NCBI GenBank assembly: GCA_946185805.1
Contig: CAMHKU010000006.1
Coordinates: 1 to 55,943, forward strand
DNA length: 55,943 nt
From: an uncultured Prevotellaceae bacterium
GTDB lineage: Bacteria; Bacteroidota; Bacteroidia; Bacteroidales; Bacteroidaceae
Reading direction: 5' to 3'
Shown here: piece by piece, positions 1-55,943 of the stretch
Layout of the letters: each line of letters opens with the position of its first letter
How positions within the stretch are numbered: position 1 is the first letter of the stretch
The notes under the pieces: generated by a model
The model's database searches: none
What the model was told of the DNA's origin: nothing
The model's input: the letters and a program-made list of their open reading frames with translations, nothing else
Translations under genes and position numbers: made by a program

Positions 1-373
1 ACTGATTCAGAAGGTACGGCTTCCACTCACAAATATTAATTTTTAGAACTCACCAAAAAAAAGAAAATTTTCCATTTTTTTGGGAAAATACAACTTTTCG
101 GTAGTAAAACAGAACTTTTCTTTAACGAGTTTTAGATTTAAAAAGCATTATTTGGGTAAAGAAGGCAGACGCCCCAACCACTGCCCCCTACCCTTTCTCA
201 AAATCAAAATTGATAAAAGTTCGTAACTCTGTCATGTTTTATTGACACAAACGGATAAAAATCTCGGAGCAGCGAGAGCAGACCTGCATCTCGGAAAAAC
301 CCAAATAAATTTGGTTTTTCTCTCGATTTGCACTATCTTTGCAGCCGAAAGAAACTTAAAAACAAGCAATGAT

Positions 374-601
374 ATGGCAACAATCGTATTACAAGTACCT
401 GACGAGAGCCTCGTGGCGAAAGTGAAACAGGCCTGCAAGATGCTGATGGGCGTAACATCGGTCAAGGTGCAGAAAAACTCCCAGAGAGTTGATGACATCA
501 CCAAGACGGCTCACTACAAAGCAGCAATGGATGATGTGAAGAACGGACGAGTAACCACCTATGCATCACTGGAGGATTTCTACAAAGAAATGGGATTATA
601 G
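374..601 (+). CDS. Putative type II antitoxin of a YafQ-like TA pair
   Basis: Small ORF (MATIVLQVPDESLVAKVKQ...) ending 3 bp before a YafQ-like toxin ORF. ATG at 374 is preferred over the ORF-track start at 242. Confidence 0.65.
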   Translation: MATIVLQVPDESLVAKVKQACKMLMGVTSVKVQKNSQRVDDITKTAHYKAAMDDVKNGRVTTYASLEDFYKEMGL

Positions 602-604
602 GCC

Positions 605-886
605 ATGGAATATACCGTCATTATCTCGAACCAGTTCAAGAAAGATTTCCGACGTTGCATCAAGCGTGGGCTTGACATGAAACTCATTACTGATGCGATG
701 GACTTGCTCAAGGCTACTGGCAAACTGCCAGATCAATACCGTCCCCATCCGCTGAAAGGCGACCGTAAGGGACAGTGGGAATGTCACATCCAGCCGAACT
801 GGCTGATGACCTGGGAGCAGCACGACCGTGAACTGACGCTGCTATTCCTTGAGACGGGAACCCACGCCGACCTGTTCGGCTGGTGA
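605..886 (+). CDS. YafQ/RelE-family mRNA interferase toxin
   Basis: 93 aa; FKKDFRRCIKRGLDMKLI...HPLKGDRKGQWECHIQPNWLMTWE...LLFLETGTHADLF matches the YafQ-family pattern. Confidence 0.85.
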   Translation: MEYTVIISNQFKKDFRRCIKRGLDMKLITDAMDLLKATGKLPDQYRPHPLKGDRKGQWECHIQPNWLMTWEQHDRELTLLFLETGTHADLFGW

Positions 887-1071
887 TTGCTCCCCTGTAA
901 TCGCCGCCCCCACCACCGAGAGATTTATCCGCCGGGACTGCCGCAGCGCAGCCCCGGCGGAATCCGTTTGTGAACCGCCATAGCCACACTTGCCAAAGGT
1001 AATATACCTCAGAGCCAACAGTCATATAGGCGGCCGTCGGAGTTGAGTCAAATGCGACTCAAGTAGTATTT

Positions 1072-1101
1072 TTGGAAGTAAACAGAAAACGTGCGTATCT
1101 T
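1072..1101 (+). promoter_or_regulatory. Bacteroidetes-type promoter (TTG-N19-TATCTTTG)
   Basis: TTG at 1072 and TATCTTTG at 1094-1101, upstream of the M15-like CDS. Confidence 0.65.
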
Positions 1102-1153
1102 TGCAACGTCCGGACACCACTAACGTGTTTAACCACTAAAAAAGACGACAAAG

Positions 1154-1693
1154 ATGAAACGCAAGAATTTTATGTTTACCACCCATTTCAGTTACAACGA
1201 CCTGACGCAGGTGCCCGCCGAGGTGCTCGCCGCCTATGGTCACAACGCCGCCACGATAGAGAAACTCATGAGCAGCAACACTCCCGACAGCCTGCAGATG
1301 GTGGCCTTGGAGAATCTCTCCAAGCGCCTGCTGGAGCCGCTGTACAATGAGTTCGGCCCGCTGCAGATAGAGACGGCCTTCCGCTCGCAGGCTCTCAACG
1401 AGGCCATGCACGGCCTGGGCGGGCTGTCACGTCACCTCAGCGGCGAGGCCGTCGACCTGCTGTTCGCCAACCTCGACACCGGCCGCGCCTACTACCGCTA
1501 TATCCTGCGCCACGGAGGCTTCGACCAGCTGATGTTCCAGTATCGCCGCGGCCGCTGCATGCGCCTGCACTGCTCACTGATGCTCGACGACCGCGAGAAC
1601 CGCCACCAGAGCTTCCCTAACTACGCATTGTACGGGGAGAGCAGTGCCGACGACGAAGTGTGTCACCAAAAGAGCTGCCATGATACGCTGTAA
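1154..1693 (+). CDS. Peptidase M15-like (D-Ala-D-Ala carboxypeptidase-like) protein
   Basis: SRHLSGEAVDLLF (SxHxxGxAxD-like motif) plus a downstream HCS motif. Confidence 0.7.
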   Translation: MKRKNFMFTTHFSYNDLTQVPAEVLAAYGHNAATIEKLMSSNTPDSLQMVALENLSKRLLEPLYNEFGPLQIETAFRSQALNEAMHGLGGLSRHLSGEAVDLLFANLDTGRAYYRYILRHGGFDQLMFQYRRGRCMRLHCSLMLDDRENRHQSFPNYALYGESSADDEVCHQKSCHDTL

Positions 1694-1874
1694 GCATTGC
1701 CAACGGGAACTGCCCGACGAGTTGTTCGAGCAGTATCCCGGCGGCACCCGCCGCAAGGTGTGCCGTCAGTGTAAGTACCTGCTCTACGGCGTGGCAGCCA
1801 AGCGCCGCTGGTGCCTCCGCCAGAAAGCCGCCGCCATAGCCCGCGAGGCCGCCCGTCTGCAGCTGGAGCCCTAA
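1680..1874 (+). CDS. Small zinc-ribbon protein
   Basis: MIRCKHCQRELPDELFEQYPGGTRRKVCRQCKYLLYG: two CxxC knuckles; overlaps the 3' end of the M15-like CDS. Confidence 0.6.
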   Translation: MIRCKHCQRELPDELFEQYPGGTRRKVCRQCKYLLYGVAAKRRWCLRQKAAAIAREAARLQLEP

Positions 1875-2041
1875 GCGGCAGGAGCGGGGCGCCGGCCCCG
1901 CTCCTGCCTAATGAATATGAAGAAACCACAGAAGAAATGTAGATATATCAGAAATAATTCGTACTTTTGCATCCGATAATACAAAGAGGGTCATGAAGAC
2001 AGGCTCTTGCCCCGCGGAATATCTAAAAACCAAATAGCCAC

Positions 2042-3262
2042 ATGAAGAAAAGAAATTTTTGTCTATTGCTCATGCTGACGGCCGCTCTGCCGCTGTTGCA
2101 GCAGGCCGCAGCCCAGAAAGTAGCCATCACCGTCAACAATCCAAGCCAACTGCAGCGTCAGGATGTGGTAGAGTGTGACCTTCAGACCATCTGCCTACTG
2201 CTTGGCGTAAGCCATGATGAGCCGCTCACGGTGAGAAACGTCCTCCAACAAGAGCAGCCCTGGCAGAAGAGCCACGACGGCAAGATGCTACTGCAGGTAT
2301 CAATGACACCTGGAGGACAGGCCGTCTACACCGTAGAGAGGGGCAAGCCTGAAGCACAGCTGTCGCTGATGCTGCCACCGCCCTCGCAGGTCTACGGCCG
2401 TATCTATCCTGAGCGTCTGGACGACCTGACATGGGAGAACGACCGCGGCATCTACCGCTTCTACGGTCCGGCCTTGCAGCGCACGGGCGAACGGTCGTTT
2501 GGCACCGACGTGTGGGTGAAGAACACCCCCGAGCCTGTAGTCGAATATCGCTACCGCCAGCACTCACGCGGCTGGGCCAAGGGCGACTCACTGAAGAAAG
2601 CCGGCAAAAGAGCCGAGGGCGAGGCCGTGTTCCGCGATGCCTCGTTTCATCTGGACCATGGCTACGGCATGGATGTCTACGCCGTAGGAGCCAGCCTGGG
2701 CTGTGGCGCCCCGGCGCTGATGAAGGATGGTCAGCTGATATTCCCCTATTGCTTTAAGGAGTGTAAAATCCTGGACAACGGTCCGCTGCGCTTCACCGCC
2801 GCACTGACCTACGGCACGACGGCCGATGGTGTAACGGAGCATCGCCTAGTGAAGCTCGACAAGGGGTCGCACTTCAACCGCATGACGGTGTGGTACGACG
2901 GCATCAAGGAGCCAGCGACTCTGGCCACGGGAGTAGTGCTCCACGGCGGCGAAGCCCCACTGGTGAGCACCAGCAGTGTGCTCTACGCCGACCCCACCGA
3001 CAATCCCAAGGTGCACCAGTCGCAGATATTCGTGGGCACACTCTTTCCCGAAGAGGTTAACGAGGCGCGTGTGCTCGAAGGCAAGCCCAGCCACGCCATC
3101 GGCATTGTCAACGACTACACTGGCCAGCCCTACACCTATTACTTCGGATCAGCTTGGAGCAACTACGACGTGGGCACCATGAACCACTGGCGTCTTGTGG
3201 CCGAAGAGACGCTCCAAAGCATCAAGACACCACTGACCGTGACAATCACTGAAAGCAAATAA
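2042..3262 (+). CDS. DUF4861 family secreted protein
   Basis: 406 aa with signal peptide; WENDRGIYRFYGPAL and DVWVKNTPEPVVEYRYRQ...YGMDVYAVGASLGCGAPAL resemble DUF4861. Confidence 0.75.
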   Translation: MKKRNFCLLLMLTAALPLLQQAAAQKVAITVNNPSQLQRQDVVECDLQTICLLLGVSHDEPLTVRNVLQQEQPWQKSHDGKMLLQVSMTPGGQAVYTVERGKPEAQLSLMLPPPSQVYGRIYPERLDDLTWENDRGIYRFYGPALQRTGERSFGTDVWVKNTPEPVVEYRYRQHSRGWAKGDSLKKAGKRAEGEAVFRDASFHLDHGYGMDVYAVGASLGCGAPALMKDGQLIFPYCFKECKILDNGPLRFTAALTYGTTADGVTEHRLVKLDKGSHFNRMTVWYDGIKEPATLATGVVLHGGEAPLVSTSSVLYADPTDNPKVHQSQIFVGTLFPEEVNEARVLEGKPSHAIGIVNDYTGQPYTYYFGSAWSNYDVGTMNHWRLVAEETLQSIKTPLTVTITESK

Positions 3263-3294
3263 CAGGCTTTTAGTCATCCCGTGAGCAGCGCGCG

Positions 3295-4701
3295 CTATGC
3301 CGTTGAGGGCTGCCGCTGCCAGTTACCGCGCAGCAGGCGGAGAAGGAAGATGGCTCCGCGGAAGGTGAGCTCAATGGCCATGGCCGTCCACACGCCGTTG
3401 AGACCGTAGCGCGGAGCAAGCAGGGCTGCCAGAGTGAGCCTGACGCCCCACATCGAGGTGAGGCTCATGATGGCAGGCTTAAGTGTATCGGCAGCACCTA
3501 TGAACACGCCGTTGCAGACGATGGAGGCTGCAAACATCGGCTCAGCCCACGCCTCGATACGCAGCGCCTGAGCCCCTTGGCTGATGATAGCCTCCACGGG
3601 CGACATAACGGCCATCAACTCGGGGGCGAAGACAGCCATGAGAATGCCCATGACGGTCATCACCACAATACCCAACGACACAGAAAGATAAGCGAAGGAG
3701 CGGGTCAGCTGTTGCTGGCCTGCTCCCACTGCTTGTCCTACAAGCGTGGTGGCTGCCTCGGCAATACCGTAACCGGGCATATAGCAGAGGCTCTCAACGG
3801 TGATGGCCAGCGAGTTGGCGGCGATGGCGACGGTGCCTAAAGGCGCTACGATGATGGTGCTCACCACCTGGGCACCGCCCATAAGAAGGTGTTGCAGCCC
3901 CATGGGCGCACCAATCTTAAAGGCGGTCTTCACCACGGCGGGGTCGATTCGAGGGGAGAGGTGAGATTTAAGAGGTGAGCGAATGGCTTCCTTGCTTGAA
4001 AACAAAGAGAGCATCGGCGAGCGCCAGAGCAGGAAGTAAAGCATCAAGGCGGCAGTAATGAACTCGGCCATGCCGGTACCCATGGCGGCGCCAGCGACAC
4101 CATAGTCGAGTAAATATATAAATAGGTAGTTGAAGAGCACGTCGAGCACGCACATCATGATATTGAGAACCGAAGGAATCTTCATGTTGCCCGACGACTT
4201 GAGCATAGCGCCGGCCAGGCCGCTCATCTGGAAGAACACGCCACAGATGCCGATAAGCATGAAATACATGGAAGCATCATGAGCAATGTCGGAGGAGCCT
4301 CCGAGCCAGAAGGGCAGGTAGGCGTGTACGGCAATGGCCCCGGTCATGAGCATGAGGCTCCACAGCAGACAGCACACCAATGCCTGACGTAACACGTGGC
4401 GTGCCCCGCCGAAATCGTTGGCACCAATGAGATGAGCCACCTGCACCGAGAACCCCAGATTGGCTGCGGACCCTAAGCCTCCCATGAGCCAAGTGGTAGT
4501 TTCCACCAGTCCAATGGCGGCGGTGGCGCGCTCGCCGAGGTGGCCTACCATGGCAGCGTCGATGAAGAACATTACCGTGGCGGAAATCTGAGCCAAGATG
4601 CTGGGGACACTCAAGGCGGCGATGAGCCGTAGCTTCTCGCCCTGAGTCATGGTGCGGCCTTCGCGGATATAGGTCAGTAGCTGTTCACTGCTTTGCGACA
4701 T
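3295..4701 (-). CDS. MATE family efflux transporter
   Basis: Polytopic protein with MATE-like repeats (ALSVPSILAQISATVMFFIDAAMVGHLG). Start at MSQSSEQLL is preferred. Confidence 0.9.
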   Translation of the reverse strand: MSQSSEQLLTYIREGRTMTQGEKLRLIAALSVPSILAQISATVMFFIDAAMVGHLGERATAAIGLVETTTWLMGGLGSAANLGFSVQVAHLIGANDFGGARHVLRQALVCCLLWSLMLMTGAIAVHAYLPFWLGGSSDIAHDASMYFMLIGICGVFFQMSGLAGAMLKSSGNMKIPSVLNIMMCVLDVLFNYLFIYLLDYGVAGAAMGTGMAEFITAALMLYFLLWRSPMLSLFSSKEAIRSPLKSHLSPRIDPAVVKTAFKIGAPMGLQHLLMGGAQVVSTIIVAPLGTVAIAANSLAITVESLCYMPGYGIAEAATTLVGQAVGAGQQQLTRSFAYLSVSLGIVVMTVMGILMAVFAPELMAVMSPVEAIISQGAQALRIEAWAEPMFAASIVCNGVFIGAADTLKPAIMSLTSMWGVRLTLAALLAPRYGLNGVWTAMAIELTFRGAIFLLRLLRGNWQRQPSTA

Positions 4702-4936
4702 GTTTTTTGCGATGGATGATGGATAATGGGTGATGGGTGGCGTTGTTTGAGGCTGCAAAGGTACAAAAAATAGTGTAAACAGAAAAGCATCAGCGTGAAA
4801 GTTTTATCATGAAACAAAAAGAAAAGAGGATGAAACAAATATATAATAGGTAATAACAAAAAGAAAAAGGCTGCGGACGTGCGTGTATGCTTGCTACGCA
4901 AATAGTTTATAACTTTGCAACCGAAATGCTAACCCG

Positions 4937-7576
4937 ATGAAAATAGTCAGAAATTATAATCATAAAACCAAAACTTGTATGAAAACCGAAAGACCATTCT
5001 GGAAACGCAGCCAACAGTTGATGTTGGCCGCCGGAGTGCTGTTGGCTGGTGCTGGTTGCTTGGCGTCGTGTAACAAATACGACCTTGATGAGCGTACCCC
5101 CGACGGATGGGGTTCAAGCATCTACAGTTGGCTCGCCGAGCAAGGCAACTACACCAACACAGTACGGATGATTGACGATCTTGGCTATCGTGACGTGTTA
5201 GGCAAGACGGGTTCGAAGACGCTGTTTGCAGCCGACGATGCTGCCTACGAGCGTTTCTACAGTAACAACAGTTGGGGCGTGCATAGCTACGACCAGCTGT
5301 CGCCATCACAGAAGAAGTTGCTCATCTTCGGCACGATGATGGACAACTCCATGCAGCTTCATAACCTGGCTAACGTGCCCGGCAACCCGCCCACGCAGGG
5401 TGAGAGCATGCGCAGGTTCGCCTCGATGTCGGAGTTTGACTCTGTGCCCATCCTCAGGCCCGAGCAGATGCCTGACAACAAGTTCTGGAGCCGTCTGCGC
5501 CAGGGGGGCAAGCCTGTGGTGTGCATGACCGACAACTCCAAGGTAACGCTGCTGCAGTTTGTTGAGAAGTTTCTGGTGAACAACCGCATCACCAACGAAG
5601 ACTTCGACTTCCTGATGAACTTCCGCGGCCAGCGCCAGGCCGGCGATGCCAGCATCAACGGTGTGCTGGTGGCCGAGCCCAACGTGAAGTGCTCCAACGG
5701 ATTCATCCACCTGATGTCGGAGGTGGTGACGCCACTGCCCAACATGGCCGAGCTCATCAGGGGCAAGGGCAGTGCCAGCGAGTATAACAAACTGCTGGAG
5801 CGCTTCTGCGCCCCTTACCCCGATATGCACCCCGACCAGAACGGGTCGCTGACCATGCAGTACAATTTCCTCTATCCTGACCGTCAGACGGACACCGTCT
5901 ACCAGAAACGGTTCTTCTCGTCTAAGTCGCAAGGAGGTGCTGCCCTGAGCCGTTCACCCGACAACGGTCCTGTATCGATGCTGAAGTTCGACCCCGAATG
6001 GAACTCCTACACCTCCGGCGATCAGGGTGTGCAGCCCGACATGGCCGTAATGATGGTGCCCAGCAATGCTGCCATGAACGACTATTGGCAGAACGGTGCC
6101 GGTAGCATCCTGCGTGAGCAGTACGGCGAGTGGAGCAACGTGCCCAACGACGTGGTGGCCGAGCTAATCAACAACAACATGCTCAGCTCGTTCAAGATTT
6201 CCGTGCCCTCGAAGTTCCAGAGCATCCTCAACGACGCCAACGACCCCATGGGCGTAGAGCTGGCAGCCATCGACTCTGTATGGCTGGGCTGCAATGGCGC
6301 CATCTATCTTACTAATAAGGTGTACTCGCCTACGTCGTTTGTCAGCGTGCTCTATCCCGCACTGACCAACGAGTCGATGAAGATTATGTACTGGGCAGCC
6401 CAGAAGTGTCGCTACAACGTGTACCTGAACTCACTGAACTCACGCTACAGCCTCTTCATCCCCAACAACCAGGCCATGCTGCAATACATCGACCCCGTAA
6501 GCTACGGCAAGGCCGAGACGCAGCTGTTCCGCTTCCACTGGGATCCCACGAAAGTGGCCAGTGCCACCCCCGACGATCAAGACGACCGCGTGTGGGCCAG
6601 TATCTGGAACTACAACGTAGAGACCGGCGAAGTGGGCGACTCCATAGGCAGGGCTGACTACTATCAGATTAAGAACCGTCTGAAGGACATCCTCGACACC
6701 CATATCGTCATCGGCGACGTGGAGGACGGACAGACCTATTACCAGACCAAGGGCGGCACCTACCTGCGCGTCAACAACAGCGGCAGCAACATCACCGTGG
6801 AAGGCAGCTACCAGATGGACAACAACACACCGCTGCAGATCAATAAGGTCTATGACCAGACGAAGGAGGGTAACGGCAAGGCTTACATCCTGGAGAACGA
6901 GCCCATTATGACCACGCGCAAGAGCGTGTACGACGTGTTGGAAGAGCACGACGAGTTCCAGATGTTCCGCGAAATGCTCGTCAGCAGCGGCCTGCTGGAG
7001 CAGCTGCACGACAACCAGTGGGGCACGGCCTCCAACAACCTTTCGCCGTTCAACACCTATCACTATACTGTGTATGTGCCCACCAACGAGAGCATCCAAG
7101 AGTTGATCAATGCCGGCAAGCTGCCCACATGGGAGCAGTATGAAGCCAACCTTAACGCTGGTAACATGGAACAGGCAGCGAGCGACTCGCTGGCTATCGT
7201 CAATTTCCTGAAGTACCACATCCAGGACAACTCGCTGGTGATTGGCGGCGGCCAGGATGACGACGAGCACGAAACGGCGCTCATTGACGCTGAGACACAC
7301 CGCTTCTACCAACTGCGCACTGTGCTCGACAACAGCAGCCTGACCCTTTGCGACAAGGCTACCAGCGACTGGCTCATTGCCAACCCCAGCATGCGCGGCT
7401 CGTCAGAGTACACTGCCCGTCTGGCTCATGTCGTTACCTCATCGGGCTTATACAACCTGATGGCCCGCGAGTATCAGTACAACAGCGCTACACCAAAGAA
7501 CGCCACCGAGATACACACTACATCGTCGGCCGTTATCCATCTGATTGACAAACCCTTGCGCTACGCTAGTGAATAG
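4937..7576 (+). CDS. Fasciclin domain-containing lipoprotein (large)
   Basis: Lipobox (LASC); fasciclin-like motifs (KTLFAADDAAYERF, YTVYVPTNESIQELI). Start may be at 4979. Confidence 0.75.
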   Translation: MKIVRNYNHKTKTCMKTERPFWKRSQQLMLAAGVLLAGAGCLASCNKYDLDERTPDGWGSSIYSWLAEQGNYTNTVRMIDDLGYRDVLGKTGSKTLFAADDAAYERFYSNNSWGVHSYDQLSPSQKKLLIFGTMMDNSMQLHNLANVPGNPPTQGESMRRFASMSEFDSVPILRPEQMPDNKFWSRLRQGGKPVVCMTDNSKVTLLQFVEKFLVNNRITNEDFDFLMNFRGQRQAGDASINGVLVAEPNVKCSNGFIHLMSEVVTPLPNMAELIRGKGSASEYNKLLERFCAPYPDMHPDQNGSLTMQYNFLYPDRQTDTVYQKRFFSSKSQGGAALSRSPDNGPVSMLKFDPEWNSYTSGDQGVQPDMAVMMVPSNAAMNDYWQNGAGSILREQYGEWSNVPNDVVAELINNNMLSSFKISVPSKFQSILNDANDPMGVELAAIDSVWLGCNGAIYLTNKVYSPTSFVSVLYPALTNESMKIMYWAAQKCRYNVYLNSLNSRYSLFIPNNQAMLQYIDPVSYGKAETQLFRFHWDPTKVASATPDDQDDRVWASIWNYNVETGEVGDSIGRADYYQIKNRLKDILDTHIVIGDVEDGQTYYQTKGGTYLRVNNSGSNITVEGSYQMDNNTPLQINKVYDQTKEGNGKAYILENEPIMTTRKSVYDVLEEHDEFQMFREMLVSSGLLEQLHDNQWGTASNNLSPFNTYHYTVYVPTNESIQELINAGKLPTWEQYEANLNAGNMEQAASDSLAIVNFLKYHIQDNSLVIGGGQDDDEHETALIDAETHRFYQLRTVLDNSSLTLCDKATSDWLIANPSMRGSSEYTARLAHVVTSSGLYNLMAREYQYNSATPKNATEIHTTSSAVIHLIDKPLRYASE

Positions 7577-7609
7577 TGAATAGTGAATAGTGAATAGTGA
7601 AAAGAGAAA
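7568..7609. repeat. Heptanucleotide array (AGTGAAT)n between a fasciclin gene and susC
   Basis: AGTGAAT x4, AGTGAAA, AGAGAAA; contains the fasciclin stop codon TAG (7574-7576). Confidence 0.9.
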
Positions 7610-7614
7610 CAGCT

Positions 7615-10600
7615 ATGAAACATATTATTGAAAACGCTACACATAAGGTCTCCGCGCCGCGTACTTTATTACTTGCTCTATGCTGCTTAGGCGCCAGCCA
7701 TGCCATGGCACAGAAGGCCGGCGACATCATCAGCGGTACCATCAGCGACGCCTTCGGCCCGGTGATGATGGCCAACGTTGTGGAGATTGACGCCTCCAAC
7801 CGTATCGTGGCTTCGGCACAGACCGACATGAGCGGTAACTTCTCGTTTAAGCTGAAGAACCCCAAGGACAAGATTCGCGTGTCTTACGTGGGCTACAAGA
7901 CTCAGACCCTGCCTATCAACAAGACCAAGTTTAACATCCAGATGCAGGATGCCACCCAAATCAAGGAGGTGACGGTAACCGCCAAGAGGCGCGCCCAGGG
8001 TTCAGGTCTTGCCATCCCTGAGGACGAGATTTCCACGTCGCGCCAGAGCATTGACATGAAGGAGTTCGACGGTCTGTCGTTCACCACCGTCGACGAGGCC
8101 CTGCAGGGCCGTATTGCCGGTCTCGACATTGTGGCCGGCGGTGATTTAGGTAAAGGCACGAGCATGCGCCTGCGCGGTGTGTCGTCGATCAACGGCTCCA
8201 GCGAGCCCCTGATTGTGGTCGACGGCAACGTGTGGGAGTCGAACACCAACAACTTCGACTTCTCCAACGCCAATGACGAGAAGTTTGCCGAACTGCTGAA
8301 CGTCAACCCCGAGGATATTGAGAGCATCAGCGTGCTCAAAGACGCTGCCGCCACTGCCATCTGGGGTTCGCAGGGCTCCAACGGTGTCATCGAGATCAAG
8401 ACCAAGCGCGGTGCCCGCGGCAAGACCCGCGTGAACTACTCGTTCCGACTCACCGGCACCTACCAGCCCAAAGGCTACAACATGCTCAACGGCGACGAGT
8501 ACACCATGCTGCTGAAGGAGGAATACTTCAACCCCCAGATGAGCGATGCCGCCAGCGACATCAAGGAAATCAACTACGACCCCTCGTTCTCGGAGTATGA
8601 GATGTATAACAACAATACCGACTGGCTCGACGAGGTGAAGAAGACGGGTTGGCGCCAGAACCACTACCTGGCACTCAGCGGCGGTGGCGAGAAGGCCAAC
8701 TTCCGCATCGGCGCCGGCTACGACCACGAGACGGGTTCTATCATAGAGCAGAAGCTCGACCGCTTCACCTCGCGCGTGAACCTGGACTACTTCGTCAGCG
8801 ACCGCATCAAGATTGAGACCAACATCGCCCTGACCTATACTAAGAACAACAAGAACAACGGCGACCTGCTGGGCATTGCCTACGTGCGCATGCCTAACCT
8901 CTCTGTCTATGAGCAAGACCGCTACGGCAACGACCTGGACGACTACTACTCCATGTTGCCCACGGCCACCGAAGCCCTGAAAGACCAGCGCGACCGCAAG
9001 AACCCCGTGGCCTTGGCATTCTTGGCCAAGAACAAGGAAACGAGCTACAACATCACGCCGGAATTCAAGCTCAACTACCGTCTGTTAGGCTTAGACGAGC
9101 AGCACCACCGCCTGGACTATGAGGGCAAGATCGTGTTCAACATTTTCAACAAGTATGAAGACCTGTTCATGCCCCTGGCGCTGAGTACTGCCGGCTGGAA
9201 AGACGTTGAGTCGGGCAACCATCAGTCGAGCGCCAACCGCGTGTCGTCGTTCTCAGACAAGAGTTTAGGCGTTACCACCACCCACACGCTGACCTTCACG
9301 CCTCACTTCACCAACGAGGACCACACGCTGACGATGATGCTGCGCGGCCAGCTTACCAGCGGCACCTCTTCATCGCAGCGCACGACCACCTACGGTCTGC
9401 CCAGCGGCACCATCCAGAGCACGGCCGCCTCAGGTATCATTGGCAACGACTTCGGCACCGGCAGCGGGCAGTGGCGCTCCGTATACTTCACCTACTCGGC
9501 ACACTACGCCTACAAGGGTCGCTACATGATTGACTTCTCCGTACGCCGCGACGGCAGCACCAAGTTTGGCGACGACCAGCGATGGGGTAACTTCCCCGCC
9601 GTCTCGCTGCGCTATAACATCAGCCGTGAGCCGTGGTTCCAGAAGGCTCTGCCCTTCATCTCCATGCTCTCCCTGCGTCCGGGTTGGGGCGTCGTAGGCC
9701 GCCAGCCCGGTAGCGAGGGTCTGTTCTACAGTAAGTACGTCAAGGGCGCCGGTTATCTTAACAACGGCAGTGTGGCTCCCGCCAACATCCAAATGAAGAA
9801 CCTGAAGTGGGAGCAGAAGAAGACTTACAACCTGGGTACCGACTTCGGATTCTTCGACGACCGCATCACCGGTAACGTGGAGTTCTACTGGCAGTACACC
9901 TCCGACCTGCTGATGCAGAACCGCGGTATTCCCACCTCGTCGGGCTATCCCAACCTAGCCTATCAGAACGTGGGCGACATGAAGAACGTGGGTTGGGAGT
10001 TCAACCTCAACGGTAACCGCATCATCCGCAAGGGTAAGTTCTCCGCCGACTTCAACATCACCTTCGCTAACAACAAGAACACCATCACTGCCATGGACGA
10101 GACCTGCTTGGCAACGCTCAACAGCGAGTTCAACCGCCAGAACGGTTCCTACCTCACCCGCGTGGAGCTGAACACCGCCCTGGGTAGTATCTATGGCTTC
10201 CGCTCCAAGGGCGTCTATCAGTATAGTGACTACAGCGAGGTGGAGGTGCCAGGCGTCAGCGGTCCCAACGCCCCCGTTGCCCGCGATGCACAGGGGAACG
10301 TCATCGTCGACGAGAACGGCATGACCACGCCGATGATGTTCTGCTATGCCGGCGCCAAGGACGAGTCGAAGGTGTTCCGTGGTGGCGATGCCATCTATGA
10401 GGACATCAACCACGACGGCCAGATTGACGAGCTCGACATTGTCTACCTCGGCTCTTCACTGCCTAAGTTCACCGGTGGTTTCGGTTTCAAACTGCACTAT
10501 GGGCGCTGGACATGGAACAACCAGTTCAACTTCCGCTATGGCAACAAGATTATCAACCAGGCCCGCATGAACGCCGAGAAGATGTACGACAACAACAACC

Positions 10601-10950
10601 AGAGCGCAGCCGTCAACTGGCGCTGGCGCGTTGAGGGCGACATCACCGAGATTCCCCGTGCCCTGCGCCAGGCCGGCTACAACTACTTAGGAAGCGACCG
10701 CTTCGTTGAAGACGGCTCGTTCATCCGTCTGAACTACTCGCAGCTCAGCTACTCGCTCGACCCGAAGATTATCAAGCGCTTAGGACTCACACAGCTGAGC
10801 TTCAGCTTCTCGGCCAACAACCTGTTTGTCATCACCAAGTATTCGGGTGCCGACCCTGAGGTGGGCTACGGCGGCATGGGCATCGTTACCGACAACGCCC
10901 AGACACCCCGCTCGAAGTCGTTCACCGGCAGTGTGACCATTCAGTTCTAA
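7615..10950 (+). CDS. SusC/RagA-type TonB-linked outer membrane protein
   Basis: Carboxypeptidase-like domain, plug (ITVTAKRR...SMRLRGVSSINGSSEPLIVVDG), C-terminal beta-barrel. ATG at 7615 preferred over GTG at 7597. Confidence 0.95.
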   Translation: MKHIIENATHKVSAPRTLLLALCCLGASHAMAQKAGDIISGTISDAFGPVMMANVVEIDASNRIVASAQTDMSGNFSFKLKNPKDKIRVSYVGYKTQTLPINKTKFNIQMQDATQIKEVTVTAKRRAQGSGLAIPEDEISTSRQSIDMKEFDGLSFTTVDEALQGRIAGLDIVAGGDLGKGTSMRLRGVSSINGSSEPLIVVDGNVWESNTNNFDFSNANDEKFAELLNVNPEDIESISVLKDAAATAIWGSQGSNGVIEIKTKRGARGKTRVNYSFRLTGTYQPKGYNMLNGDEYTMLLKEEYFNPQMSDAASDIKEINYDPSFSEYEMYNNNTDWLDEVKKTGWRQNHYLALSGGGEKANFRIGAGYDHETGSIIEQKLDRFTSRVNLDYFVSDRIKIETNIALTYTKNNKNNGDLLGIAYVRMPNLSVYEQDRYGNDLDDYYSMLPTATEALKDQRDRKNPVALAFLAKNKETSYNITPEFKLNYRLLGLDEQHHRLDYEGKIVFNIFNKYEDLFMPLALSTAGWKDVESGNHQSSANRVSSFSDKSLGVTTTHTLTFTPHFTNEDHTLTMMLRGQLTSGTSSSQRTTTYGLPSGTIQSTAASGIIGNDFGTGSGQWRSVYFTYSAHYAYKGRYMIDFSVRRDGSTKFGDDQRWGNFPAVSLRYNISREPWFQKALPFISMLSLRPGWGVVGRQPGSEGLFYSKYVKGAGYLNNGSVAPANIQMKNLKWEQKKTYNLGTDFGFFDDRITGNVEFYWQYTSDLLMQNRGIPTSSGYPNLAYQNVGDMKNVGWEFNLNGNRIIRKGKFSADFNITFANNKNTITAMDETCLATLNSEFNRQNGSYLTRVELNTALGSIYGFRSKGVYQYSDYSEVEVPGVSGPNAPVARDAQGNVIVDENGMTTPMMFCYAGAKDESKVFRGGDAIYEDINHDGQIDELDIVYLGSSLPKFTGGFGFKLHYGRWTWNNQFNFRYGNKIINQARMNAEKMYDNNNQSAAVNWRWRVEGDITEIPRALRQAGYNYLGSDRFVEDGSFIRLNYSQLSYSLDPKIIKRLGLTQLSFSFSANNLFVITKYSGADPEVGYGGMGIVTDNAQTPRSKSFTGSVTIQF

Positions 10951-10980
10951 TTGAAAATTGAAAATTGAAAATTGAAGATT
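10950..10980. repeat. Heptanucleotide array (ATTGAAA)n between susC and susD
   Basis: ATTGAAA x3, ATTGAAG, ATT; starts on the last base of the TAA stop and ends at the susD ATG. Confidence 0.9.
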
Positions 10981-12696
10981 ATGATTACCAAGAGAATCAA
11001 ACAATATATCATAGCCGGTTCGCTGTGCTGCGGCGGCGCCGCAGCCCTTTCCTCCTGCTCCGACTTCCTCGACATCCTGCCGATGAACGACGTGGTGCTG
11101 GAGAACTACTGGACGGAGAAGGGCGACGTCGTCAGCGTGCGCAACAGCTGCTACGAGTCGCTGGAGAGTGCCGACGCCTTGAACCGCATAGGCCTCTGGG
11201 GCGAGCTGCGCTCCGACAACCTCTTTGCCGGTGCCAACGTTCCCAACGAGGTGAACGAAATCCTCAAGGAGAACCTCCTGCCTTCGAATCCCTATTGCAA
11301 CTGGTCAAAGATCTATGAGTGCATCAACCGCTGCAACACCGTAGCCTACTACGCCCCAAAGGTGCAGGCCATTGACCCTAACTACAGCGAGGCCGACATG
11401 AAGGCTGACGTGGCCGAGGTGTCCGCCCTGCGCGCCCTCTGCTATTTCTACCTCATACGCACCTTCCGCGACGTTCCTTACACCCGTGAGCCCAGTATCG
11501 ACGACACGCAGAACTACATCCTCCCGGCCACGCCGTTCAACGACGTGCTCGACTCCCTGATCCTGGACCTGGAGAATGTCAAGGACGACGCCGTGCGCCG
11601 CTACCAACAGGAGCGCTTCAGCGGCAGCTACTTCTCGCTGCCCGTTGAAAACACCAGCCGCATCACCCGCGTGGCTATCTGGGCACTGCTTGCTGATCTG
11701 TACTTGTGGAAAGAGGACTATGACAATGCCATCCGCTATGCCGACATGGTCATCAACTACAAGCAGGAGCAGTATGAGTATATCAAGCAGAACGTGGGTG
11801 ACATCAAGGAGATAGCCCTTATCGACAGCATACCCCTGATCCTGGAGAGTCCCGACGGCAGCGGCAATATCTGCGGCAACACCTATAACACCATCTTCGG
11901 CGAGGGCAACTCCTTTGAGAGCATCTTCGAACTCTACTTCTCCAGCTCGCAGGGGCAGGCAAACTCCTGGGTGCGCGACTTCTACGGTAACAGCACCACG
12001 ACCAACGGCCGTCTGAAGGCCAACGTGCTGACGTTTACCAGCCTTGAGAATGTGGTTACAAACAAGAATCCCCTGTACCGCTCTACCGACGGACGCTTCT
12101 ACGAGTTCTTCCGCGCTCAGGGCTCGGCTGTTAACCCCGGCAAGTATGTCACCAGCACTGTGAGCTACCAAACGCGCAACCTCACCAGCGAGTCGAGTCT
12201 GCAGCTAATCACCTCTATCCGCGGCAACAACGCTGCGCCTTGGATTTTCTACCGCCTCACAGAGATACTGCTCATCAAGGCCGAGGCTCTCGTTGAGCGC
12301 AATCAGGGCAACGACTTCGAGAAAGCCTTTGAGCTGGTGAACATTGTCAACAAGCGTGCCAACAACCTGACGGTGACGCTGAAGAAAGAAGACTACATCA
12401 ACTCCAAAAACACGATGGCCGACTTGGTGCTCAACGAGCGCCGCCGCGAGCTCATGTTCGAGGGCAAGCGCTGGTACGACCTTGTGCGCCGCTCGCGTCG
12501 CGACGGCAATACCACCTACCTCGTGGCTGCTGTGAAGAGCAAGTATGACAGTAAGGACGCCAACGCTATCTCCATCAAGATGGCCGACCCGAACATCATT
12601 TACTTCCCCTATGCCAAAAATGAGCTGAAGGTGAATCCCCTGCTGCAGCAGAATCCCGCCTTCACCAATGGCGAGGACTCTCAATACCAGCGTTAA
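10981..12696 (+). CDS. RagB/SusD-family nutrient uptake lipoprotein
   Basis: Lipobox LSSCSDFLD; SusD-like ALRALCYFYLIRTFRDVPY and LNERRRELMFEGKRWYDLVR. Confidence 0.95.
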   Translation: MITKRIKQYIIAGSLCCGGAAALSSCSDFLDILPMNDVVLENYWTEKGDVVSVRNSCYESLESADALNRIGLWGELRSDNLFAGANVPNEVNEILKENLLPSNPYCNWSKIYECINRCNTVAYYAPKVQAIDPNYSEADMKADVAEVSALRALCYFYLIRTFRDVPYTREPSIDDTQNYILPATPFNDVLDSLILDLENVKDDAVRRYQQERFSGSYFSLPVENTSRITRVAIWALLADLYLWKEDYDNAIRYADMVINYKQEQYEYIKQNVGDIKEIALIDSIPLILESPDGSGNICGNTYNTIFGEGNSFESIFELYFSSSQGQANSWVRDFYGNSTTTNGRLKANVLTFTSLENVVTNKNPLYRSTDGRFYEFFRAQGSAVNPGKYVTSTVSYQTRNLTSESSLQLITSIRGNNAAPWIFYRLTEILLIKAEALVERNQGNDFEKAFELVNIVNKRANNLTVTLKKEDYINSKNTMADLVLNERRRELMFEGKRWYDLVRRSRRDGNTTYLVAAVKSKYDSKDANAISIKMADPNIIYFPYAKNELKVNPLLQQNPAFTNGEDSQYQR

Positions 12697-12751
12697 GAAT
12701 ACCAGCGTTAAGTAATGTTTACTTGTTGTAACCTATAACAACTTATAAGAA

Positions 12752-14755
12752 ATGAAAACGATTTCCATCCTTTTACATCAGATAGGCGGCCGGGTGAAAG
12801 CATTGTCTGCCGTGGCACTCATCGTCATGCCGATGCTCTACTCTTGCGTAGACAACGACGACGATATTCCCGAGACGATGTACACCTCGCAGAAGATTAC
12901 CGCCGGCGCTTTCCTACAATCGCAAGAGGACCGTTTCAGCGACTTCATTGCCGTGCTAAAGCGCACCCCCTATTTCTCGCTGCTGACCACTTACGGCCGC
13001 TACACCGTCTTCGCGCCTACCAACGAGGCCATGAGCGAGTATGTGAAGACCAATGGCTACGGCACCATCGACGGCATACCCGACGCCATCTGCGACTCCA
13101 TGGCACGCACACACATCATCCGTAAGGGTGCATATTTTACCTCCGACGTGCCCGAGGGCAACGTGGGTCTGAACATGCTTGACCAGTATATCTCGTGGTC
13201 GGGCGACTCCGACGTCACCAACGGTAACCGCCTCATTTATTACGTCAACAAGAACTCGCGCATGACTGAGTTCAACGACTCTGTCACCAACGGTGTAGTG
13301 CATATCGTCGACCGCGTACTCTCATCAAGCAACAACTACCTGCCCGAGAAGATGGAGGAAGACTCCACCATCACTCTCTTCTGTGAAGCACTGCGCCTGA
13401 CGGGCATGGCCGACTCGCTGCACTACTATCAGGACGAGAAATACAGCATCGGTACCGACTCCGTAACCTTAGGCACCAAGGAGCGCTGCCTGAACAACGG
13501 CAACCCGTATATGACCTGTCTGTGGGTGGGCAACCGCTATTTCAAGTACACGGCCTTTGTTGAGCCCGACTCTGTATATCACCGTTATGGTATCAACAAC
13601 ATCGAAGACCTCAAGGCCTTTGCCAAGCGTATCTATGATGCCACTTATCCTGAAGACGCCGGTCTCTACGACAACGATTTCACCAACCGCAAGAACCCGC
13701 TGAACCGATTCGTCAGCTACCACCTGCTGGACCGCATCATCATGTACAACGACCTCGTGGGCAACGAACTCACCAGCCAGTGCTGGGACAGCCGCATTGC
13801 CGACCCCGAGGACTTCTACGAGACCATGTGCCCCGGCACCCTTGTCCGTCTGGCCATGCCGTCGGGTAGTTCCGCCGGTATCTACATCAACCGTCGCGGA
13901 CTGATGAACCGCCTCTACGACGAGCAGAGCCGTGGTGTGAAGATTCTCGCAGCCTCGGAGTCGGGAAAGACCGACCAGCAGGCTCTCAACGGCTATTACC
14001 ACTATATTGACGACATTCTTACCTTCGACACTCACACACGCGACATCATCTTCAACTGCCGCATGCGTTTCGACCCCGCCTCGCTGAGTCCCGACTTCAT
14101 GAACTGTGACGGCCGCAACCACAAGGATGTCATAGGCAACACACTCCGTGGGTTCAAGAGCGGATTTACCAAGCACTGGACCATGAGCGACGAGAGCTTC
14201 GTCGGCGTTACCGGCAACGATGTCTGGTGGGCTTCCTTCCTAGGCCATGTGGTGGTTATCAGCGGACGTTTCGACGTCACCTTCAAGCTGCCGCCGGTGC
14301 CCAAGCGCGGTACCTATGAAATCCGCATGGGCTACACACCTAATGAGGAGCGTGGCGTCATCCAGGCTTATCTGAACGGTGCGCCCTGCGGCATCCCCGT
14401 CGACATGCGTATCTATCCCACGAGTCCTGAAGTAGGCTTTATTGCCGACGGCACTGACGGCGCTCAGACCGCCGAGGAAATCAAGATGCAGGACAAAGCT
14501 CTCCACAACCGTGGCTACATGAAAGGCCCCGACGTATGGTTCCAGGGCGGCACCTCTAACACCGGCGGCTGCCTGCGTACCCTGAATCTGCCTACGCGCC
14601 GTGTACTGGCTACCGAGAACCTCGACCCCGACAAGGAGTACTACCTGCGTCTGCGCCAGGTGCTCGACGACCCCGACAAGTACTGTAACTTCAACTACCT
14701 GGAGATCTGCCCGAAGAGTGTCTACGGCAGCCCTGACGGCGAAGACCAGCACTAA
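12752..14755 (+). CDS. Fasciclin domain-containing lipoprotein
   Basis: Lipobox MLYSCVDND; fasciclin-like YTVFAPTNEAMSEYV and TNGVVHIVDRVL. Confidence 0.8.
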   Translation: MKTISILLHQIGGRVKALSAVALIVMPMLYSCVDNDDDIPETMYTSQKITAGAFLQSQEDRFSDFIAVLKRTPYFSLLTTYGRYTVFAPTNEAMSEYVKTNGYGTIDGIPDAICDSMARTHIIRKGAYFTSDVPEGNVGLNMLDQYISWSGDSDVTNGNRLIYYVNKNSRMTEFNDSVTNGVVHIVDRVLSSSNNYLPEKMEEDSTITLFCEALRLTGMADSLHYYQDEKYSIGTDSVTLGTKERCLNNGNPYMTCLWVGNRYFKYTAFVEPDSVYHRYGINNIEDLKAFAKRIYDATYPEDAGLYDNDFTNRKNPLNRFVSYHLLDRIIMYNDLVGNELTSQCWDSRIADPEDFYETMCPGTLVRLAMPSGSSAGIYINRRGLMNRLYDEQSRGVKILAASESGKTDQQALNGYYHYIDDILTFDTHTRDIIFNCRMRFDPASLSPDFMNCDGRNHKDVIGNTLRGFKSGFTKHWTMSDESFVGVTGNDVWWASFLGHVVVISGRFDVTFKLPPVPKRGTYEIRMGYTPNEERGVIQAYLNGAPCGIPVDMRIYPTSPEVGFIADGTDGAQTAEEIKMQDKALHNRGYMKGPDVWFQGGTSNTGGCLRTLNLPTRRVLATENLDPDKEYYLRLRQVLDDPDKYCNFNYLEICPKSVYGSPDGEDQH

Positions 14756-14790
14756 GATAAATTGAAAATGAAAATTGAAAATTAAATATT

Positions 14791-16434
14791 ATGATTACCT
14801 ATAAATTCAAGTCATATATCGTAGCCGGTTGGCTGTGCTGCGGCGCTGCCGCAGCCCTGACCGCCTGCACTGACTGGACCGACCACTACGACGGCGCAGA
14901 GACCGGCGTCGGCAGCGGCTCACTGTGGGAGCAACTCTCGGCCAATCCGCAGCTGACGGACTTCTGCGAGGTGCTCGACAAGACCCACGTCTTCCGCATG
15001 CACCGCAAGACCGAGGTGAGCTATGCCGACCTGCTGCGTGGCGGACAGTCGTTCACCGTCATGGCACCCGTCAACGGTACGTTTAACAAAGATTCGCTGC
15101 TACGCCTGGTGCAGACAGCTCATGGCGACTCCATGGTGGAGAAAGCCTTTGTCTTCAACCATCTCTCACGCATGGCCACCTCCCTCAAGGCCGTCGAGCA
15201 GAGCATGCGACTGCTCAACGGCAAGAATGCGCCGCTGACACAGACCACCGTGCTCAATGTACCCGTCATCTCGGCCAACAACCATGCTGAAAACGGCATC
15301 TACCATGTTATGTCAAGCGCCCTACCCTACGGCTACAACCTCTACGAGGCGCTCTGCGACAATCCGGAGATGGCTCCCGTGGGTGCCGCCCTGCGCCATT
15401 ACGAGTGGGACGAGTTCGACCCCGATGCCTCGGTATCCAGCGGTGTCGTTGAGGGCGTGCCTGTGTATGTTGACTCCGTGGTCTATGAGCGCAACCGCAT
15501 GCTCGAAGCCATTGGCCTGCTCAATGCTGAGGACTCCACCTACTGGGTGGTGGCTCCCACGGCTGAGGGCTGGCAGCGCGCCTGGGACAAGGTCAGCCAG
15601 TACTTCGTCTACGACCAGTCGTACCAGAAGCGCGACTCCCTGCAGCGCTACTGGGCTATGCGTGCTCTGATGGAGGATGCCGTGTTCAACATGACCGACC
15701 AGCAGAACACCAACGAGGCACTGCGGTCAGTACCCTACCTCAACTGGCGTAAAACGTATATCACGGGCAAGCCCGTCTACCACCTCTTCCAAAAGCCCTT
15801 TGAGCCAGGAGGAATACTCTATGGCAGCCGTCAGATGCAGTGCAGCAACGGTATGCTCTACATTACCGACGAATGGCCCTTCGACGCCGAGAAAACATTC
15901 TTCAAGCCTATATGGATGGAGGGTGAGTACAGCTACCGCATCACTGCCGAGAAGAGCTGCCGCTACACGTCCATCCGCCAGGTGGCCGACAGCATCTCAG
16001 AAAACGCCTACCTGCAGATTATTGCCAGCAGCGGTACGGCCAACTGGGAGCTCACCTTCCGGCTGGACAACGTGCTCTCCGGCGACTACGACGTCTGCGC
16101 TATTCTTCTGCCTCAGACCGTCATCAACAAGGACGCCCGCCTGCGCCCCTGCAAGTTCAAGGCCAACATCAACTATTGTGACGTTGAGGGCAAGGACCAG
16201 ACATTCAACTGCGACAACAAGACTTTCCAGAGCAATCCAGAGCGTGTAGACACCGTGGTGCTGGCCGAAGCCTTCCACTTCCCCGCCACCAACTATCAGC
16301 AGAGCACCAATAAGATCAGCCTGACGCTGAAGTGCAGCATCAGCGCCCTGGAGACCTCGCGCTACTCGCGTGAGATGCTGCTCGACTGCATCTACCTGCG
16401 CCCCCGGTCTGCGAAAGGTCAAAATGAAGAATAA
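14791..16434 (+). CDS. Fasciclin domain-containing lipoprotein
   Basis: Lipobox LTACTDW; fasciclin-like QSFTVMAPVNGTFNKDSLL, ENGIYHVMSSALPY. Confidence 0.75.
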   Translation: MITYKFKSYIVAGWLCCGAAAALTACTDWTDHYDGAETGVGSGSLWEQLSANPQLTDFCEVLDKTHVFRMHRKTEVSYADLLRGGQSFTVMAPVNGTFNKDSLLRLVQTAHGDSMVEKAFVFNHLSRMATSLKAVEQSMRLLNGKNAPLTQTTVLNVPVISANNHAENGIYHVMSSALPYGYNLYEALCDNPEMAPVGAALRHYEWDEFDPDASVSSGVVEGVPVYVDSVVYERNRMLEAIGLLNAEDSTYWVVAPTAEGWQRAWDKVSQYFVYDQSYQKRDSLQRYWAMRALMEDAVFNMTDQQNTNEALRSVPYLNWRKTYITGKPVYHLFQKPFEPGGILYGSRQMQCSNGMLYITDEWPFDAEKTFFKPIWMEGEYSYRITAEKSCRYTSIRQVADSISENAYLQIIASSGTANWELTFRLDNVLSGDYDVCAILLPQTVINKDARLRPCKFKANINYCDVEGKDQTFNCDNKTFQSNPERVDTVVLAEAFHFPATNYQQSTNKISLTLKCSISALETSRYSREMLLDCIYLRPRSAKGQNEE

Positions 16435-16457
16435 AGAATGAAGAATAAAGAAAGAAG
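16423..16457. repeat. Heptanucleotide array (AATGAAG/AATAAAG)n
   Basis: AATGAAG AATAAAG AATGAAG AATAAAG AAAGAAG; contains the TAA stop (16432-16434). Confidence 0.9.
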
Positions 16458-16463
16458 ACAGCT

Positions 16464-19400
16464 ATGAAACAGACATTTAATATAACATTCGTGCCGCGTA
16501 CTTTATTATTTGTTCTTTGTGCTTTTAGCCTCAGCACAGCAAGTGCGCAGAAAACGGTAACCGGTAAAGTGGTTGACGCTGCCACCGGCCAGCCCCTGGG
16601 AGGTGTCATCGTGTCGGCCTACGACAACCAGAGCCAGACAACGATGACCAACGATGACGGTACCTACGAGCTGAAGACCAGCGACGACACCCGCAGCGTG
16701 CTGATGCGCGTTGACGGCTATAACCTGCAGCAGACACCCGTGCGCGGCGGCAAGGCCGATGGACGTCTCTACAGCAGCGCCTTCAGCGAGACCTATAGCC
16801 GCACCACCACGGCCCAGAGCACGGCAGCCGCCCGCCGGTTTGACAACAATGCCGAACTGAGCATCGATCCCCTGATAGCCCAGCAGATAGGTGCCGACAT
16901 GCGTATGGTCAACCGCAGCGGTATTCCCGGCATGGGCAACACCATGCTTATCGAGGGTATCAACTCGCTCAATGCTAACGCACAGCCCCTGATAGTCATC
17001 GACGATGTGCTCATCGACATGCAGTATGGTCGCACGATGCTCCACGACGGCTACTACAACAACATCCTGGCCAACCTCAATGTCAACGATATCGAGTCGG
17101 TAGAGGTGATGAAAAACGGTACCGCCCTCTATGGTGCCAAGGGTGCTAACGGCGTGCTTTTCATCAAGACCAAGCGCAACAAGTCGATGGCAACGAAGAT
17201 TGATGTCAACATCAATGGCCGCTATGAGCTGACGCCACGCCTGCCCAAGATGCTGGGTGCCGAGGACTACCGCCTCTACTCCACGGAGCTGTTCCGCGGC
17301 AATACCGACCCCACCACGATGAGCTCCATGCGCTACCTCAACGCTGAGCCTTCCTACTTCTACTACAACCGCTACCACAACAATACCGACTGGACGAAGG
17401 AGGTCTACCACAACGTCTTTTCGCAGAACTACGGTATCAACGTGCAGGGCGGCGACAACGTGGCATCGTATAACCTCTCTGTGGGCTACTCGCTGGGCAA
17501 CAGCACCCTGAAGAGCAACGACTACTCGCGCTTCAACATGCGCCTGAACAGCGACATCTTGATTACCAAGAAACTTGACGTGCGCTTTGACGCCAGCTAC
17601 AGCGACGTTGACCGCGACCTGCGCGACGACGGTGCACCCGAGGACCCGCTGGGTATGGTCATCACCTCGCCCGGATTCCTCGGACTGACCAAGGCGCCCT
17701 TCCTCTCGCCCTACGCCTACGACAACAGCGGCCATCTGAGCCACTATCTGGCCGAGGCCGACGACTATCTGGAAGGCAGGTTCCAGGGCCGCGGCCGACT
17801 GGCTAACCCTTCGAGCATCCTGGAGTATGGCGACGGCAAGAACCGCAACTCCTTCGGTAACCGTCTGGTGATGTTCTCCGTGCTGCCCAAGTTCCAGTTC
17901 AATAAGCATCTGGCTCTCAGCGAGCACTTCACCTTAGGCCTCATCAACACCAACGAGAACTACTACCTGCCTATCCAGGGTGTGCCTACCTTCGTCGTCG
18001 ACGGACTCTCTGAGGACACCCGCCTCGACAACATGGTACAAAGTATGGCCTCACGCGAGACTATCATCCAGAGCGACACCCGCTTGGCATGGCAGAATCA
18101 GTACCAGCTCCACCACATCGGCGTAAAGGGTGGCGTGCGCTATCTGAGCTATGACTTCAACAGCACCTCGCAGCTGGGCTACAACTCGGGTAACGACAAG
18201 ACGCCCAACATGTCGACCTCGCTGCAGTTTAAGACCACCGGCGGTGCCGACGACCAGACGCGAGAGATTACATGGTACGCCCTGGCCGACTACAACTACG
18301 GCGACCGCTACTACCTCAGTGCAGGCCTCTCGGCACAGGCTTCATCACGATTCGGCGAGGATGCCGGCACCAAGCTCTTCGGCACCGTCTGGGGATTCTT
18401 CCCCAGTGTGGAGGCCGCTTGGGTGCTGACCAATGAGCAATGGCTCGCACGTGCCAAGGGCATCAACTACCTGCGCCTGAACTTGGGCTTCGACATGACT
18501 GGCAACGACGATATCAACTACACCGCCTCACGCTCCTACTTCGTCTCCAACCGCATGCTAGGCGAAACAGGCGCCACCGGTAAGTCTATAGGCAACATCG
18601 GCAACACCGACCTGCAGTGGGAGACCACCCGCCGCCTAACCGCCGGCATCACGGGCAACTTCATCGACAACCGCCTGAGCCTGCGCTTCAACTATTTCCG
18701 CAGCTGGACTTCCAACCTCCTGTCGCTGCGCCAGCTGGCCTGGACCAGTGGTCTGCAGCAGAACTGGAGCAACGACGGCAAGCTCCAGAACGACGGCTTC
18801 GACGCCTCCGTAGGCGTGAAGGTGCTCGCCCTGAAGAACTTCAGCTGGGAGATGGGTGCCTCCGTTGGCCACTATAAGAATAAGGTGACGGCTCTTCCCG
18901 ATGGCGACCGCGCCATAGAGACCAACATCTACGGCGCCACCGTGCTGACACAGGTGGGCCAGCCCGTAGGTCAGTTCTATGGCTACCGCTCTGAGGGTGT
19001 CTATGCCACCACCGAGGCTGCTGCTGCCGACGGCCACTACATCGTCAAGCAGAATGGCGACCGCCAGTACTTTGAGGCCGGCGACATCCGCTTTGCCGAC
19101 ATTGACGGCAACAAGGAGATCAACGAGGCCGACCGCGTGGTCATCGGCGACCCCAACCCCGATATCTATGGTAACATCTACACCACGCTGAAGTTTAAGA
19201 ACCTGCAGCTCAATGCCGTGCTGAACTACTCACTGGGCAACGACGTGTACAACTACCAGCGCTCACTCTTAGAGGGCGGCACCTACTTCCTCAACCAGAC
19301 GACGGCTATGCTCACACACTGGACCACCGAGGGCCAGCAGACCAACGTGCCGCGGGTAAGCTACAAAGACCCTATGGGCAACTCGCGATTCAGCAACCGA

Positions 19401-19646
19401 TGGATTGAGGACGGCAGCTACCTCAGACTGGCTAACGTCACGCTGAGCTACTACGTGCCCATACAGAGCACCTATCTGCAGGGCATCACCATCTGGGGCA
19501 GCGCCAGCAACCTGTTCACTATCACACGCTACCTGGGCAGCGACCCCGCCAACGCCATGAGCTCAAGCGTCCTGGCACAGGGCATCGACCGCGGACTGTT
19601 AGGCGTAGGACGCAGCTTCTCGGCCGGTGTGAACATTAACCTGTAA
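16464..19646 (+). CDS. SusC/RagA-type TonB-linked outer membrane protein
   Basis: KTVTGKVVDAATGQPLGGVIV, plug GNTMLIEGINSLNANAQPLIVIDD, C-terminal barrel. Confidence 0.95.
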   Translation: MKQTFNITFVPRTLLFVLCAFSLSTASAQKTVTGKVVDAATGQPLGGVIVSAYDNQSQTTMTNDDGTYELKTSDDTRSVLMRVDGYNLQQTPVRGGKADGRLYSSAFSETYSRTTTAQSTAAARRFDNNAELSIDPLIAQQIGADMRMVNRSGIPGMGNTMLIEGINSLNANAQPLIVIDDVLIDMQYGRTMLHDGYYNNILANLNVNDIESVEVMKNGTALYGAKGANGVLFIKTKRNKSMATKIDVNINGRYELTPRLPKMLGAEDYRLYSTELFRGNTDPTTMSSMRYLNAEPSYFYYNRYHNNTDWTKEVYHNVFSQNYGINVQGGDNVASYNLSVGYSLGNSTLKSNDYSRFNMRLNSDILITKKLDVRFDASYSDVDRDLRDDGAPEDPLGMVITSPGFLGLTKAPFLSPYAYDNSGHLSHYLAEADDYLEGRFQGRGRLANPSSILEYGDGKNRNSFGNRLVMFSVLPKFQFNKHLALSEHFTLGLINTNENYYLPIQGVPTFVVDGLSEDTRLDNMVQSMASRETIIQSDTRLAWQNQYQLHHIGVKGGVRYLSYDFNSTSQLGYNSGNDKTPNMSTSLQFKTTGGADDQTREITWYALADYNYGDRYYLSAGLSAQASSRFGEDAGTKLFGTVWGFFPSVEAAWVLTNEQWLARAKGINYLRLNLGFDMTGNDDINYTASRSYFVSNRMLGETGATGKSIGNIGNTDLQWETTRRLTAGITGNFIDNRLSLRFNYFRSWTSNLLSLRQLAWTSGLQQNWSNDGKLQNDGFDASVGVKVLALKNFSWEMGASVGHYKNKVTALPDGDRAIETNIYGATVLTQVGQPVGQFYGYRSEGVYATTEAAAADGHYIVKQNGDRQYFEAGDIRFADIDGNKEINEADRVVIGDPNPDIYGNIYTTLKFKNLQLNAVLNYSLGNDVYNYQRSLLEGGTYFLNQTTAMLTHWTTEGQQTNVPRVSYKDPMGNSRFSNRWIEDGSYLRLANVTLSYYVPIQSTYLQGITIWGSASNLFTITRYLGSDPANAMSSSVLAQGIDRGLLGVGRSFSAGVNINL

Positions 19647-19680
19647 ACCCAACCCCCAGCCCCTCCCCAGGGGAGGGGAG
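19646..19680. repeat. C/G-rich palindromic element copy 1 (intergenic, susC-susD)
   Basis: Reverse complement CCCCTCCCCTGGGGAGGGGCTGGGGGTTGGGT. Confidence 0.85.
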
Positions 19681-19723
19681 TATAATTACACAATGAACAA
19701 AAAACATACAAATAAAGACAATT

Positions 19724-21466
19724 ATGAGCATATTAAGTAATATCAAAGCGCAGCTCTTGAAATGGTCTCGGCTCTATGGTATCTTATTCCCCCTCACCTT
19801 GGGAGGGGTTGGGGGTGGGTGCCTGCTCTCCTCCTGCTCCAACATGCTGGAGACGGACTCCGAACTCGTAGAGTACGAGAAGGACAACACCCTGAACCAC
19901 CCCACCGACTCTGTCTACAGCGTCATGGGTATCGTCCACAAGATGCAGCAGATAGCCGACCGCGTGGTGCTCCTTGGCGAGGTGCGCGCCGACCTGATGA
20001 GCGTCACCGAGGCCGCCTCTGCCGACCTGAAGCGGCTGGCTGCCTTCGACATGACGAAGGCCAACAAGTATAACCAGGTGAGCGACTACTATGCCGTGAT
20101 CAACAACTGCAACTATTTCCTGGCCCACGTCGACACGGCCATGCAGCGCCGCGGCCGCCAGCTCTTCATCAACGAGTATGCCGCTGTGAAAGGTTTCCGC
20201 GCATGGGCTTACCTGGAACTGGTAAAAGCCTATGGCGAAGTGCCCTTGGTGACAACGCCGATGATGACCGAGCGCGAGGCTGCCGCCGCCGTGGCCGGTC
20301 CGCGTAGCGGCATCAAGACCATCTGTGACTACTTCATCGAAGACCTCACGCCCATAGCTTATGTTGAGATGCCCAGCTACGGCGAGATTGGCGGCTACCA
20401 GAGCAGCGAGTTCTTCATCCCCACGCGCGTGCTCCTGGGCGACCTCTGCCTCTGGGCCGGACGCTACGACGAGGCTGCAAAGTGGTACAGCGACTTCCTC
20501 AACGACAAGAAGTCGCCCGTACTCATCACCAACGGCAACCGTTCCCGTTGGCCTAGCCCCACGTCGTTCACCATTCCCAGTAAAGGCTACTACCTTTCGA
20601 GCTCGGAAGAGCTGACGATGATTCCCATGGAGCGCCAGATTTATCATGGCACCGTGAGCGACCTGCCAAACATCTTCAACTCTACCACCGAGAACTACCA
20701 GTACTATCAGCTGAAGCCCTCTATGGGTATGCGCCAGCTCTCGGCCAGCCAGATTTACGCTATGGAGTACCGCACCGACGTGGGCACCGACACCATCCTG
20801 GCGCCGCGCGACGGATTCAGTGAAGCTATGTACGTGGGCGACCTGCGCCTGTGCTCTAACTATTCGATACTGTCGCTGGGCGGACAGAGTGAGTATTCTG
20901 AGTACAACGCTGAATACCAGACTATCAGCAAGGTTGAGCGCACAGGTGTGCTCATCTACCGCACGCCGATGGTCTATCTGCGCTTTGCCGAGGCTCTGAA
21001 CCGCGCCGGCTATCCGCAGTCGGCCATGCTGATACTGAAGTACGGTCTCTGCAATGAGAACGCCCGCGAGTATATGGACTCTGTAGAGTATAAGGCCGCC
21101 GGCAAGTACATCAACTTCGACGAGAACTACTTCAAGCGCGAGTATGTCAGCGGTATCCACTCCCGCGGCTCCGGCGACTCTGAAGTCAACCCCTACTACG
21201 TGCTGCCGCAGCCCCCGACGGCGCTGGCCTCGCGTCAGGATACGGTGAACTATCAGATTCCCTTGGTAGAGGACATGATTATTACTGAGATGGCCTTGGA
21301 GGGTGCTTTCGAGGGTTACCGCTTCTACGACCTGATGCGCGTGGCTCTGCGCCGCAGCGACCCCGCCTATCTGGCCGACGCCGTCAGCCGTCGTGAGGGC
21401 ACCACCGACGCCAGCCTCCGCGCTCTGCTTATGGACACCAAGAACTGGTATCTGCCGCTACCGTAA
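19724..21466 (+). CDS. RagB/SusD-family lipoprotein
   Basis: Lipobox LLSSCSN; KGFRAWAYLELVKAYGEVPLV; EGYRFYDLMRVALR. Confidence 0.93.
   Translation: MSILSNIKAQLLKWSRLYGILFPLTLGGVGGGCLLSSCSNMLETDSELVEYEKDNTLNHPTDSVYSVMGIVHKMQQIADRVVLLGEVRADLMSVTEAASADLKRLAAFDMTKANKYNQVSDYYAVINNCNYFLAHVDTAMQRRGRQLFINEYAAVKGFRAWAYLELVKAYGEVPLVTTPMMTEREAAAAVAGPRSGIKTICDYFIEDLTPIAYVEMPSYGEIGGYQSSEFFIPTRVLLGDLCLWAGRYDEAAKWYSDFLNDKKSPVLITNGNRSRWPSPTSFTIPSKGYYLSSSEELTMIPMERQIYHGTVSDLPNIFNSTTENYQYYQLKPSMGMRQLSASQIYAMEYRTDVGTDTILAPRDGFSEAMYVGDLRLCSNYSILSLGGQSEYSEYNAEYQTISKVERTGVLIYRTPMVYLRFAEALNRAGYPQSAMLILKYGLCNENAREYMDSVEYKAAGKYINFDENYFKREYVSGIHSRGSGDSEVNPYYVLPQPPTALASRQDTVNYQIPLVEDMIITEMALEGAFEGYRFYDLMRVALRRSDPAYLADAVSRREGTTDASLRALLMDTKNWYLPLP
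19789..19820 (+). repeat. C/G-rich palindromic element copy 2 (in the SusD signal region)
   Basis: CCCCCTCACCTTGGGAGGGGTTGGGGGTGGGT, translated PLTLGGVGGG. Confidence 0.85.
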
Positions 21467-21486
21467 ACCGACAGGGCGAACACACT

Positions 21487-21522
21487 AAAAGGGATGCACG
21501 GCTATTGCCGCGCATCCCTTTT
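21487..21522 (+). terminator. Hairpin terminator downstream of the SusD gene
   Basis: AAAAGGGATGC-ACGGCTATTGCCGC-GCATCCCTTTT inverted repeat followed by TCTAT. Confidence 0.75.
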
Positions 21523-21623
21523 CTATAGTCCCCAAAAAGGGGATGCACGCCAACGGCCTTGCACCCCCTTCATCTTATCGTTACGCAGTATATTTAAGAA
21601 CTATTCAGGTTACATATTTCAGC

Positions 21624-23528
21624 TTACTCCTTCGTGCGGTTCTCGGCGTCGATGGCCTTGATTTTCTCGCGCACGAGGTTCATGTCGTCCTTCAGCTTCT
21701 GCACCTTGCGGTTCATCTCGTCGATGAGCGAGTTGCCCTTCTTCGACGAAACGCTGAGGAATCCGAGGTTGTTCTCATAAGTCTGGATCTCCTGCTTCAT
21801 GGCCTCATACTGGCGGAACAGGCGTGCGCGCTCGTTGTCGAGAGCATTCTCGCCGCGCTCAGCCACCTGCTTGAGGTTTTGCTTGAAGCTGTTCAGGCGG
21901 CGCTTGGCCACGCTGACGTTGAGTTCCTTATAGAGCTTGTCGAGCACGGCATGGTAGTCGGCATAGAGCTTGTCCTTCTCGCGGAAGGGCACATGGCCTA
22001 TGGCCTGATATTCGGCCACGAGCTGCTGCACCTTCTCCTGGATGTCGTCGCCAGCCTCCTCGGCCACCTGCTTCAGGCGCTCAATGACGTCACGCTTCTT
22101 CTCCAGATTGGCATGCTCCTCGCCGCGGGTGCCGGCGGTGGCGGCGTTGCGGGCTTCGAAGAACTTGTTGCAGGTGCCGAGGAACTCTTCCCACAGCTGG
22201 TCGCCCAGCTTCTTGGGCACCATGCCGATGGTCTTCCACTCCTTCTGCAGGGCAATGAGCTTGTCGCCCGTCGACTTCCAGTCGGTAGAGTCTTGCAACG
22301 CCTTGGCCTTTTCTATAAGTGCACGCTTCTTGTCGGCATTATCCTTGAAGGTGTCCTTGAGTGTCTTGAAATATTCTGCCTTGCGGCCGAAGAAGTCGTC
22401 GCAGGCAGCGCGGAAGCGCTCAAATATCTTGACGTTCATCTTCTGCGGCGCAAAGCCTATGGTCTTCCACTCTGCCTGCAGGTCGATAATCTCCTTAGTA
22501 TGGCGTTCCCAGTCGGCGCTACCCTTGTTCTCCTCGGCAGCCACGGCCTCCACCTTCTCACAGAGGGCGGTTTTCTTCTGCAGGTTCTCCTCCTCGCGGG
22601 CACGGATGCCCTCGAAGTGCTGCTGATGGCGCTTGTTGATAACGGTGGACGCAGCCTTGAAGCGGTTCCATATTTCCTCGCGCTGCTCCTTGCCTACGGG
22701 GCCTATCTCGCGATACTCCTGATGGAGCTTCTGCAACTGGTGGAAGGCGCTGATGACGTCGGTCTCCTCGGCCAGCTTCTCGGCAGCCTCACAGAGCTTG
22801 GTCTTCAGTTCCAGGTTCTTGCGGAAGTCGTATTCGCGGGCTTCGCTGTTGAGCTTCAGCAGGTCGTAGAACTGCTCCACATAGAGCTGGTAGTTGCGCC
22901 ACAGCTCGTTGGCCTTCTCGGCGGGCACGGCCTTGATGTCGCGCCACTCCTGCTGCAGGGCCTTGAACTCCTGGAAGGTCTTGTTGGCCTCCTCTGGCGA
23001 GGTGACCATAGCCTTGATCTTCTCAATGATTTCAAGCTTGCGCTTAAGGTTTTCCTCCTTTTCAGCCTCCTGCTCGCGGAACTGCTGCTGTCGGCGCTCC
23101 TTGATGATGCTCATCTCGGCCTTAAACACTTCCTCGTCTTCGTCGGGGGTGATTTGATACTTTTCCGGGTCGCCACCGCCGTCGATGTATTCCTTGAGCT
23201 TGGCTTCACGCTCGGCAATGTGGAGCTTGTAGAAGGCGGTCTTCAGATAGTCTACTTCGTCCTTCTGAGGCGTTTCTTCGCCGTGGGCCAGCTCCTTGAC
23301 GCGCTCCAGCACTTCCTGCTTGGTGGTGTAGGCCTTGGGGGGGGCTGGGGCGACTGGGGCTTCTGGGGCTTCTGAGGCGACTGAGGCTTCTGTGACTGAA
23401 GGGGCTTCTGAGGCGGTTTCTACTTCAGGAGCAGCGGCGTCCTGGATGGTTTCTTCTGCTGAGGCGGCGGCCACCTGGGGTGCCTCCTCTTGTTTCCCCT
23501 GTTCGAGGATGTTTTCTTGAGAGTCCAT
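21624..23528 (-). CDS. DUF349 domain-containing protein
   Basis: Multiple repeats of the type LWEEFLGTCNKFFEAR / IWNRFKAASTVINKRH / IFERFRAACDDFFGRK. Start MDSQENILEQG. Confidence 0.88.
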   Translation of the reverse strand: MDSQENILEQGKQEEAPQVAAASAEETIQDAAAPEVETASEAPSVTEASVASEAPEAPVAPAPPKAYTTKQEVLERVKELAHGEETPQKDEVDYLKTAFYKLHIAEREAKLKEYIDGGGDPEKYQITPDEDEEVFKAEMSIIKERRQQQFREQEAEKEENLKRKLEIIEKIKAMVTSPEEANKTFQEFKALQQEWRDIKAVPAEKANELWRNYQLYVEQFYDLLKLNSEAREYDFRKNLELKTKLCEAAEKLAEETDVISAFHQLQKLHQEYREIGPVGKEQREEIWNRFKAASTVINKRHQQHFEGIRAREEENLQKKTALCEKVEAVAAEENKGSADWERHTKEIIDLQAEWKTIGFAPQKMNVKIFERFRAACDDFFGRKAEYFKTLKDTFKDNADKKRALIEKAKALQDSTDWKSTGDKLIALQKEWKTIGMVPKKLGDQLWEEFLGTCNKFFEARNAATAGTRGEEHANLEKKRDVIERLKQVAEEAGDDIQEKVQQLVAEYQAIGHVPFREKDKLYADYHAVLDKLYKELNVSVAKRRLNSFKQNLKQVAERGENALDNERARLFRQYEAMKQEIQTYENNLGFLSVSSKKGNSLIDEMNRKVQKLKDDMNLVREKIKAIDAENRTKE

Positions 23529-23664
23529 AATTAACTGTTTTGAGTTACTGTTATGGTGAGTACACACATAATATTTAACGTCGCGTGCTGACACGCATCG
23601 ACGATTTTAGGGTGTAAAGGTAATTAAATAATTTGTAATAACCTAATATTTAACATTATTTTGC

Positions 23665-24591
23665 TTAAACTAGCCGTTTGTGGCGGAAAATCCACCAGCA
23701 GACGACGGAGACGAGCACCGAGATAATCAGCGCAAAGACGAAGCCCCAGGGCTTATCCTCCATACCGTTGATAAGGTTCATGCCGAAGAGCGAGGCTATG
23801 AGCGTGGGAAACATCATGATGATTGTCACCGAGGTCAGCGTGCGGATGACGGTGTTCATGTTGTTGTTGATAATACTCTGATAGGTGTCCATTGTCGACT
23901 CCAGAATATCGGAGTAGATGCTCGTGGTCTCGCGGGCCTGCGTCATCTCGATGTTGACATCCTCAATGAGGTCGGCGTCGAGCTCGTCAATCTGCAGCTT
24001 GAACTTCAGCTTCGACAGCAGCGTCTCGTTGCCGCGGATAGAGGTCTGGAAATAGGTGAGCGAATCCTGCAGGCGGCTCAGCCCAATGAGGCTCTCGTTG
24101 TTCACTTCGCGGTCGAGGTTGCGCTTGGCCTTGTCGATGAGCATGTTGATCTGCTTCAGGCGCTTCAGATACCACACGGCCGAGCTGAGGAACAGGCGGA
24201 AGATCATGTCGACATAGTCGGTGAAGCCCTCGCCGCGCTTCTGCTGGAAGCTGACGAAGTCGATCATCATGTTCGTCTCGTAATAGCACACGGTGATGGT
24301 GACGTCGCGCTTGTGGATAATACCCAGGGGCACGGTGGTATAGGGTGTGCGCGAGCGTATCTCCTTGACGTAGGGTATGCGCAGGATAATCAGCATCCAG
24401 CCGTCGTCGTACTCATAGCGGGCTCGCTCGTCGGTATCGCTGATGTCCGACAGGAAGTAGTCGGGAATATTGAATTGCTCTTCCAGCTGGCGCTGGTCGT
24501 CTTCGGTCGGACACGTCATCTGTATCCAACAATTGGGCTGCCACTCCTGGAGCTGGGTCAGTCCGCCTTGGGTGTTCCAATAGGTCTTCAT
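23665..24591 (-). CDS. CorA-like magnesium/divalent cation transporter
   Basis: C-terminal two-TM region with FGMNLINGMEDKPWGF (GMN motif). Confidence 0.9.
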   Translation of the reverse strand: MKTYWNTQGGLTQLQEWQPNCWIQMTCPTEDDQRQLEEQFNIPDYFLSDISDTDERARYEYDDGWMLIILRIPYVKEIRSRTPYTTVPLGIIHKRDVTITVCYYETNMMIDFVSFQQKRGEGFTDYVDMIFRLFLSSAVWYLKRLKQINMLIDKAKRNLDREVNNESLIGLSRLQDSLTYFQTSIRGNETLLSKLKFKLQIDELDADLIEDVNIEMTQARETTSIYSDILESTMDTYQSIINNNMNTVIRTLTSVTIIMMFPTLIASLFGMNLINGMEDKPWGFVFALIISVLVSVVCWWIFRHKRLV

Positions 24592-24902
24592 TGTGCTAAT
24601 CCGTTTTTTCGCTTCGCTAGTTAATAGTGAAGAGTGAAAAGTGAAAAAGTGAAAAAGTGAATAGTGGCGGCAAGAGGATTAGCGGTCTTGCCTGCCGTTC
24701 CTCCAGCCTTACTGTTTAAAAGTATCCGCCGGGTAGTCGTCCATGATTTGTAATGATTTTGTTTAACTTATTGCCGGCAGCCGCACACGACGGCCGCCTT
24801 TTCGGCTGCAAAGGTATAAAATTTAATAAAAAACAAAGAATGAAGAATGAAGAATTTGCCGCCGACATCACTATTTTTTTATAAATCATGACAAACAGCC
24901 CC

Positions 24903-24937
24903 AAATTCTTCATTCTCCATTCTTCATTCTTTATTTC
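24903..24937. repeat. Heptanucleotide array at the pepD stop
   Basis: Minus strand AATAAAG AATGAAG AATGGAG AATGAAG AATTTGG; contains the pepD TAA stop. Confidence 0.85.
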
Positions 24938-26391
24938 ACCGGCACGTCCTGAAGCGTCTTCTTCAGCAGCTGCCAGAAGGGGTCTACGGTCTCGATGAGT
25001 GCGCGCTCGGTGGTGGTGTGCGGCGATTTCATCGTGGGACCTAAGGAGACGACGTCCAGGTGGGGGTACTTACCCAAGATGACGGAGCACTCCAGGCCGG
25101 CGTGGTCTACCTGGATGATGCCGTCCTGACCGAAGAGCTCTTTATACTCCTTGAGCAGCAGATGGAGGATTTCCGAGTCGGGGTTGGGATCCCAGCCGCC
25201 GTAGCTGCCGGCGGTCTCCACCCGCATGCCTGCCATGGAGAAGCAACTCTCGAGGGTCTTCACCACATAATCCTTCATATCCTCGCGGCTGGAGCGGGCC
25301 AGAATCTTGATGGCAGCCTTACCGCCCAGGATGTCGATGATGGCCAGGTTGCTGCTGGTCTCCACCACTGCCGGGTAGGCGGGAATGTAGCGCACCACGC
25401 CGTCGTGGCAGGCGTAGATGGCGTCGATGAGGTTGTCTTGAATCTCTACCGGCACCTCCGTCTTGGGCGTCTCCACCTCTTCGCAGACGACCTCGATGCC
25501 CTGTGGCTCGATGAGTTTAAACTCGTCGTTGAAGGTGTCGCGCCAGTCGTCGATGAGCTCCTGCAGGGCGCCGATGTTCTCCTTGGGCAGGGTGAGCACG
25601 GCCTCGGCCTTGAAGGGAATGGCGTTGCGCATGTTACCGCCATGCCATGAGGCCAGCCGGGCGTCGACCTCCTCGACAGCCTCGCGCACCACCTGCACCA
25701 GCAGCTTGTTGGCATTGCCGCGGCCCTCGTTGATTTCCAGGCCGCTGTGCCCGCCGCGCAAGCCTTTCACGGTCACCTTCACGGCAGCATCCTCGGGGTC
25801 GGTCTCCACCTCTTTATAGTCGAGCGTGGCGGTGACGTCGATGCCGCCGGCCGAGCCGATGACGAACTTGCCCCAGTGCTCGCTGTCGAGATTGAGCAGG
25901 ATGTCGCCCTGCAGCTCGCCCTCGGGCAGCTCGTTGGCGCCATACATGCCCGTCTCCTCGTCGCGGGTGATGAGGGCGTCGATGGGGCCGTGCTGCAGGT
26001 CCTTGGCCTCCATGACGGCCATGATGGCGGCCACGCCCAGGCCGTTGTCGGCGCCGAGGGTGGTGCCGCGGGCCTTCACCCACTCGCCGTCAATCCAGGG
26101 CTCTATGGGGTCGGTCTCGAAGTTGTGCTGCGACTCGGGTGTCTTCTGCGGCACCATGTCCATGTGGGCCTGCAGGATGATGCCCTTGCGGTTTTCCATG
26201 CCGGGCGTGGCGGCCTTGCGCATAACGATGTTGCCGGCGGGGTCCTTGAATGCCTCCACGCCGGCATCCTTGCCAAACTGCAGCAGGAACTGCTGAATTT
26301 TCTCCAAGTGTCCTGACGGACGAGGAATCTGTGTCAACTTGTAGAAGTTGCGCCAGATACATTCTGGCTTTAGGTTTTGAATTTCATTCAT
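24931..26391 (-). CDS. pepD: Aminoacyl-histidine dipeptidase (cytosol non-specific dipeptidase)
   Basis: M20-type metallopeptidase motifs (LQAHMDMVPQK, TLGADNGLGVAA, RDEETGMYGA, GLRGGHSGLEI). Confidence 0.93.
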   Translation of the reverse strand: MNEIQNLKPECIWRNFYKLTQIPRPSGHLEKIQQFLLQFGKDAGVEAFKDPAGNIVMRKAATPGMENRKGIILQAHMDMVPQKTPESQHNFETDPIEPWIDGEWVKARGTTLGADNGLGVAAIMAVMEAKDLQHGPIDALITRDEETGMYGANELPEGELQGDILLNLDSEHWGKFVIGSAGGIDVTATLDYKEVETDPEDAAVKVTVKGLRGGHSGLEINEGRGNANKLLVQVVREAVEEVDARLASWHGGNMRNAIPFKAEAVLTLPKENIGALQELIDDWRDTFNDEFKLIEPQGIEVVCEEVETPKTEVPVEIQDNLIDAIYACHDGVVRYIPAYPAVVETSSNLAIIDILGGKAAIKILARSSREDMKDYVVKTLESCFSMAGMRVETAGSYGGWDPNPDSEILHLLLKEYKELFGQDGIIQVDHAGLECSVILGKYPHLDVVSLGPTMKSPHTTTERALIETVDPFWQLLKKTLQDVPVK

Positions 26392-26438
26392 AGCTGTTTT
26401 ATTTTTGAGGGTTCTTATGTGTTGCCGTTTCTTATTTT

Positions 26439-26477
26439 CTCGCAGAGGCGCTGAGGACGCTGAGGTTTACGCAGAGT
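26439..26477 (+). repeat. Left inverted repeat flanking the GxxExxY gene
   Basis: CTCGCAGAG|GCGCTGAG|GACGCTGAG|GTTTACGCAGAG|T; pairs in inverted orientation with 27018-27058. Confidence 0.6.
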
Positions 26478-26556
26478 GCTTATTATATTGGAGTTTTTAT
26501 GAGTATTCTGGAGTGCTTACAATTATTATTAGGAGAAAAAAGAGTTTCTGAGGGTT

Positions 26557-26952
26557 TTATATATCATTGAAATTGTTAACGACTCTCTGTATCCCATGCC
26601 TAAGAGATTCTACGTCGAAATTAATGATGTATCCAAGCTGTATGTTTAAAAGTCTCATATAGGTGAGAAGATGTTTATAATGTACAGGCAGTATTTCCTT
26701 GACTGCCTTTAACTCCAGTATCACACTATCATCGACCATGACATCAAGTCGCAAGTCAACATCCAGTTCTATATCCCTATAGTTCAGTTTTACGGGTACC
26801 TGATGCCTTACAGCAAAGCCCTGTGTCTGTAGTTCATACACTAAAGCTTTTTCATAAACGCTCTCCAGTAGCCCTGATCCCAAGGCCGAATGGACGGCAT
26901 AAGCACATCCCAGCAACCTGTGAGTATATTCTTTGTCAACTAAAACTCCCAT
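26557..26952 (-). CDS. GxxExxY protein (PD-(D/E)XK nuclease-like)
   Basis: GSGLLESVYEKALVYEL (GxxExxY) and LRLDVMVDDSVILELKAVKEI (D...ExK) with a conserved-looking C-terminal LGYIINF. Confidence 0.88.
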   Translation of the reverse strand: MGVLVDKEYTHRLLGCAYAVHSALGSGLLESVYEKALVYELQTQGFAVRHQVPVKLNYRDIELDVDLRLDVMVDDSVILELKAVKEILPVHYKHLLTYMRLLNIQLGYIINFDVESLRHGIQRVVNNFNDI

Positions 26953-26975
26953 AACTCGCTAAAACTCAATATTTA

Positions 26976-28115
26976 TCAACTCTGAATATCACTCTCTAAA
27001 AACTCATTATTTATATTACTCTGCGCATCACTCTGCGCACTCTGCGCCTCTGCGCGAGAGCAAGCAGAAGTTAAGTTCAGAGCCACCCAAGAGTAGACTC
27101 CCAAGAACACGACGAGCAACGTCTGCACGGTGTGGACAATGAGCACGAAGTAGAGAGCCTGCTCATCCTGCACGCCGTAGAGGATGAGCATGGTCTTGAT
27201 AGCGAAGTGCCAGGGTCCGGCGCCATTGGGCGTAGGCACGATGACGGCGAAGTTGGCCACGACAAAGGAGACGAGGGCACAGCCGACACCGAGGTCGGCG
27301 GTGAAGTCGAAACAGAAGAATGCGAGATAATAATGCAGGAAATAGCACACCCAGATGCCTAATGAGAAGAACAGATAGAGCGGCAGGTTCCTGATGCCCC
27401 GCAAGGAGAGCACACCCTCCCAGATGCCGCTGAGCGTGGTCTTCACCTTATTATATATGGAGAGGCGCTTCAGCAACAGGTGCAACAGCAGGGCTACGGC
27501 CACGGCACAGACGGCCGTCACAATGTAGCCGGTGAGCGAGAAGCCACCGAGGATGCGGTCCAGCGACGTGCCGGTGCGGCGGAAGAAGGTGCCGAAGGTC
27601 GACATCTCTATCAGCAGGATGATGCCCGAATAGAGCATGACGATGAGCGTGTCGACGGCACGCTCGGTAACCACCGTGCCCAGGGCTTTGGAGAACGAGA
27701 CGCCCTCCCAGCGCTTCAGCACGCCGCAACGCATGAACTCGCCTATGCGGGGAATCAACAGCGAGACGGCATAGCTCAGAAACACTGCGTTGACGCAGAC
27801 ACTGCTGCGAGGTGCGGGGGTACAGGGGGGCAGGGGTGCGAGGAAGTGAGGTGCAGGGGTGTAAGGTACGGGGCTGCGGGAATCCTTTGCCAGCGGCTCC
27901 AGCGTCTGCTTCCAACGCCAGCCACGGAAAGCCTGCGCCAGGATGCCGAAGGGAAACGACAGCAGCATCCACGTCCAATTCATCTCATGGAGCATGACGT
28001 GGCGCACCAGCTGGAAGTCGAAGTCACGATACATCCAATAGAGTATACCGCCACCCAAGAGTAACGGCAACAGAATTTTCAGAACTTGTACGCCAAGCGC
28101 TTTAAGGTTTTCCAT
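26976..28115 (-). CDS. Flippase-like (lysylphosphatidylglycerol synthase TM region/UPF0104-type) membrane protein
   Basis: Polytopic; RGWRWKQTL, LIPRIGEFMRCGVLKRWEGVSFSKALGTVVTERAVDT, PTPNGAGPWHF. Confidence 0.85.
   Translation of the reverse strand: MENLKALGVQVLKILLPLLLGGGILYWMYRDFDFQLVRHVMLHEMNWTWMLLSFPFGILAQAFRGWRWKQTLEPLAKDSRSPVPYTPAPHFLAPLPPCTPAPRSSVCVNAVFLSYAVSLLIPRIGEFMRCGVLKRWEGVSFSKALGTVVTERAVDTLIVMLYSGIILLIEMSTFGTFFRRTGTSLDRILGGFSLTGYIVTAVCAVAVALLLHLLLKRLSIYNKVKTTLSGIWEGVLSLRGIRNLPLYLFFSLGIWVCYFLHYYLAFFCFDFTADLGVGCALVSFVVANFAVIVPTPNGAGPWHFAIKTMLILYGVQDEQALYFVLIVHTVQTLLVVFLGVYSWVALNLTSACSRAEAQSAQSDAQSNINNEFLESDIQS
27018..27058 (-). repeat. Right inverted repeat flanking the GxxExxY gene
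   Basis: Minus strand CTCGCGCAGAG|GCGCAGAG|TGCGCAGAG|TGATGCGCAGAG|T: same unit order as 26439-26477; encodes part of the flippase C-terminus. Confidence 0.6.
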
Positions 28116-28305
28116 AGGTGCAAAGGTAGCAATTCTTTTTTGACGAAAAACGAGCCAAGAGTTAAATTACATTAAATAAACCGTATAATTCTGTTAATCG
28201 AGCTGTATTTTAAAAAAAAGTTCCTAAATTTGTAGCACAGTGTCGTAGAACAGACCGATACACCCAGACCTTGGGCAATAAAAACACTAAAATAACAACG
28301 ACTTA

Positions 28306-28881
28306 ATGATACCAAGAAAAAGAATCCTTCTGCTGCTGGCTCCCCTGATGATGGCTTTTACGCCTGCCAGCGCGCAACGTCTGGCCATCAACAATAATCT
28401 GGTGTTCGACTTGGCCGGTGCACTCTCTGCCGGTGTGGAAATACCTCTCTCGGCGAGCACCTCGCTGGAGACCTACGGCAGCCTGCGCCCCTGGAAGCGC
28501 GGAGAGACAAGCGTACATAAGCACTGGCTCGTACAAAGCCAGTTCCGACTGTGGCCCTGCCAGCTGATGAACGGATTCTTCTGGGGACCTTACGTCCACG
28601 GAGGCGAATTCAACATTGGCAACAGCGACCTGTTTTTCGGACTGATTAAGCCCCTTGAGACCCACCGCTACGAAGGGTGGCTCCTGGGCGGCGGAGTGGG
28701 CATCGGCTACGAATATGCGCTGGCCAAGCACTGGAACCTCGGAGCAGAGATTGGCGCGGGCTACACCTACATACGCTATAAGAAGTATGACTGCGAGGTT
28801 TGCGGAACAGAGAAGGGAGCCGAGACTTACAACTATTTCGGAGTCAACCGTCTGGGACTGAGCATCATCTATGTATTCTAA
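28306..28881 (+). CDS. DUF3575 domain-containing protein
   Basis: 191 aa; NNNLVFDLAGALSAGVEIPLSASTSLET and small beta-barrel pattern, next to a DUF3868/fimbrial locus. Confidence 0.8.
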   Translation: MIPRKRILLLLAPLMMAFTPASAQRLAINNNLVFDLAGALSAGVEIPLSASTSLETYGSLRPWKRGETSVHKHWLVQSQFRLWPCQLMNGFFWGPYVHGGEFNIGNSDLFFGLIKPLETHRYEGWLLGGGVGIGYEYALAKHWNLGAEIGAGYTYIRYKKYDCEVCGTEKGAETYNYFGVNRLGLSIIYVF

Positions 28882-28929
28882 GAAAAGTGATAAGCGAGAA
28901 GTGAAAAAGTGACAAGTGAAATACAAAAT

Positions 28930-30426
28930 ATGAAGAAACACATACATCTAAAGACAATACTCCTTACGCCACGCCTGCTGCTGACGATGCTGACGATGAT
29001 TGCCGGCCTGACAGCAACGGCAATGCCGACACTGCACGAAACAGCAATGGCAAGCGCTAACTACGACTACGTGATGAAGGTCAACCGGTCAGCCATGGCC
29101 GTGGTTGACAGCAACGTCGTCGTCTCCATGCAGCTGACGGCACTGCAGGACGTGCCCGCCGGACAGTCGGTCATCTTGCAGCCAGTACTGGAAGACAGTC
29201 TGTCGAAACGCAGGGCAGAGTTCCCCATGATATTCCTCAACAGCCGCAACCAGCAGATATACTTTGAGCGGGCGCTGAAGGACGAGTTCCCCGACGCCCT
29301 GGCCCTGCGCAAGAAGAGCGGCGAAGACCTCTCCATAGACTACCTCCGGTCAGTGAAATGGGAGCCATGGATGAAAGACGGCGTGCTGAAGCTGCTGAAG
29401 CTCAGCTGCGCCTGCCGCGACATGAAGTACCGCGGCGAAGAGCTCATTGCCACCTTCCAGCAGGAGCAGCCGCAGGCGGTCATCAACCTGCTGCCGGTGT
29501 TTCTCATACCGCCGGCCGACAACAGCCAGAAAGTGCGTGAGGAGAAGGGGTCGGCGCTGCTGACCTACGTTGTCAACAAGACCGACATCCGCCCCGACTA
29601 CATGAACAACCCGCAGGAGCTGCAGAAGATTGACAACTCTGTGAGGCTGGTGAAGAGCGACAGCGACGTCACCATCCGCAATATCACCATCGAGGGCTAC
29701 GCCTCGCCGGAAGGGTCGTTTGCCAACAATCTGAAGCTCAGCGAGGGGCGCACGGCCGCCCTCAGACAGTATCTGCAGCGCCTGCGGCAGACCCGCGGCA
29801 TACCCATCGACGCCAACGGGCGCGGAGAGAACTGGGAGGGACTGCTGCAAGCCCTGCGTACGGGCAGCGACATTCCCCAGCGCACGGCACTGCTCGCCAT
29901 AGCCACCGATGGCAGTCTGGCGCCCGACGACAAGGAACGACGCATGCGCAGCGATGCGCCCCAGGGCTACGCCTACGTGCTGAGAAACATCTACCCGGCA
30001 CTGCGATGCACTAACTACACCATATATTATATTGTGCGCCCGTTCACACTCGAAGAGTCGGAGCGCGTGTTCAAGACGCGCCCCGCCAACCTCAACCTCA
30101 ACGAGATTTACCGTCTGGCAGAGAAATATTCTGGCGACGAGAAGCAATATTCCGCCATCATGCGCAAGGCCTCGATGCTCTATCCTGACGACTCTTACAT
30201 CAACCTCACTATGGCCTATCTGGCCATCAAGAAAGGCGACGCTGACGATGCCGAGGAATATCTGAAGAAGGTGAACGACTGCCCGCAAAAAATCATGAAC
30301 CAAGGCCTCGTGGCCTATCTGCGCAACGACCTGACCACCGCCATGCAACTGGTAGAGCAGGCTCGCCGGCAGGGATTGCCCGAAGCCGCTGAGCAGCTGG
30401 AGGAATTTAAGAAAATAAAAAAATAA
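28930..30426 (+). CDS. DUF3868 domain-containing protein with OmpA-like region
   Basis: IEGYASPEGSFANNLKLSEGRTAALRQYLQ (OmpA-like); C-terminal helical repeats; precedes the fimbrillin gene. Confidence 0.75.
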   Translation: MKKHIHLKTILLTPRLLLTMLTMIAGLTATAMPTLHETAMASANYDYVMKVNRSAMAVVDSNVVVSMQLTALQDVPAGQSVILQPVLEDSLSKRRAEFPMIFLNSRNQQIYFERALKDEFPDALALRKKSGEDLSIDYLRSVKWEPWMKDGVLKLLKLSCACRDMKYRGEELIATFQQEQPQAVINLLPVFLIPPADNSQKVREEKGSALLTYVVNKTDIRPDYMNNPQELQKIDNSVRLVKSDSDVTIRNITIEGYASPEGSFANNLKLSEGRTAALRQYLQRLRQTRGIPIDANGRGENWEGLLQALRTGSDIPQRTALLAIATDGSLAPDDKERRMRSDAPQGYAYVLRNIYPALRCTNYTIYYIVRPFTLEESERVFKTRPANLNLNEIYRLAEKYSGDEKQYSAIMRKASMLYPDDSYINLTMAYLAIKKGDADDAEEYLKKVNDCPQKIMNQGLVAYLRNDLTTAMQLVEQARRQGLPEAAEQLEEFKKIKK

Positions 30427-30469
30427 GCATCACGAATAAAGCAAAAAAACAATAAAAAACACATTCGCT

Positions 30470-31972
30470 ATGTTGAAAGCCACCAAACCCATCTTTGCCC
30501 TGCTACTGGCCACCGCCATGATGTGCGGATGCAGCCAGGAGAGCGACGAGCCTGCTGTCTCTGCCGGCACCCAGGCCATTAACGACGCTGAGGCCACGGT
30601 CGTATTCCGTCTCGCGCCCAACGTCAGCACCATCACCCGCAGTGCCGAGGACAGCTACAACTACGTGCAGGGCACGGCCGACGAATATGCCGTCAACCAG
30701 GCCCGCATCTATCTCTTCGACAGTCCTACAAAGCTCTTTGCAAAGAGTTTCCTGCTGACTAAGCTCACACGCAACGGCACCGATGCCAACGGCAACATCA
30801 TCTATGAGGCTGAGCACGTGGGCGTGACACCAGGCACCTACGACATCTTTGTCACTGCCAACAGCAGCCGCCAGATACAGGCACAGACGGAGGATGAGTT
30901 CCTGGCCGACATCGACGACCAGACCTACGTGCGCGGACTGATAACCGACATCTCGGGCGGCGTGCTCATGTCGAACCGCGCCTCTGACAATACCGGCATC
31001 GTCATAGAGAAAAAGGCCGACAAGAGCGACAACGTTGTCAGCATCACCCTGGAGCGCACACTGGCACGACTCGACATTGCCAAGGGCAGCGACCATTTTG
31101 CACTCACCGACGAAGCCAGCCGCCAGTATGCCACCGTCACGCTCGACGGCTATCACATCGTCAACCTGGCCAAGCGCTGCTACACCTTCCGCCATACGGC
31201 CGTGCTGACAGCCATGGACGAGCCGCAGTGGAGCCTCAACGACAACTTCGGCAATGTGAACGATGTCAACGGCTATGTCGTAGACCCGTACTTCTTCAGC
31301 AAGAAGATTGATGCCGCACAGTTCAGCAACGCCGACAAGTACTACGAGAACTACTATGGCGACATCAGCAACCCCGCGGCCATCACATGGACGGCTTTCA
31401 GCAGCTCGGCATCAACACCGCAATACAAGACCGCCTACTGCCTGGAGAACTGCATGCTCATGCCTGCCCAGAAGAACGGATACTCTACCGGCGTTGTCTT
31501 CCGCGCCAAGCTGGAGCCCTACAACAACGTCTACCGTCTGGCTGCCGACAACACTACGCTGGAACTCGTCGCCGACGCTAAGCAATATCCCGAAGTGCTG
31601 TATTACTACGACTACAAATTCTACACCTCACCAGCGGCACTGGCCGTGGCCGTGGACACGCCGTCGGTATCTGCCGACAACCTGGACATCTACCAGGCAC
31701 GCAAGTATGAAAAGACCGACGACGGCTACCGCTGCTACTACAACTACTGGATACGCCACCAGGACAACCTCAATCCCGCCACGATGGGCGTCATGGAGTT
31801 TGGCGTGGTGCGCAACAACCTCTACCGCATGCTCATCACTAACGTGTCAGACCTGGGCAGTCCGCTGCCCGACGTCAATCCTAACACCCCCGATGAGGGA
31901 GAAACCCACCTGAAGATTGTGCTCAACGTGAAACCATGGATAGTAAGAGACCTTACCAATATCGTGCTCTGA
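30470..31972 (+). CDS. Mfa1-like fimbria major subunit (fimbrillin family) lipoprotein
   Basis: Lipobox MMCGC; VSITLERTLARLDIAKGSD; GVMEFGVVRNNLYRMLITNVSDLG; C-terminal VKPWIVRDLTNIVL. Confidence 0.87.
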   Translation: MLKATKPIFALLLATAMMCGCSQESDEPAVSAGTQAINDAEATVVFRLAPNVSTITRSAEDSYNYVQGTADEYAVNQARIYLFDSPTKLFAKSFLLTKLTRNGTDANGNIIYEAEHVGVTPGTYDIFVTANSSRQIQAQTEDEFLADIDDQTYVRGLITDISGGVLMSNRASDNTGIVIEKKADKSDNVVSITLERTLARLDIAKGSDHFALTDEASRQYATVTLDGYHIVNLAKRCYTFRHTAVLTAMDEPQWSLNDNFGNVNDVNGYVVDPYFFSKKIDAAQFSNADKYYENYYGDISNPAAITWTAFSSSASTPQYKTAYCLENCMLMPAQKNGYSTGVVFRAKLEPYNNVYRLAADNTTLELVADAKQYPEVLYYYDYKFYTSPAALAVAVDTPSVSADNLDIYQARKYEKTDDGYRCYYNYWIRHQDNLNPATMGVMEFGVVRNNLYRMLITNVSDLGSPLPDVNPNTPDEGETHLKIVLNVKPWIVRDLTNIVL

Positions 31973-32934
31973 GGCGTATCGCCACCCTGCTGCTCGTGGC
32001 TCTGACGCTCGCATCGTGCACATGGGTGAAGGATGATACTGAGGAGTGTCGCTACGGCTTCTGGCTGCAGCTGCACTATACGTACAACATCCTGGATGTA
32101 GAGGCGGCGCCGGAATATATCAACGACGCCTTCGTCTACGTCTACGACGCCGACGGCAACTACGTGCGACGTATCGACGTCACCCGGGCACAGCTCACAG
32201 CCAACAACCACCGCGTGCGGGTAGAGGGACTCGACGAGGGAGACTATCAGTTTGTGGTGTGGAGCGGCATCGGCAACAGCCCCTATGCCGTCACCGAAGA
32301 TACCAAGACCATAAGCGACTTCCGCGTGCAGCTCGCTGCCACCGGTAGCACCGCCAGCACACAGTTGCCAGACCTCTATTTCGGCGCCCTGCCTACGGTG
32401 CACTATGACAGCCGCTATGCCGTTTACGACGTCAGCATGATGAAAGACACCAACCAGCTGTCATGCCTCGCCGTATCGCTCGCCGACGACAGTCTCACCC
32501 CCGACAACTGCTCGCTGACGATGACGGCTTCTAACAGCGCCATGGACGCCCGCAACCGGCTCTCGTCACCACTCACGGTAGAGTATACGCCCTTTCAGCA
32601 GAAGGCCGTCACCATTGACGACCCCGACTACGGCGAGCTACACGGCGTGCAGTTCAGCATCAAGACCCTGCGGCTGATGGCCGACAGCGACTGCCGACTG
32701 CTGCTACACAAGAAGGGGCAAGACGAGCCTGTGCTCAACATCTCGCTGCCCGAATACATCGCACTCATAGGGTCGCTATACACCAACCTGGGCCGCGAGG
32801 TAGGACTTCAGGAGTATCTCGACCGCCAGGACTTCTACACCGTCGTGCTGCTCTTCTCCGAGGGCCTCGACCAGCTGCTGCAGCTACGCGTGAACTCATG
32901 GCGCGTCAGGGCTTACAACCACCTAAAGCTTTAG
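31936..32934 (+). CDS. FimB/Mfa2-family fimbrial anchor subunit
   Basis: Signal and lipobox LASCTWV; AFVYVYDADGNYVRRIDVTRAQLTANNHRVRVEGLDEGDYQFVVWSG. Confidence 0.87.
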   Translation: MDSKRPYQYRALRRIATLLLVALTLASCTWVKDDTEECRYGFWLQLHYTYNILDVEAAPEYINDAFVYVYDADGNYVRRIDVTRAQLTANNHRVRVEGLDEGDYQFVVWSGIGNSPYAVTEDTKTISDFRVQLAATGSTASTQLPDLYFGALPTVHYDSRYAVYDVSMMKDTNQLSCLAVSLADDSLTPDNCSLTMTASNSAMDARNRLSSPLTVEYTPFQQKAVTIDDPDYGELHGVQFSIKTLRLMADSDCRLLLHKKGQDEPVLNISLPEYIALIGSLYTNLGREVGLQEYLDRQDFYTVVLLFSEGLDQLLQLRVNSWRVRAYNHLKL

Positions 32935-32943
32935 TATAACGTC

Positions 32944-34854
32944 ATGACACTGAGCAACATATCCCCCACCCTGCTGACCATGAGTCCACGCACCGCCCTG
33001 CTGACCATGCTGACGCTGACCCTGAGCACACTGCTCACCACCTCATGCATTGGCGACGATGCAGAACCGACAGCAGAAGCAGACATCGTCAGGGTGAACG
33101 ACCCGATACCCGATTTCGAACTGCAAGGTGCCGATGGCAGCCGACTGTCATCGACAGCACTGCGGGGGCATGTCGTACTGCTTAACTTCTTCGACACCAC
33201 CTGCCCTGACTGCCGGCAAGAGCTGCCCGTCATCCAGCAGGTCTACAACCGCTATGGCGACGCGGTGACGGTACTCAACGTGCCACGCAGCCAGACGGCC
33301 GGCGAAGTGGAGAAATACTGGCAGCAGGCTAACCTGACAGTACCCTACTACACGCCGACGGAGCCGGGACTGTACTATCGGTTTGCCTCCAGCAGCATAC
33401 CGCGGCTATACATCATCGATGCCAAGGGTACGGTGCGCGCCACATTTGACGACAGTCCGCTGCCAACCCTTGACGCCATTGACGACGTACTGCGGCCGCT
33501 GTTCGCCGAGGACACCGCGCGCCAGCTAGCTACGACCAACGTCACCTTCCGCGTGCGGGTGCCGAAACAGGCTAACGACAATTATTACTTCCACAACGAA
33601 TACACCATCAGCCACCTCGACGCCTACTTCTTCGACACCGACACCAAGCAGATAGCAACCATGGCCAGCGTGGGAGGCCTGACAGAGGCCGACGACGTGT
33701 TCGATACGGAATACGACATCATATACCTCTTCCGCAACATGCGCATCAAGGTGGGCAAGTTCGACATCTTCCTCGTGGCCAACTATCCTCACTTGCTGAA
33801 AGATATCACCAACGAACAGCAACTGCTTGACTTGGTCGACAGTGAGACCTATGCCAACGGCATCGCCGCCAGCCTGCCCTTGGACGGCCCCGTGATGACC
33901 AGCCGCGCCACAGCGCTCTACGCCGTCAACCTGCTGCCATATGTCAATCGCGACTACGTGGTCAACATTGAGGTGGAGCGGGTCATGGCCAAGCTACAGA
34001 TTGGCGTGGCACAGAACAGTTTCCCCCTGACCCACGACGGCAAGACTTATGCTGTGGTGAACATCACCAACTACAAGTTTGTCAATCTCAACACAAGCTA
34101 CTACCTGTTCCAACACCGCGACGAGCTCACCGCCCTGCCCGAGCAACCGCAATTCAAATTCCCCCTCAACTACAGCGACTATAGCGAAAAGGACAATCAG
34201 TATGTCGTCGATCCGCTGTTCTACCAGAAACATCCCACGATGGCGGCACTGACAGCCTACGGCAAGCAGTGCGCCTCATGGTATGGCAATTTCAACGCCA
34301 GCGACTTCGCCGCCATGCCTGCCGCCGGTAACTACGGACTGGCATATATCCTTGAGAACACCGTCTACCGCACCAGCCAGTTCAACGGCTATACGCCGGG
34401 CATTGTCTTCAAGGCATCGGTGAGCCCGTCCTTCGTCTACCTATACAACCGGGCAGAGCATGACCTCAAGGAGGAAAACAGACCGGAATACTGGCCACAG
34501 ACCATCTATCTCTACAAATACAATTTCTACGGCTCGATACAGGCCATCAACTTCGTCGATGACCTTCAGCTTGACGAACTGCAAGACTATACCGATGCCG
34601 AGCTGAGCAAATACGGCATCAAGCAGTGCAGATTCAACATGGGATCCTACGAAACCCACTACACCTACTGGATTCAGCATCGCCCTGCCGACGACCAACC
34701 CATGGGACCGATGCGCTACGGCGTGGTGCGCAACCACTTCTACCGCATGGTCATCAGCAAAATCACCGGCATCGGATACAGCCAAGTCAGCCCAGAGGTG
34801 ATGCGCGAAGACTATCCAAACTCCTTCGCCGACATTGTCGTGGATAAAAACTAA
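32944..34854 (+). CDS. Lipoprotein with N-terminal thioredoxin-like (CPDC) domain fused to an Mfa1-like fimbrillin domain
   Basis: Lipobox TTSC; LLNFFDTTCPDCRQELPVIQQVY...SSIPRLYIIDAKG (TlpA/AhpC-TSA-like), then VMAKLQIGVAQNSF...MRYGVVRNHFYRMVISKITGIG, homologous to the adjacent fimbrillin. Confidence 0.85.
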   Translation: MTLSNISPTLLTMSPRTALLTMLTLTLSTLLTTSCIGDDAEPTAEADIVRVNDPIPDFELQGADGSRLSSTALRGHVVLLNFFDTTCPDCRQELPVIQQVYNRYGDAVTVLNVPRSQTAGEVEKYWQQANLTVPYYTPTEPGLYYRFASSSIPRLYIIDAKGTVRATFDDSPLPTLDAIDDVLRPLFAEDTARQLATTNVTFRVRVPKQANDNYYFHNEYTISHLDAYFFDTDTKQIATMASVGGLTEADDVFDTEYDIIYLFRNMRIKVGKFDIFLVANYPHLLKDITNEQQLLDLVDSETYANGIAASLPLDGPVMTSRATALYAVNLLPYVNRDYVVNIEVERVMAKLQIGVAQNSFPLTHDGKTYAVVNITNYKFVNLNTSYYLFQHRDELTALPEQPQFKFPLNYSDYSEKDNQYVVDPLFYQKHPTMAALTAYGKQCASWYGNFNASDFAAMPAAGNYGLAYILENTVYRTSQFNGYTPGIVFKASVSPSFVYLYNRAEHDLKEENRPEYWPQTIYLYKYNFYGSIQAINFVDDLQLDELQDYTDAELSKYGIKQCRFNMGSYETHYTYWIQHRPADDQPMGPMRYGVVRNHFYRMVISKITGIGYSQVSPEVMREDYPNSFADIVVDKN

Positions 34855-34932
34855 GTAACATGCAAAAAATAAGTTGGAATTTATCGAGGTCGAGGTACGA
34901 GGTGCTAGAAAACAAATAATGCGTAAACATAT

Positions 34933-35598
34933 ATGAAAATAGGAATTATCGTAGCCATGGACAAGGAGCTGCAACAGTTGCAGACGCTCTTTACCGATGG
35001 CAATGTTGTAGTACAGAAATGCGGCATCGGCAAGGTCAACGCCGCCCTTGGTGCCCAGCGCATGATCAATGAGTTCCACCCCGATGTCATCGTCTCGTCA
35101 GGCTGTGCCGGCGGCAATGGCGACGATGTGGAGATGCAAGACGTCGTCGTCAGCTCACAACTGGCCTATCACGACGTCTATTGCGGCAAGGCCATCGACA
35201 ATATCACCCAGTATGGGCAGGTGCAGGGGCTGCCGCTCTTCTACGAGTCCCCTACATGGCTACTCGACAAGGCCGAGGCATCGTGGCCCCTGGCCGCCGG
35301 TGAGCATCCCAGGCTGCACCGCGGGCTGATAGTCACCGGCGACTGGTTTGTAGACTCCAAGGAGAAGATGCGCGCCATCGTCAGCCACTTTCCCCAGGCC
35401 AAAGCCGTCGACATGGAGTCGTGCGCCATCGCCCAGACGTGCTATATCAATAAGGTGGCGTTCGTATCGTTCCGCGTCGTCAGCGACATCCCTCTGCGCG
35501 ACGACCACGCCTCACAGTATCACAACTTCTGGCAGACCGTGTCTGAACACTCGTTCCTGGTCACCAAGTCCTTCGTAGAAGCCATAATGGCCGGATAA
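34933..35598 (+). CDS. mtnN: 5'-methylthioadenosine/S-adenosylhomocysteine nucleosidase
   Basis: IVAMDKELQQL, CGIGKVNAALGAQ, SSGCAGG, VDMESCAIAQTCYINKVAFVSFRVVSD. Confidence 0.92.
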   Translation: MKIGIIVAMDKELQQLQTLFTDGNVVVQKCGIGKVNAALGAQRMINEFHPDVIVSSGCAGGNGDDVEMQDVVVSSQLAYHDVYCGKAIDNITQYGQVQGLPLFYESPTWLLDKAEASWPLAAGEHPRLHRGLIVTGDWFVDSKEKMRAIVSHFPQAKAVDMESCAIAQTCYINKVAFVSFRVVSDIPLRDDHASQYHNFWQTVSEHSFLVTKSFVEAIMAG

Positions 35599-35610
35599 TT
35601 TTTTAATTGA

Positions 35611-35840
35611 GCTTTCCCATCTTCTTGAAACACAGAGAACACGGAGGCCACAGAGTGGATAGTTTGACCAGCGTGAGATTGACAAAGCGACCTAAAGGTC
35701 TTCACAGAGAGCAGCGTAGACAAAGGCTTCTTTTGGCAGCCCTCTGTGAAGAACCTTTAGGCTCCTCTTGTCAGCTCTCAAAACTACGGTTATTTCTCTG
35801 TGTCATCTGTGTTCTCTGGGGTGAAAAAGGGTGGGAAACC
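35611..35840. repeat. MITE-like 230-bp imperfect palindromic element
   Basis: 45-bp terminal inverted repeats 35611-35655 and 35796-35840 (34/45 by eye), plus an inner inverted repeat CCTAAAGGTCTTCACAGAG / CTCTGTGAAGAACCTTTAGG; no convincing ORF. Confidence 0.6.
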
Positions 35841-35869
35841 TGAAATTTTAATTTTTAAATTTTATAATT

Positions 35870-36733
35870 TTGATCAAGCAAGTACGTCCGAAGAAGAACC
35901 TGGGGCAGCACTTCTTAGTTGACCTGAGTATAGCCAAGCGCATAGCCGACACCGTCGACGAGCCCTACCCCACCCTGCCCGTACTGGAGGTAGGTCCCGG
36001 CATGGGTGTCATGACGCAGTTCCTCACTACCAAGCCGCGCCCGCTGAAGGTGGTGGAGATCGACCGCGAGAGCGTAGCCTACCTCAAGGCGACACTCTTT
36101 GCCAACAACCAACACCCATCACCCACCAACCAAAACCCATCACCCAACAACCAAAACCCATCACCCAACACCCAACACCCATCACCCATCATCGAGGGCG
36201 ACTTCCTGCGCATGGACCTGCACGAGGTGTTCGGCGGACAGCCTTTCGTGCTCACTGGCAACTATCCTTACGACATATCCTCGCAGATATTCTTTAAAAT
36301 GCTCGACAACAAAGACCTCATTCCCTGCTGCACAGGCATGATACAGCATGAGGTGGCCCTGCGCATGGCTGCCCAGCCCGGCAACAAGCAGTATGGCATT
36401 CTTTCGGTGCTGATCCAAGCGTGGTATGACGTAGAGTACCTCTTTACCGTAGAGCCCGGCGTGTTTAACCCGCCGCCAAAGGTGCAGTCGGCTGTCATAC
36501 GCATGACGCGCAACGACGTCACCGACCTGGGCTGCGACTGGGCGCTCTTCCGCCGCGTGGTGAAGACCGTGTTCAACCAGCGGCGCAAGATGCTGCGCGT
36601 CAGTCTGCGCCAACTGCTGCCTCCAGAGGCTTCGCTGTTCGAAAACCAAGCTTCGTTTCTCACCTTGCGCCCCGAACAACTCACCATCGCCCAGTTTGTA
36701 GAGCTTACGAATGCTGTGGCCGCACACATATAG
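35870..36733 (+). CDS. rsmA: 16S rRNA (adenine1518/1519-N6,N6)-dimethyltransferase
   Basis: KKNLGQHFLVD, VLEVGPGMGVMT, GNYPYDISSQIFF, VFNQRRKMLR. Confidence 0.93.
   Translation: MIKQVRPKKNLGQHFLVDLSIAKRIADTVDEPYPTLPVLEVGPGMGVMTQFLTTKPRPLKVVEIDRESVAYLKATLFANNQHPSPTNQNPSPNNQNPSPNTQHPSPIIEGDFLRMDLHEVFGGQPFVLTGNYPYDISSQIFFKMLDNKDLIPCCTGMIQHEVALRMAAQPGNKQYGILSVLIQAWYDVEYLFTVEPGVFNPPPKVQSAVIRMTRNDVTDLGCDWALFRRVVKTVFNQRRKMLRVSLRQLLPPEASLFENQASFLTLRPEQLTIAQFVELTNAVAAHI
36115..36190. repeat. Heptanucleotide array (CCCATCA/CCCAACA)n inside rsmA
   Basis: Encodes HPSPTNQ NPSPNNQ NPSPNTQ HPSP (21 bp = three heptamers per 7-aa repeat). Confidence 0.9.
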
Positions 36734-36769
36734 ACCGTGTTCGCACACACCGCAGTTGATTTACGTCAA

Positions 36770-36805
36770 AAGAATGGCCGTTTTTAGCAGAAAACGGCCA
36801 TTCTT
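36770..36805 (+). terminator. Strong hairpin terminator downstream of rsmA
   Basis: AAGAATGGCCGTTTT-TAGCAG-AAAACGGCCATTCTT, perfect 15-bp stem. Confidence 0.7.
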
Positions 36806-36807
36806 CA

Positions 36808-36837
36808 TTGCCTGTTCCAGAAATCGTCGTACCTTTG
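36808..36837 (+). promoter_or_regulatory. Bacteroidetes-type promoter (TTG-N19-TACCTTTG) reading into a non-coding region
   Basis: TTG 36808-36810, TACCTTTG 36830-36837. Confidence 0.65.
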
Positions 36838-36839
36838 CA

Positions 36840-37185
36840 ACGTCAAAAGACAACAAGCCGAGTCGCGAGACTCAACAGAAAGAATCTTCAATAGCACTAT
36901 ATATAAACGGTATTAGTTAAGGTAATAAAGATTGTTAGTAGATAGGTTTTAGTTAAGGTAATTAAGATTGGTTAGTAGATAGGTTTTAGTTAGGTAATAA
37001 AGATTGGTTAGTAGATAGGTTTTAGTTAGGTAATAAAGATTGCTTCAAGGGTATCAGATAAAGGTAACAAAGATTGGATAACATTTGATTCACGTCGTGA
37101 GACGGACATCTTTTCTTTAGAATATGGTTTTTAGTTATTTAATATTGTTCGATGCGACTCTTAGTCAATAGGCTAAGAGTCGCAT
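36840..37185 (+). ncRNA. Candidate structured non-coding transcript with internal 36-bp tandem repeats
   Basis: Preceded by a promoter, has GNRA-type hairpins at 36860-36873 and 37093-37104, no convincing ORF, ends in a 13-bp hairpin at 37152-37185. Confidence 0.35.
36913..37043 (+). repeat. Tandem array of about four 36-37 bp repeats
   Basis: TTAGTTAAGGTAATAAAGATTG(G)TTAGTAGATAGGTT units start at 36913, 36949, 36986 and 37022; the last is partial. Confidence 0.8.
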
Positions 37186-37323
37186 TGTCTTAGTAGCCAC
37201 TTAAAGCCAAACTGATGACAGAGCAATCATTATTTCACATGTAGGGTAACTTAAGTTTGGTTATTAACATAAAAATGCGGAAGTATATTTTAAACGCAGA
37301 GGAACTTCTGTAAGTCAATTATC

Positions 37324-37355
37324 AAAAAAAAAGCCGAAAGAGAAGTTCTTTCGGC
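37324..37355 (-). terminator. Rho-independent terminator of the OmpA-like gene
   Basis: Minus strand GCCGAAAGA-ACTTC-TCTTTCGGC followed by a T tract. Confidence 0.85.
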
Positions 37356-37387
37356 CTTTCGTTAGCGTTGTTTTTTAACTGACTTTT

Positions 37388-38434
37388 TTACTCTCCCACA
37401 ACGATGACGCAGCGGTTGCGGTCGTTCTCGGTGTAGGGCTGCACGGTGTCGCCGTAGCTGTTAACAGTCATGCGGTTGGCGTCGATGCCCTTGCTCTGCA
37501 GGCTCTTAGCCACCTTCTCGGCACGCTGCTGGGCGTACTTGGCATTAATCTTGGCGTTACCAGTACCCTTGTCGGCATAACCGCTGACGGTAATCTTCTT
37601 GGCGGGGTATTTCTTACACCAGTCAGCAATCTTGTTGAGGATAGTCTCGGGGTCGGGGTCCGACTCACGGATGAGGTAGAAGAATGTCTCCTTCAGCGGC
37701 TCGTCCTTCACTACCACGGGCTCGGGCTTCTTCTCCACCACGGGAGCGGGAGCGGGAGCAGGAGCGGGCTCTACCACAGGAGCAGGCTCGGCAGCAGGTG
37801 CAGGCTTGGCCACCTTCTTGTGGCCGAAGTTGAAGGCCACGCCCAGGAGCGTTGACGAATACCAGTCGTGCTGCTTGTCGCCGTCGATGCGTCCGTTCCA
37901 CTGCGTCGAGGTGTTGGTCATACGATGCTCCAAAGTAAGGCTTACATTCTTGCACAGACGAGCCTCAAGGATAGCGCCCACACGGACGGCGGGAGCAAAC
38001 TTGGTAGAACTGGTGAGTGTAGCCTCCGACCAGGTGTAGCCGGCACCGCCGAGCAGATAGAAGGCCAAAGGCGTGCAGGCCTTCTTGGTGAAGAGGTTCA
38101 CCAGATTGAGCGTAGCGTCGAAACTCACGGCATAATACTTGAACTTATTGTAAGTATCGGCCACGTACTGGTCTTTCACCTTCGAATCCCAGCCCTCGGC
38201 ACCGAGGCGCACACCCACGAGGGGCGTCACCTGGCGGCCGACGTTGAGGCCGAAGACGGGCGATATAAGGTCGCCACGCTTACCGGGAGTATAGGGAATC
38301 TGCACGCCCCCCTGAGCCTGGATATACCAGTAGGGCGAGAAGCAGCAGGCGCCGTTGTTGTCGCAGCTGCCCGTCTGCGCGTTGGCCGTCAGGGCGAAGA
38401 GTGCCGTCAGTGCCAGAAAAATATATTTTTTCAT
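37388..38434 (-). CDS. OmpA family outer membrane protein
   Basis: Signal peptide, barrel, PAPAPAPVVEKKPEP linker, OmpA C-terminal domain ITVSGYADKGTGNAKINAKYAQQRAEKVAKSL. Confidence 0.9.
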   Translation of the reverse strand: MKKYIFLALTALFALTANAQTGSCDNNGACCFSPYWYIQAQGGVQIPYTPGKRGDLISPVFGLNVGRQVTPLVGVRLGAEGWDSKVKDQYVADTYNKFKYYAVSFDATLNLVNLFTKKACTPLAFYLLGGAGYTWSEATLTSSTKFAPAVRVGAILEARLCKNVSLTLEHRMTNTSTQWNGRIDGDKQHDWYSSTLLGVAFNFGHKKVAKPAPAAEPAPVVEPAPAPAPAPVVEKKPEPVVVKDEPLKETFFYLIRESDPDPETILNKIADWCKKYPAKKITVSGYADKGTGNAKINAKYAQQRAEKVAKSLQSKGIDANRMTVNSYGDTVQPYTENDRNRCVIVVGE

Positions 38435-38465
38435 TTTATGAAGTTTGAAATTTGAGGTTTTACAA

Positions 38466-41400
38466 TTAGAACGTCAGCTTAGCACTGAGCTGCATGCGCC
38501 AGCGGCTGTAGTAGTCGGCATAAGAACGCATGTCGTAGTCACCTTTCTGCTGGAATGAATACTTACCCTTGCTGATGGTCAGCGGGCTGTAGTAGTTGTA
38601 GCCGCCCTGCGACATGGTGGCACCCCACTTCTTGCTCAGCATGTTGGTGAAGTTGATGATGTCGAAGCCAATCTGCAGATAGCGTATCTCCTTGCCGATC
38701 TTGAAGCCGAACTTGTGGTCGAAGTGCAGGTCGAGGCGGTTCTCCCACTTCTCGTAGTCGCCGTTGCGCTCGCAGAACTCTCCGCGGTGAGCCGAGAGAT
38801 AGTCGTCGCCGGCAATCCACTGCTTGAAGTTGGCCACCTGCTGCTCGGTAGTAAACTTGCTGGTGGCGGCGAAGTGGCCGGCAGCTGCCAGCTGGTCGAT
38901 CTGGGCGTCGGTGGGTATGAACATCAGGTCGTTGTTGACACCGTCGCCGTTCATGTCGCCATAGGTATAGATAGAGAAAGGAGCACCCGAGTTGCCTGTA
39001 TAGATCAGGCCGATGGTGGTCTTGTTGTCAAAGGTGCGACCTGGGTTCTTGTTCCAACTGATGTGCTGGTAGGCCGAAGCCATCACCTGGTGAGGCATGT
39101 CGAAGTTTGAGGTCTCCAGCTCTACGGCGTTAGGATCCTTGTGGGTGTAGTTGTACTGGAAGTTGGAGGCAGCCACCGACGATGAACCGTTGTTCACGGT
39201 CTTTGACTTGCCATAGGTGTAGCTGGCCATCAGGTCGAGGCCGAAGTCGAAGCTCTTCTCAGCCTTCACAGAGATGTTGTAAGAATAGCCCTTCGACACA
39301 TTATCCAAGTAGAGGATGTTGGGTGTGCTCTTCATCGTGGTAAACATTGGGCGATTGTCGAAGTCGAAACCGTTGGTCTCGCCCCAGGTCTTGCCGGTAG
39401 ACTCGATGTTGAGCTTCTTCACGATAATGTCGTTGAGCGTCTTGGAGTAGATACCCTCGACAGTCCACTTGATGCCTGCGGGACCAACAACGTCAACAGC
39501 GAGGTCAGCACGTAGCTGTTGGGCAAACTTAAAGTCTTTGTTGAACACGTTGATGGTCTGTGCAGCAAAGGCGGGAGCACCCTGCGAGGTAGAGGGCACG
39601 TTCTGCATGATGGTCTGCTGATTGAGCAGGAACTGCTTGTCGCCACCCTTGCCCGAGCCGGTGTCGTAATTGAACTGTGCCACACCAGTGTTAGAGAAGT
39701 TGTTGCTAATCCACACGAAGGGTATGCGGCCGGTGAAGATACCCACACCACCGCGGACGACGACGGCATTGTTGCCCAACACATCGTAACGGAAACCTAA
39801 GCGGGGCGACCAGAGGGGCTTGACGGCAAGTTTCTGGTTGGTCTGCACGTCGTAGCCGTGCTGCTGTGCCCAGGTGTTGAAGTCCTTGTTCTCCAGCGGT
39901 GTGTCGAGCATCATGGGCATGTCGATACGCAGGCCGTAGGTCAGCTGGAAGTTATCGGTAACATCCCACTTGTCCTGCACGTAGAAGCCCAGCTGTGCAG
40001 CCTTGAAGGGCGAACTCCAGCGGTCGGTACCGGCCACCGCCTCGATGGCGCGACCCAGGCGGAAGCGTGCAATATTGCCGGCAAGGAAGTCGTCGGGCGA
40101 GTTGAAGTAGTACGAACCATAGAAGTCCTGGCAGAAGAGGTTGCCGAAGCTGTAGAGTTCGTCGTGGGTACCAAAGGTGATGGCGTGGCTGCCGAGGGTC
40201 CATGTCAGATTGTCGGTCAGTGTCCACACGTCTTGATCCAGACCGTTGGCCATCGACGAGCGCTCGTTACCCATGTTGAGGGTACCGCCACCGACATTGC
40301 TCACCGACACCATGGGGAATGCCAGGCCAGGATTGCGCTTGTCGCGGACACTGGTCCAGCTGAGGTGGAACTCGTTGCTCACGTTGTTGCTGAAGCGGCT
40401 CTGCAATTCGAGTACCAGAGAGTTGGCCTTCGACACGAAGTCGTAAGCGTAATCGTTGGTCACCAGCGACGAAGCGCCGGCAGTATTGTTGTTCTTGCGA
40501 GCATCGACGAGGCTCCAGCGCAGCGAGGCGTGGTGGCGGTCGTTGATGTTCCAGTCGAGCTTCAGGCCTACCTTGTCAGAATAGGTGTATTCCTTGGGAG
40601 TACCTAACGAGCCGGTATAGTTGACGCCCTGAGCGGCAGCCTGCTGCTTGAGCGTGCTCAGCAGATTCTCGGCCAGATCCCAGTCAACCTTGGTCTGCGA
40701 GCCCTTGGCGCTGTAGGCATTGTCGTACTCCTTGTTGGTGCGCTCGTAGTTGGCAAAGAAGAAGAGCTTGTCCTTCACAATAGGGCCGCCCAGGGTGGCA
40801 CCCCAAGTGTAGTCGGTCTGTGAGCCATAGTCGTCGGAATCGGTACCGTCGTGCTTCTGATACTTGTTGCCCACCAGGCCGCCATCCTGATAGTAGCCAT
40901 AGACGCTGCCGTGAAAATCGTTGGTTCCCGACTTGGTGATGGCATTGATAGCACCACCGGTGAAACCGCTCTGGCGCACATCGAAGGGGGCAATGCTCAC
41001 CTGCAGTTGCTCGATGGTCTCCATAGAGAAGGCCTGGGTGCCGGCCTGACCGCCGTTGGCACCGTTAGAGGTAAGGCCGAACACGTCGTTGGCCATAGAA
41101 CCGTCAATTTGGATGGAGTTATAGCGGTTGTTGGAGCCGGCAATGCTGATAGCGCCGCTTTCTGAGGTCCTCACAAAGGGGTTGATACGTGCCACGTCAG
41201 CAACACTGTGAGTGATGGAGGGCAGCTCGGCCAGACGGCTGCCACTGATGGTCTCGGCAGCACCGTTGCGCGAAGCGGCCAGACCGGCCTGACCCGTAAT
41301 CGTGATTTCACCTAACTGCTTAGTGTCATCTTCAAGCCATACCTGCAGGCTGTAGGTCTCGCCGAGAGAGAGGTTGATACCCTCGAACGACTTTGTCTGG

Positions 41401-41663
41401 CTGCCTACGTAAGACACGGTCACCGTGTAAGGACCGCCGGCACGCATACCCTGAATAGAGAAGCGACCCTCAACATTGGTAACAGCACCGTAGCGAGTGC
41501 CTGAAGGCTGGTGAACAGCCTGGACGGTGGCACCGATGGCCGTCTCGCCATTGGCAGTGCCAAGGGTCACCTTACCATTGATACCAGAAGTCGTCACTTG
41601 AGCCAGCGCCGTTAACGAAACTGTTAACAGCGTGACCACCAGAAAAAACAATCTTTTCTGCAT
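38466..41663 (-). CDS. TonB-dependent receptor, Oar-like (carboxypeptidase regulatory-like domain)
   Basis: TTSGINGKVTLGTANGETAIGATVQAVHQPSGTRYGAVTNVEGRFSI; PFDVRQSGFTGGAINAITKSGTNDFHGSVYGYYQ. Confidence 0.93.
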   Translation of the reverse strand: MQKRLFFLVVTLLTVSLTALAQVTTSGINGKVTLGTANGETAIGATVQAVHQPSGTRYGAVTNVEGRFSIQGMRAGGPYTVTVSYVGSQTKSFEGINLSLGETYSLQVWLEDDTKQLGEITITGQAGLAASRNGAAETISGSRLAELPSITHSVADVARINPFVRTSESGAISIAGSNNRYNSIQIDGSMANDVFGLTSNGANGGQAGTQAFSMETIEQLQVSIAPFDVRQSGFTGGAINAITKSGTNDFHGSVYGYYQDGGLVGNKYQKHDGTDSDDYGSQTDYTWGATLGGPIVKDKLFFFANYERTNKEYDNAYSAKGSQTKVDWDLAENLLSTLKQQAAAQGVNYTGSLGTPKEYTYSDKVGLKLDWNINDRHHASLRWSLVDARKNNNTAGASSLVTNDYAYDFVSKANSLVLELQSRFSNNVSNEFHLSWTSVRDKRNPGLAFPMVSVSNVGGGTLNMGNERSSMANGLDQDVWTLTDNLTWTLGSHAITFGTHDELYSFGNLFCQDFYGSYYFNSPDDFLAGNIARFRLGRAIEAVAGTDRWSSPFKAAQLGFYVQDKWDVTDNFQLTYGLRIDMPMMLDTPLENKDFNTWAQQHGYDVQTNQKLAVKPLWSPRLGFRYDVLGNNAVVVRGGVGIFTGRIPFVWISNNFSNTGVAQFNYDTGSGKGGDKQFLLNQQTIMQNVPSTSQGAPAFAAQTINVFNKDFKFAQQLRADLAVDVVGPAGIKWTVEGIYSKTLNDIIVKKLNIESTGKTWGETNGFDFDNRPMFTTMKSTPNILYLDNVSKGYSYNISVKAEKSFDFGLDLMASYTYGKSKTVNNGSSSVAASNFQYNYTHKDPNAVELETSNFDMPHQVMASAYQHISWNKNPGRTFDNKTTIGLIYTGNSGAPFSIYTYGDMNGDGVNNDLMFIPTDAQIDQLAAAGHFAATSKFTTEQQVANFKQWIAGDDYLSAHRGEFCERNGDYEKWENRLDLHFDHKFGFKIGKEIRYLQIGFDIINFTNMLSKKWGATMSQGGYNYYSPLTISKGKYSFQQKGDYDMRSYADYYSRWRMQLSAKLTF

Positions 41664-41839
41664 AAATTTTTGTTGTTGTTATTAATTAATTAATACCGGG
41701 CGGAACCGCAGTTCGGCCCTCCTTTTGCTTTGCGGCTGCAAAATTAATAATAATTATCCAAAACGAACTATTTTTTAGCAAATAAATCCAAAAAAATAAA
41801 ATTCCCAACTCTGGAACAGGCTTATAAATGGTTACAAAA

Positions 41840-41876
41840 ACAATAGGTGACAAGTATAAAAGATGTCACCTATTGT
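41840..41876 (-). terminator. Rho-independent terminator downstream of the second TonB receptor
   Basis: ACAATAGGTGACA-AGTATAAAAGA-TGTCACCTATTGT; T-rich tract follows on the minus strand. Confidence 0.8.
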
Positions 41877-41893
41877 TGCCTTTGCTAAGTAAA

Positions 41894-44800
41894 TCAGAAT
41901 ATGTAGCGCAGGCTGAACTGTATGCGGTAGGTAGACTGCATGCCGTTGTAGTCGGCAAAGGTGTCGGCAAGCACCTTGCCGCTCTGCTTGGCAAAGTTGT
42001 AGGTGCCGGTCTTGGCCGTATAGGTCAGCGGCATCATGCTGTTCACCTGCCGGTAGATTCCCCAGTGCTTGCTGATGAGGTTAGGCAGGTTCTCGATGTC
42101 TATGCCCAGTTGGAGGGTGTGGCGTCGGCTGCCTGCTTTGATGTAGAAGTCTTGCATCAGCTTGAAGTCCAGCTGGTGGTGCCATGGCATGAGAGCGCCG
42201 CCGCGCTCGGCATACTCGCCAGTGTGGCTGCTGAGGTAGCTGTCCTGCTGGATGTAAGCCCAGAAGTCGTCGCGCTGCTGGTCGGCGGTATAGGTGCCAT
42301 TAGCCTCTTGGATGTCGGTGAAGTTCCACTCGTCGAGAGCCTGGCGCGAGGCGGGGATATACATCAGGTTGTTAGCCCCACGGTCGCCAACGATGTTGCT
42401 GTTAAGCGTGTAGGAGAAGCGCGAGTAGCGGTAGGAAGAGCCGCCAATGAACCCGCTGTTCATGCCGTCGTAGATCAGGCCTACGGTCGTTGCGAAGTGC
42501 TTGGCATACTCCTTGCGGTAGTTAGCCGAGATCAGCAGGCGGTGGGGCGACACGTAGGTGCCATAGCCCAGTTCCTCGTCGTTGACGGCGTTCACCGAAT
42601 AGCGGTTGGTGCTGTAGGCCGAGGTTACCTGGTCGCCGATGCCGTCGCCATAGCTCTTAGCCTTGGAGTAGGTGTAGCTAGCCTTGACATCGAGGCCGAA
42701 GTCAAACTTCTTGGCCAGCGACGCCGTGATGGAATAATAGAAGGCGTTGCTGCCGCCATTGGTAATGAGGAAGGGGTTCACGCCGCTGTTATAAGTGGTA
42801 TAGAGGTTGCGGGTGTCGCCAGGGGCGAGCGTCACCTTGTTGGCACCGTTGCGGTGGATGTTGACATTGCGGATAACGGCGGGATTGAACTCGCGGCTGT
42901 ACATGCCCTCGAGGGTGAAGTCGATGCCGTAGGGCAGCTTGGCATCCAAGGCCAGCGACGTCTTCCACACAGCGTTCATGCTCAGGTTGCGGTCGATGAT
43001 GGTGGGCTGGGCCGGCGGCGCGGGGTTATAGCCGCCAATCTTACTCATGTCGAGCGTCTGTATCTGCTCAGCCACGCTGGGCGAGAAGGTAGGCACGCCG
43101 GCATAGGCAGGATAATTGCCATTGGGGTCGTTGAGCATATAGCCATACTGCACCTGTCCGCAGTTGGAGTTGCCCACGGCCGAGACAAGCCACACGAAGG
43201 GCAGACGGCCTATGAAGTAGCCGGTGCCGCCACGCAGCACGTAACGCTGGTCGCCAAGGATGTCCCAGTTGAAGCCGATACGGGGACTGACGGTCAGGCT
43301 GCCCTCGGGCAGCTGGTCGGTGCTGTACTTGTTGTTGTCGAACACGAGGTCGGCAAACTGGTGGTTGTAGTTGTTCTCCAGGGCGGGATAGATGGGTTTC
43401 TCCACACGCAGGCCGGCGGTAAGGCGCAGCTGGTCGGAGACGTTAATCTGGTCTTGCACGTAGACGGAGAACAGCTGCGACCTCATTTTAGCCAGGAACT
43501 GCGAGCCGTCGGCATCGGCCGACATGGTGACGAGATAGGCCGAGGGCATGGCACGGTTGACAAAGTCGTCCCAGGAGTTGTAGACAAAGAGGCCGTTACC
43601 GCCCTGCATGAATCCGTTGACGGCCTCGTTGGTCTCAAACTGCAGACCGGCCACGAGCTTATGGACGCCCGTGGTGAACGACAGTTCCTCGGTGCCCACG
43701 AAGGTCTTCACCTGACGCAGGTTGCCGGCGGTAAACAGGTCTGGACCGAAGGCGGCAAAGGCAGCACCGTCTTTCAGTATGTGTGTTGAGGGGAACGTGC
43801 CGCCCTCATAGCTGCGGGGCTCGTCCTGATAGCTGTAGGTGGCGCGCAGGGTGTTGTTCACCCCACCCCACTTGGCATTCCACTCGGCGGCCAGCGACGT
43901 GAAGTTGTAGTCCTGGTTATAGCGCTGGCTCTGGAAGTAGAGGGCGGCGCCGGAGCCGATGTTCATGCTGGAGCGCATACCGGCGGCGGTGTTGCCGGGA
44001 TAGACGATGGAGGCCGACAGGGGGCTGACAGAGGTAGAGGGCGACTTCACTTCCTTCGACTTAGACTTCGAGAAGCGCACGTTTACCTTATTATTATCGT
44101 CGATGTTCCAGTCTAAGCGGGCCAGCACCTTGAAGGCCGGCGACTTGTCGCTGTAGCCCTGATAGGGTCCGGGATTGTAGCCGTAGGTGGTAGCGAGATA
44201 CTGCTGGATGGCGGTCATCTCGGCCACTGTTGGGCGGTGCACCACGTTGTTGGCGGCATCCCAAGGCTGGCTGCCATCGCGGGCCACGGCCGTAGGACCG
44301 GCAGAGACGCGGTCTTCGTACTCGCCGTTGACAAAGAAGAAAAGCTTGTCTTTGACGATAGGCCCGCCGAGGGTGGCGCCATACATCGTGGTGTGGTCCT
44401 GGGTGCGGCTGATCTCGTCGTAGTCGCCCACCTGATTGCCTCGCAGGTGGACATTGGTGGTATACATATAGGCTGAGGCCTTGAACTCATTGGTGCCGCT
44501 CTTGGTAACGGCACTGATGGCGCCTCCGGTAAAACCGCTCTGGCGCACGTCGAAAGGCGACGTGGATACAGAGATCTGCTCCAAGGCGTCGAGAGAGACG
44601 GGCGAGCCGTTGCCAGGCAGGTTGCCGCCGATGCCGAAGGCATTGTTGAAGGCGGCACCGTCGATGGTGACATACGACTGGCGGAAGTTACCGCCACCCA
44701 CGGCAAAGCCGTTGCCGGTATTGGCGCCGGTGGGCGTCATCTTCATGATATCGTTCATGGAGCGGCTGACGGTGGGGATATAGGTCATCTGCTCGGCACC

Positions 44801-45217
44801 TACGCTGGTGACGGCGCCGGCACGGTCGGTACGCATGTTGTTACGCCCGGCGGTAGAAAACACCTGCACCTCCTGCAGCATCTGCGAGTCTTCGCTCAGC
44901 CATACGTCAAGCACTGTGCTCTGACCCAGCGACAACTGGATGTCGGTAAACTTCTTGGGCTGGTAGCCGATATACGACACTTCAACCTCATAGGGGCCGC
45001 CGGCACGCAAATTTTCCAAAGCGTAACGGCCGCTGATATTGGTTACAGCACGATAGACAGCCCCCGAGGGCAGATGGCGGGCGGTAACGGTGGCACCGAT
45101 GACCTCCTCATCGTTGGCCGTCACCTTACCGTTAATACCTGAGGTGGTTACTTGAGCCACGGTTGCCGACACAAGTGTCAACAGCAACGCTACCAATACG
45201 CTTAATCTTTTCTGCAT
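41894..45217 (-). CDS. TonB-dependent receptor, Oar-like, tandem paralogue
   Basis: TTSGINGKVTANDEEVIGATVTARHLPSGAVYRAVTNISGRYALENLRAGGPYEVEVSYIGYQ; PFDVRQSGFTGGAISAVTKSGTNEFKASAYMY. Confidence 0.93.
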   Translation of the reverse strand: MQKRLSVLVALLLTLVSATVAQVTTSGINGKVTANDEEVIGATVTARHLPSGAVYRAVTNISGRYALENLRAGGPYEVEVSYIGYQPKKFTDIQLSLGQSTVLDVWLSEDSQMLQEVQVFSTAGRNNMRTDRAGAVTSVGAEQMTYIPTVSRSMNDIMKMTPTGANTGNGFAVGGGNFRQSYVTIDGAAFNNAFGIGGNLPGNGSPVSLDALEQISVSTSPFDVRQSGFTGGAISAVTKSGTNEFKASAYMYTTNVHLRGNQVGDYDEISRTQDHTTMYGATLGGPIVKDKLFFFVNGEYEDRVSAGPTAVARDGSQPWDAANNVVHRPTVAEMTAIQQYLATTYGYNPGPYQGYSDKSPAFKVLARLDWNIDDNNKVNVRFSKSKSKEVKSPSTSVSPLSASIVYPGNTAAGMRSSMNIGSGAALYFQSQRYNQDYNFTSLAAEWNAKWGGVNNTLRATYSYQDEPRSYEGGTFPSTHILKDGAAFAAFGPDLFTAGNLRQVKTFVGTEELSFTTGVHKLVAGLQFETNEAVNGFMQGGNGLFVYNSWDDFVNRAMPSAYLVTMSADADGSQFLAKMRSQLFSVYVQDQINVSDQLRLTAGLRVEKPIYPALENNYNHQFADLVFDNNKYSTDQLPEGSLTVSPRIGFNWDILGDQRYVLRGGTGYFIGRLPFVWLVSAVGNSNCGQVQYGYMLNDPNGNYPAYAGVPTFSPSVAEQIQTLDMSKIGGYNPAPPAQPTIIDRNLSMNAVWKTSLALDAKLPYGIDFTLEGMYSREFNPAVIRNVNIHRNGANKVTLAPGDTRNLYTTYNSGVNPFLITNGGSNAFYYSITASLAKKFDFGLDVKASYTYSKAKSYGDGIGDQVTSAYSTNRYSVNAVNDEELGYGTYVSPHRLLISANYRKEYAKHFATTVGLIYDGMNSGFIGGSSYRYSRFSYTLNSNIVGDRGANNLMYIPASRQALDEWNFTDIQEANGTYTADQQRDDFWAYIQQDSYLSSHTGEYAERGGALMPWHHQLDFKLMQDFYIKAGSRRHTLQLGIDIENLPNLISKHWGIYRQVNSMMPLTYTAKTGTYNFAKQSGKVLADTFADYNGMQSTYRIQFSLRYIF

Positions 45218-45259
45218 AGCTGTACGGATGTTTTAATAAATGATAAATAAGGTGGTTGA

Positions 45260-46429
45260 CTAATCCTCATATTCGAAGTCCTCAAGGTCGTCGAGGTCTT
45301 CCAGTTCGTCGGCATCGACGTCACTAATCTCGATGTCCTCGTCCTCGCCCTCATTGACCAGTTCCTCGTGGAACCGGCTCATGTCCTTGTCGCGGTGGGC
45401 CAGACTCTCGGTGGTGGCAATGGCCGCCAGCTTGTTGCTCTCGGCGTTCATCTCGGCCCAGAGCACGTCCTTCAGCTCGTCTAAGCCGTAGCCCGTGACG
45501 GCGGAGATGAAGACGATGGGAAGGTCTTGCGGCAGCTCCTCGCGCAGCATGGCTATGAGCTCGTCGTCGAGCAGGTCGCACTTGGTGACAGCCAGCACGC
45601 GGTGCTTGTCAAGCAGCTCGGGGTTGAACTGTCGCAACTCGTTGAGCAAGATCTCGTATTCACGGCGGATGTCGTCGGTGTCGCCGGGCACCATGAAGAG
45701 CAGCAGCGAGTTGCGCTCAATATGGCGGAGGAATCGCAGCCCCAGGCCGCGGCCCTCGGCGGCACCCTCGATAATGCCGGGAATGTCGGCCATGACAAAC
45801 GACTTGCCGTCTCTGTAGCCCACAATGCCCAGCGAGGGCTCCATCGTGGTAAACGGGTAGTTGGCGATCTTAGGCTTGGCATTGCTCAGCGCACTGACCA
45901 GCGTCGACTTGCCGGCATTGGGAAATCCCACCAAGCCTACGTCGGCCAGCAACTTCAGCTCCAGGATGACGGTCATCTCCTGCATGGGTTCGCCGGGCTG
46001 TGCATAGCGCGGCGCCTGGTTGGTGGCGGTGCGAAACTGGAAGTTGCCCAGTCCGCCACGGCCGCCCTTCAGCAGCAGCACCTCCTGACCGTCGTAGGCC
46101 ACGTCGCAGACGAACTTGCCCGTCTCGGCATTATAGACCACCGTGCCCGGCGGCACGTCGATATAGATGTCTTTGCCGTCGGTGCCGTGGCACTTGTCGC
46201 GCCCGCCGTTGCCGCCATGCTCGGCAAAGATGTGGCGCTCATACTTCAGGTGGAGCAGCGTCCAGTAGTTGTGGTTGCCGCGCAGGTAGATACTGCCACC
46301 ACGGCCGCCGTCGCCACCGTCGGGACCGCCGTTGGGGTTATACTTCACATGCCGCAGGTGCATCGACCCGCGACCTCCCTTGCCCGAGCGGCAAAGTATC
46401 TTGACATAGTCTACGAAGTTGCTCTCCAT
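45260..46429 (-). CDS. obgE: GTPase ObgE/CgtA
   Basis: [69 protein letters not shown]. Confidence 0.97.
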
Positions 46430-46440
46430 AAGGGCTTTTG

Positions 46441-47013
46441 TCAGATGCTGTCAATCACGGCGCAGATGTCGGCGAAGATGCGGTCCAGCTCGCCGCTGCC
46501 GTTGATGTGGTAGTGAATACCCTCGTTGGCATACCACTGGATGAGGGGCTGTGTCTGTGAGTGATAGACGACGAGGCGCTTCTTGATGGTCTCCTCGTTG
46601 TCGTCGGCACGACAGCTCTGCTGACCACGCAGCACGAGACGCTTCATCAGCTCGTCCTCAGGCACGTCGAGCTCTATCATGGCGGCCACCTTGTCGCCGC
46701 GCTCGCTGAGCATCGCCTTCAGGGCCTCGGCCTGAGGGATAGTGCGGGGAAAACCGTCGAAGATCACACCCTTATGGCCACGGCCCAGGGCGTCGTAGAC
46801 GGAGGCTAAAATGCTCACCATCAAGTCGTCGGGAATGAGCTGTCCCTGGTCTATAAACTTCTGGGCCGTCTGCCCTAATTCCGTACCCTTCTTGATTTCG
46901 GCCCGCAGCACGTCGCCGGTCGAGATATGGTTCAGTCCATACTTTTCAATGAGCTTGTCGCTCTGCGTGCCCTTGCCGGAACCGGGGGCACCAAAGATCA
47001 CGATGTTCTTCAT
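46441..47013 (-). CDS. adk: Adenylate kinase
   Basis: [52 protein letters not shown]. Confidence 0.96.
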
Positions 47014-47203
47014 CTTTATTCGTTGTTCTTGTTGGTTCTGCTTTGCTTTGATTTCTTTACCCTTAGTCCACAGGTCGGTAATGAGGTCGCCTTTGCGCGC
47101 CTCAACATCACTCGGCATGTGGGGAAGCTTTACTACTCTCACTTTATTTTCGATTTACTATTTTATTTTCTATTTTCGATTGATTACCTTGCCGATGAAG
47201 TAA

Positions 47204-47755
47204 TCACCCTTCACCTTCACCCTTCACCAGAGTATAGACGTCCTTTAGTCCGCGGCCCTGCTGATCGTAGTCCAGGCCATAGCCCAGGATGAAGTCATTG
47301 GGAATCTCGAAGGCCACATAGTCGAGCTTCAAGTCTACCGTCAGTTTCTCGGGTTTGAAGAAAAGCGTGCACACCTGCACCGAGGCGGGGTTGCGCGTGC
47401 CCAGCTGCTCCATCATACGCTTGATGGTGAGACCGCTCTCCACAATGTCCTCCACGATGACAACGGTGCGGTCGGTGAGGTTCTCGTTGATGCCTATCAC
47501 CTCGTGCACCTTGCCTGTCGACGTGGTACCCTGATAGGAGGCTAACTTTACAAACGAAATCTCACAGGGAATGGTCATCTCGCGCATCAGGTCGGCGGCG
47601 AAGATGAACGCACCGTTGAGCACGGCCAGAAACAGCGGATTCTTACCCTCCAAGTCACGGCTCATCTGCTGAGCCAGTTCCTTCACTCGCGCCTGTATCT
47701 GAGCAGCAGGCATAGACACCTCGAAGGTCTTATCTTTAATGGTTACTCTATTCAT
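47204..47755 (-). CDS. hpt: Hypoxanthine phosphoribosyltransferase
   Basis: VVIVEDIVESGLTIKRMMEQL PRPP loop; FILGYGLDYDQQGRGLKDVYTL. Confidence 0.93.
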   Translation of the reverse strand: MNRVTIKDKTFEVSMPAAQIQARVKELAQQMSRDLEGKNPLFLAVLNGAFIFAADLMREMTIPCEISFVKLASYQGTTSTGKVHEVIGINENLTDRTVVIVEDIVESGLTIKRMMEQLGTRNPASVQVCTLFFKPEKLTVDLKLDYVAFEIPNDFILGYGLDYDQQGRGLKDVYTLVKGEGEG

Positions 47756-47836
47756 ACCAAAAACAGATGGATATTGTTTTGCGGTGCAAAATTAATACTT
47801 TTTATCCGAATAGCGTCAGAAAAAGAAGGAAATGTT

Positions 47837-47866
47837 TTGTTTTCTGCTGAATTTGCCGTATCTTTG
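47837..47866 (+). promoter_or_regulatory. Bacteroidetes-type promoter (TTG-N19-TATCTTTG)
   Basis: TTG 47837-47839 and TATCTTTG 47859-47866, 10 bp before the nnr ATG. Confidence 0.7.
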
Positions 47867-47875
47867 CGCGCAATT

Positions 47876-49390
47876 ATGAAGATCTTTACGAGCGCTCAGA
47901 TACATGAGCTTGACAAATATACTATAGAGCACGAACCCATCAAGTCGATCGACCTGATGGAGCGCGCCGCCAAGACCCTGACACAGGCCATCATTGCACG
48001 TTGGGACATGACGGTACCTGTGGTGGTGTTCGCCGGCCCTGGCAACAACGGCGGCGATGCGTTGGCTGTTGCGCGCATGCTGATAGAGCGAGGCTACGAG
48101 GTGAAAATATTTCTATTTAACATCTCCGGACATCTGTCGGCCGACTGCGAGGAAAACAAGAAACGCCTGACGGGCAAGAAAGCCAAGCAGCTTGTAGAAG
48201 TGACACAGGAGTTTGACCCGCCACAGTTAGAACACGGCATGCTCGTGGTCGACGGGCTCTTCGGCTCAGGCCTCAACAAGCCCCTGAACGGCGGTTTTGC
48301 CTCACTGGTGAAATATATCAACGCCTCGCCCGCCGAAGTGGTGAGCATCGACATGCCGTCGGGGCTGATGACCGAAGACAACACCTATAACGTCAGGGCC
48401 AACATCGTTCGCGCCACACTGACGCTCACCTTAGGACAGAAGAAACTGTCGATGCTCTTCGCCGAGAACCAGCAGTTTGTAGGCGACCTGCAAGTGCTCG
48501 ACATCGGACTGAGCCAGGAGGGCATCGAGAAAACAGAGTGCCAGTACACCATGGTGGAAGAGGCCGACGTCAGAGCTCTGATGCTGCCGCCACGCCACCC
48601 CTACGCCCATAAAGGCTCGATGGGCAATGCCCTGATGATTGCCGGCAGCTACGGCATGGCGGGGGCCGCCGTCCTGGCTACTGAAGCGTGCCTGCGCTCG
48701 GGTGTGGGCAAGGTCACCTGTCGCACGCCGCGTAAAAACGTGCCCATACTGCAAATAGCCGTTCCCGAAGCCGTGTTGATGATAGACCGCGAGGAGACCA
48801 CCTTGTCGGAGGCTGTCGACACCGAGGACTTCCAAGCCATGGGCATCGGCCCCGGCTTAGGCACCACCGAGTCGACGGCCATCGCCATTATCGCCCAGCT
48901 GCGGCGCGCGCAGTGCCCCATCGTCTGCGATGCCGACGCCATCAATATCTTGGCCAACCACCATGCATGGGTGCAGCAACTGCCTAAAGACATCATACTG
49001 ACGCCCCACCCTAAGGAGTTCGACCGCTTAGAGGGTCATTCCTCCGACAGCTTCGAGCGCCTATCTAAAGCCCGCGACCTGTCACAGCGCCTACAGGCAT
49101 ACATCATACTGAAAGGCCACCACTCGGCGCTTTGCAGTCCCGACGGTCATATCACGTTCAACACAACCGGTAATGCCGGCATGGCCACCGCCGGCAGCGG
49201 CGACGTGCTCACAGGCATTCTCACCGGTCTCTTAGCCCGTGGCTACAGCCAATGGGAGGCCTGCATCGTGGGGATGTACCTACACGGTCTGGCTGGCGAC
49301 ATGGCCGCCCAGGAGATGGGAGAGGAGAGCCTCATAGCCCGCGACATCATCAGATACCTGCCGAAGGCGATGGGAAAGTTGAAAATTTGA
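47876..49390 (+). CDS. nnr: Bifunctional NAD(P)H-hydrate epimerase/dehydratase
   Basis: FAGPGNNGGDALAVARML (epimerase) and HKGSMGNALMIAGSYGMAGAAVLA, NTTGNAGMATAGSGDVLTGILTGLLA (dehydratase). Confidence 0.95.
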   Translation: MKIFTSAQIHELDKYTIEHEPIKSIDLMERAAKTLTQAIIARWDMTVPVVVFAGPGNNGGDALAVARMLIERGYEVKIFLFNISGHLSADCEENKKRLTGKKAKQLVEVTQEFDPPQLEHGMLVVDGLFGSGLNKPLNGGFASLVKYINASPAEVVSIDMPSGLMTEDNTYNVRANIVRATLTLTLGQKKLSMLFAENQQFVGDLQVLDIGLSQEGIEKTECQYTMVEEADVRALMLPPRHPYAHKGSMGNALMIAGSYGMAGAAVLATEACLRSGVGKVTCRTPRKNVPILQIAVPEAVLMIDREETTLSEAVDTEDFQAMGIGPGLGTTESTAIAIIAQLRRAQCPIVCDADAINILANHHAWVQQLPKDIILTPHPKEFDRLEGHSSDSFERLSKARDLSQRLQAYIILKGHHSALCSPDGHITFNTTGNAGMATAGSGDVLTGILTGLLARGYSQWEACIVGMYLHGLAGDMAAQEMGEESLIARDIIRYLPKAMGKLKI

Positions 49391-49433
49391 AAAATTGAAA
49401 GATTGAAAAGTTGAAAAATTGAAAAATTAAAAA
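49377..49433. repeat. Degenerate (TTGAAAAA)n array between nnr and the DUF4831 gene
   Basis: Repeated TTGAAA units with ~8-bp spacing; contains the nnr TGA stop (49388-49390). Confidence 0.8.
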
Positions 49434-49454
49434 GTATTCAAGGACATCACTATA

Positions 49455-50552
49455 ATGAAACGCTTAACAACTATAACTACGCTGGCACTGGCACTATTCA
49501 CCGTTCACTGTTCACTATTCACTAGCCACGCAGTGGCGCAAACGCAGACCGGCCTCTACATGCCGGGAGTGACACAGGAGGGTGCCGTCTACTTCCTGCC
49601 TAAGACAGCCATCCGGCTCACCGTGCGCATTGAGAAGACCACCTATACGCCGGGCGACTTCGCATCGTATGCCGAGCGATTTCTCAGACTCAGCAACGTG
49701 AGCACGGAGCCGTCGGTGAGCTACCGCCTGCTGTCGGTGGCACAGACGGCCATCGGCGTGCGCGACACGACGAAAGCCTATAGCGTGAAGTTCAACAACA
49801 AAACGTCGGCCATCAACATCGCCGTCAACGACGAGGGCGTGCTCACTGCCATCAACGCCGAGCCGCAGAAGCCTGCTGTGCCGGCACCGTTTAAGGCTGC
49901 CAAGAAACCGGCGAGAGTCAATCCACGGCAGTTTATGAACGAAGAGATACTGTCTGCCGGCAGCACGGCAAAGATGGCTCAGCTGACGGCTCAGGAGATT
50001 TACGACATTCGCGACAGCCGTAGCCAGCTGGTCAAGGGCCAGGCCGACTTCATGCCCAAGGACGGCGACCAGATGAAACTTATGCTTGGCCAGCTCGACC
50101 AGCAGGATCAGGCGCTCACCAGCCTCTTTGCAGGCACCATGGTGCGCGACACCACTGAAGAGCTGTTCGTCGTATGCCCCGCCGAGGCGTTCGACCGCCT
50201 GCTGGTGTTCCGTTTCTCCAAGCACTTCGGACTGGTGGATGCCGACGACCTGAGCGGTGCACCTTATTATATTAGTGTGGAGAACCTCACTGAACTGCCT
50301 ACTACCGACGCCGAGCAGGCTGCCAAGAAGAAAAAGGCAGAGAACGGCCTCTACTACAACGTGCCGGGCAAGATGCGCAGCACCGTCTACAACGGTATCG
50401 ACGCCGTGAGCAGCGAAGAGTTCCCCGCCCCGCAGTTTGGCAATGTCGAACTGCTCAACGGCGACCTTTTCAACAAGCACTATGGCACGCGTCTGTGGAT
50501 GAATCCCGTCAGCGGCGCCATCGACCGCTTAGAGGCCGAACAACCCAAATAA
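49455..50552 (+). CDS. DUF4831 family protein
   Basis: Secreted 365 aa; TQTGLYMPGVTQEGAVYFLPKTAIRLTVRIEKTTYTPGDFASYAERFL. Confidence 0.8.
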   Translation: MKRLTTITTLALALFTVHCSLFTSHAVAQTQTGLYMPGVTQEGAVYFLPKTAIRLTVRIEKTTYTPGDFASYAERFLRLSNVSTEPSVSYRLLSVAQTAIGVRDTTKAYSVKFNNKTSAINIAVNDEGVLTAINAEPQKPAVPAPFKAAKKPARVNPRQFMNEEILSAGSTAKMAQLTAQEIYDIRDSRSQLVKGQADFMPKDGDQMKLMLGQLDQQDQALTSLFAGTMVRDTTEELFVVCPAEAFDRLLVFRFSKHFGLVDADDLSGAPYYISVENLTELPTTDAEQAAKKKKAENGLYYNVPGKMRSTVYNGIDAVSSEEFPAPQFGNVELLNGDLFNKHYGTRLWMNPVSGAIDRLEAEQPK

Positions 50553-50569
50553 GTGAAGAGTAAATTCAC

Positions 50570-51997
50570 TTAAAACGGTTGTCCGCGGTAGAACTGTAGC
50601 AGGGCATGCTGGTAGAGCAGTTCGTAACGCGCCTGAGCGCAGTCTGACTCTGCACGCAGATAGTTGTTCTTAGCCTCATTAAACTCCGTGATGTTAGCCT
50701 TACCGTTCTCGTATTTGGCCTGCATCAGGGTAAAGGCATCTTGACTGCTGCGCACGGCGGCACTGCTGCTCTGAAACTTTGCCTGGGCAGCACCGTAGTT
50801 GAGGCACACCTGCTGAATCTCCTTATAGAGCGTCTTCTTCGTATTGTCGAGCGTCAGTTGCTGGTTCTGCTGCTCCAGCCGGGCGCTGCGCACGCTGTTG
50901 CGCGTCTGAAAGCGGTTGAAGATGGGAATGTTCAGACTCAGACCGATATACTGGCTGAAGTTGTTTTTTAGCTGGCGGCCAAAGGGGTCGGAGCTTATCT
51001 CGCTGTTGGTATAGTAGTTAGAGCCTAAGCCGCCGCTGAGCGAGAGCGTAGGCATATAGCCGGCCTGCGCAATGCGGATGCTGTGGTCGGCGGCACGCAG
51101 GCGCAACTGCTGGGCGGCAATCTCGGGCTTCAGACCGAGGGCCTCGGCATAGACGGCCTCAGCGTCGGGGGCAGCGCCGCTGCACAGCGAACCGGCGGGA
51201 GAGGGGACGGCGGCAGCAAATTCTTCATTCTTCATTCTTAATTCTTCATTCAAGAAAGGGGCTACGGCGAAGCCATCAGCCGTCGGGAGCTCTAAGAGCT
51301 GGGTCATTGTGAGCAGCGCCAGGTTCAGGTTGTTGTCGGCCTGGGTAGCGGTGAGGCGGCTCTGGGCAAGGGTGGCCTGCTGTTGCGACAGCTGGGCGCC
51401 GCTGGCCCTGCCGTTGTCGACAAGCGCCTGCAGGCGCACTACCTGCAGGGAGTCGATGCTAATCTGACGATGAGCCACGGCGCTGATCTCCTGACTGTAA
51501 AGAATCTGCACATAGGCCTGCGCCACCTGCATGCGGATGTCGTTCTTGGCCTTCTCCAGGTCCTGGGTGGCAGCTTCAAGGTTGAGCTGGCTCAGCCGTA
51601 TCTGGTTGGGAATCTGGAAGCCCGTAAACAGGGGGATGGTCGTACCGAGTGAGAACGATGTCGACGAGGTATTGGTATTGGTGTAGGTGTTGTCGGCGGT
51701 CAGACCTCGGCCGAAGCTGAAGTTCTGGCCTACCGAACCGCTGAGGTTGGGCAGGCGGCTGTTGCGGGCGGTAGAGAGCTGCACCTCCTGCTGGCGCCGG
51801 CGCAGCTCCTGCTGGCGGATGCTGATGTTATGAGTCACGGCATAGTCGCAACACTCGCGGAGCGACCACTGGCGCGGCTGGGCGGCAGCGGGAAGAGCGG
51901 CGAAAGCGGCGAGGATCGCGAGGGCTGCGGCAGTGCCGCAGCACAGCGGACGGCGGGCGGCAACGCCGCGGTATAGCATACTTTTAACTTTCTTCAT
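50570..51997 (-). CDS. TolC family outer membrane efflux protein
   Basis: WSLRECCDYAVTHNISIRQQEL; LSLSLNIPIFNRFQTRNSVRSARLEQQNQQL-type OEP repeats. Confidence 0.92.
   Translation of the reverse strand: MKKVKSMLYRGVAARRPLCCGTAAALAILAAFAALPAAAQPRQWSLRECCDYAVTHNISIRQQELRRRQQEVQLSTARNSRLPNLSGSVGQNFSFGRGLTADNTYTNTNTSSTSFSLGTTIPLFTGFQIPNQIRLSQLNLEAATQDLEKAKNDIRMQVAQAYVQILYSQEISAVAHRQISIDSLQVVRLQALVDNGRASGAQLSQQQATLAQSRLTATQADNNLNLALLTMTQLLELPTADGFAVAPFLNEELRMKNEEFAAAVPSPAGSLCSGAAPDAEAVYAEALGLKPEIAAQQLRLRAADHSIRIAQAGYMPTLSLSGGLGSNYYTNSEISSDPFGRQLKNNFSQYIGLSLNIPIFNRFQTRNSVRSARLEQQNQQLTLDNTKKTLYKEIQQVCLNYGAAQAKFQSSSAAVRSSQDAFTLMQAKYENGKANITEFNEAKNNYLRAESDCAQARYELLYQHALLQFYRGQPF
51218..51252. repeat. 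Heptanucleotide array (TTCTTCA)n inside the TolC-family gene
   Basis: TTCTTCA TTCTTCA TTCTTAA TTCTTCA TTC; encodes NEELRMKNEEF. Confidence 0.85.
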
Positions 51998-52000
51998 GGC

Positions 52001-53218
52001 TTAGTCCTCCTGGTCGTCGGTGATGATTTGCGGGCCGCGCACCACGTCCTTGGCGCTCAAGCCTTTCTTGACTTCGATGTTCACGCCGTCGCTCAGACCG
52101 GTGACCACGGGGCGGCGGTCGTAGCGCTTATCGTCGCCAGCGCCGCTGACGATGTAGACAAAGGTGGAGTCGCCGCTGAACTCCAGCGCACTCTCGGGAA
52201 TGGCAAGCACCTTGTCGGCACGGGCCAGCACGATTTCGGCATTGGCCGAGAATCCCGAGCGGATAGCCTCACCGCCGGCACCCGTCTCAGCCATCACGGC
52301 GGCACCGCCCGCCGATTTGCTCTTCAGCGAGGCTAAGTGCACGGCGGCCTTGATTTCAAACTGGTTGGCACCGTTAGTCTCGATGGCCTTCGGCGAGATA
52401 TACTCCAAGGCGGCATCAAACTGCAGGTCCTGCAGTGCACCGATGGTAATCTTCATCGGCACACCGATGGAGAGCTGTCCCACCTCCGTCTCGTCGATAT
52501 TGCCGCGGAAGATAAGATCCTGCATGTTGGCCACGGTGGCAATGGTGGTACCGTCGTTGAAGGTGTTGCTGTTGATGACGGAATTGCCCACCTTGACAGG
52601 TATGTCGAGGATGACGCCGCTGATGGTACTGCGGATGAGCGTCGACGATGCCGAGGCATTGGAGCGGCTCACACCGTCGCGCACCACCTGCAGGGCATCC
52701 TCGGCGGCGGCTTTCTCCTGCTGTGCCTGCCGCAGCTGCTGGCGCACCTTGTCGTACTCGTCGTCAGAGACGAGCTGCTGGCGGTGCAGGTTCTCCTCGC
52801 GCTGGAAGTCCACCTCGGCCTGCTTCAGGTTCAGCGTGGCCAGCCGCACGCGGTTCTCGGCACTACTGAGCTGCCCCATGTCGGGAATCACCTTCACACG
52901 GGCAATCACCTCGCCCTGCTGCACATGCTGTCCCGGCTCCTTCATCAACTCGGCAATGATGCCGCTGATCTGCGGCTTCACGGCCACCTCGTTGCGCGGC
53001 TCTATCTTGCCGGTGATGATAGTGGTTTTCTCAATGTCTTTCTGTTCGGGACTCAACTCCTGATACACCACCTCCTTGGGCTGGCTCTTCTGCCAGAGAA
53101 ACACGAAAGTGCCGATAAACACCAGTGCCACAAGGGCAGCGATAAGGAGTTTTAACCCACCCCTAACCCCTCCCGAGGGGAGGGGGACTTGATTACTCTT
53201 ACTACTGTTTGTACTCAT
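52001..53218 (-). CDS. HlyD/MacA-like periplasmic adaptor subunit
   Basis: TM anchor; GKIEPRNEVAVKPQISGIIAELMKEPGQHVQQGEVIARVKV; STLIRSTISGVILDIPVKVGNSV. Confidence 0.92.
   Translation of the reverse strand: MSTNSSKSNQVPLPSGGVRGGLKLLIAALVALVFIGTFVFLWQKSQPKEVVYQELSPEQKDIEKTTIITGKIEPRNEVAVKPQISGIIAELMKEPGQHVQQGEVIARVKVIPDMGQLSSAENRVRLATLNLKQAEVDFQREENLHRQQLVSDDEYDKVRQQLRQAQQEKAAAEDALQVVRDGVSRSNASASSTLIRSTISGVILDIPVKVGNSVINSNTFNDGTTIATVANMQDLIFRGNIDETEVGQLSIGVPMKITIGALQDLQFDAALEYISPKAIETNGANQFEIKAAVHLASLKSKSAGGAAVMAETGAGGEAIRSGFSANAEIVLARADKVLAIPESALEFSGDSTFVYIVSGAGDDKRYDRRPVVTGLSDGVNIEVKKGLSAKDVVRGPQIITDDQED
53155..53186 (-). repeat. C/G-rich palindromic element copy 3 (HlyD N-terminus)
   Basis: Minus strand CCCCCTCCCCTCGGGAGGGGTTAGGGGTGGGT, translated PLPSGGVRGG; 29/32 identical to copy 2. 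Confidence 0.85.
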
Positions 53219-53315
53219 AAGATTGTGTATTTTATTCTTTTATTTATTTTTACTATTCCACCATAATACCATTATCTCTCTTCGCACCAACCTCCACCTG
53301 CCAGGTAATCAACCT

Positions 53316-53344
53316 CCCCTCCCTTTGGGAGGGGAGGGGGGTGG
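53316..53344 (+). repeat. C/G-rich palindromic element copy 4 (intergenic)
   Basis: CCCCTCCCTTTGGGAGGGGAGGGGGGTGG. Confidence 0.8.
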
Positions 53345-53356
53345 ATTTCTGGGTTG

Positions 53357-54604
53357 TTATTCATCTCTCATCGCGTCTACAGGCTTGATGGCCATGGCGC
53401 GGGCGGCGGGCGCCAAGCCGGCGAGCACGCCGACAACCGATACGGCGAGGGCCGCCGTGATGGCCGTCCAGAAACCCACCTGGAAGTGGGCCGTGAGTAT
53501 GCCGTCCTCGGTATTGGCCAGCTCCAGCATCTGCAGGACAACCACGCCGAAGAGTATGCCGCTCATGCCCGCCACAAGGGTGAGCACGATACTCTCAGCA
53601 ATAATCTGCGAGAGCACCATGCGCGGCGTGGCCCCTATGGCGCGGCGTATGCCTATCTCTGTGGTACGCTCGCGCACGGTGACCATCATGATGTTGCTCA
53701 CGCCGATGGCGCCGGCCAAGAGCGTGCCTAAGCCCACGAGCCAGATCAGGAAGTTGACGCCCCGGAAGAGGTTGTCCAGCAACTGGAACAGCACCTCGGT
53801 ATTGAACACCGTGGCGCCCTGCTCGTCGGTGGGGTCTACCAGGTGGGCACGGGCAACGGTGGCACGGATGCGGTCGGTCACCTTCGACATCACCACACCG
53901 GGGCGCCCCGTCACGGCAATCATGTCGACCTGGTGGCCTCGGTTGTAGACCTGCTGCATGAGCGTGATAGGCAGCAGGAGCATCGTTCCGGCCTCGCCGC
54001 CGAAGTTGACGCCGCCAGAGACATTATAGTCGACGCCCACGATACGGTAGTACATCTTGTCAACGCGGATGCTCTTGCCGCAGGGGTCGCCGCCGCCGGG
54101 GAACAGCTCTTTGTAGGTTTTCTTACCGATGACGCACACCTTGCGGTGCTGGCGGATGTCGGCATCGTTGATATAGCGGCCATAAAACAGTTTCGGTTCG
54201 TTCACGCGACTGTAGTCAGGCTGCACGCCGTTGATACCGACGGTAGCCTTGCGGTCGGCGAAGTAGGCCGTGCCGCCATTGGAAAAGAGCAGCGGCGTTA
54301 CCACGTCAAGCTCTGGCACGCGCTGGCGCAGGCGCTCCACGTCCTTGTAGTCCATCTGCCAGTAGCGGCCTTTGCGGAAACCCTTGTAGGCTTTGCTCGT
54401 GGGTTGCGCCCACACCATGGCGCTGTTGGTGGCAAAGCCGGCGAAGTTCTCGTTGAGCTTCTCTTTCAGGCCGTTGCCGCCGCCAATGAGCGCCACGAGC
54501 ATGAAGACGCCCCAGAACACGCCGAAGCCGGTGAGCAACGAGCGGCTCTTGTTGCGCGTCAAGGTGTCGAGCACCTCTCTGTATGAATCAATATCTATTC
54601 TCAT
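53357..54604 (-). CDS. MacB-like ABC transporter permease
   Basis: LTRNKSRSLLTGFGVFWGVFMLVALIGGGNGL; GVSNIMMVTVRERTTEIGIRRAIGATPRMVLSQIIAES. Confidence 0.93.
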   Translation of the reverse strand: MRIDIDSYREVLDTLTRNKSRSLLTGFGVFWGVFMLVALIGGGNGLKEKLNENFAGFATNSAMVWAQPTSKAYKGFRKGRYWQMDYKDVERLRQRVPELDVVTPLLFSNGGTAYFADRKATVGINGVQPDYSRVNEPKLFYGRYINDADIRQHRKVCVIGKKTYKELFPGGGDPCGKSIRVDKMYYRIVGVDYNVSGGVNFGGEAGTMLLLPITLMQQVYNRGHQVDMIAVTGRPGVVMSKVTDRIRATVARAHLVDPTDEQGATVFNTEVLFQLLDNLFRGVNFLIWLVGLGTLLAGAIGVSNIMMVTVRERTTEIGIRRAIGATPRMVLSQIIAESIVLTLVAGMSGILFGVVVLQMLELANTEDGILTAHFQVGFWTAITAALAVSVVGVLAGLAPAARAMAIKPVDAMRDE

Positions 54605-54610
54605 TTTTTA

Positions 54611-54668
54611 CTAGGTTTAACTAGGACAACTAGGACAACTAGGTCTACTAGGACAACTAGCTCACTAG
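54611..54668. repeat. CTAG-containing ~9-bp tandem array between two permease genes
   Basis: CTAG at 54611, 54621, 54630, 54639, 54648, 54657 and 54665; unit approximately CTAGGACAA. Confidence 0.9.
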
Positions 54669-55943
54669 TCAGCATTTAGCGCCTCAATAGGCCGTATGCG
54701 GCTGGCCTTGTAGGCGGGAATGAGTCCGGCCACGGTGCCGGCGACAATCATGACCACGGTGGCCTCTATGCAGACGTCGAGCCCCACCGTGGGGTTGACG
54801 AACATCGTGGTGCGGAACAGGCCGGTGTCGATGACGTCGTGGCCCAGGGTGGCATCCATATATTCATTGGCGGCCACACCGAGCACCATGCCCACATAGC
54901 CGAAGATGGTGGTGATGATGACGCTCTCGACGATAATCAGTCTCAGGATAGCCCACGGCTTGGCGCCGATGGCCTTGCGTATGCCGAACTCATGGGTGCG
55001 TTCCTTGACGGTGATGAGCATGATGTTGCTCACGCCGACGATACCCGAGAGCAGGGTAAACAGGCCGATGACCCACAGCGCCGTGCGAATGATGCTCATG
55101 CCCTTGTTCATCTGCATGTTCTGCGTGTAACGGTTCCACAGCCACAGGGCGCTCTCGTCGTCGGGGTGCGCCTGGTGGGCACTGTTCATGCGGCGACGGT
55201 AGTCGCGCTCAAACTGCTCGTTGGCCTGCTCCGTGGCCAGACCGTGGAAGGTGAACTCTATGCGCCCCACGTCGTCGGTATGTGTGCCATAGATGCTCTT
55301 GATGGTGGAATAAGGGGCAAAGGCATCGGCGCGGCGGTTCTCCTGCTCCTTGAATATGCCCACCACCTTGAAGGCCAGCGTGCCTACCTTGACATACTGC
55401 CCAATGAGCGCCTCCAACTGTGAATGACGGACTTTGGAAGCCTGACCGTGCTTGCCTACTTGTGAATGGTGAATGGTGAATGGTGAATTAGCCAATTCCT
55501 GAGCCTGCTTGCTGCCGAGGACTACCACCTTGCGGCGCTCGCGCAGGTCGATGACGTTGATAAAACGGCCGTGGAGCATCTCCACCTTGTCAATCTTCGT
55601 ATGGTTAGGATAGACGCCGCTCACCTGGGTAGAGATATACTGCTGGCCGCGGCTGATGACGGCAGAGGTCTGGTACTGTGCGCCCACCTCGTCGACGACA
55701 CCTCGGAAATCCTGTCCGGTGATGGCTATGTCCTGGTCGTGGAGCCTTACCGAGCGGCCTTCGGCCAAACCGTGATAGGGTTTCGACGTCTGTCCGCCAA
55801 ACACCACCATCGAACTGGCGAGAAAGCGGCTGTTCTGCTGCACCAAGGCATTGATAAGGCCGTTGCCGGCGCCCAACAGCACGATAATCATGAAGATGCC
55901 CCACGCCACGGCGAAGCCCGTCAGCGTGGTGCGCAGCTTATTG
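54665..55943 (-). CDS. MacB-like ABC transporter permease (5' end truncated by window edge)
   Basis: GVSNIMLITVKERTHEFGIRKAIGAKPWAILRLIIVES; reading frame stays open to the window edge (NKLRTTLTGFAVAWGIF). Confidence 0.92.
   Translation of the reverse strand, partial: NKLRTTLTGFAVAWGIFMIIVLLGAGNGLINALVQQNSRFLASSMVVFGGQTSKPYHGLAEGRSVRLHDQDIAITGQDFRGVVDEVGAQYQTSAVISRGQQYISTQVSGVYPNHTKIDKVEMLHGRFINVIDLRERRKVVVLGSKQAQELANSPFTIHHSQVGKHGQASKVRHSQLEALIGQYVKVGTLAFKVVGIFKEQENRRADAFAPYSTIKSIYGTHTDDVGRIEFTFHGLATEQANEQFERDYRRRMNSAHQAHPDDESALWLWNRYTQNMQMNKGMSIIRTALWVIGLFTLLSGIVGVSNIMLITVKERTHEFGIRKAIGAKPWAILRLIIVESVIITTIFGYVGMVLGVAANEYMDATLGHDVIDTGLFRTTMFVNPTVGLDVCIEATVVMIVAGTVAGLIPAYKASRIRPIEALNAD
55462..55489. 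repeat. Heptanucleotide array (GTGAATG)n inside an ABC permease gene
   Basis: GTGAATG x3, GTGAATT; encodes NSPFTIHHSQ on the minus strand. Confidence 0.85.

Follow-up and report, generated by a model that had tools for sequence, protein, structure and literature searches.

A candidate intervening-sequence-type mobile element in a protein-coding operon, with a GxxExxY nuclease and a four-helix protein as alternative cargo

The locus and its arms

The window, meaning the whole analysed stretch of 55,943 nucleotides from an uncultured Prevotellaceae bacterium, holds on its minus strand a flippase-like gene (PF03706, 26976..28115) and a co-directional downstream pepD for a cytosol dipeptidase (TIGR01893, 24931..26391), and between the two lies a 131 aa open reading frame of the GxxExxY family (26557..26952, minus strand) enclosed by inverted CGCAGAG arrays. 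Judged against the empty site of 20 genomes of its genus, the whole insert spans 26437..27062 (minus strand), its outer borders being fixed only to within about 10–25 bp. As the gene is on the minus strand the right hand array is its 5' arm (27018..27058, minus strand), made of tandem CGCAGAG units in gene sense, and the 3' arm (26439..26477, plus strand) is made of tandem CGCAGAG and CGCTGAG units inverted relative to it; positions and unit order are those originally predicted and are borne out by the sequence. By eye both arms continue inwards in a degenerate form marked by GAGT, recurring every 8–14 nt on the 5' side (26953..27017, minus strand) and as spaced GAGT on the 3' side (26478..26556, plus strand). 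The 5' arm directly precedes the GxxExxY start codon, and the flippase reading frame reads on into it from the other side, gaining about 28 residues; where the site is empty, the homologous flippase stops near residue 350.

The complementary ends make a stem around the reading frame when the element is folded as RNA. Pairing of 26437–26490 with 27010–27062 (minus strand) gives −58.0 kcal/mol, whereas 500 single-base shuffles of the arms average −22.2 (sd 4.0) and reach −37.7 at best, and the 626-nt element folds with a z of −7.45 against 20 dinucleotide shuffles into a structure closed by the arms. The original prediction that inverted repeats bracket the GxxExxY frame is therefore confirmed and is far from chance. 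The element is single copy in its own genome and carries a gene.

Other short arrays occur in the window. A gene-less inverted heptamer array at 24820–24980 (AAGAATG ... CATTCTT) overlaps the last pepD codons and adds another small hairpin, broadly similar in kind, near the element. Tandem arrays of 7–8 nt, each with a unit of its own, lie at 7567–7608, 10949–10980, 14759–14786, 16423–16458, 24626–24666, 47145–47228, 49374–49435 and 55462–55488, and at the threshold used these have no obvious inverted partner.

The GxxExxY protein

The protein matches TIGR04256 (GxxExxY; 131.7 bits against a cut-off of 35, E 1.5e-38) and PF13366 (PDDEXK_3; 129.9 bits against a cut-off of 22, E 7.9e-38). In an alignment of 41 homologues E30, D70, E80 and K82 are invariant and Q94 is near-invariant, the usual PD-(D/E)XK set; the window copy has a histidine at the Q94 column (YKHLLTY), with E30, D70, E80 and K82 intact. 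An AlphaFold2 model (pLDDT 93.5) finds its nearest folds in the Cas4-type SSO0001 and lambda exonuclease, with the Hjc resolvase lower down. At a best E-value of 1.7e-3 these matches support the fold class well but not the subtype. The proposed membership of the PD-(D/E)XK superfamily holds on all these counts: family scores, catalytic residues and nearest folds. A PDB sequence search with the GxxExxY profile gave chance-level matches only (T7 endonuclease I, E 0.96) and was not used.

Among 100 relatives GxxExxY matches are present in 59 and matches to the 23S rRNA intervening sequence (IVS) four-helix protein in 79; both are common small families for which we know of no role. Phage records gave no GxxExxY match and plasmids only 8 distant ones, all on plasmids typed as non-mobilizable, so neither looks like the main vehicle. 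In the open-access literature the GxxExxY name is confined to two papers, one of which mentions it in passing, and repeat strings such as CACAGAGACACAGAG are absent, which is weak evidence of novelty; relevant matches there are limited to work on IVSs, on miniature inverted-repeat elements (MITEs) and on heptamer repeats.

Filled and empty junctions

The flippase and its downstream junction were gathered from same-genus genomes. In 20 of these the gap to pepD is 19–138 bp, which represents the empty site, and a GxxExxY gene between CGCAGAG arms fills it in this genome (674 bp) and in G022 (917 bp), the two proteins being about 80% identical. In G034, G020 and G014 the same place is taken by a 23S_rRNA_IVP four-helix protein, identified by TIGR02436 in G034 and G020 and by sequence similarity in G014, where the copy looks damaged; the arm units of these inserts (GGTACGGG, GAGGAATGAGGAACG and GTGGAATGAGGAAG) differ from CGCAGAG. 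G004 has an inverted array pair without a gene. The insert starts no more than a few bases from where conserved flippase sequence stops. No target site duplication was seen by eye between filled and empty junctions, the species compared being diverged. Lack of presence/absence polymorphism with clean borders in related genomes had been named as grounds for giving up the idea of an element, and such polymorphism is found at this junction within the genus.

Between this genome and G022 the GxxExxY gene has a dN of 0.136 with synonymous sites saturated, a pattern which shows purifying selection on the protein, and yet a 46-nt stretch of the 5' arm keeps 85% identity. Taken together these values mean that protein and arm are both constrained, or that the arm is alike through exchange with other copies.

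Many four-helix genes sit at a second site, between sdhA and sdhB, where the gap is 1–46 bp in 15 genomes and an element of roughly half a kilobase (470–540 bp where measured) is present in at least 8. Insertion polymorphism with clean borders thus recurs there for the sister cargo. The sdh-site proteins cluster on the tree (12 tagged rows together with L189, whose downstream sequence by eye resembles an sdhB start), consistent with one lineage, and vertical inheritance with losses can account for part of the pattern. The arms at this site fall into blocks matching the protein subclades: a 5' arm pairs with the 3' arms found within its subclade but not with arms from another, so the units have been turned over during descent while complementarity was kept.

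Arms beside GxxExxY and four-helix genes

Arms were scored by counting the 8-mers of a 5' flank that recur in the reverse-complemented 3' flank, and 78 GxxExxY genes were compared by Fisher tests with 944 neighbouring genes from the same regions. Scores of at least 5 are reached by 65% of the GxxExxY genes against 6.7% of controls, and of at least 10 by 44% against 1.6%; for controls with an intergenic gap on both sides the figures are 8.5% and 2.5%, and outliers in the control set included two four-helix genes. The enrichment of inverted arrays that the original prediction expected in the flanks is therefore real. Four-helix genes (n = 30) behave much the same, 67% reaching 5 and 43% reaching 10. 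About a third of GxxExxY loci score low, in part because their arms are degenerate or their flanks hold direct as well as inverted arrays. Cognate arms average 44.1 and permuted partners 18.6 (sd 0.62), and none of 5000 permutations comes as high. Many of the genomes are draft assemblies; the single-contig genome G045 also has inverted arms (L029).

GxxExxY genes lie in the sense orientation to both neighbours in 55 of 74 cases, against 398 of 745 controls (p 5e-4), a moderate bias which could stem from selection against antisense insertions. The 5' arm also has a purine polarity (37/45 GxxExxY and 12/15 four-helix loci), weaker than the polarity of the unit motif described below.

Gene and arms keep together across sites and species, as judged from cross-pairing of arms between GxxExxY loci at different sites: the share of pairs above a fixed threshold is 0.6% at 30–40% protein identity, 24% at 60–70% and 40% above 70% (10 pairs only). 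A different site was judged by 14-mers in common and neighbouring proteins were checked in part; the L139/L145 and L100/L119 pairs have no neighbouring genes in common, and units of the GACTTTAG type occur in both L118 and L132, which belong to two species and lie at sites that are unrelated. As a separate observation, GxxExxY elements with different units apparently occupy one junction in two cases, a sugar-isomerase-like and kinase-like junction (L017 in G037, L023 in G027) and a ferredoxin-oxidoreductase subunit junction (L032 in G025, L035 in G051), which suggests preferred insertion sites.

All six GxxExxY loci of the own genome have inverted arms, each with a unit of its own, and across the home genus the unit differs between loci with both arms changing together. 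A cross-phylum set of 79 loci from many phyla was picked by protein similarity. Here tandem CRCNDAG (CGCAGAG, CACAGAG, CACGGAG, CACGAAG) is about 40-fold enriched, control segments having tandem units in about 1%; as the motif was derived from these same loci the enrichment is descriptive, whereas the polarity comparison is independent of that choice. CRCNDAG stands in sense in 29 of the 5' flanks and antisense in 40 of the 3' flanks, with the opposite polarity in 6 and 7. The design is plain in examples such as L315, a Thiotrichales MAG with CACCACAGAGACACAGAGGCACAGAG, then the gene, then CTCTGTGCCTCGGTGTCTCTGTGGT. Across phyla cognate arms stand out less, 17 of 79 exceeding the 99th percentile of non-cognate pairs, since one unit is common to many loci, and four-helix arms from the wider phylum are weaker also, 8 of 30 passing that percentile. 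As to a unit that GxxExxY and four-helix arms might have in common, both seem to tend to finish in AG in the gene sense. The idea that CGCAGAG is the unit of the flanks therefore survives for its type, which is enriched across phyla, but not for its exact sequence, which varies by locus within the genus. Similarly the single-gene GxxExxY element is supported by insertion polymorphism, but its design extends beyond GxxExxY, since four-helix genes are housed in the same way.

Gene-less arrays and palindromes

By pattern searches, on which the genome-wide counts for the own genome (G000) rest, about a dozen (at least 9) near-identical gene-less palindromes of roughly 175 bp with unrelated flanks were found (C13:11439, C18:32798, C30:5227, C33:195, C38:25223, C43:2464, C46:10771, C63:951, C84:4343, C86:2898, C131:5105 and C149:135). 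They have CGCAGAG ends, TTTAAACGCAGAG...CTCTGCGTTTAAA, and form a MITE-like family that has the unit, and partly the inner pattern, in common with the window element. At C30:7640–7740 (L046), near a GGGATCATGGGGACAGGTT inverted repeat, CTCTGCG and CGCAGAG arms lie back to back with about 30 bp between them. This sequence also terminates contigs C54 and C66, so the repeat probably breaks assembly. In G022 the GxxExxY element (L157) is followed directly by a further CGCAGAG inverted array that has no gene, as if two elements had landed in tandem. More widely, 800 kb from two genomes not picked for these genes contain 63 inverted pairs of all kinds, against 0 when shuffled, and the gene-sized short-array cassettes in that sample hold four-helix genes (L239, L250 and, truncated, L248).

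Interpretation

The architecture, the insertion polymorphism, the joint inheritance of gene and arms at different sites, the fixed polarity of the units, the two cargo families at one site and the selection on the protein are observations. The IVS-like plan, the partly common cargo and the sense bias lead us to propose that 26437–27062 is an IVS-type single-gene mobile element of mRNA operons, for which GxxExxY and four-helix proteins are alternative cargo, a reading to which we give a probability of roughly 0.6. On this proposal two arms of short tandem units, each the reverse complement of the other, enclose a loop with a small reading frame, and the element would insert between genes, mostly in the operon sense direction, and be transcribed along with them. 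Paired in the transcript, the arms would give a long stem, a probable substrate of RNase III or an enzyme like it. The PD-(D/E)XK nuclease most likely acts on DNA bearing the element's own repeat units, and would drive the element's spread in a homing-like or recombination-based way, with the four-helix 23S rRNA IVS protein as an alternative cargo of the same housing.

A serious rival, less probable than the proposal though far from negligible, places everything at the level of DNA: the arms are terminal inverted repeats or cruciform-forming DNA, which the element's own nuclease or a transposase in trans would cut, the gene-less CGCAGAG copies are MITE-like derivatives, and RNA pairing is a by-product. 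It draws on the dispersal of the palindromes with TTTAAACGCAGAG ends through the genome, and on the modelled nuclease fold, which appears to be of a DNA-acting type. However, sense bias in operons, an S23p cargo common to rRNA IVSs and whole units that change in step on both arms are all atypical of MITEs and insertion sequences, and no transposase was found in the elements.

That nothing moves as a unit, the arrays arising by slippage and template switching with GxxExxY and four-helix genes as passengers, is strongly disfavoured. The abundance of gene-less inverted short arrays in the genus and the variation of units from locus to locus are what such a process might leave, but it sits badly with a unit whose polarity to the gene is fixed, with one unit class across phyla, with arm similarity that follows protein similarity at unrelated sites and with gene-sized insertions missing from sister genomes. 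Least probable of all, and very improbable, is a host-serving defence or toxin gene, the arm hairpin keeping down expression of a restriction-like nuclease. That the nuclease is small, stands alone, is under purifying selection and has an arm directly before its start codon would suit this, yet no partner or antitoxin gene adjoins and an unrelated four-helix protein occupies the same housing at the same site.

If the IVS-type reading of the window element is extended, the elements may be a phylum-spanning class defined by architecture, with complementary arms that change together, a unit recognised by the encoded protein and at least two unrelated cargoes (a Cas4/RecB-like nuclease and the rRNA IVS four-helix protein) at the same sites, ribosomal IVSs being members that landed in rRNA. 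This extension is tentative and we would sooner bet against it than for it. GxxExxY and four-helix families gain a common physical context and a testable function, ribosomal IVSs are suggested to be one corner of a larger mobile class in ordinary operons, and the concerted change of the unit in both arms is posed as a puzzle.

Comparison with known systems

Homing endonuclease elements resemble the present one as minimal mobile nuclease genes with empty and occupied sites. Homing elements are defined by cleaving the empty site and converting it; here there is no intron or intein, and one cargo family is found at many unrelated sites. MITEs, including BrickBuilt of Porphyromonas gingivalis (PMC4596501), are likewise intergenic and dispersed with inverted ends and inner tandem units, and the gene-less CGCAGAG copies resemble them and fit the MITE definition of multiple near-identical copies with no gene. 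In contrast the window element is single copy with an intact gene under purifying selection, the unit of the elements varies between loci, and no parent transposase was identified.

Direct repeats of the heptamer TAACTGA in Beggiatoaceae, Cyanobacteria and Bacteroidetes, reported as unexplained (PMC4679880), are also short intergenic arrays that often lie just ahead of start codons, have a patchy distribution over phyla and are suspected of horizontal spread; they are direct and without a cargo gene, whereas the arrays here are inverted around one. The 5' flank of one four-helix gene (L363 in G181) has an arm of TAACTGA units (AGTAACTGAGGAACTAAGTAACTGAG), and the published repeats may belong to this element class as arms.

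The closest comparison is with rRNA IVSs, said to be unclear in both origin and function (PMC4990558). The Coxiella 23S rRNA IVS is roughly 430 nt, with an S23p reading frame in the loop of a 28-bp stem and, ahead of the start codon, three tandem GACAGAT heptamers, and is excised by RNase III (PMC4990558). The elements here differ in lying between protein-coding genes and not in rRNA (the window element is between flippase and pepD, not inside an rRNA gene; the window has no rRNA, and an Rfam search of it and six loci gave no match at the gathering score), in having arms made wholly of tandem units on both sides, and in that their RNase III excision is something we infer. The window copy encodes a nuclease and not S23p, an S23p-type protein being found at flippase|pepD in other genomes. 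What is common to both is a unit of roughly 430–620 bp with a reading frame in the loop, complementary ends that give a long stem, S23p among the cargo families and, upstream of the start codon, short tandem units.

Follow-up and report, generated by a model that had tools for sequence, protein, structure and literature searches.

The last gene of an Mfa-type (type V) pilus operon from an uncultured Prevotellaceae bacterium encodes a lipoprotein in which a ResA/TlpA-like thioredoxin domain, predicted to have an intact active site, is placed between the lipidated N-terminus and a tip-type Mfa-like pilin domain without donor strand. The protein is best called a type V pilin variant, namely a known kind of pilin with an N-terminal thioredoxin. 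What is new, in the literature searched, is that thioredoxin and pilin are joined covalently and through the operon, each component being already known. As in the preliminary description of this DNA, whose author knew of no fimbrillin of this architecture, no description of a thioredoxin-pilin fusion was found in the searched literature, most subscription papers lying outside the reach of the search. In the reading preferred here, to which a probability of roughly 45% is given, the thioredoxin is a membrane-anchored oxidoreductase that acts during assembly and is then clipped off, leaving the bare tip pilin to cap the pilus; we infer the redox activity, the clients, the cleavage and the order of events. 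The window, i.e., the whole stretch of DNA that was analysed, comprises 55,943 nucleotides and its relevant features are collected in Table 1.

Table 1. Features of the pilus operon and of the fusion protein in the window.
Feature	Position	Strand	Evidence
DUF3575 outer-membrane barrel-like protein, first operon gene	28306..28881	+	Pfam DUF3575 179.5 bits; synteny
DUF3868/OmpA-like protein, conserved second operon gene; in-frame alternative start downstream	28909..30426	+	profile, synteny
Mfa1-type stalk subunit, TR|SAEDSY processing motif and C-terminal donor strand	30470..31972	+	NF038041 224 bits; motifs
Mfa2-type anchor subunit; 37-base overlap with mfa1	31936..32934	+	Pfam Mfa2 158.9 bits
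Thioredoxin-pilin fusion lipoprotein, 636 aa	32944..34854	+	intact ORF; Pfam, NCBIfam, AlphaFold, Foldseek
Signal peptide and lipobox (TTSC, lipidated Cys35), then acidic CIGDDAE	32980..33048	+	translation; homologues
ResA/TlpA-like thioredoxin domain, residues ~50-175; C87PDC90 at 33202-33213; cis-Pro154	33091..33468	+	profiles, model, motif conservation
Type V pilin (fimbrillin) domain, residues 196-636; strand A1 = 197-207; no C-terminal donor strand	33529..34851	+	profiles, alignment, model
PNP_UDP_1 phosphorylase-superfamily protein, next gene after the fusion	34933-35598		Pfam

The Operon and the Fusion Gene

The genes are arranged in the order DUF3575-DUF3868-mfa1-mfa2-fusion, all on the plus strand and separated by overlaps or short gaps. 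The fusion gene is the fifth and last of the operon, in line with the earlier placement at the end of an Mfa-type locus. The operon probably ends there, because the gene that follows codes for a phosphorylase-superfamily protein. A Bacteroides-type -7 element, TAAATTTG, is found near 28225, upstream of the DUF3575 gene, and the full promoter pattern has no exact match at this place. In the fused loci of other genomes with readable context, the fusion occupies the same slot of the same operon. The window genome also contains two Peptidase_C11 (clostripain-family) protease genes.

The fusion gene is a single open reading frame of 636 codons from ATG to stop. The reading frame and its translation agree with the uninterrupted ORF and the lipobox at C35 described before. 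The true start may instead be ATG 32980 (M13), from which the signal peptide would have the usual length that the homologues show. The column of the lipid Cys is occupied in all 21 aligned fused homologues, and the acidic stretch which follows Cys35 resembles the acidic export signals of surface lipoproteins (PMC6222051).

The Thioredoxin Domain

Residues 51-173 match the Pfam families AhpC-TSA (53.3 bits), Redoxin (48.8) and Thioredoxin_8 (40.8), all above the cut-offs. A search of solved structures with the N-terminal part leads to ResA/TlpA-type proteins and, in the Foldseek comparison of the AlphaFold model with ResA, the TM-score on target is about 0.87. The fold, the CxxC motif and the predicted cis-Pro (P154, within SSIPRLYIID) place the domain in the thioredoxin-like superfamily; the ResA model NF002854 scores 62.8 bits, against a curated cut-off of 170. 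The thioredoxin-like domain, its CPDC motif and its cis-Pro had been recognized in the preliminary description with correct residues and coordinates, and Pfam, AlphaFold and Foldseek agree with it.

The C-x-D-C motif and the cis-Pro are retained in 21/21 aligned fused homologues, the motif being mostly CPDC and otherwise CKDC, CLDC, CSDC, CRDC or CGDC. The dN/dS of this part is 0.11-0.23, from few close pairs. The domain is under purifying selection, and its redox site is kept as expected of an enzyme.

The domain shares with the ResA/TlpA family the thioredoxin fold, the CxxC motif, the cis-Pro and an N-terminal membrane tether. It differs in the CxDC (mostly CPDC) form of the motif, in its fusion to a pilin and in being encoded in a pilus operon and not with cytochrome c maturation genes. 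The CPDC motif is common, in the aligned segment, to SdbA of Streptococcus gordonii (5um7), a thiol-disulfide oxidoreductase that makes disulfides in secreted proteins and affects the biofilm (PMC5112981). SdbA, however, is a stand-alone protein of a Gram-positive bacterium, lacks a pilin domain and is about 24% identical to the window domain in the Foldseek alignment.

The Pilin Domain

The NCBIfam model NF038041 (Mfa1 family major subunit) matches residues 194-613 with an E of 6.5e-35 and 121.3 bits, narrowly missing the cut-off of 130 bits, and Pfam Fimbrillin_C is over its cut-off on residues 571-626 (39.1 bits). The homology to the adjacent Mfa1-like subunit, already noted in the preliminary description, extends to 30% identity across 441 aa (E 2e-49). 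The AlphaFold model, built with 48 sequences (window and locus sequences), has a mean pLDDT of 87.9 and supersedes a first run with 10 sequences in which the pilin was poorly modelled (pLDDT 51). Foldseek relates this model to the type V pilins 4jrf (E 1.4e-16), Porphyromonas gingivalis Mfa1 5nf3 (E 3.3e-15), 5nf2 and the FimA prepilin 6jzk. The structure prediction hence supports both the thioredoxin and the pilin folds.

The two-domain fold, the lipoprotein signal peptide and the co-encoded stalk (Mfa1) and anchor (Mfa2) subunits are common to the window protein and the type V pilins (Mfa1/FimA superfamily; PF15495 Fimbrillin_C, PF06321, NF038041). Unlike these, the window protein carries a thioredoxin between the lipobox and strand A1, has no C-terminal donor strand and belongs to a group in which the Arg site is not conserved. 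The C-terminal donor strand characterizes the stalk class: the LKVVLNVKPWIVRDLTNIVL-type tail is conserved at the end of the Mfa1 rows and absent from every tip-type pilin aligned. Since the donor strand of Mfa1 is missing, the pilin of the fusion is probably a tip-type subunit, able to receive a strand and unable to provide one; a position at the pilus tip was among the options of the earlier note. The tip accessory subunits of P. gingivalis (Mfa3-5 and FimC-E) are likewise minor subunits whose genes accompany those of the stalk and the anchor, and Mfa5 has an extra von Willebrand A domain (PMC5954841); a thioredoxin, in contrast to the window protein, is not described in any of them.

The Arg of the motif between strands A1 and A2 (TR|SAEDSY in most) is present in every Mfa1 row examined. 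It is found in about half of the tip-type pilin rows and is thus not conserved there; the loop of the window's own pilin has only a Lys, located after the strand. For this reason, the processing of the fusion subunit is not predictable from its sequence. The dN/dS of the pilin part is 0.10-0.17 (few close pairs), which points to a strongly constrained domain.

Distribution of the Fusion

The pilin domain was found in 17 of the 398 genomes of the genus sample, fused in 13 (ORF of about 600-640 aa) and unfused in four (453-520 aa). The 31 named loci include 23 fused, 7 unfused and 1 frameshift-split case. In the latter (L083 7452-9129, identical to the G510:C40 locus) two overlapping frames of 334 and 343 aa share the fusion between them; this may be a frameshift, a pseudogene or an assembly error. 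The named hits are all from uncultured genomes labelled Prevotella, Prevotellaceae, Bacteroidaceae or Bacteroidales, with ruminants (goat, sheep, buffalo, red deer and yak) in many of the record titles.

In the family-wide sample, orthologues of the pilin domain are present in a few further genera; the Bacteroides-type matches in this sample correspond to Mfa1 itself. In the order-wide sample of 393 genomes the pilin family was found only in the window's own genome, and no relative of the fusion pilin occurs as a third pilin after mfa2 in the Bacteroides-type DUF3575-DUF3868-mfa1-mfa2 loci. The family is narrow, and the fusion seems to be confined to ruminant-gut Prevotella and near relatives in Bacteroidaceae. 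Four loci from other genera of the family (L112, L113, L114 and L115) have two tandem DUF3575/DUF3868 pairs ahead of mfa1-mfa2.

Separate, Fused and Lost Thioredoxins

In the genome G411 (L106) the operon reads DUF3575-DUF3868-mfa1-mfa2-thioredoxin (172 aa)-pilin (494 aa), the last two genes overlapping by 14 bases and each having its own lipobox. The enzyme therefore belongs to the operon without having to be part of the pilin. In the pilin-domain tree the G411 pilin is placed, on a long branch, as sister to the 28 fused and unfused rows, and the fusion is confined to one clade. The unfused rows are scattered amid the fused ones, with six changes to the unfused state, at least three of them imposed by branches with good support; L065, the closest relative of the window's pilin, is itself unfused. 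The thioredoxin was apparently lost, and the pilin kept, in at least three lineages. Recombination with unfused alleles could also produce such a scattered pattern. When L088 is aligned with L069, the gap excises the thioredoxin and the signal peptide and lipobox remain. G014 (L044/L068) is a doubtful unfused case, with Mfa1/Mfa2 not nearby and a signal peptide that is not clear.

The thioredoxin tree is weakly resolved, and G087/G129 are separated in it from the rest of the fused rows. This poor resolution allows for either one fusion event or two, and a single origin of all the fused thioredoxins with the G411 gene is a further possibility.

Proposed Role of the Thioredoxin

Type V pili are described as assembling via lipoprotein sorting and a surface protease. 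In their pilins the side N-terminal to strand A1 is cleaved off in assembly, which opens the groove. As a lipoprotein, the fusion would be delivered to the outer membrane, where its thioredoxin, positioned close to the membrane, would reduce, oxidise or isomerise cysteines of the incoming pilus subunits. Subsequently, the removal of strand A1 would open the assembly groove and leave the thioredoxin on the membrane, and the bare pilin would then cap the growing pilus. Because the thioredoxin precedes A1, this cleavage would also split the two domains. A membrane-side role at the time of assembly is favoured over display at the pilus tip mainly because the activating cleavage would separate the enzyme from the pilin.

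The clipped model is backed by both folds, the conserved catalytic residues, the operon slot, the missing donor strand, the separate genes of G411, the thioredoxin neighbour of the G193 pilus locus, the relatives devoid of thioredoxin and the two clostripain-family genes of the genome. On the other hand, the A1-A2 Arg is not conserved in the tip-type pilins, which is its weak point. A pilus-tip or assembly-linked oxidoreductase had been suggested in the preliminary description. The assembly-linked part of this suggestion fits better, whereas the tip-displayed part is disfavoured by the location of the thioredoxin N-terminal to A1, by the thioredoxin-loss lineages and by the two-gene relative. 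A structural role in the mature tip is also less likely, since the thioredoxin was lost in lineages that keep the pilin and is encoded by a separate gene in a relative.

The candidate clients would be Cys328 of Mfa1, the YCLENC and GYRCYY cysteines, or the pilin's own Cys562. Cys328 (LENC) is invariant, and the YCLENC and GYRCYY cysteines are found in 14/18 and 16/18 rows, respectively. Cys562 is present in 18/21 fused rows and in 6/8 unfused ones, a group that here includes the separate pilin of G411. Loci that lack the thioredoxin conserve the Mfa1 cysteines just as well, so these do not need it; the Mfa1 and pilin cysteines are candidate clients only, as they are also present where the thioredoxin is absent. 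The idea that extra cysteines of Mfa1 or of the pilin track the thioredoxin was likewise not supported, and no electron partner was identified.

More tentatively, the thioredoxin might be a single-use redox chaperone within the pro-segment, released at maturation of the tip pilin and coupling pilus initiation to a thiol-disulfide step. If so, we know of no earlier example of an enzymatic pro-domain in a type V pilus. Through a thioredoxin encoded in the pilus operon, as part of it or as a neighbour gene, type V pilus assembly would gain a redox catalyst, and the cysteine chemistry of this process in Bacteroidales would become directly testable. The natural series of separate gene, fusion and loss in one group provides matched material on the purpose of the enzyme. 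The recurrence of the fusion is a hint that pili in this group may be built with a dedicated redox step.

The fusion might instead be built in uncleaved, or be cut N-terminal to the thioredoxin, and act at the distal tip on thiols of neighbours, host or diet. The tip-type pilin without donor strand, the conserved catalytic motif and the lack of a conserved processing Arg between the two domains are consistent with such an enzyme. It is nevertheless unlikely, as A1 lies C-terminal to the thioredoxin and, if retained, keeps the groove filled under the known mechanism; moreover, the extra domains of known tip pilins sit C-terminally (PMC12632263), and the thioredoxin was lost in several lineages.

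No better odds are given to a non-polymerising outer-membrane lipoprotein, i.e., a pilin-like accessory at the pilus base that would function as a redox sensor, a terminator or a client-holding chaperone. It is supported by the lack of a donor strand in every aligned homologue, by the lack of a conserved Arg and by the acidic residues after the lipid Cys, which resemble a surface-export signal. However, the strong constraint on the pilin domain (dN/dS about 0.10-0.17) and its retention when the thioredoxin is lost speak against this role, and a full two-domain pilin would be needless for a pure sensor.

A general extracellular lipoprotein for thiol or oxidative stress, with the pilin gene borrowed for expression and export, is more doubtful still. 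Its models would be Etrx1/Etrx2 of Streptococcus pneumoniae, lipid-anchored surface proteins with a thioredoxin fold (PMC3914529); both are among the Foldseek matches, and in the same genus related thioredoxin lipoproteins are encoded on their own in unrelated contexts. The redox partner of Etrx1/Etrx2 is, however, methionine sulfoxide reductase, which is not encoded in the operon, and they have no pilus link, while the separate copy in the pilus operon of G411 and the copy beside a pilus locus in G193 point to one here.

Finally, an assembly artefact or a chance read-through of two genes, the former considered in the preliminary description, is rejected despite the draft state of the window genome (74% complete, 150 contigs): the fusion is real because it is shared by more than 20 related bacteria of the ruminant gut. 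It stands in independent genomes of many species, among them G1146 and G1083, rated 99-100% complete.

Other Thioredoxin Lipoproteins and Neighbouring Genes

In G193 (L051 393-5705) a thioredoxin gene lies directly ahead of DUF3575-DUF3868 and of a 661-aa Fimbrillin_C protein, forming another pilus locus with a thioredoxin neighbour. The stand-alone thioredoxin lipoprotein of G187 (L049 788-1351) is nested in the fused clade with weak support, and was perhaps split off from a fusion. Small thioredoxin lipoproteins (162-171 aa), which share 32-37% identity with the domain of the window protein, are encoded in G179, G067, G169, G148 and G035 (L052, L053, L054, L056 and L057). They adjoin, mostly directly downstream, genes for giant proteins of about 1500-2800 aa, a second association of thioredoxin lipoproteins with apparent large surface proteins. 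In G074 (L050 6842-7357) the gene of a thioredoxin lipoprotein precedes those of a DUF6057 protein and of a PD40 beta-propeller lipoprotein, and the gene order of this cassette is conserved in G081 (L058 8214-8744).

Further along the window, the minus strand encodes at 38466-45217 two adjoining large outer-membrane proteins of 1065 and 1107 aa, the longer one with CarboxypepD_reg and OMP beta-barrel domains. An OmpA-like protein is encoded beside this pair, at 37388-38434.
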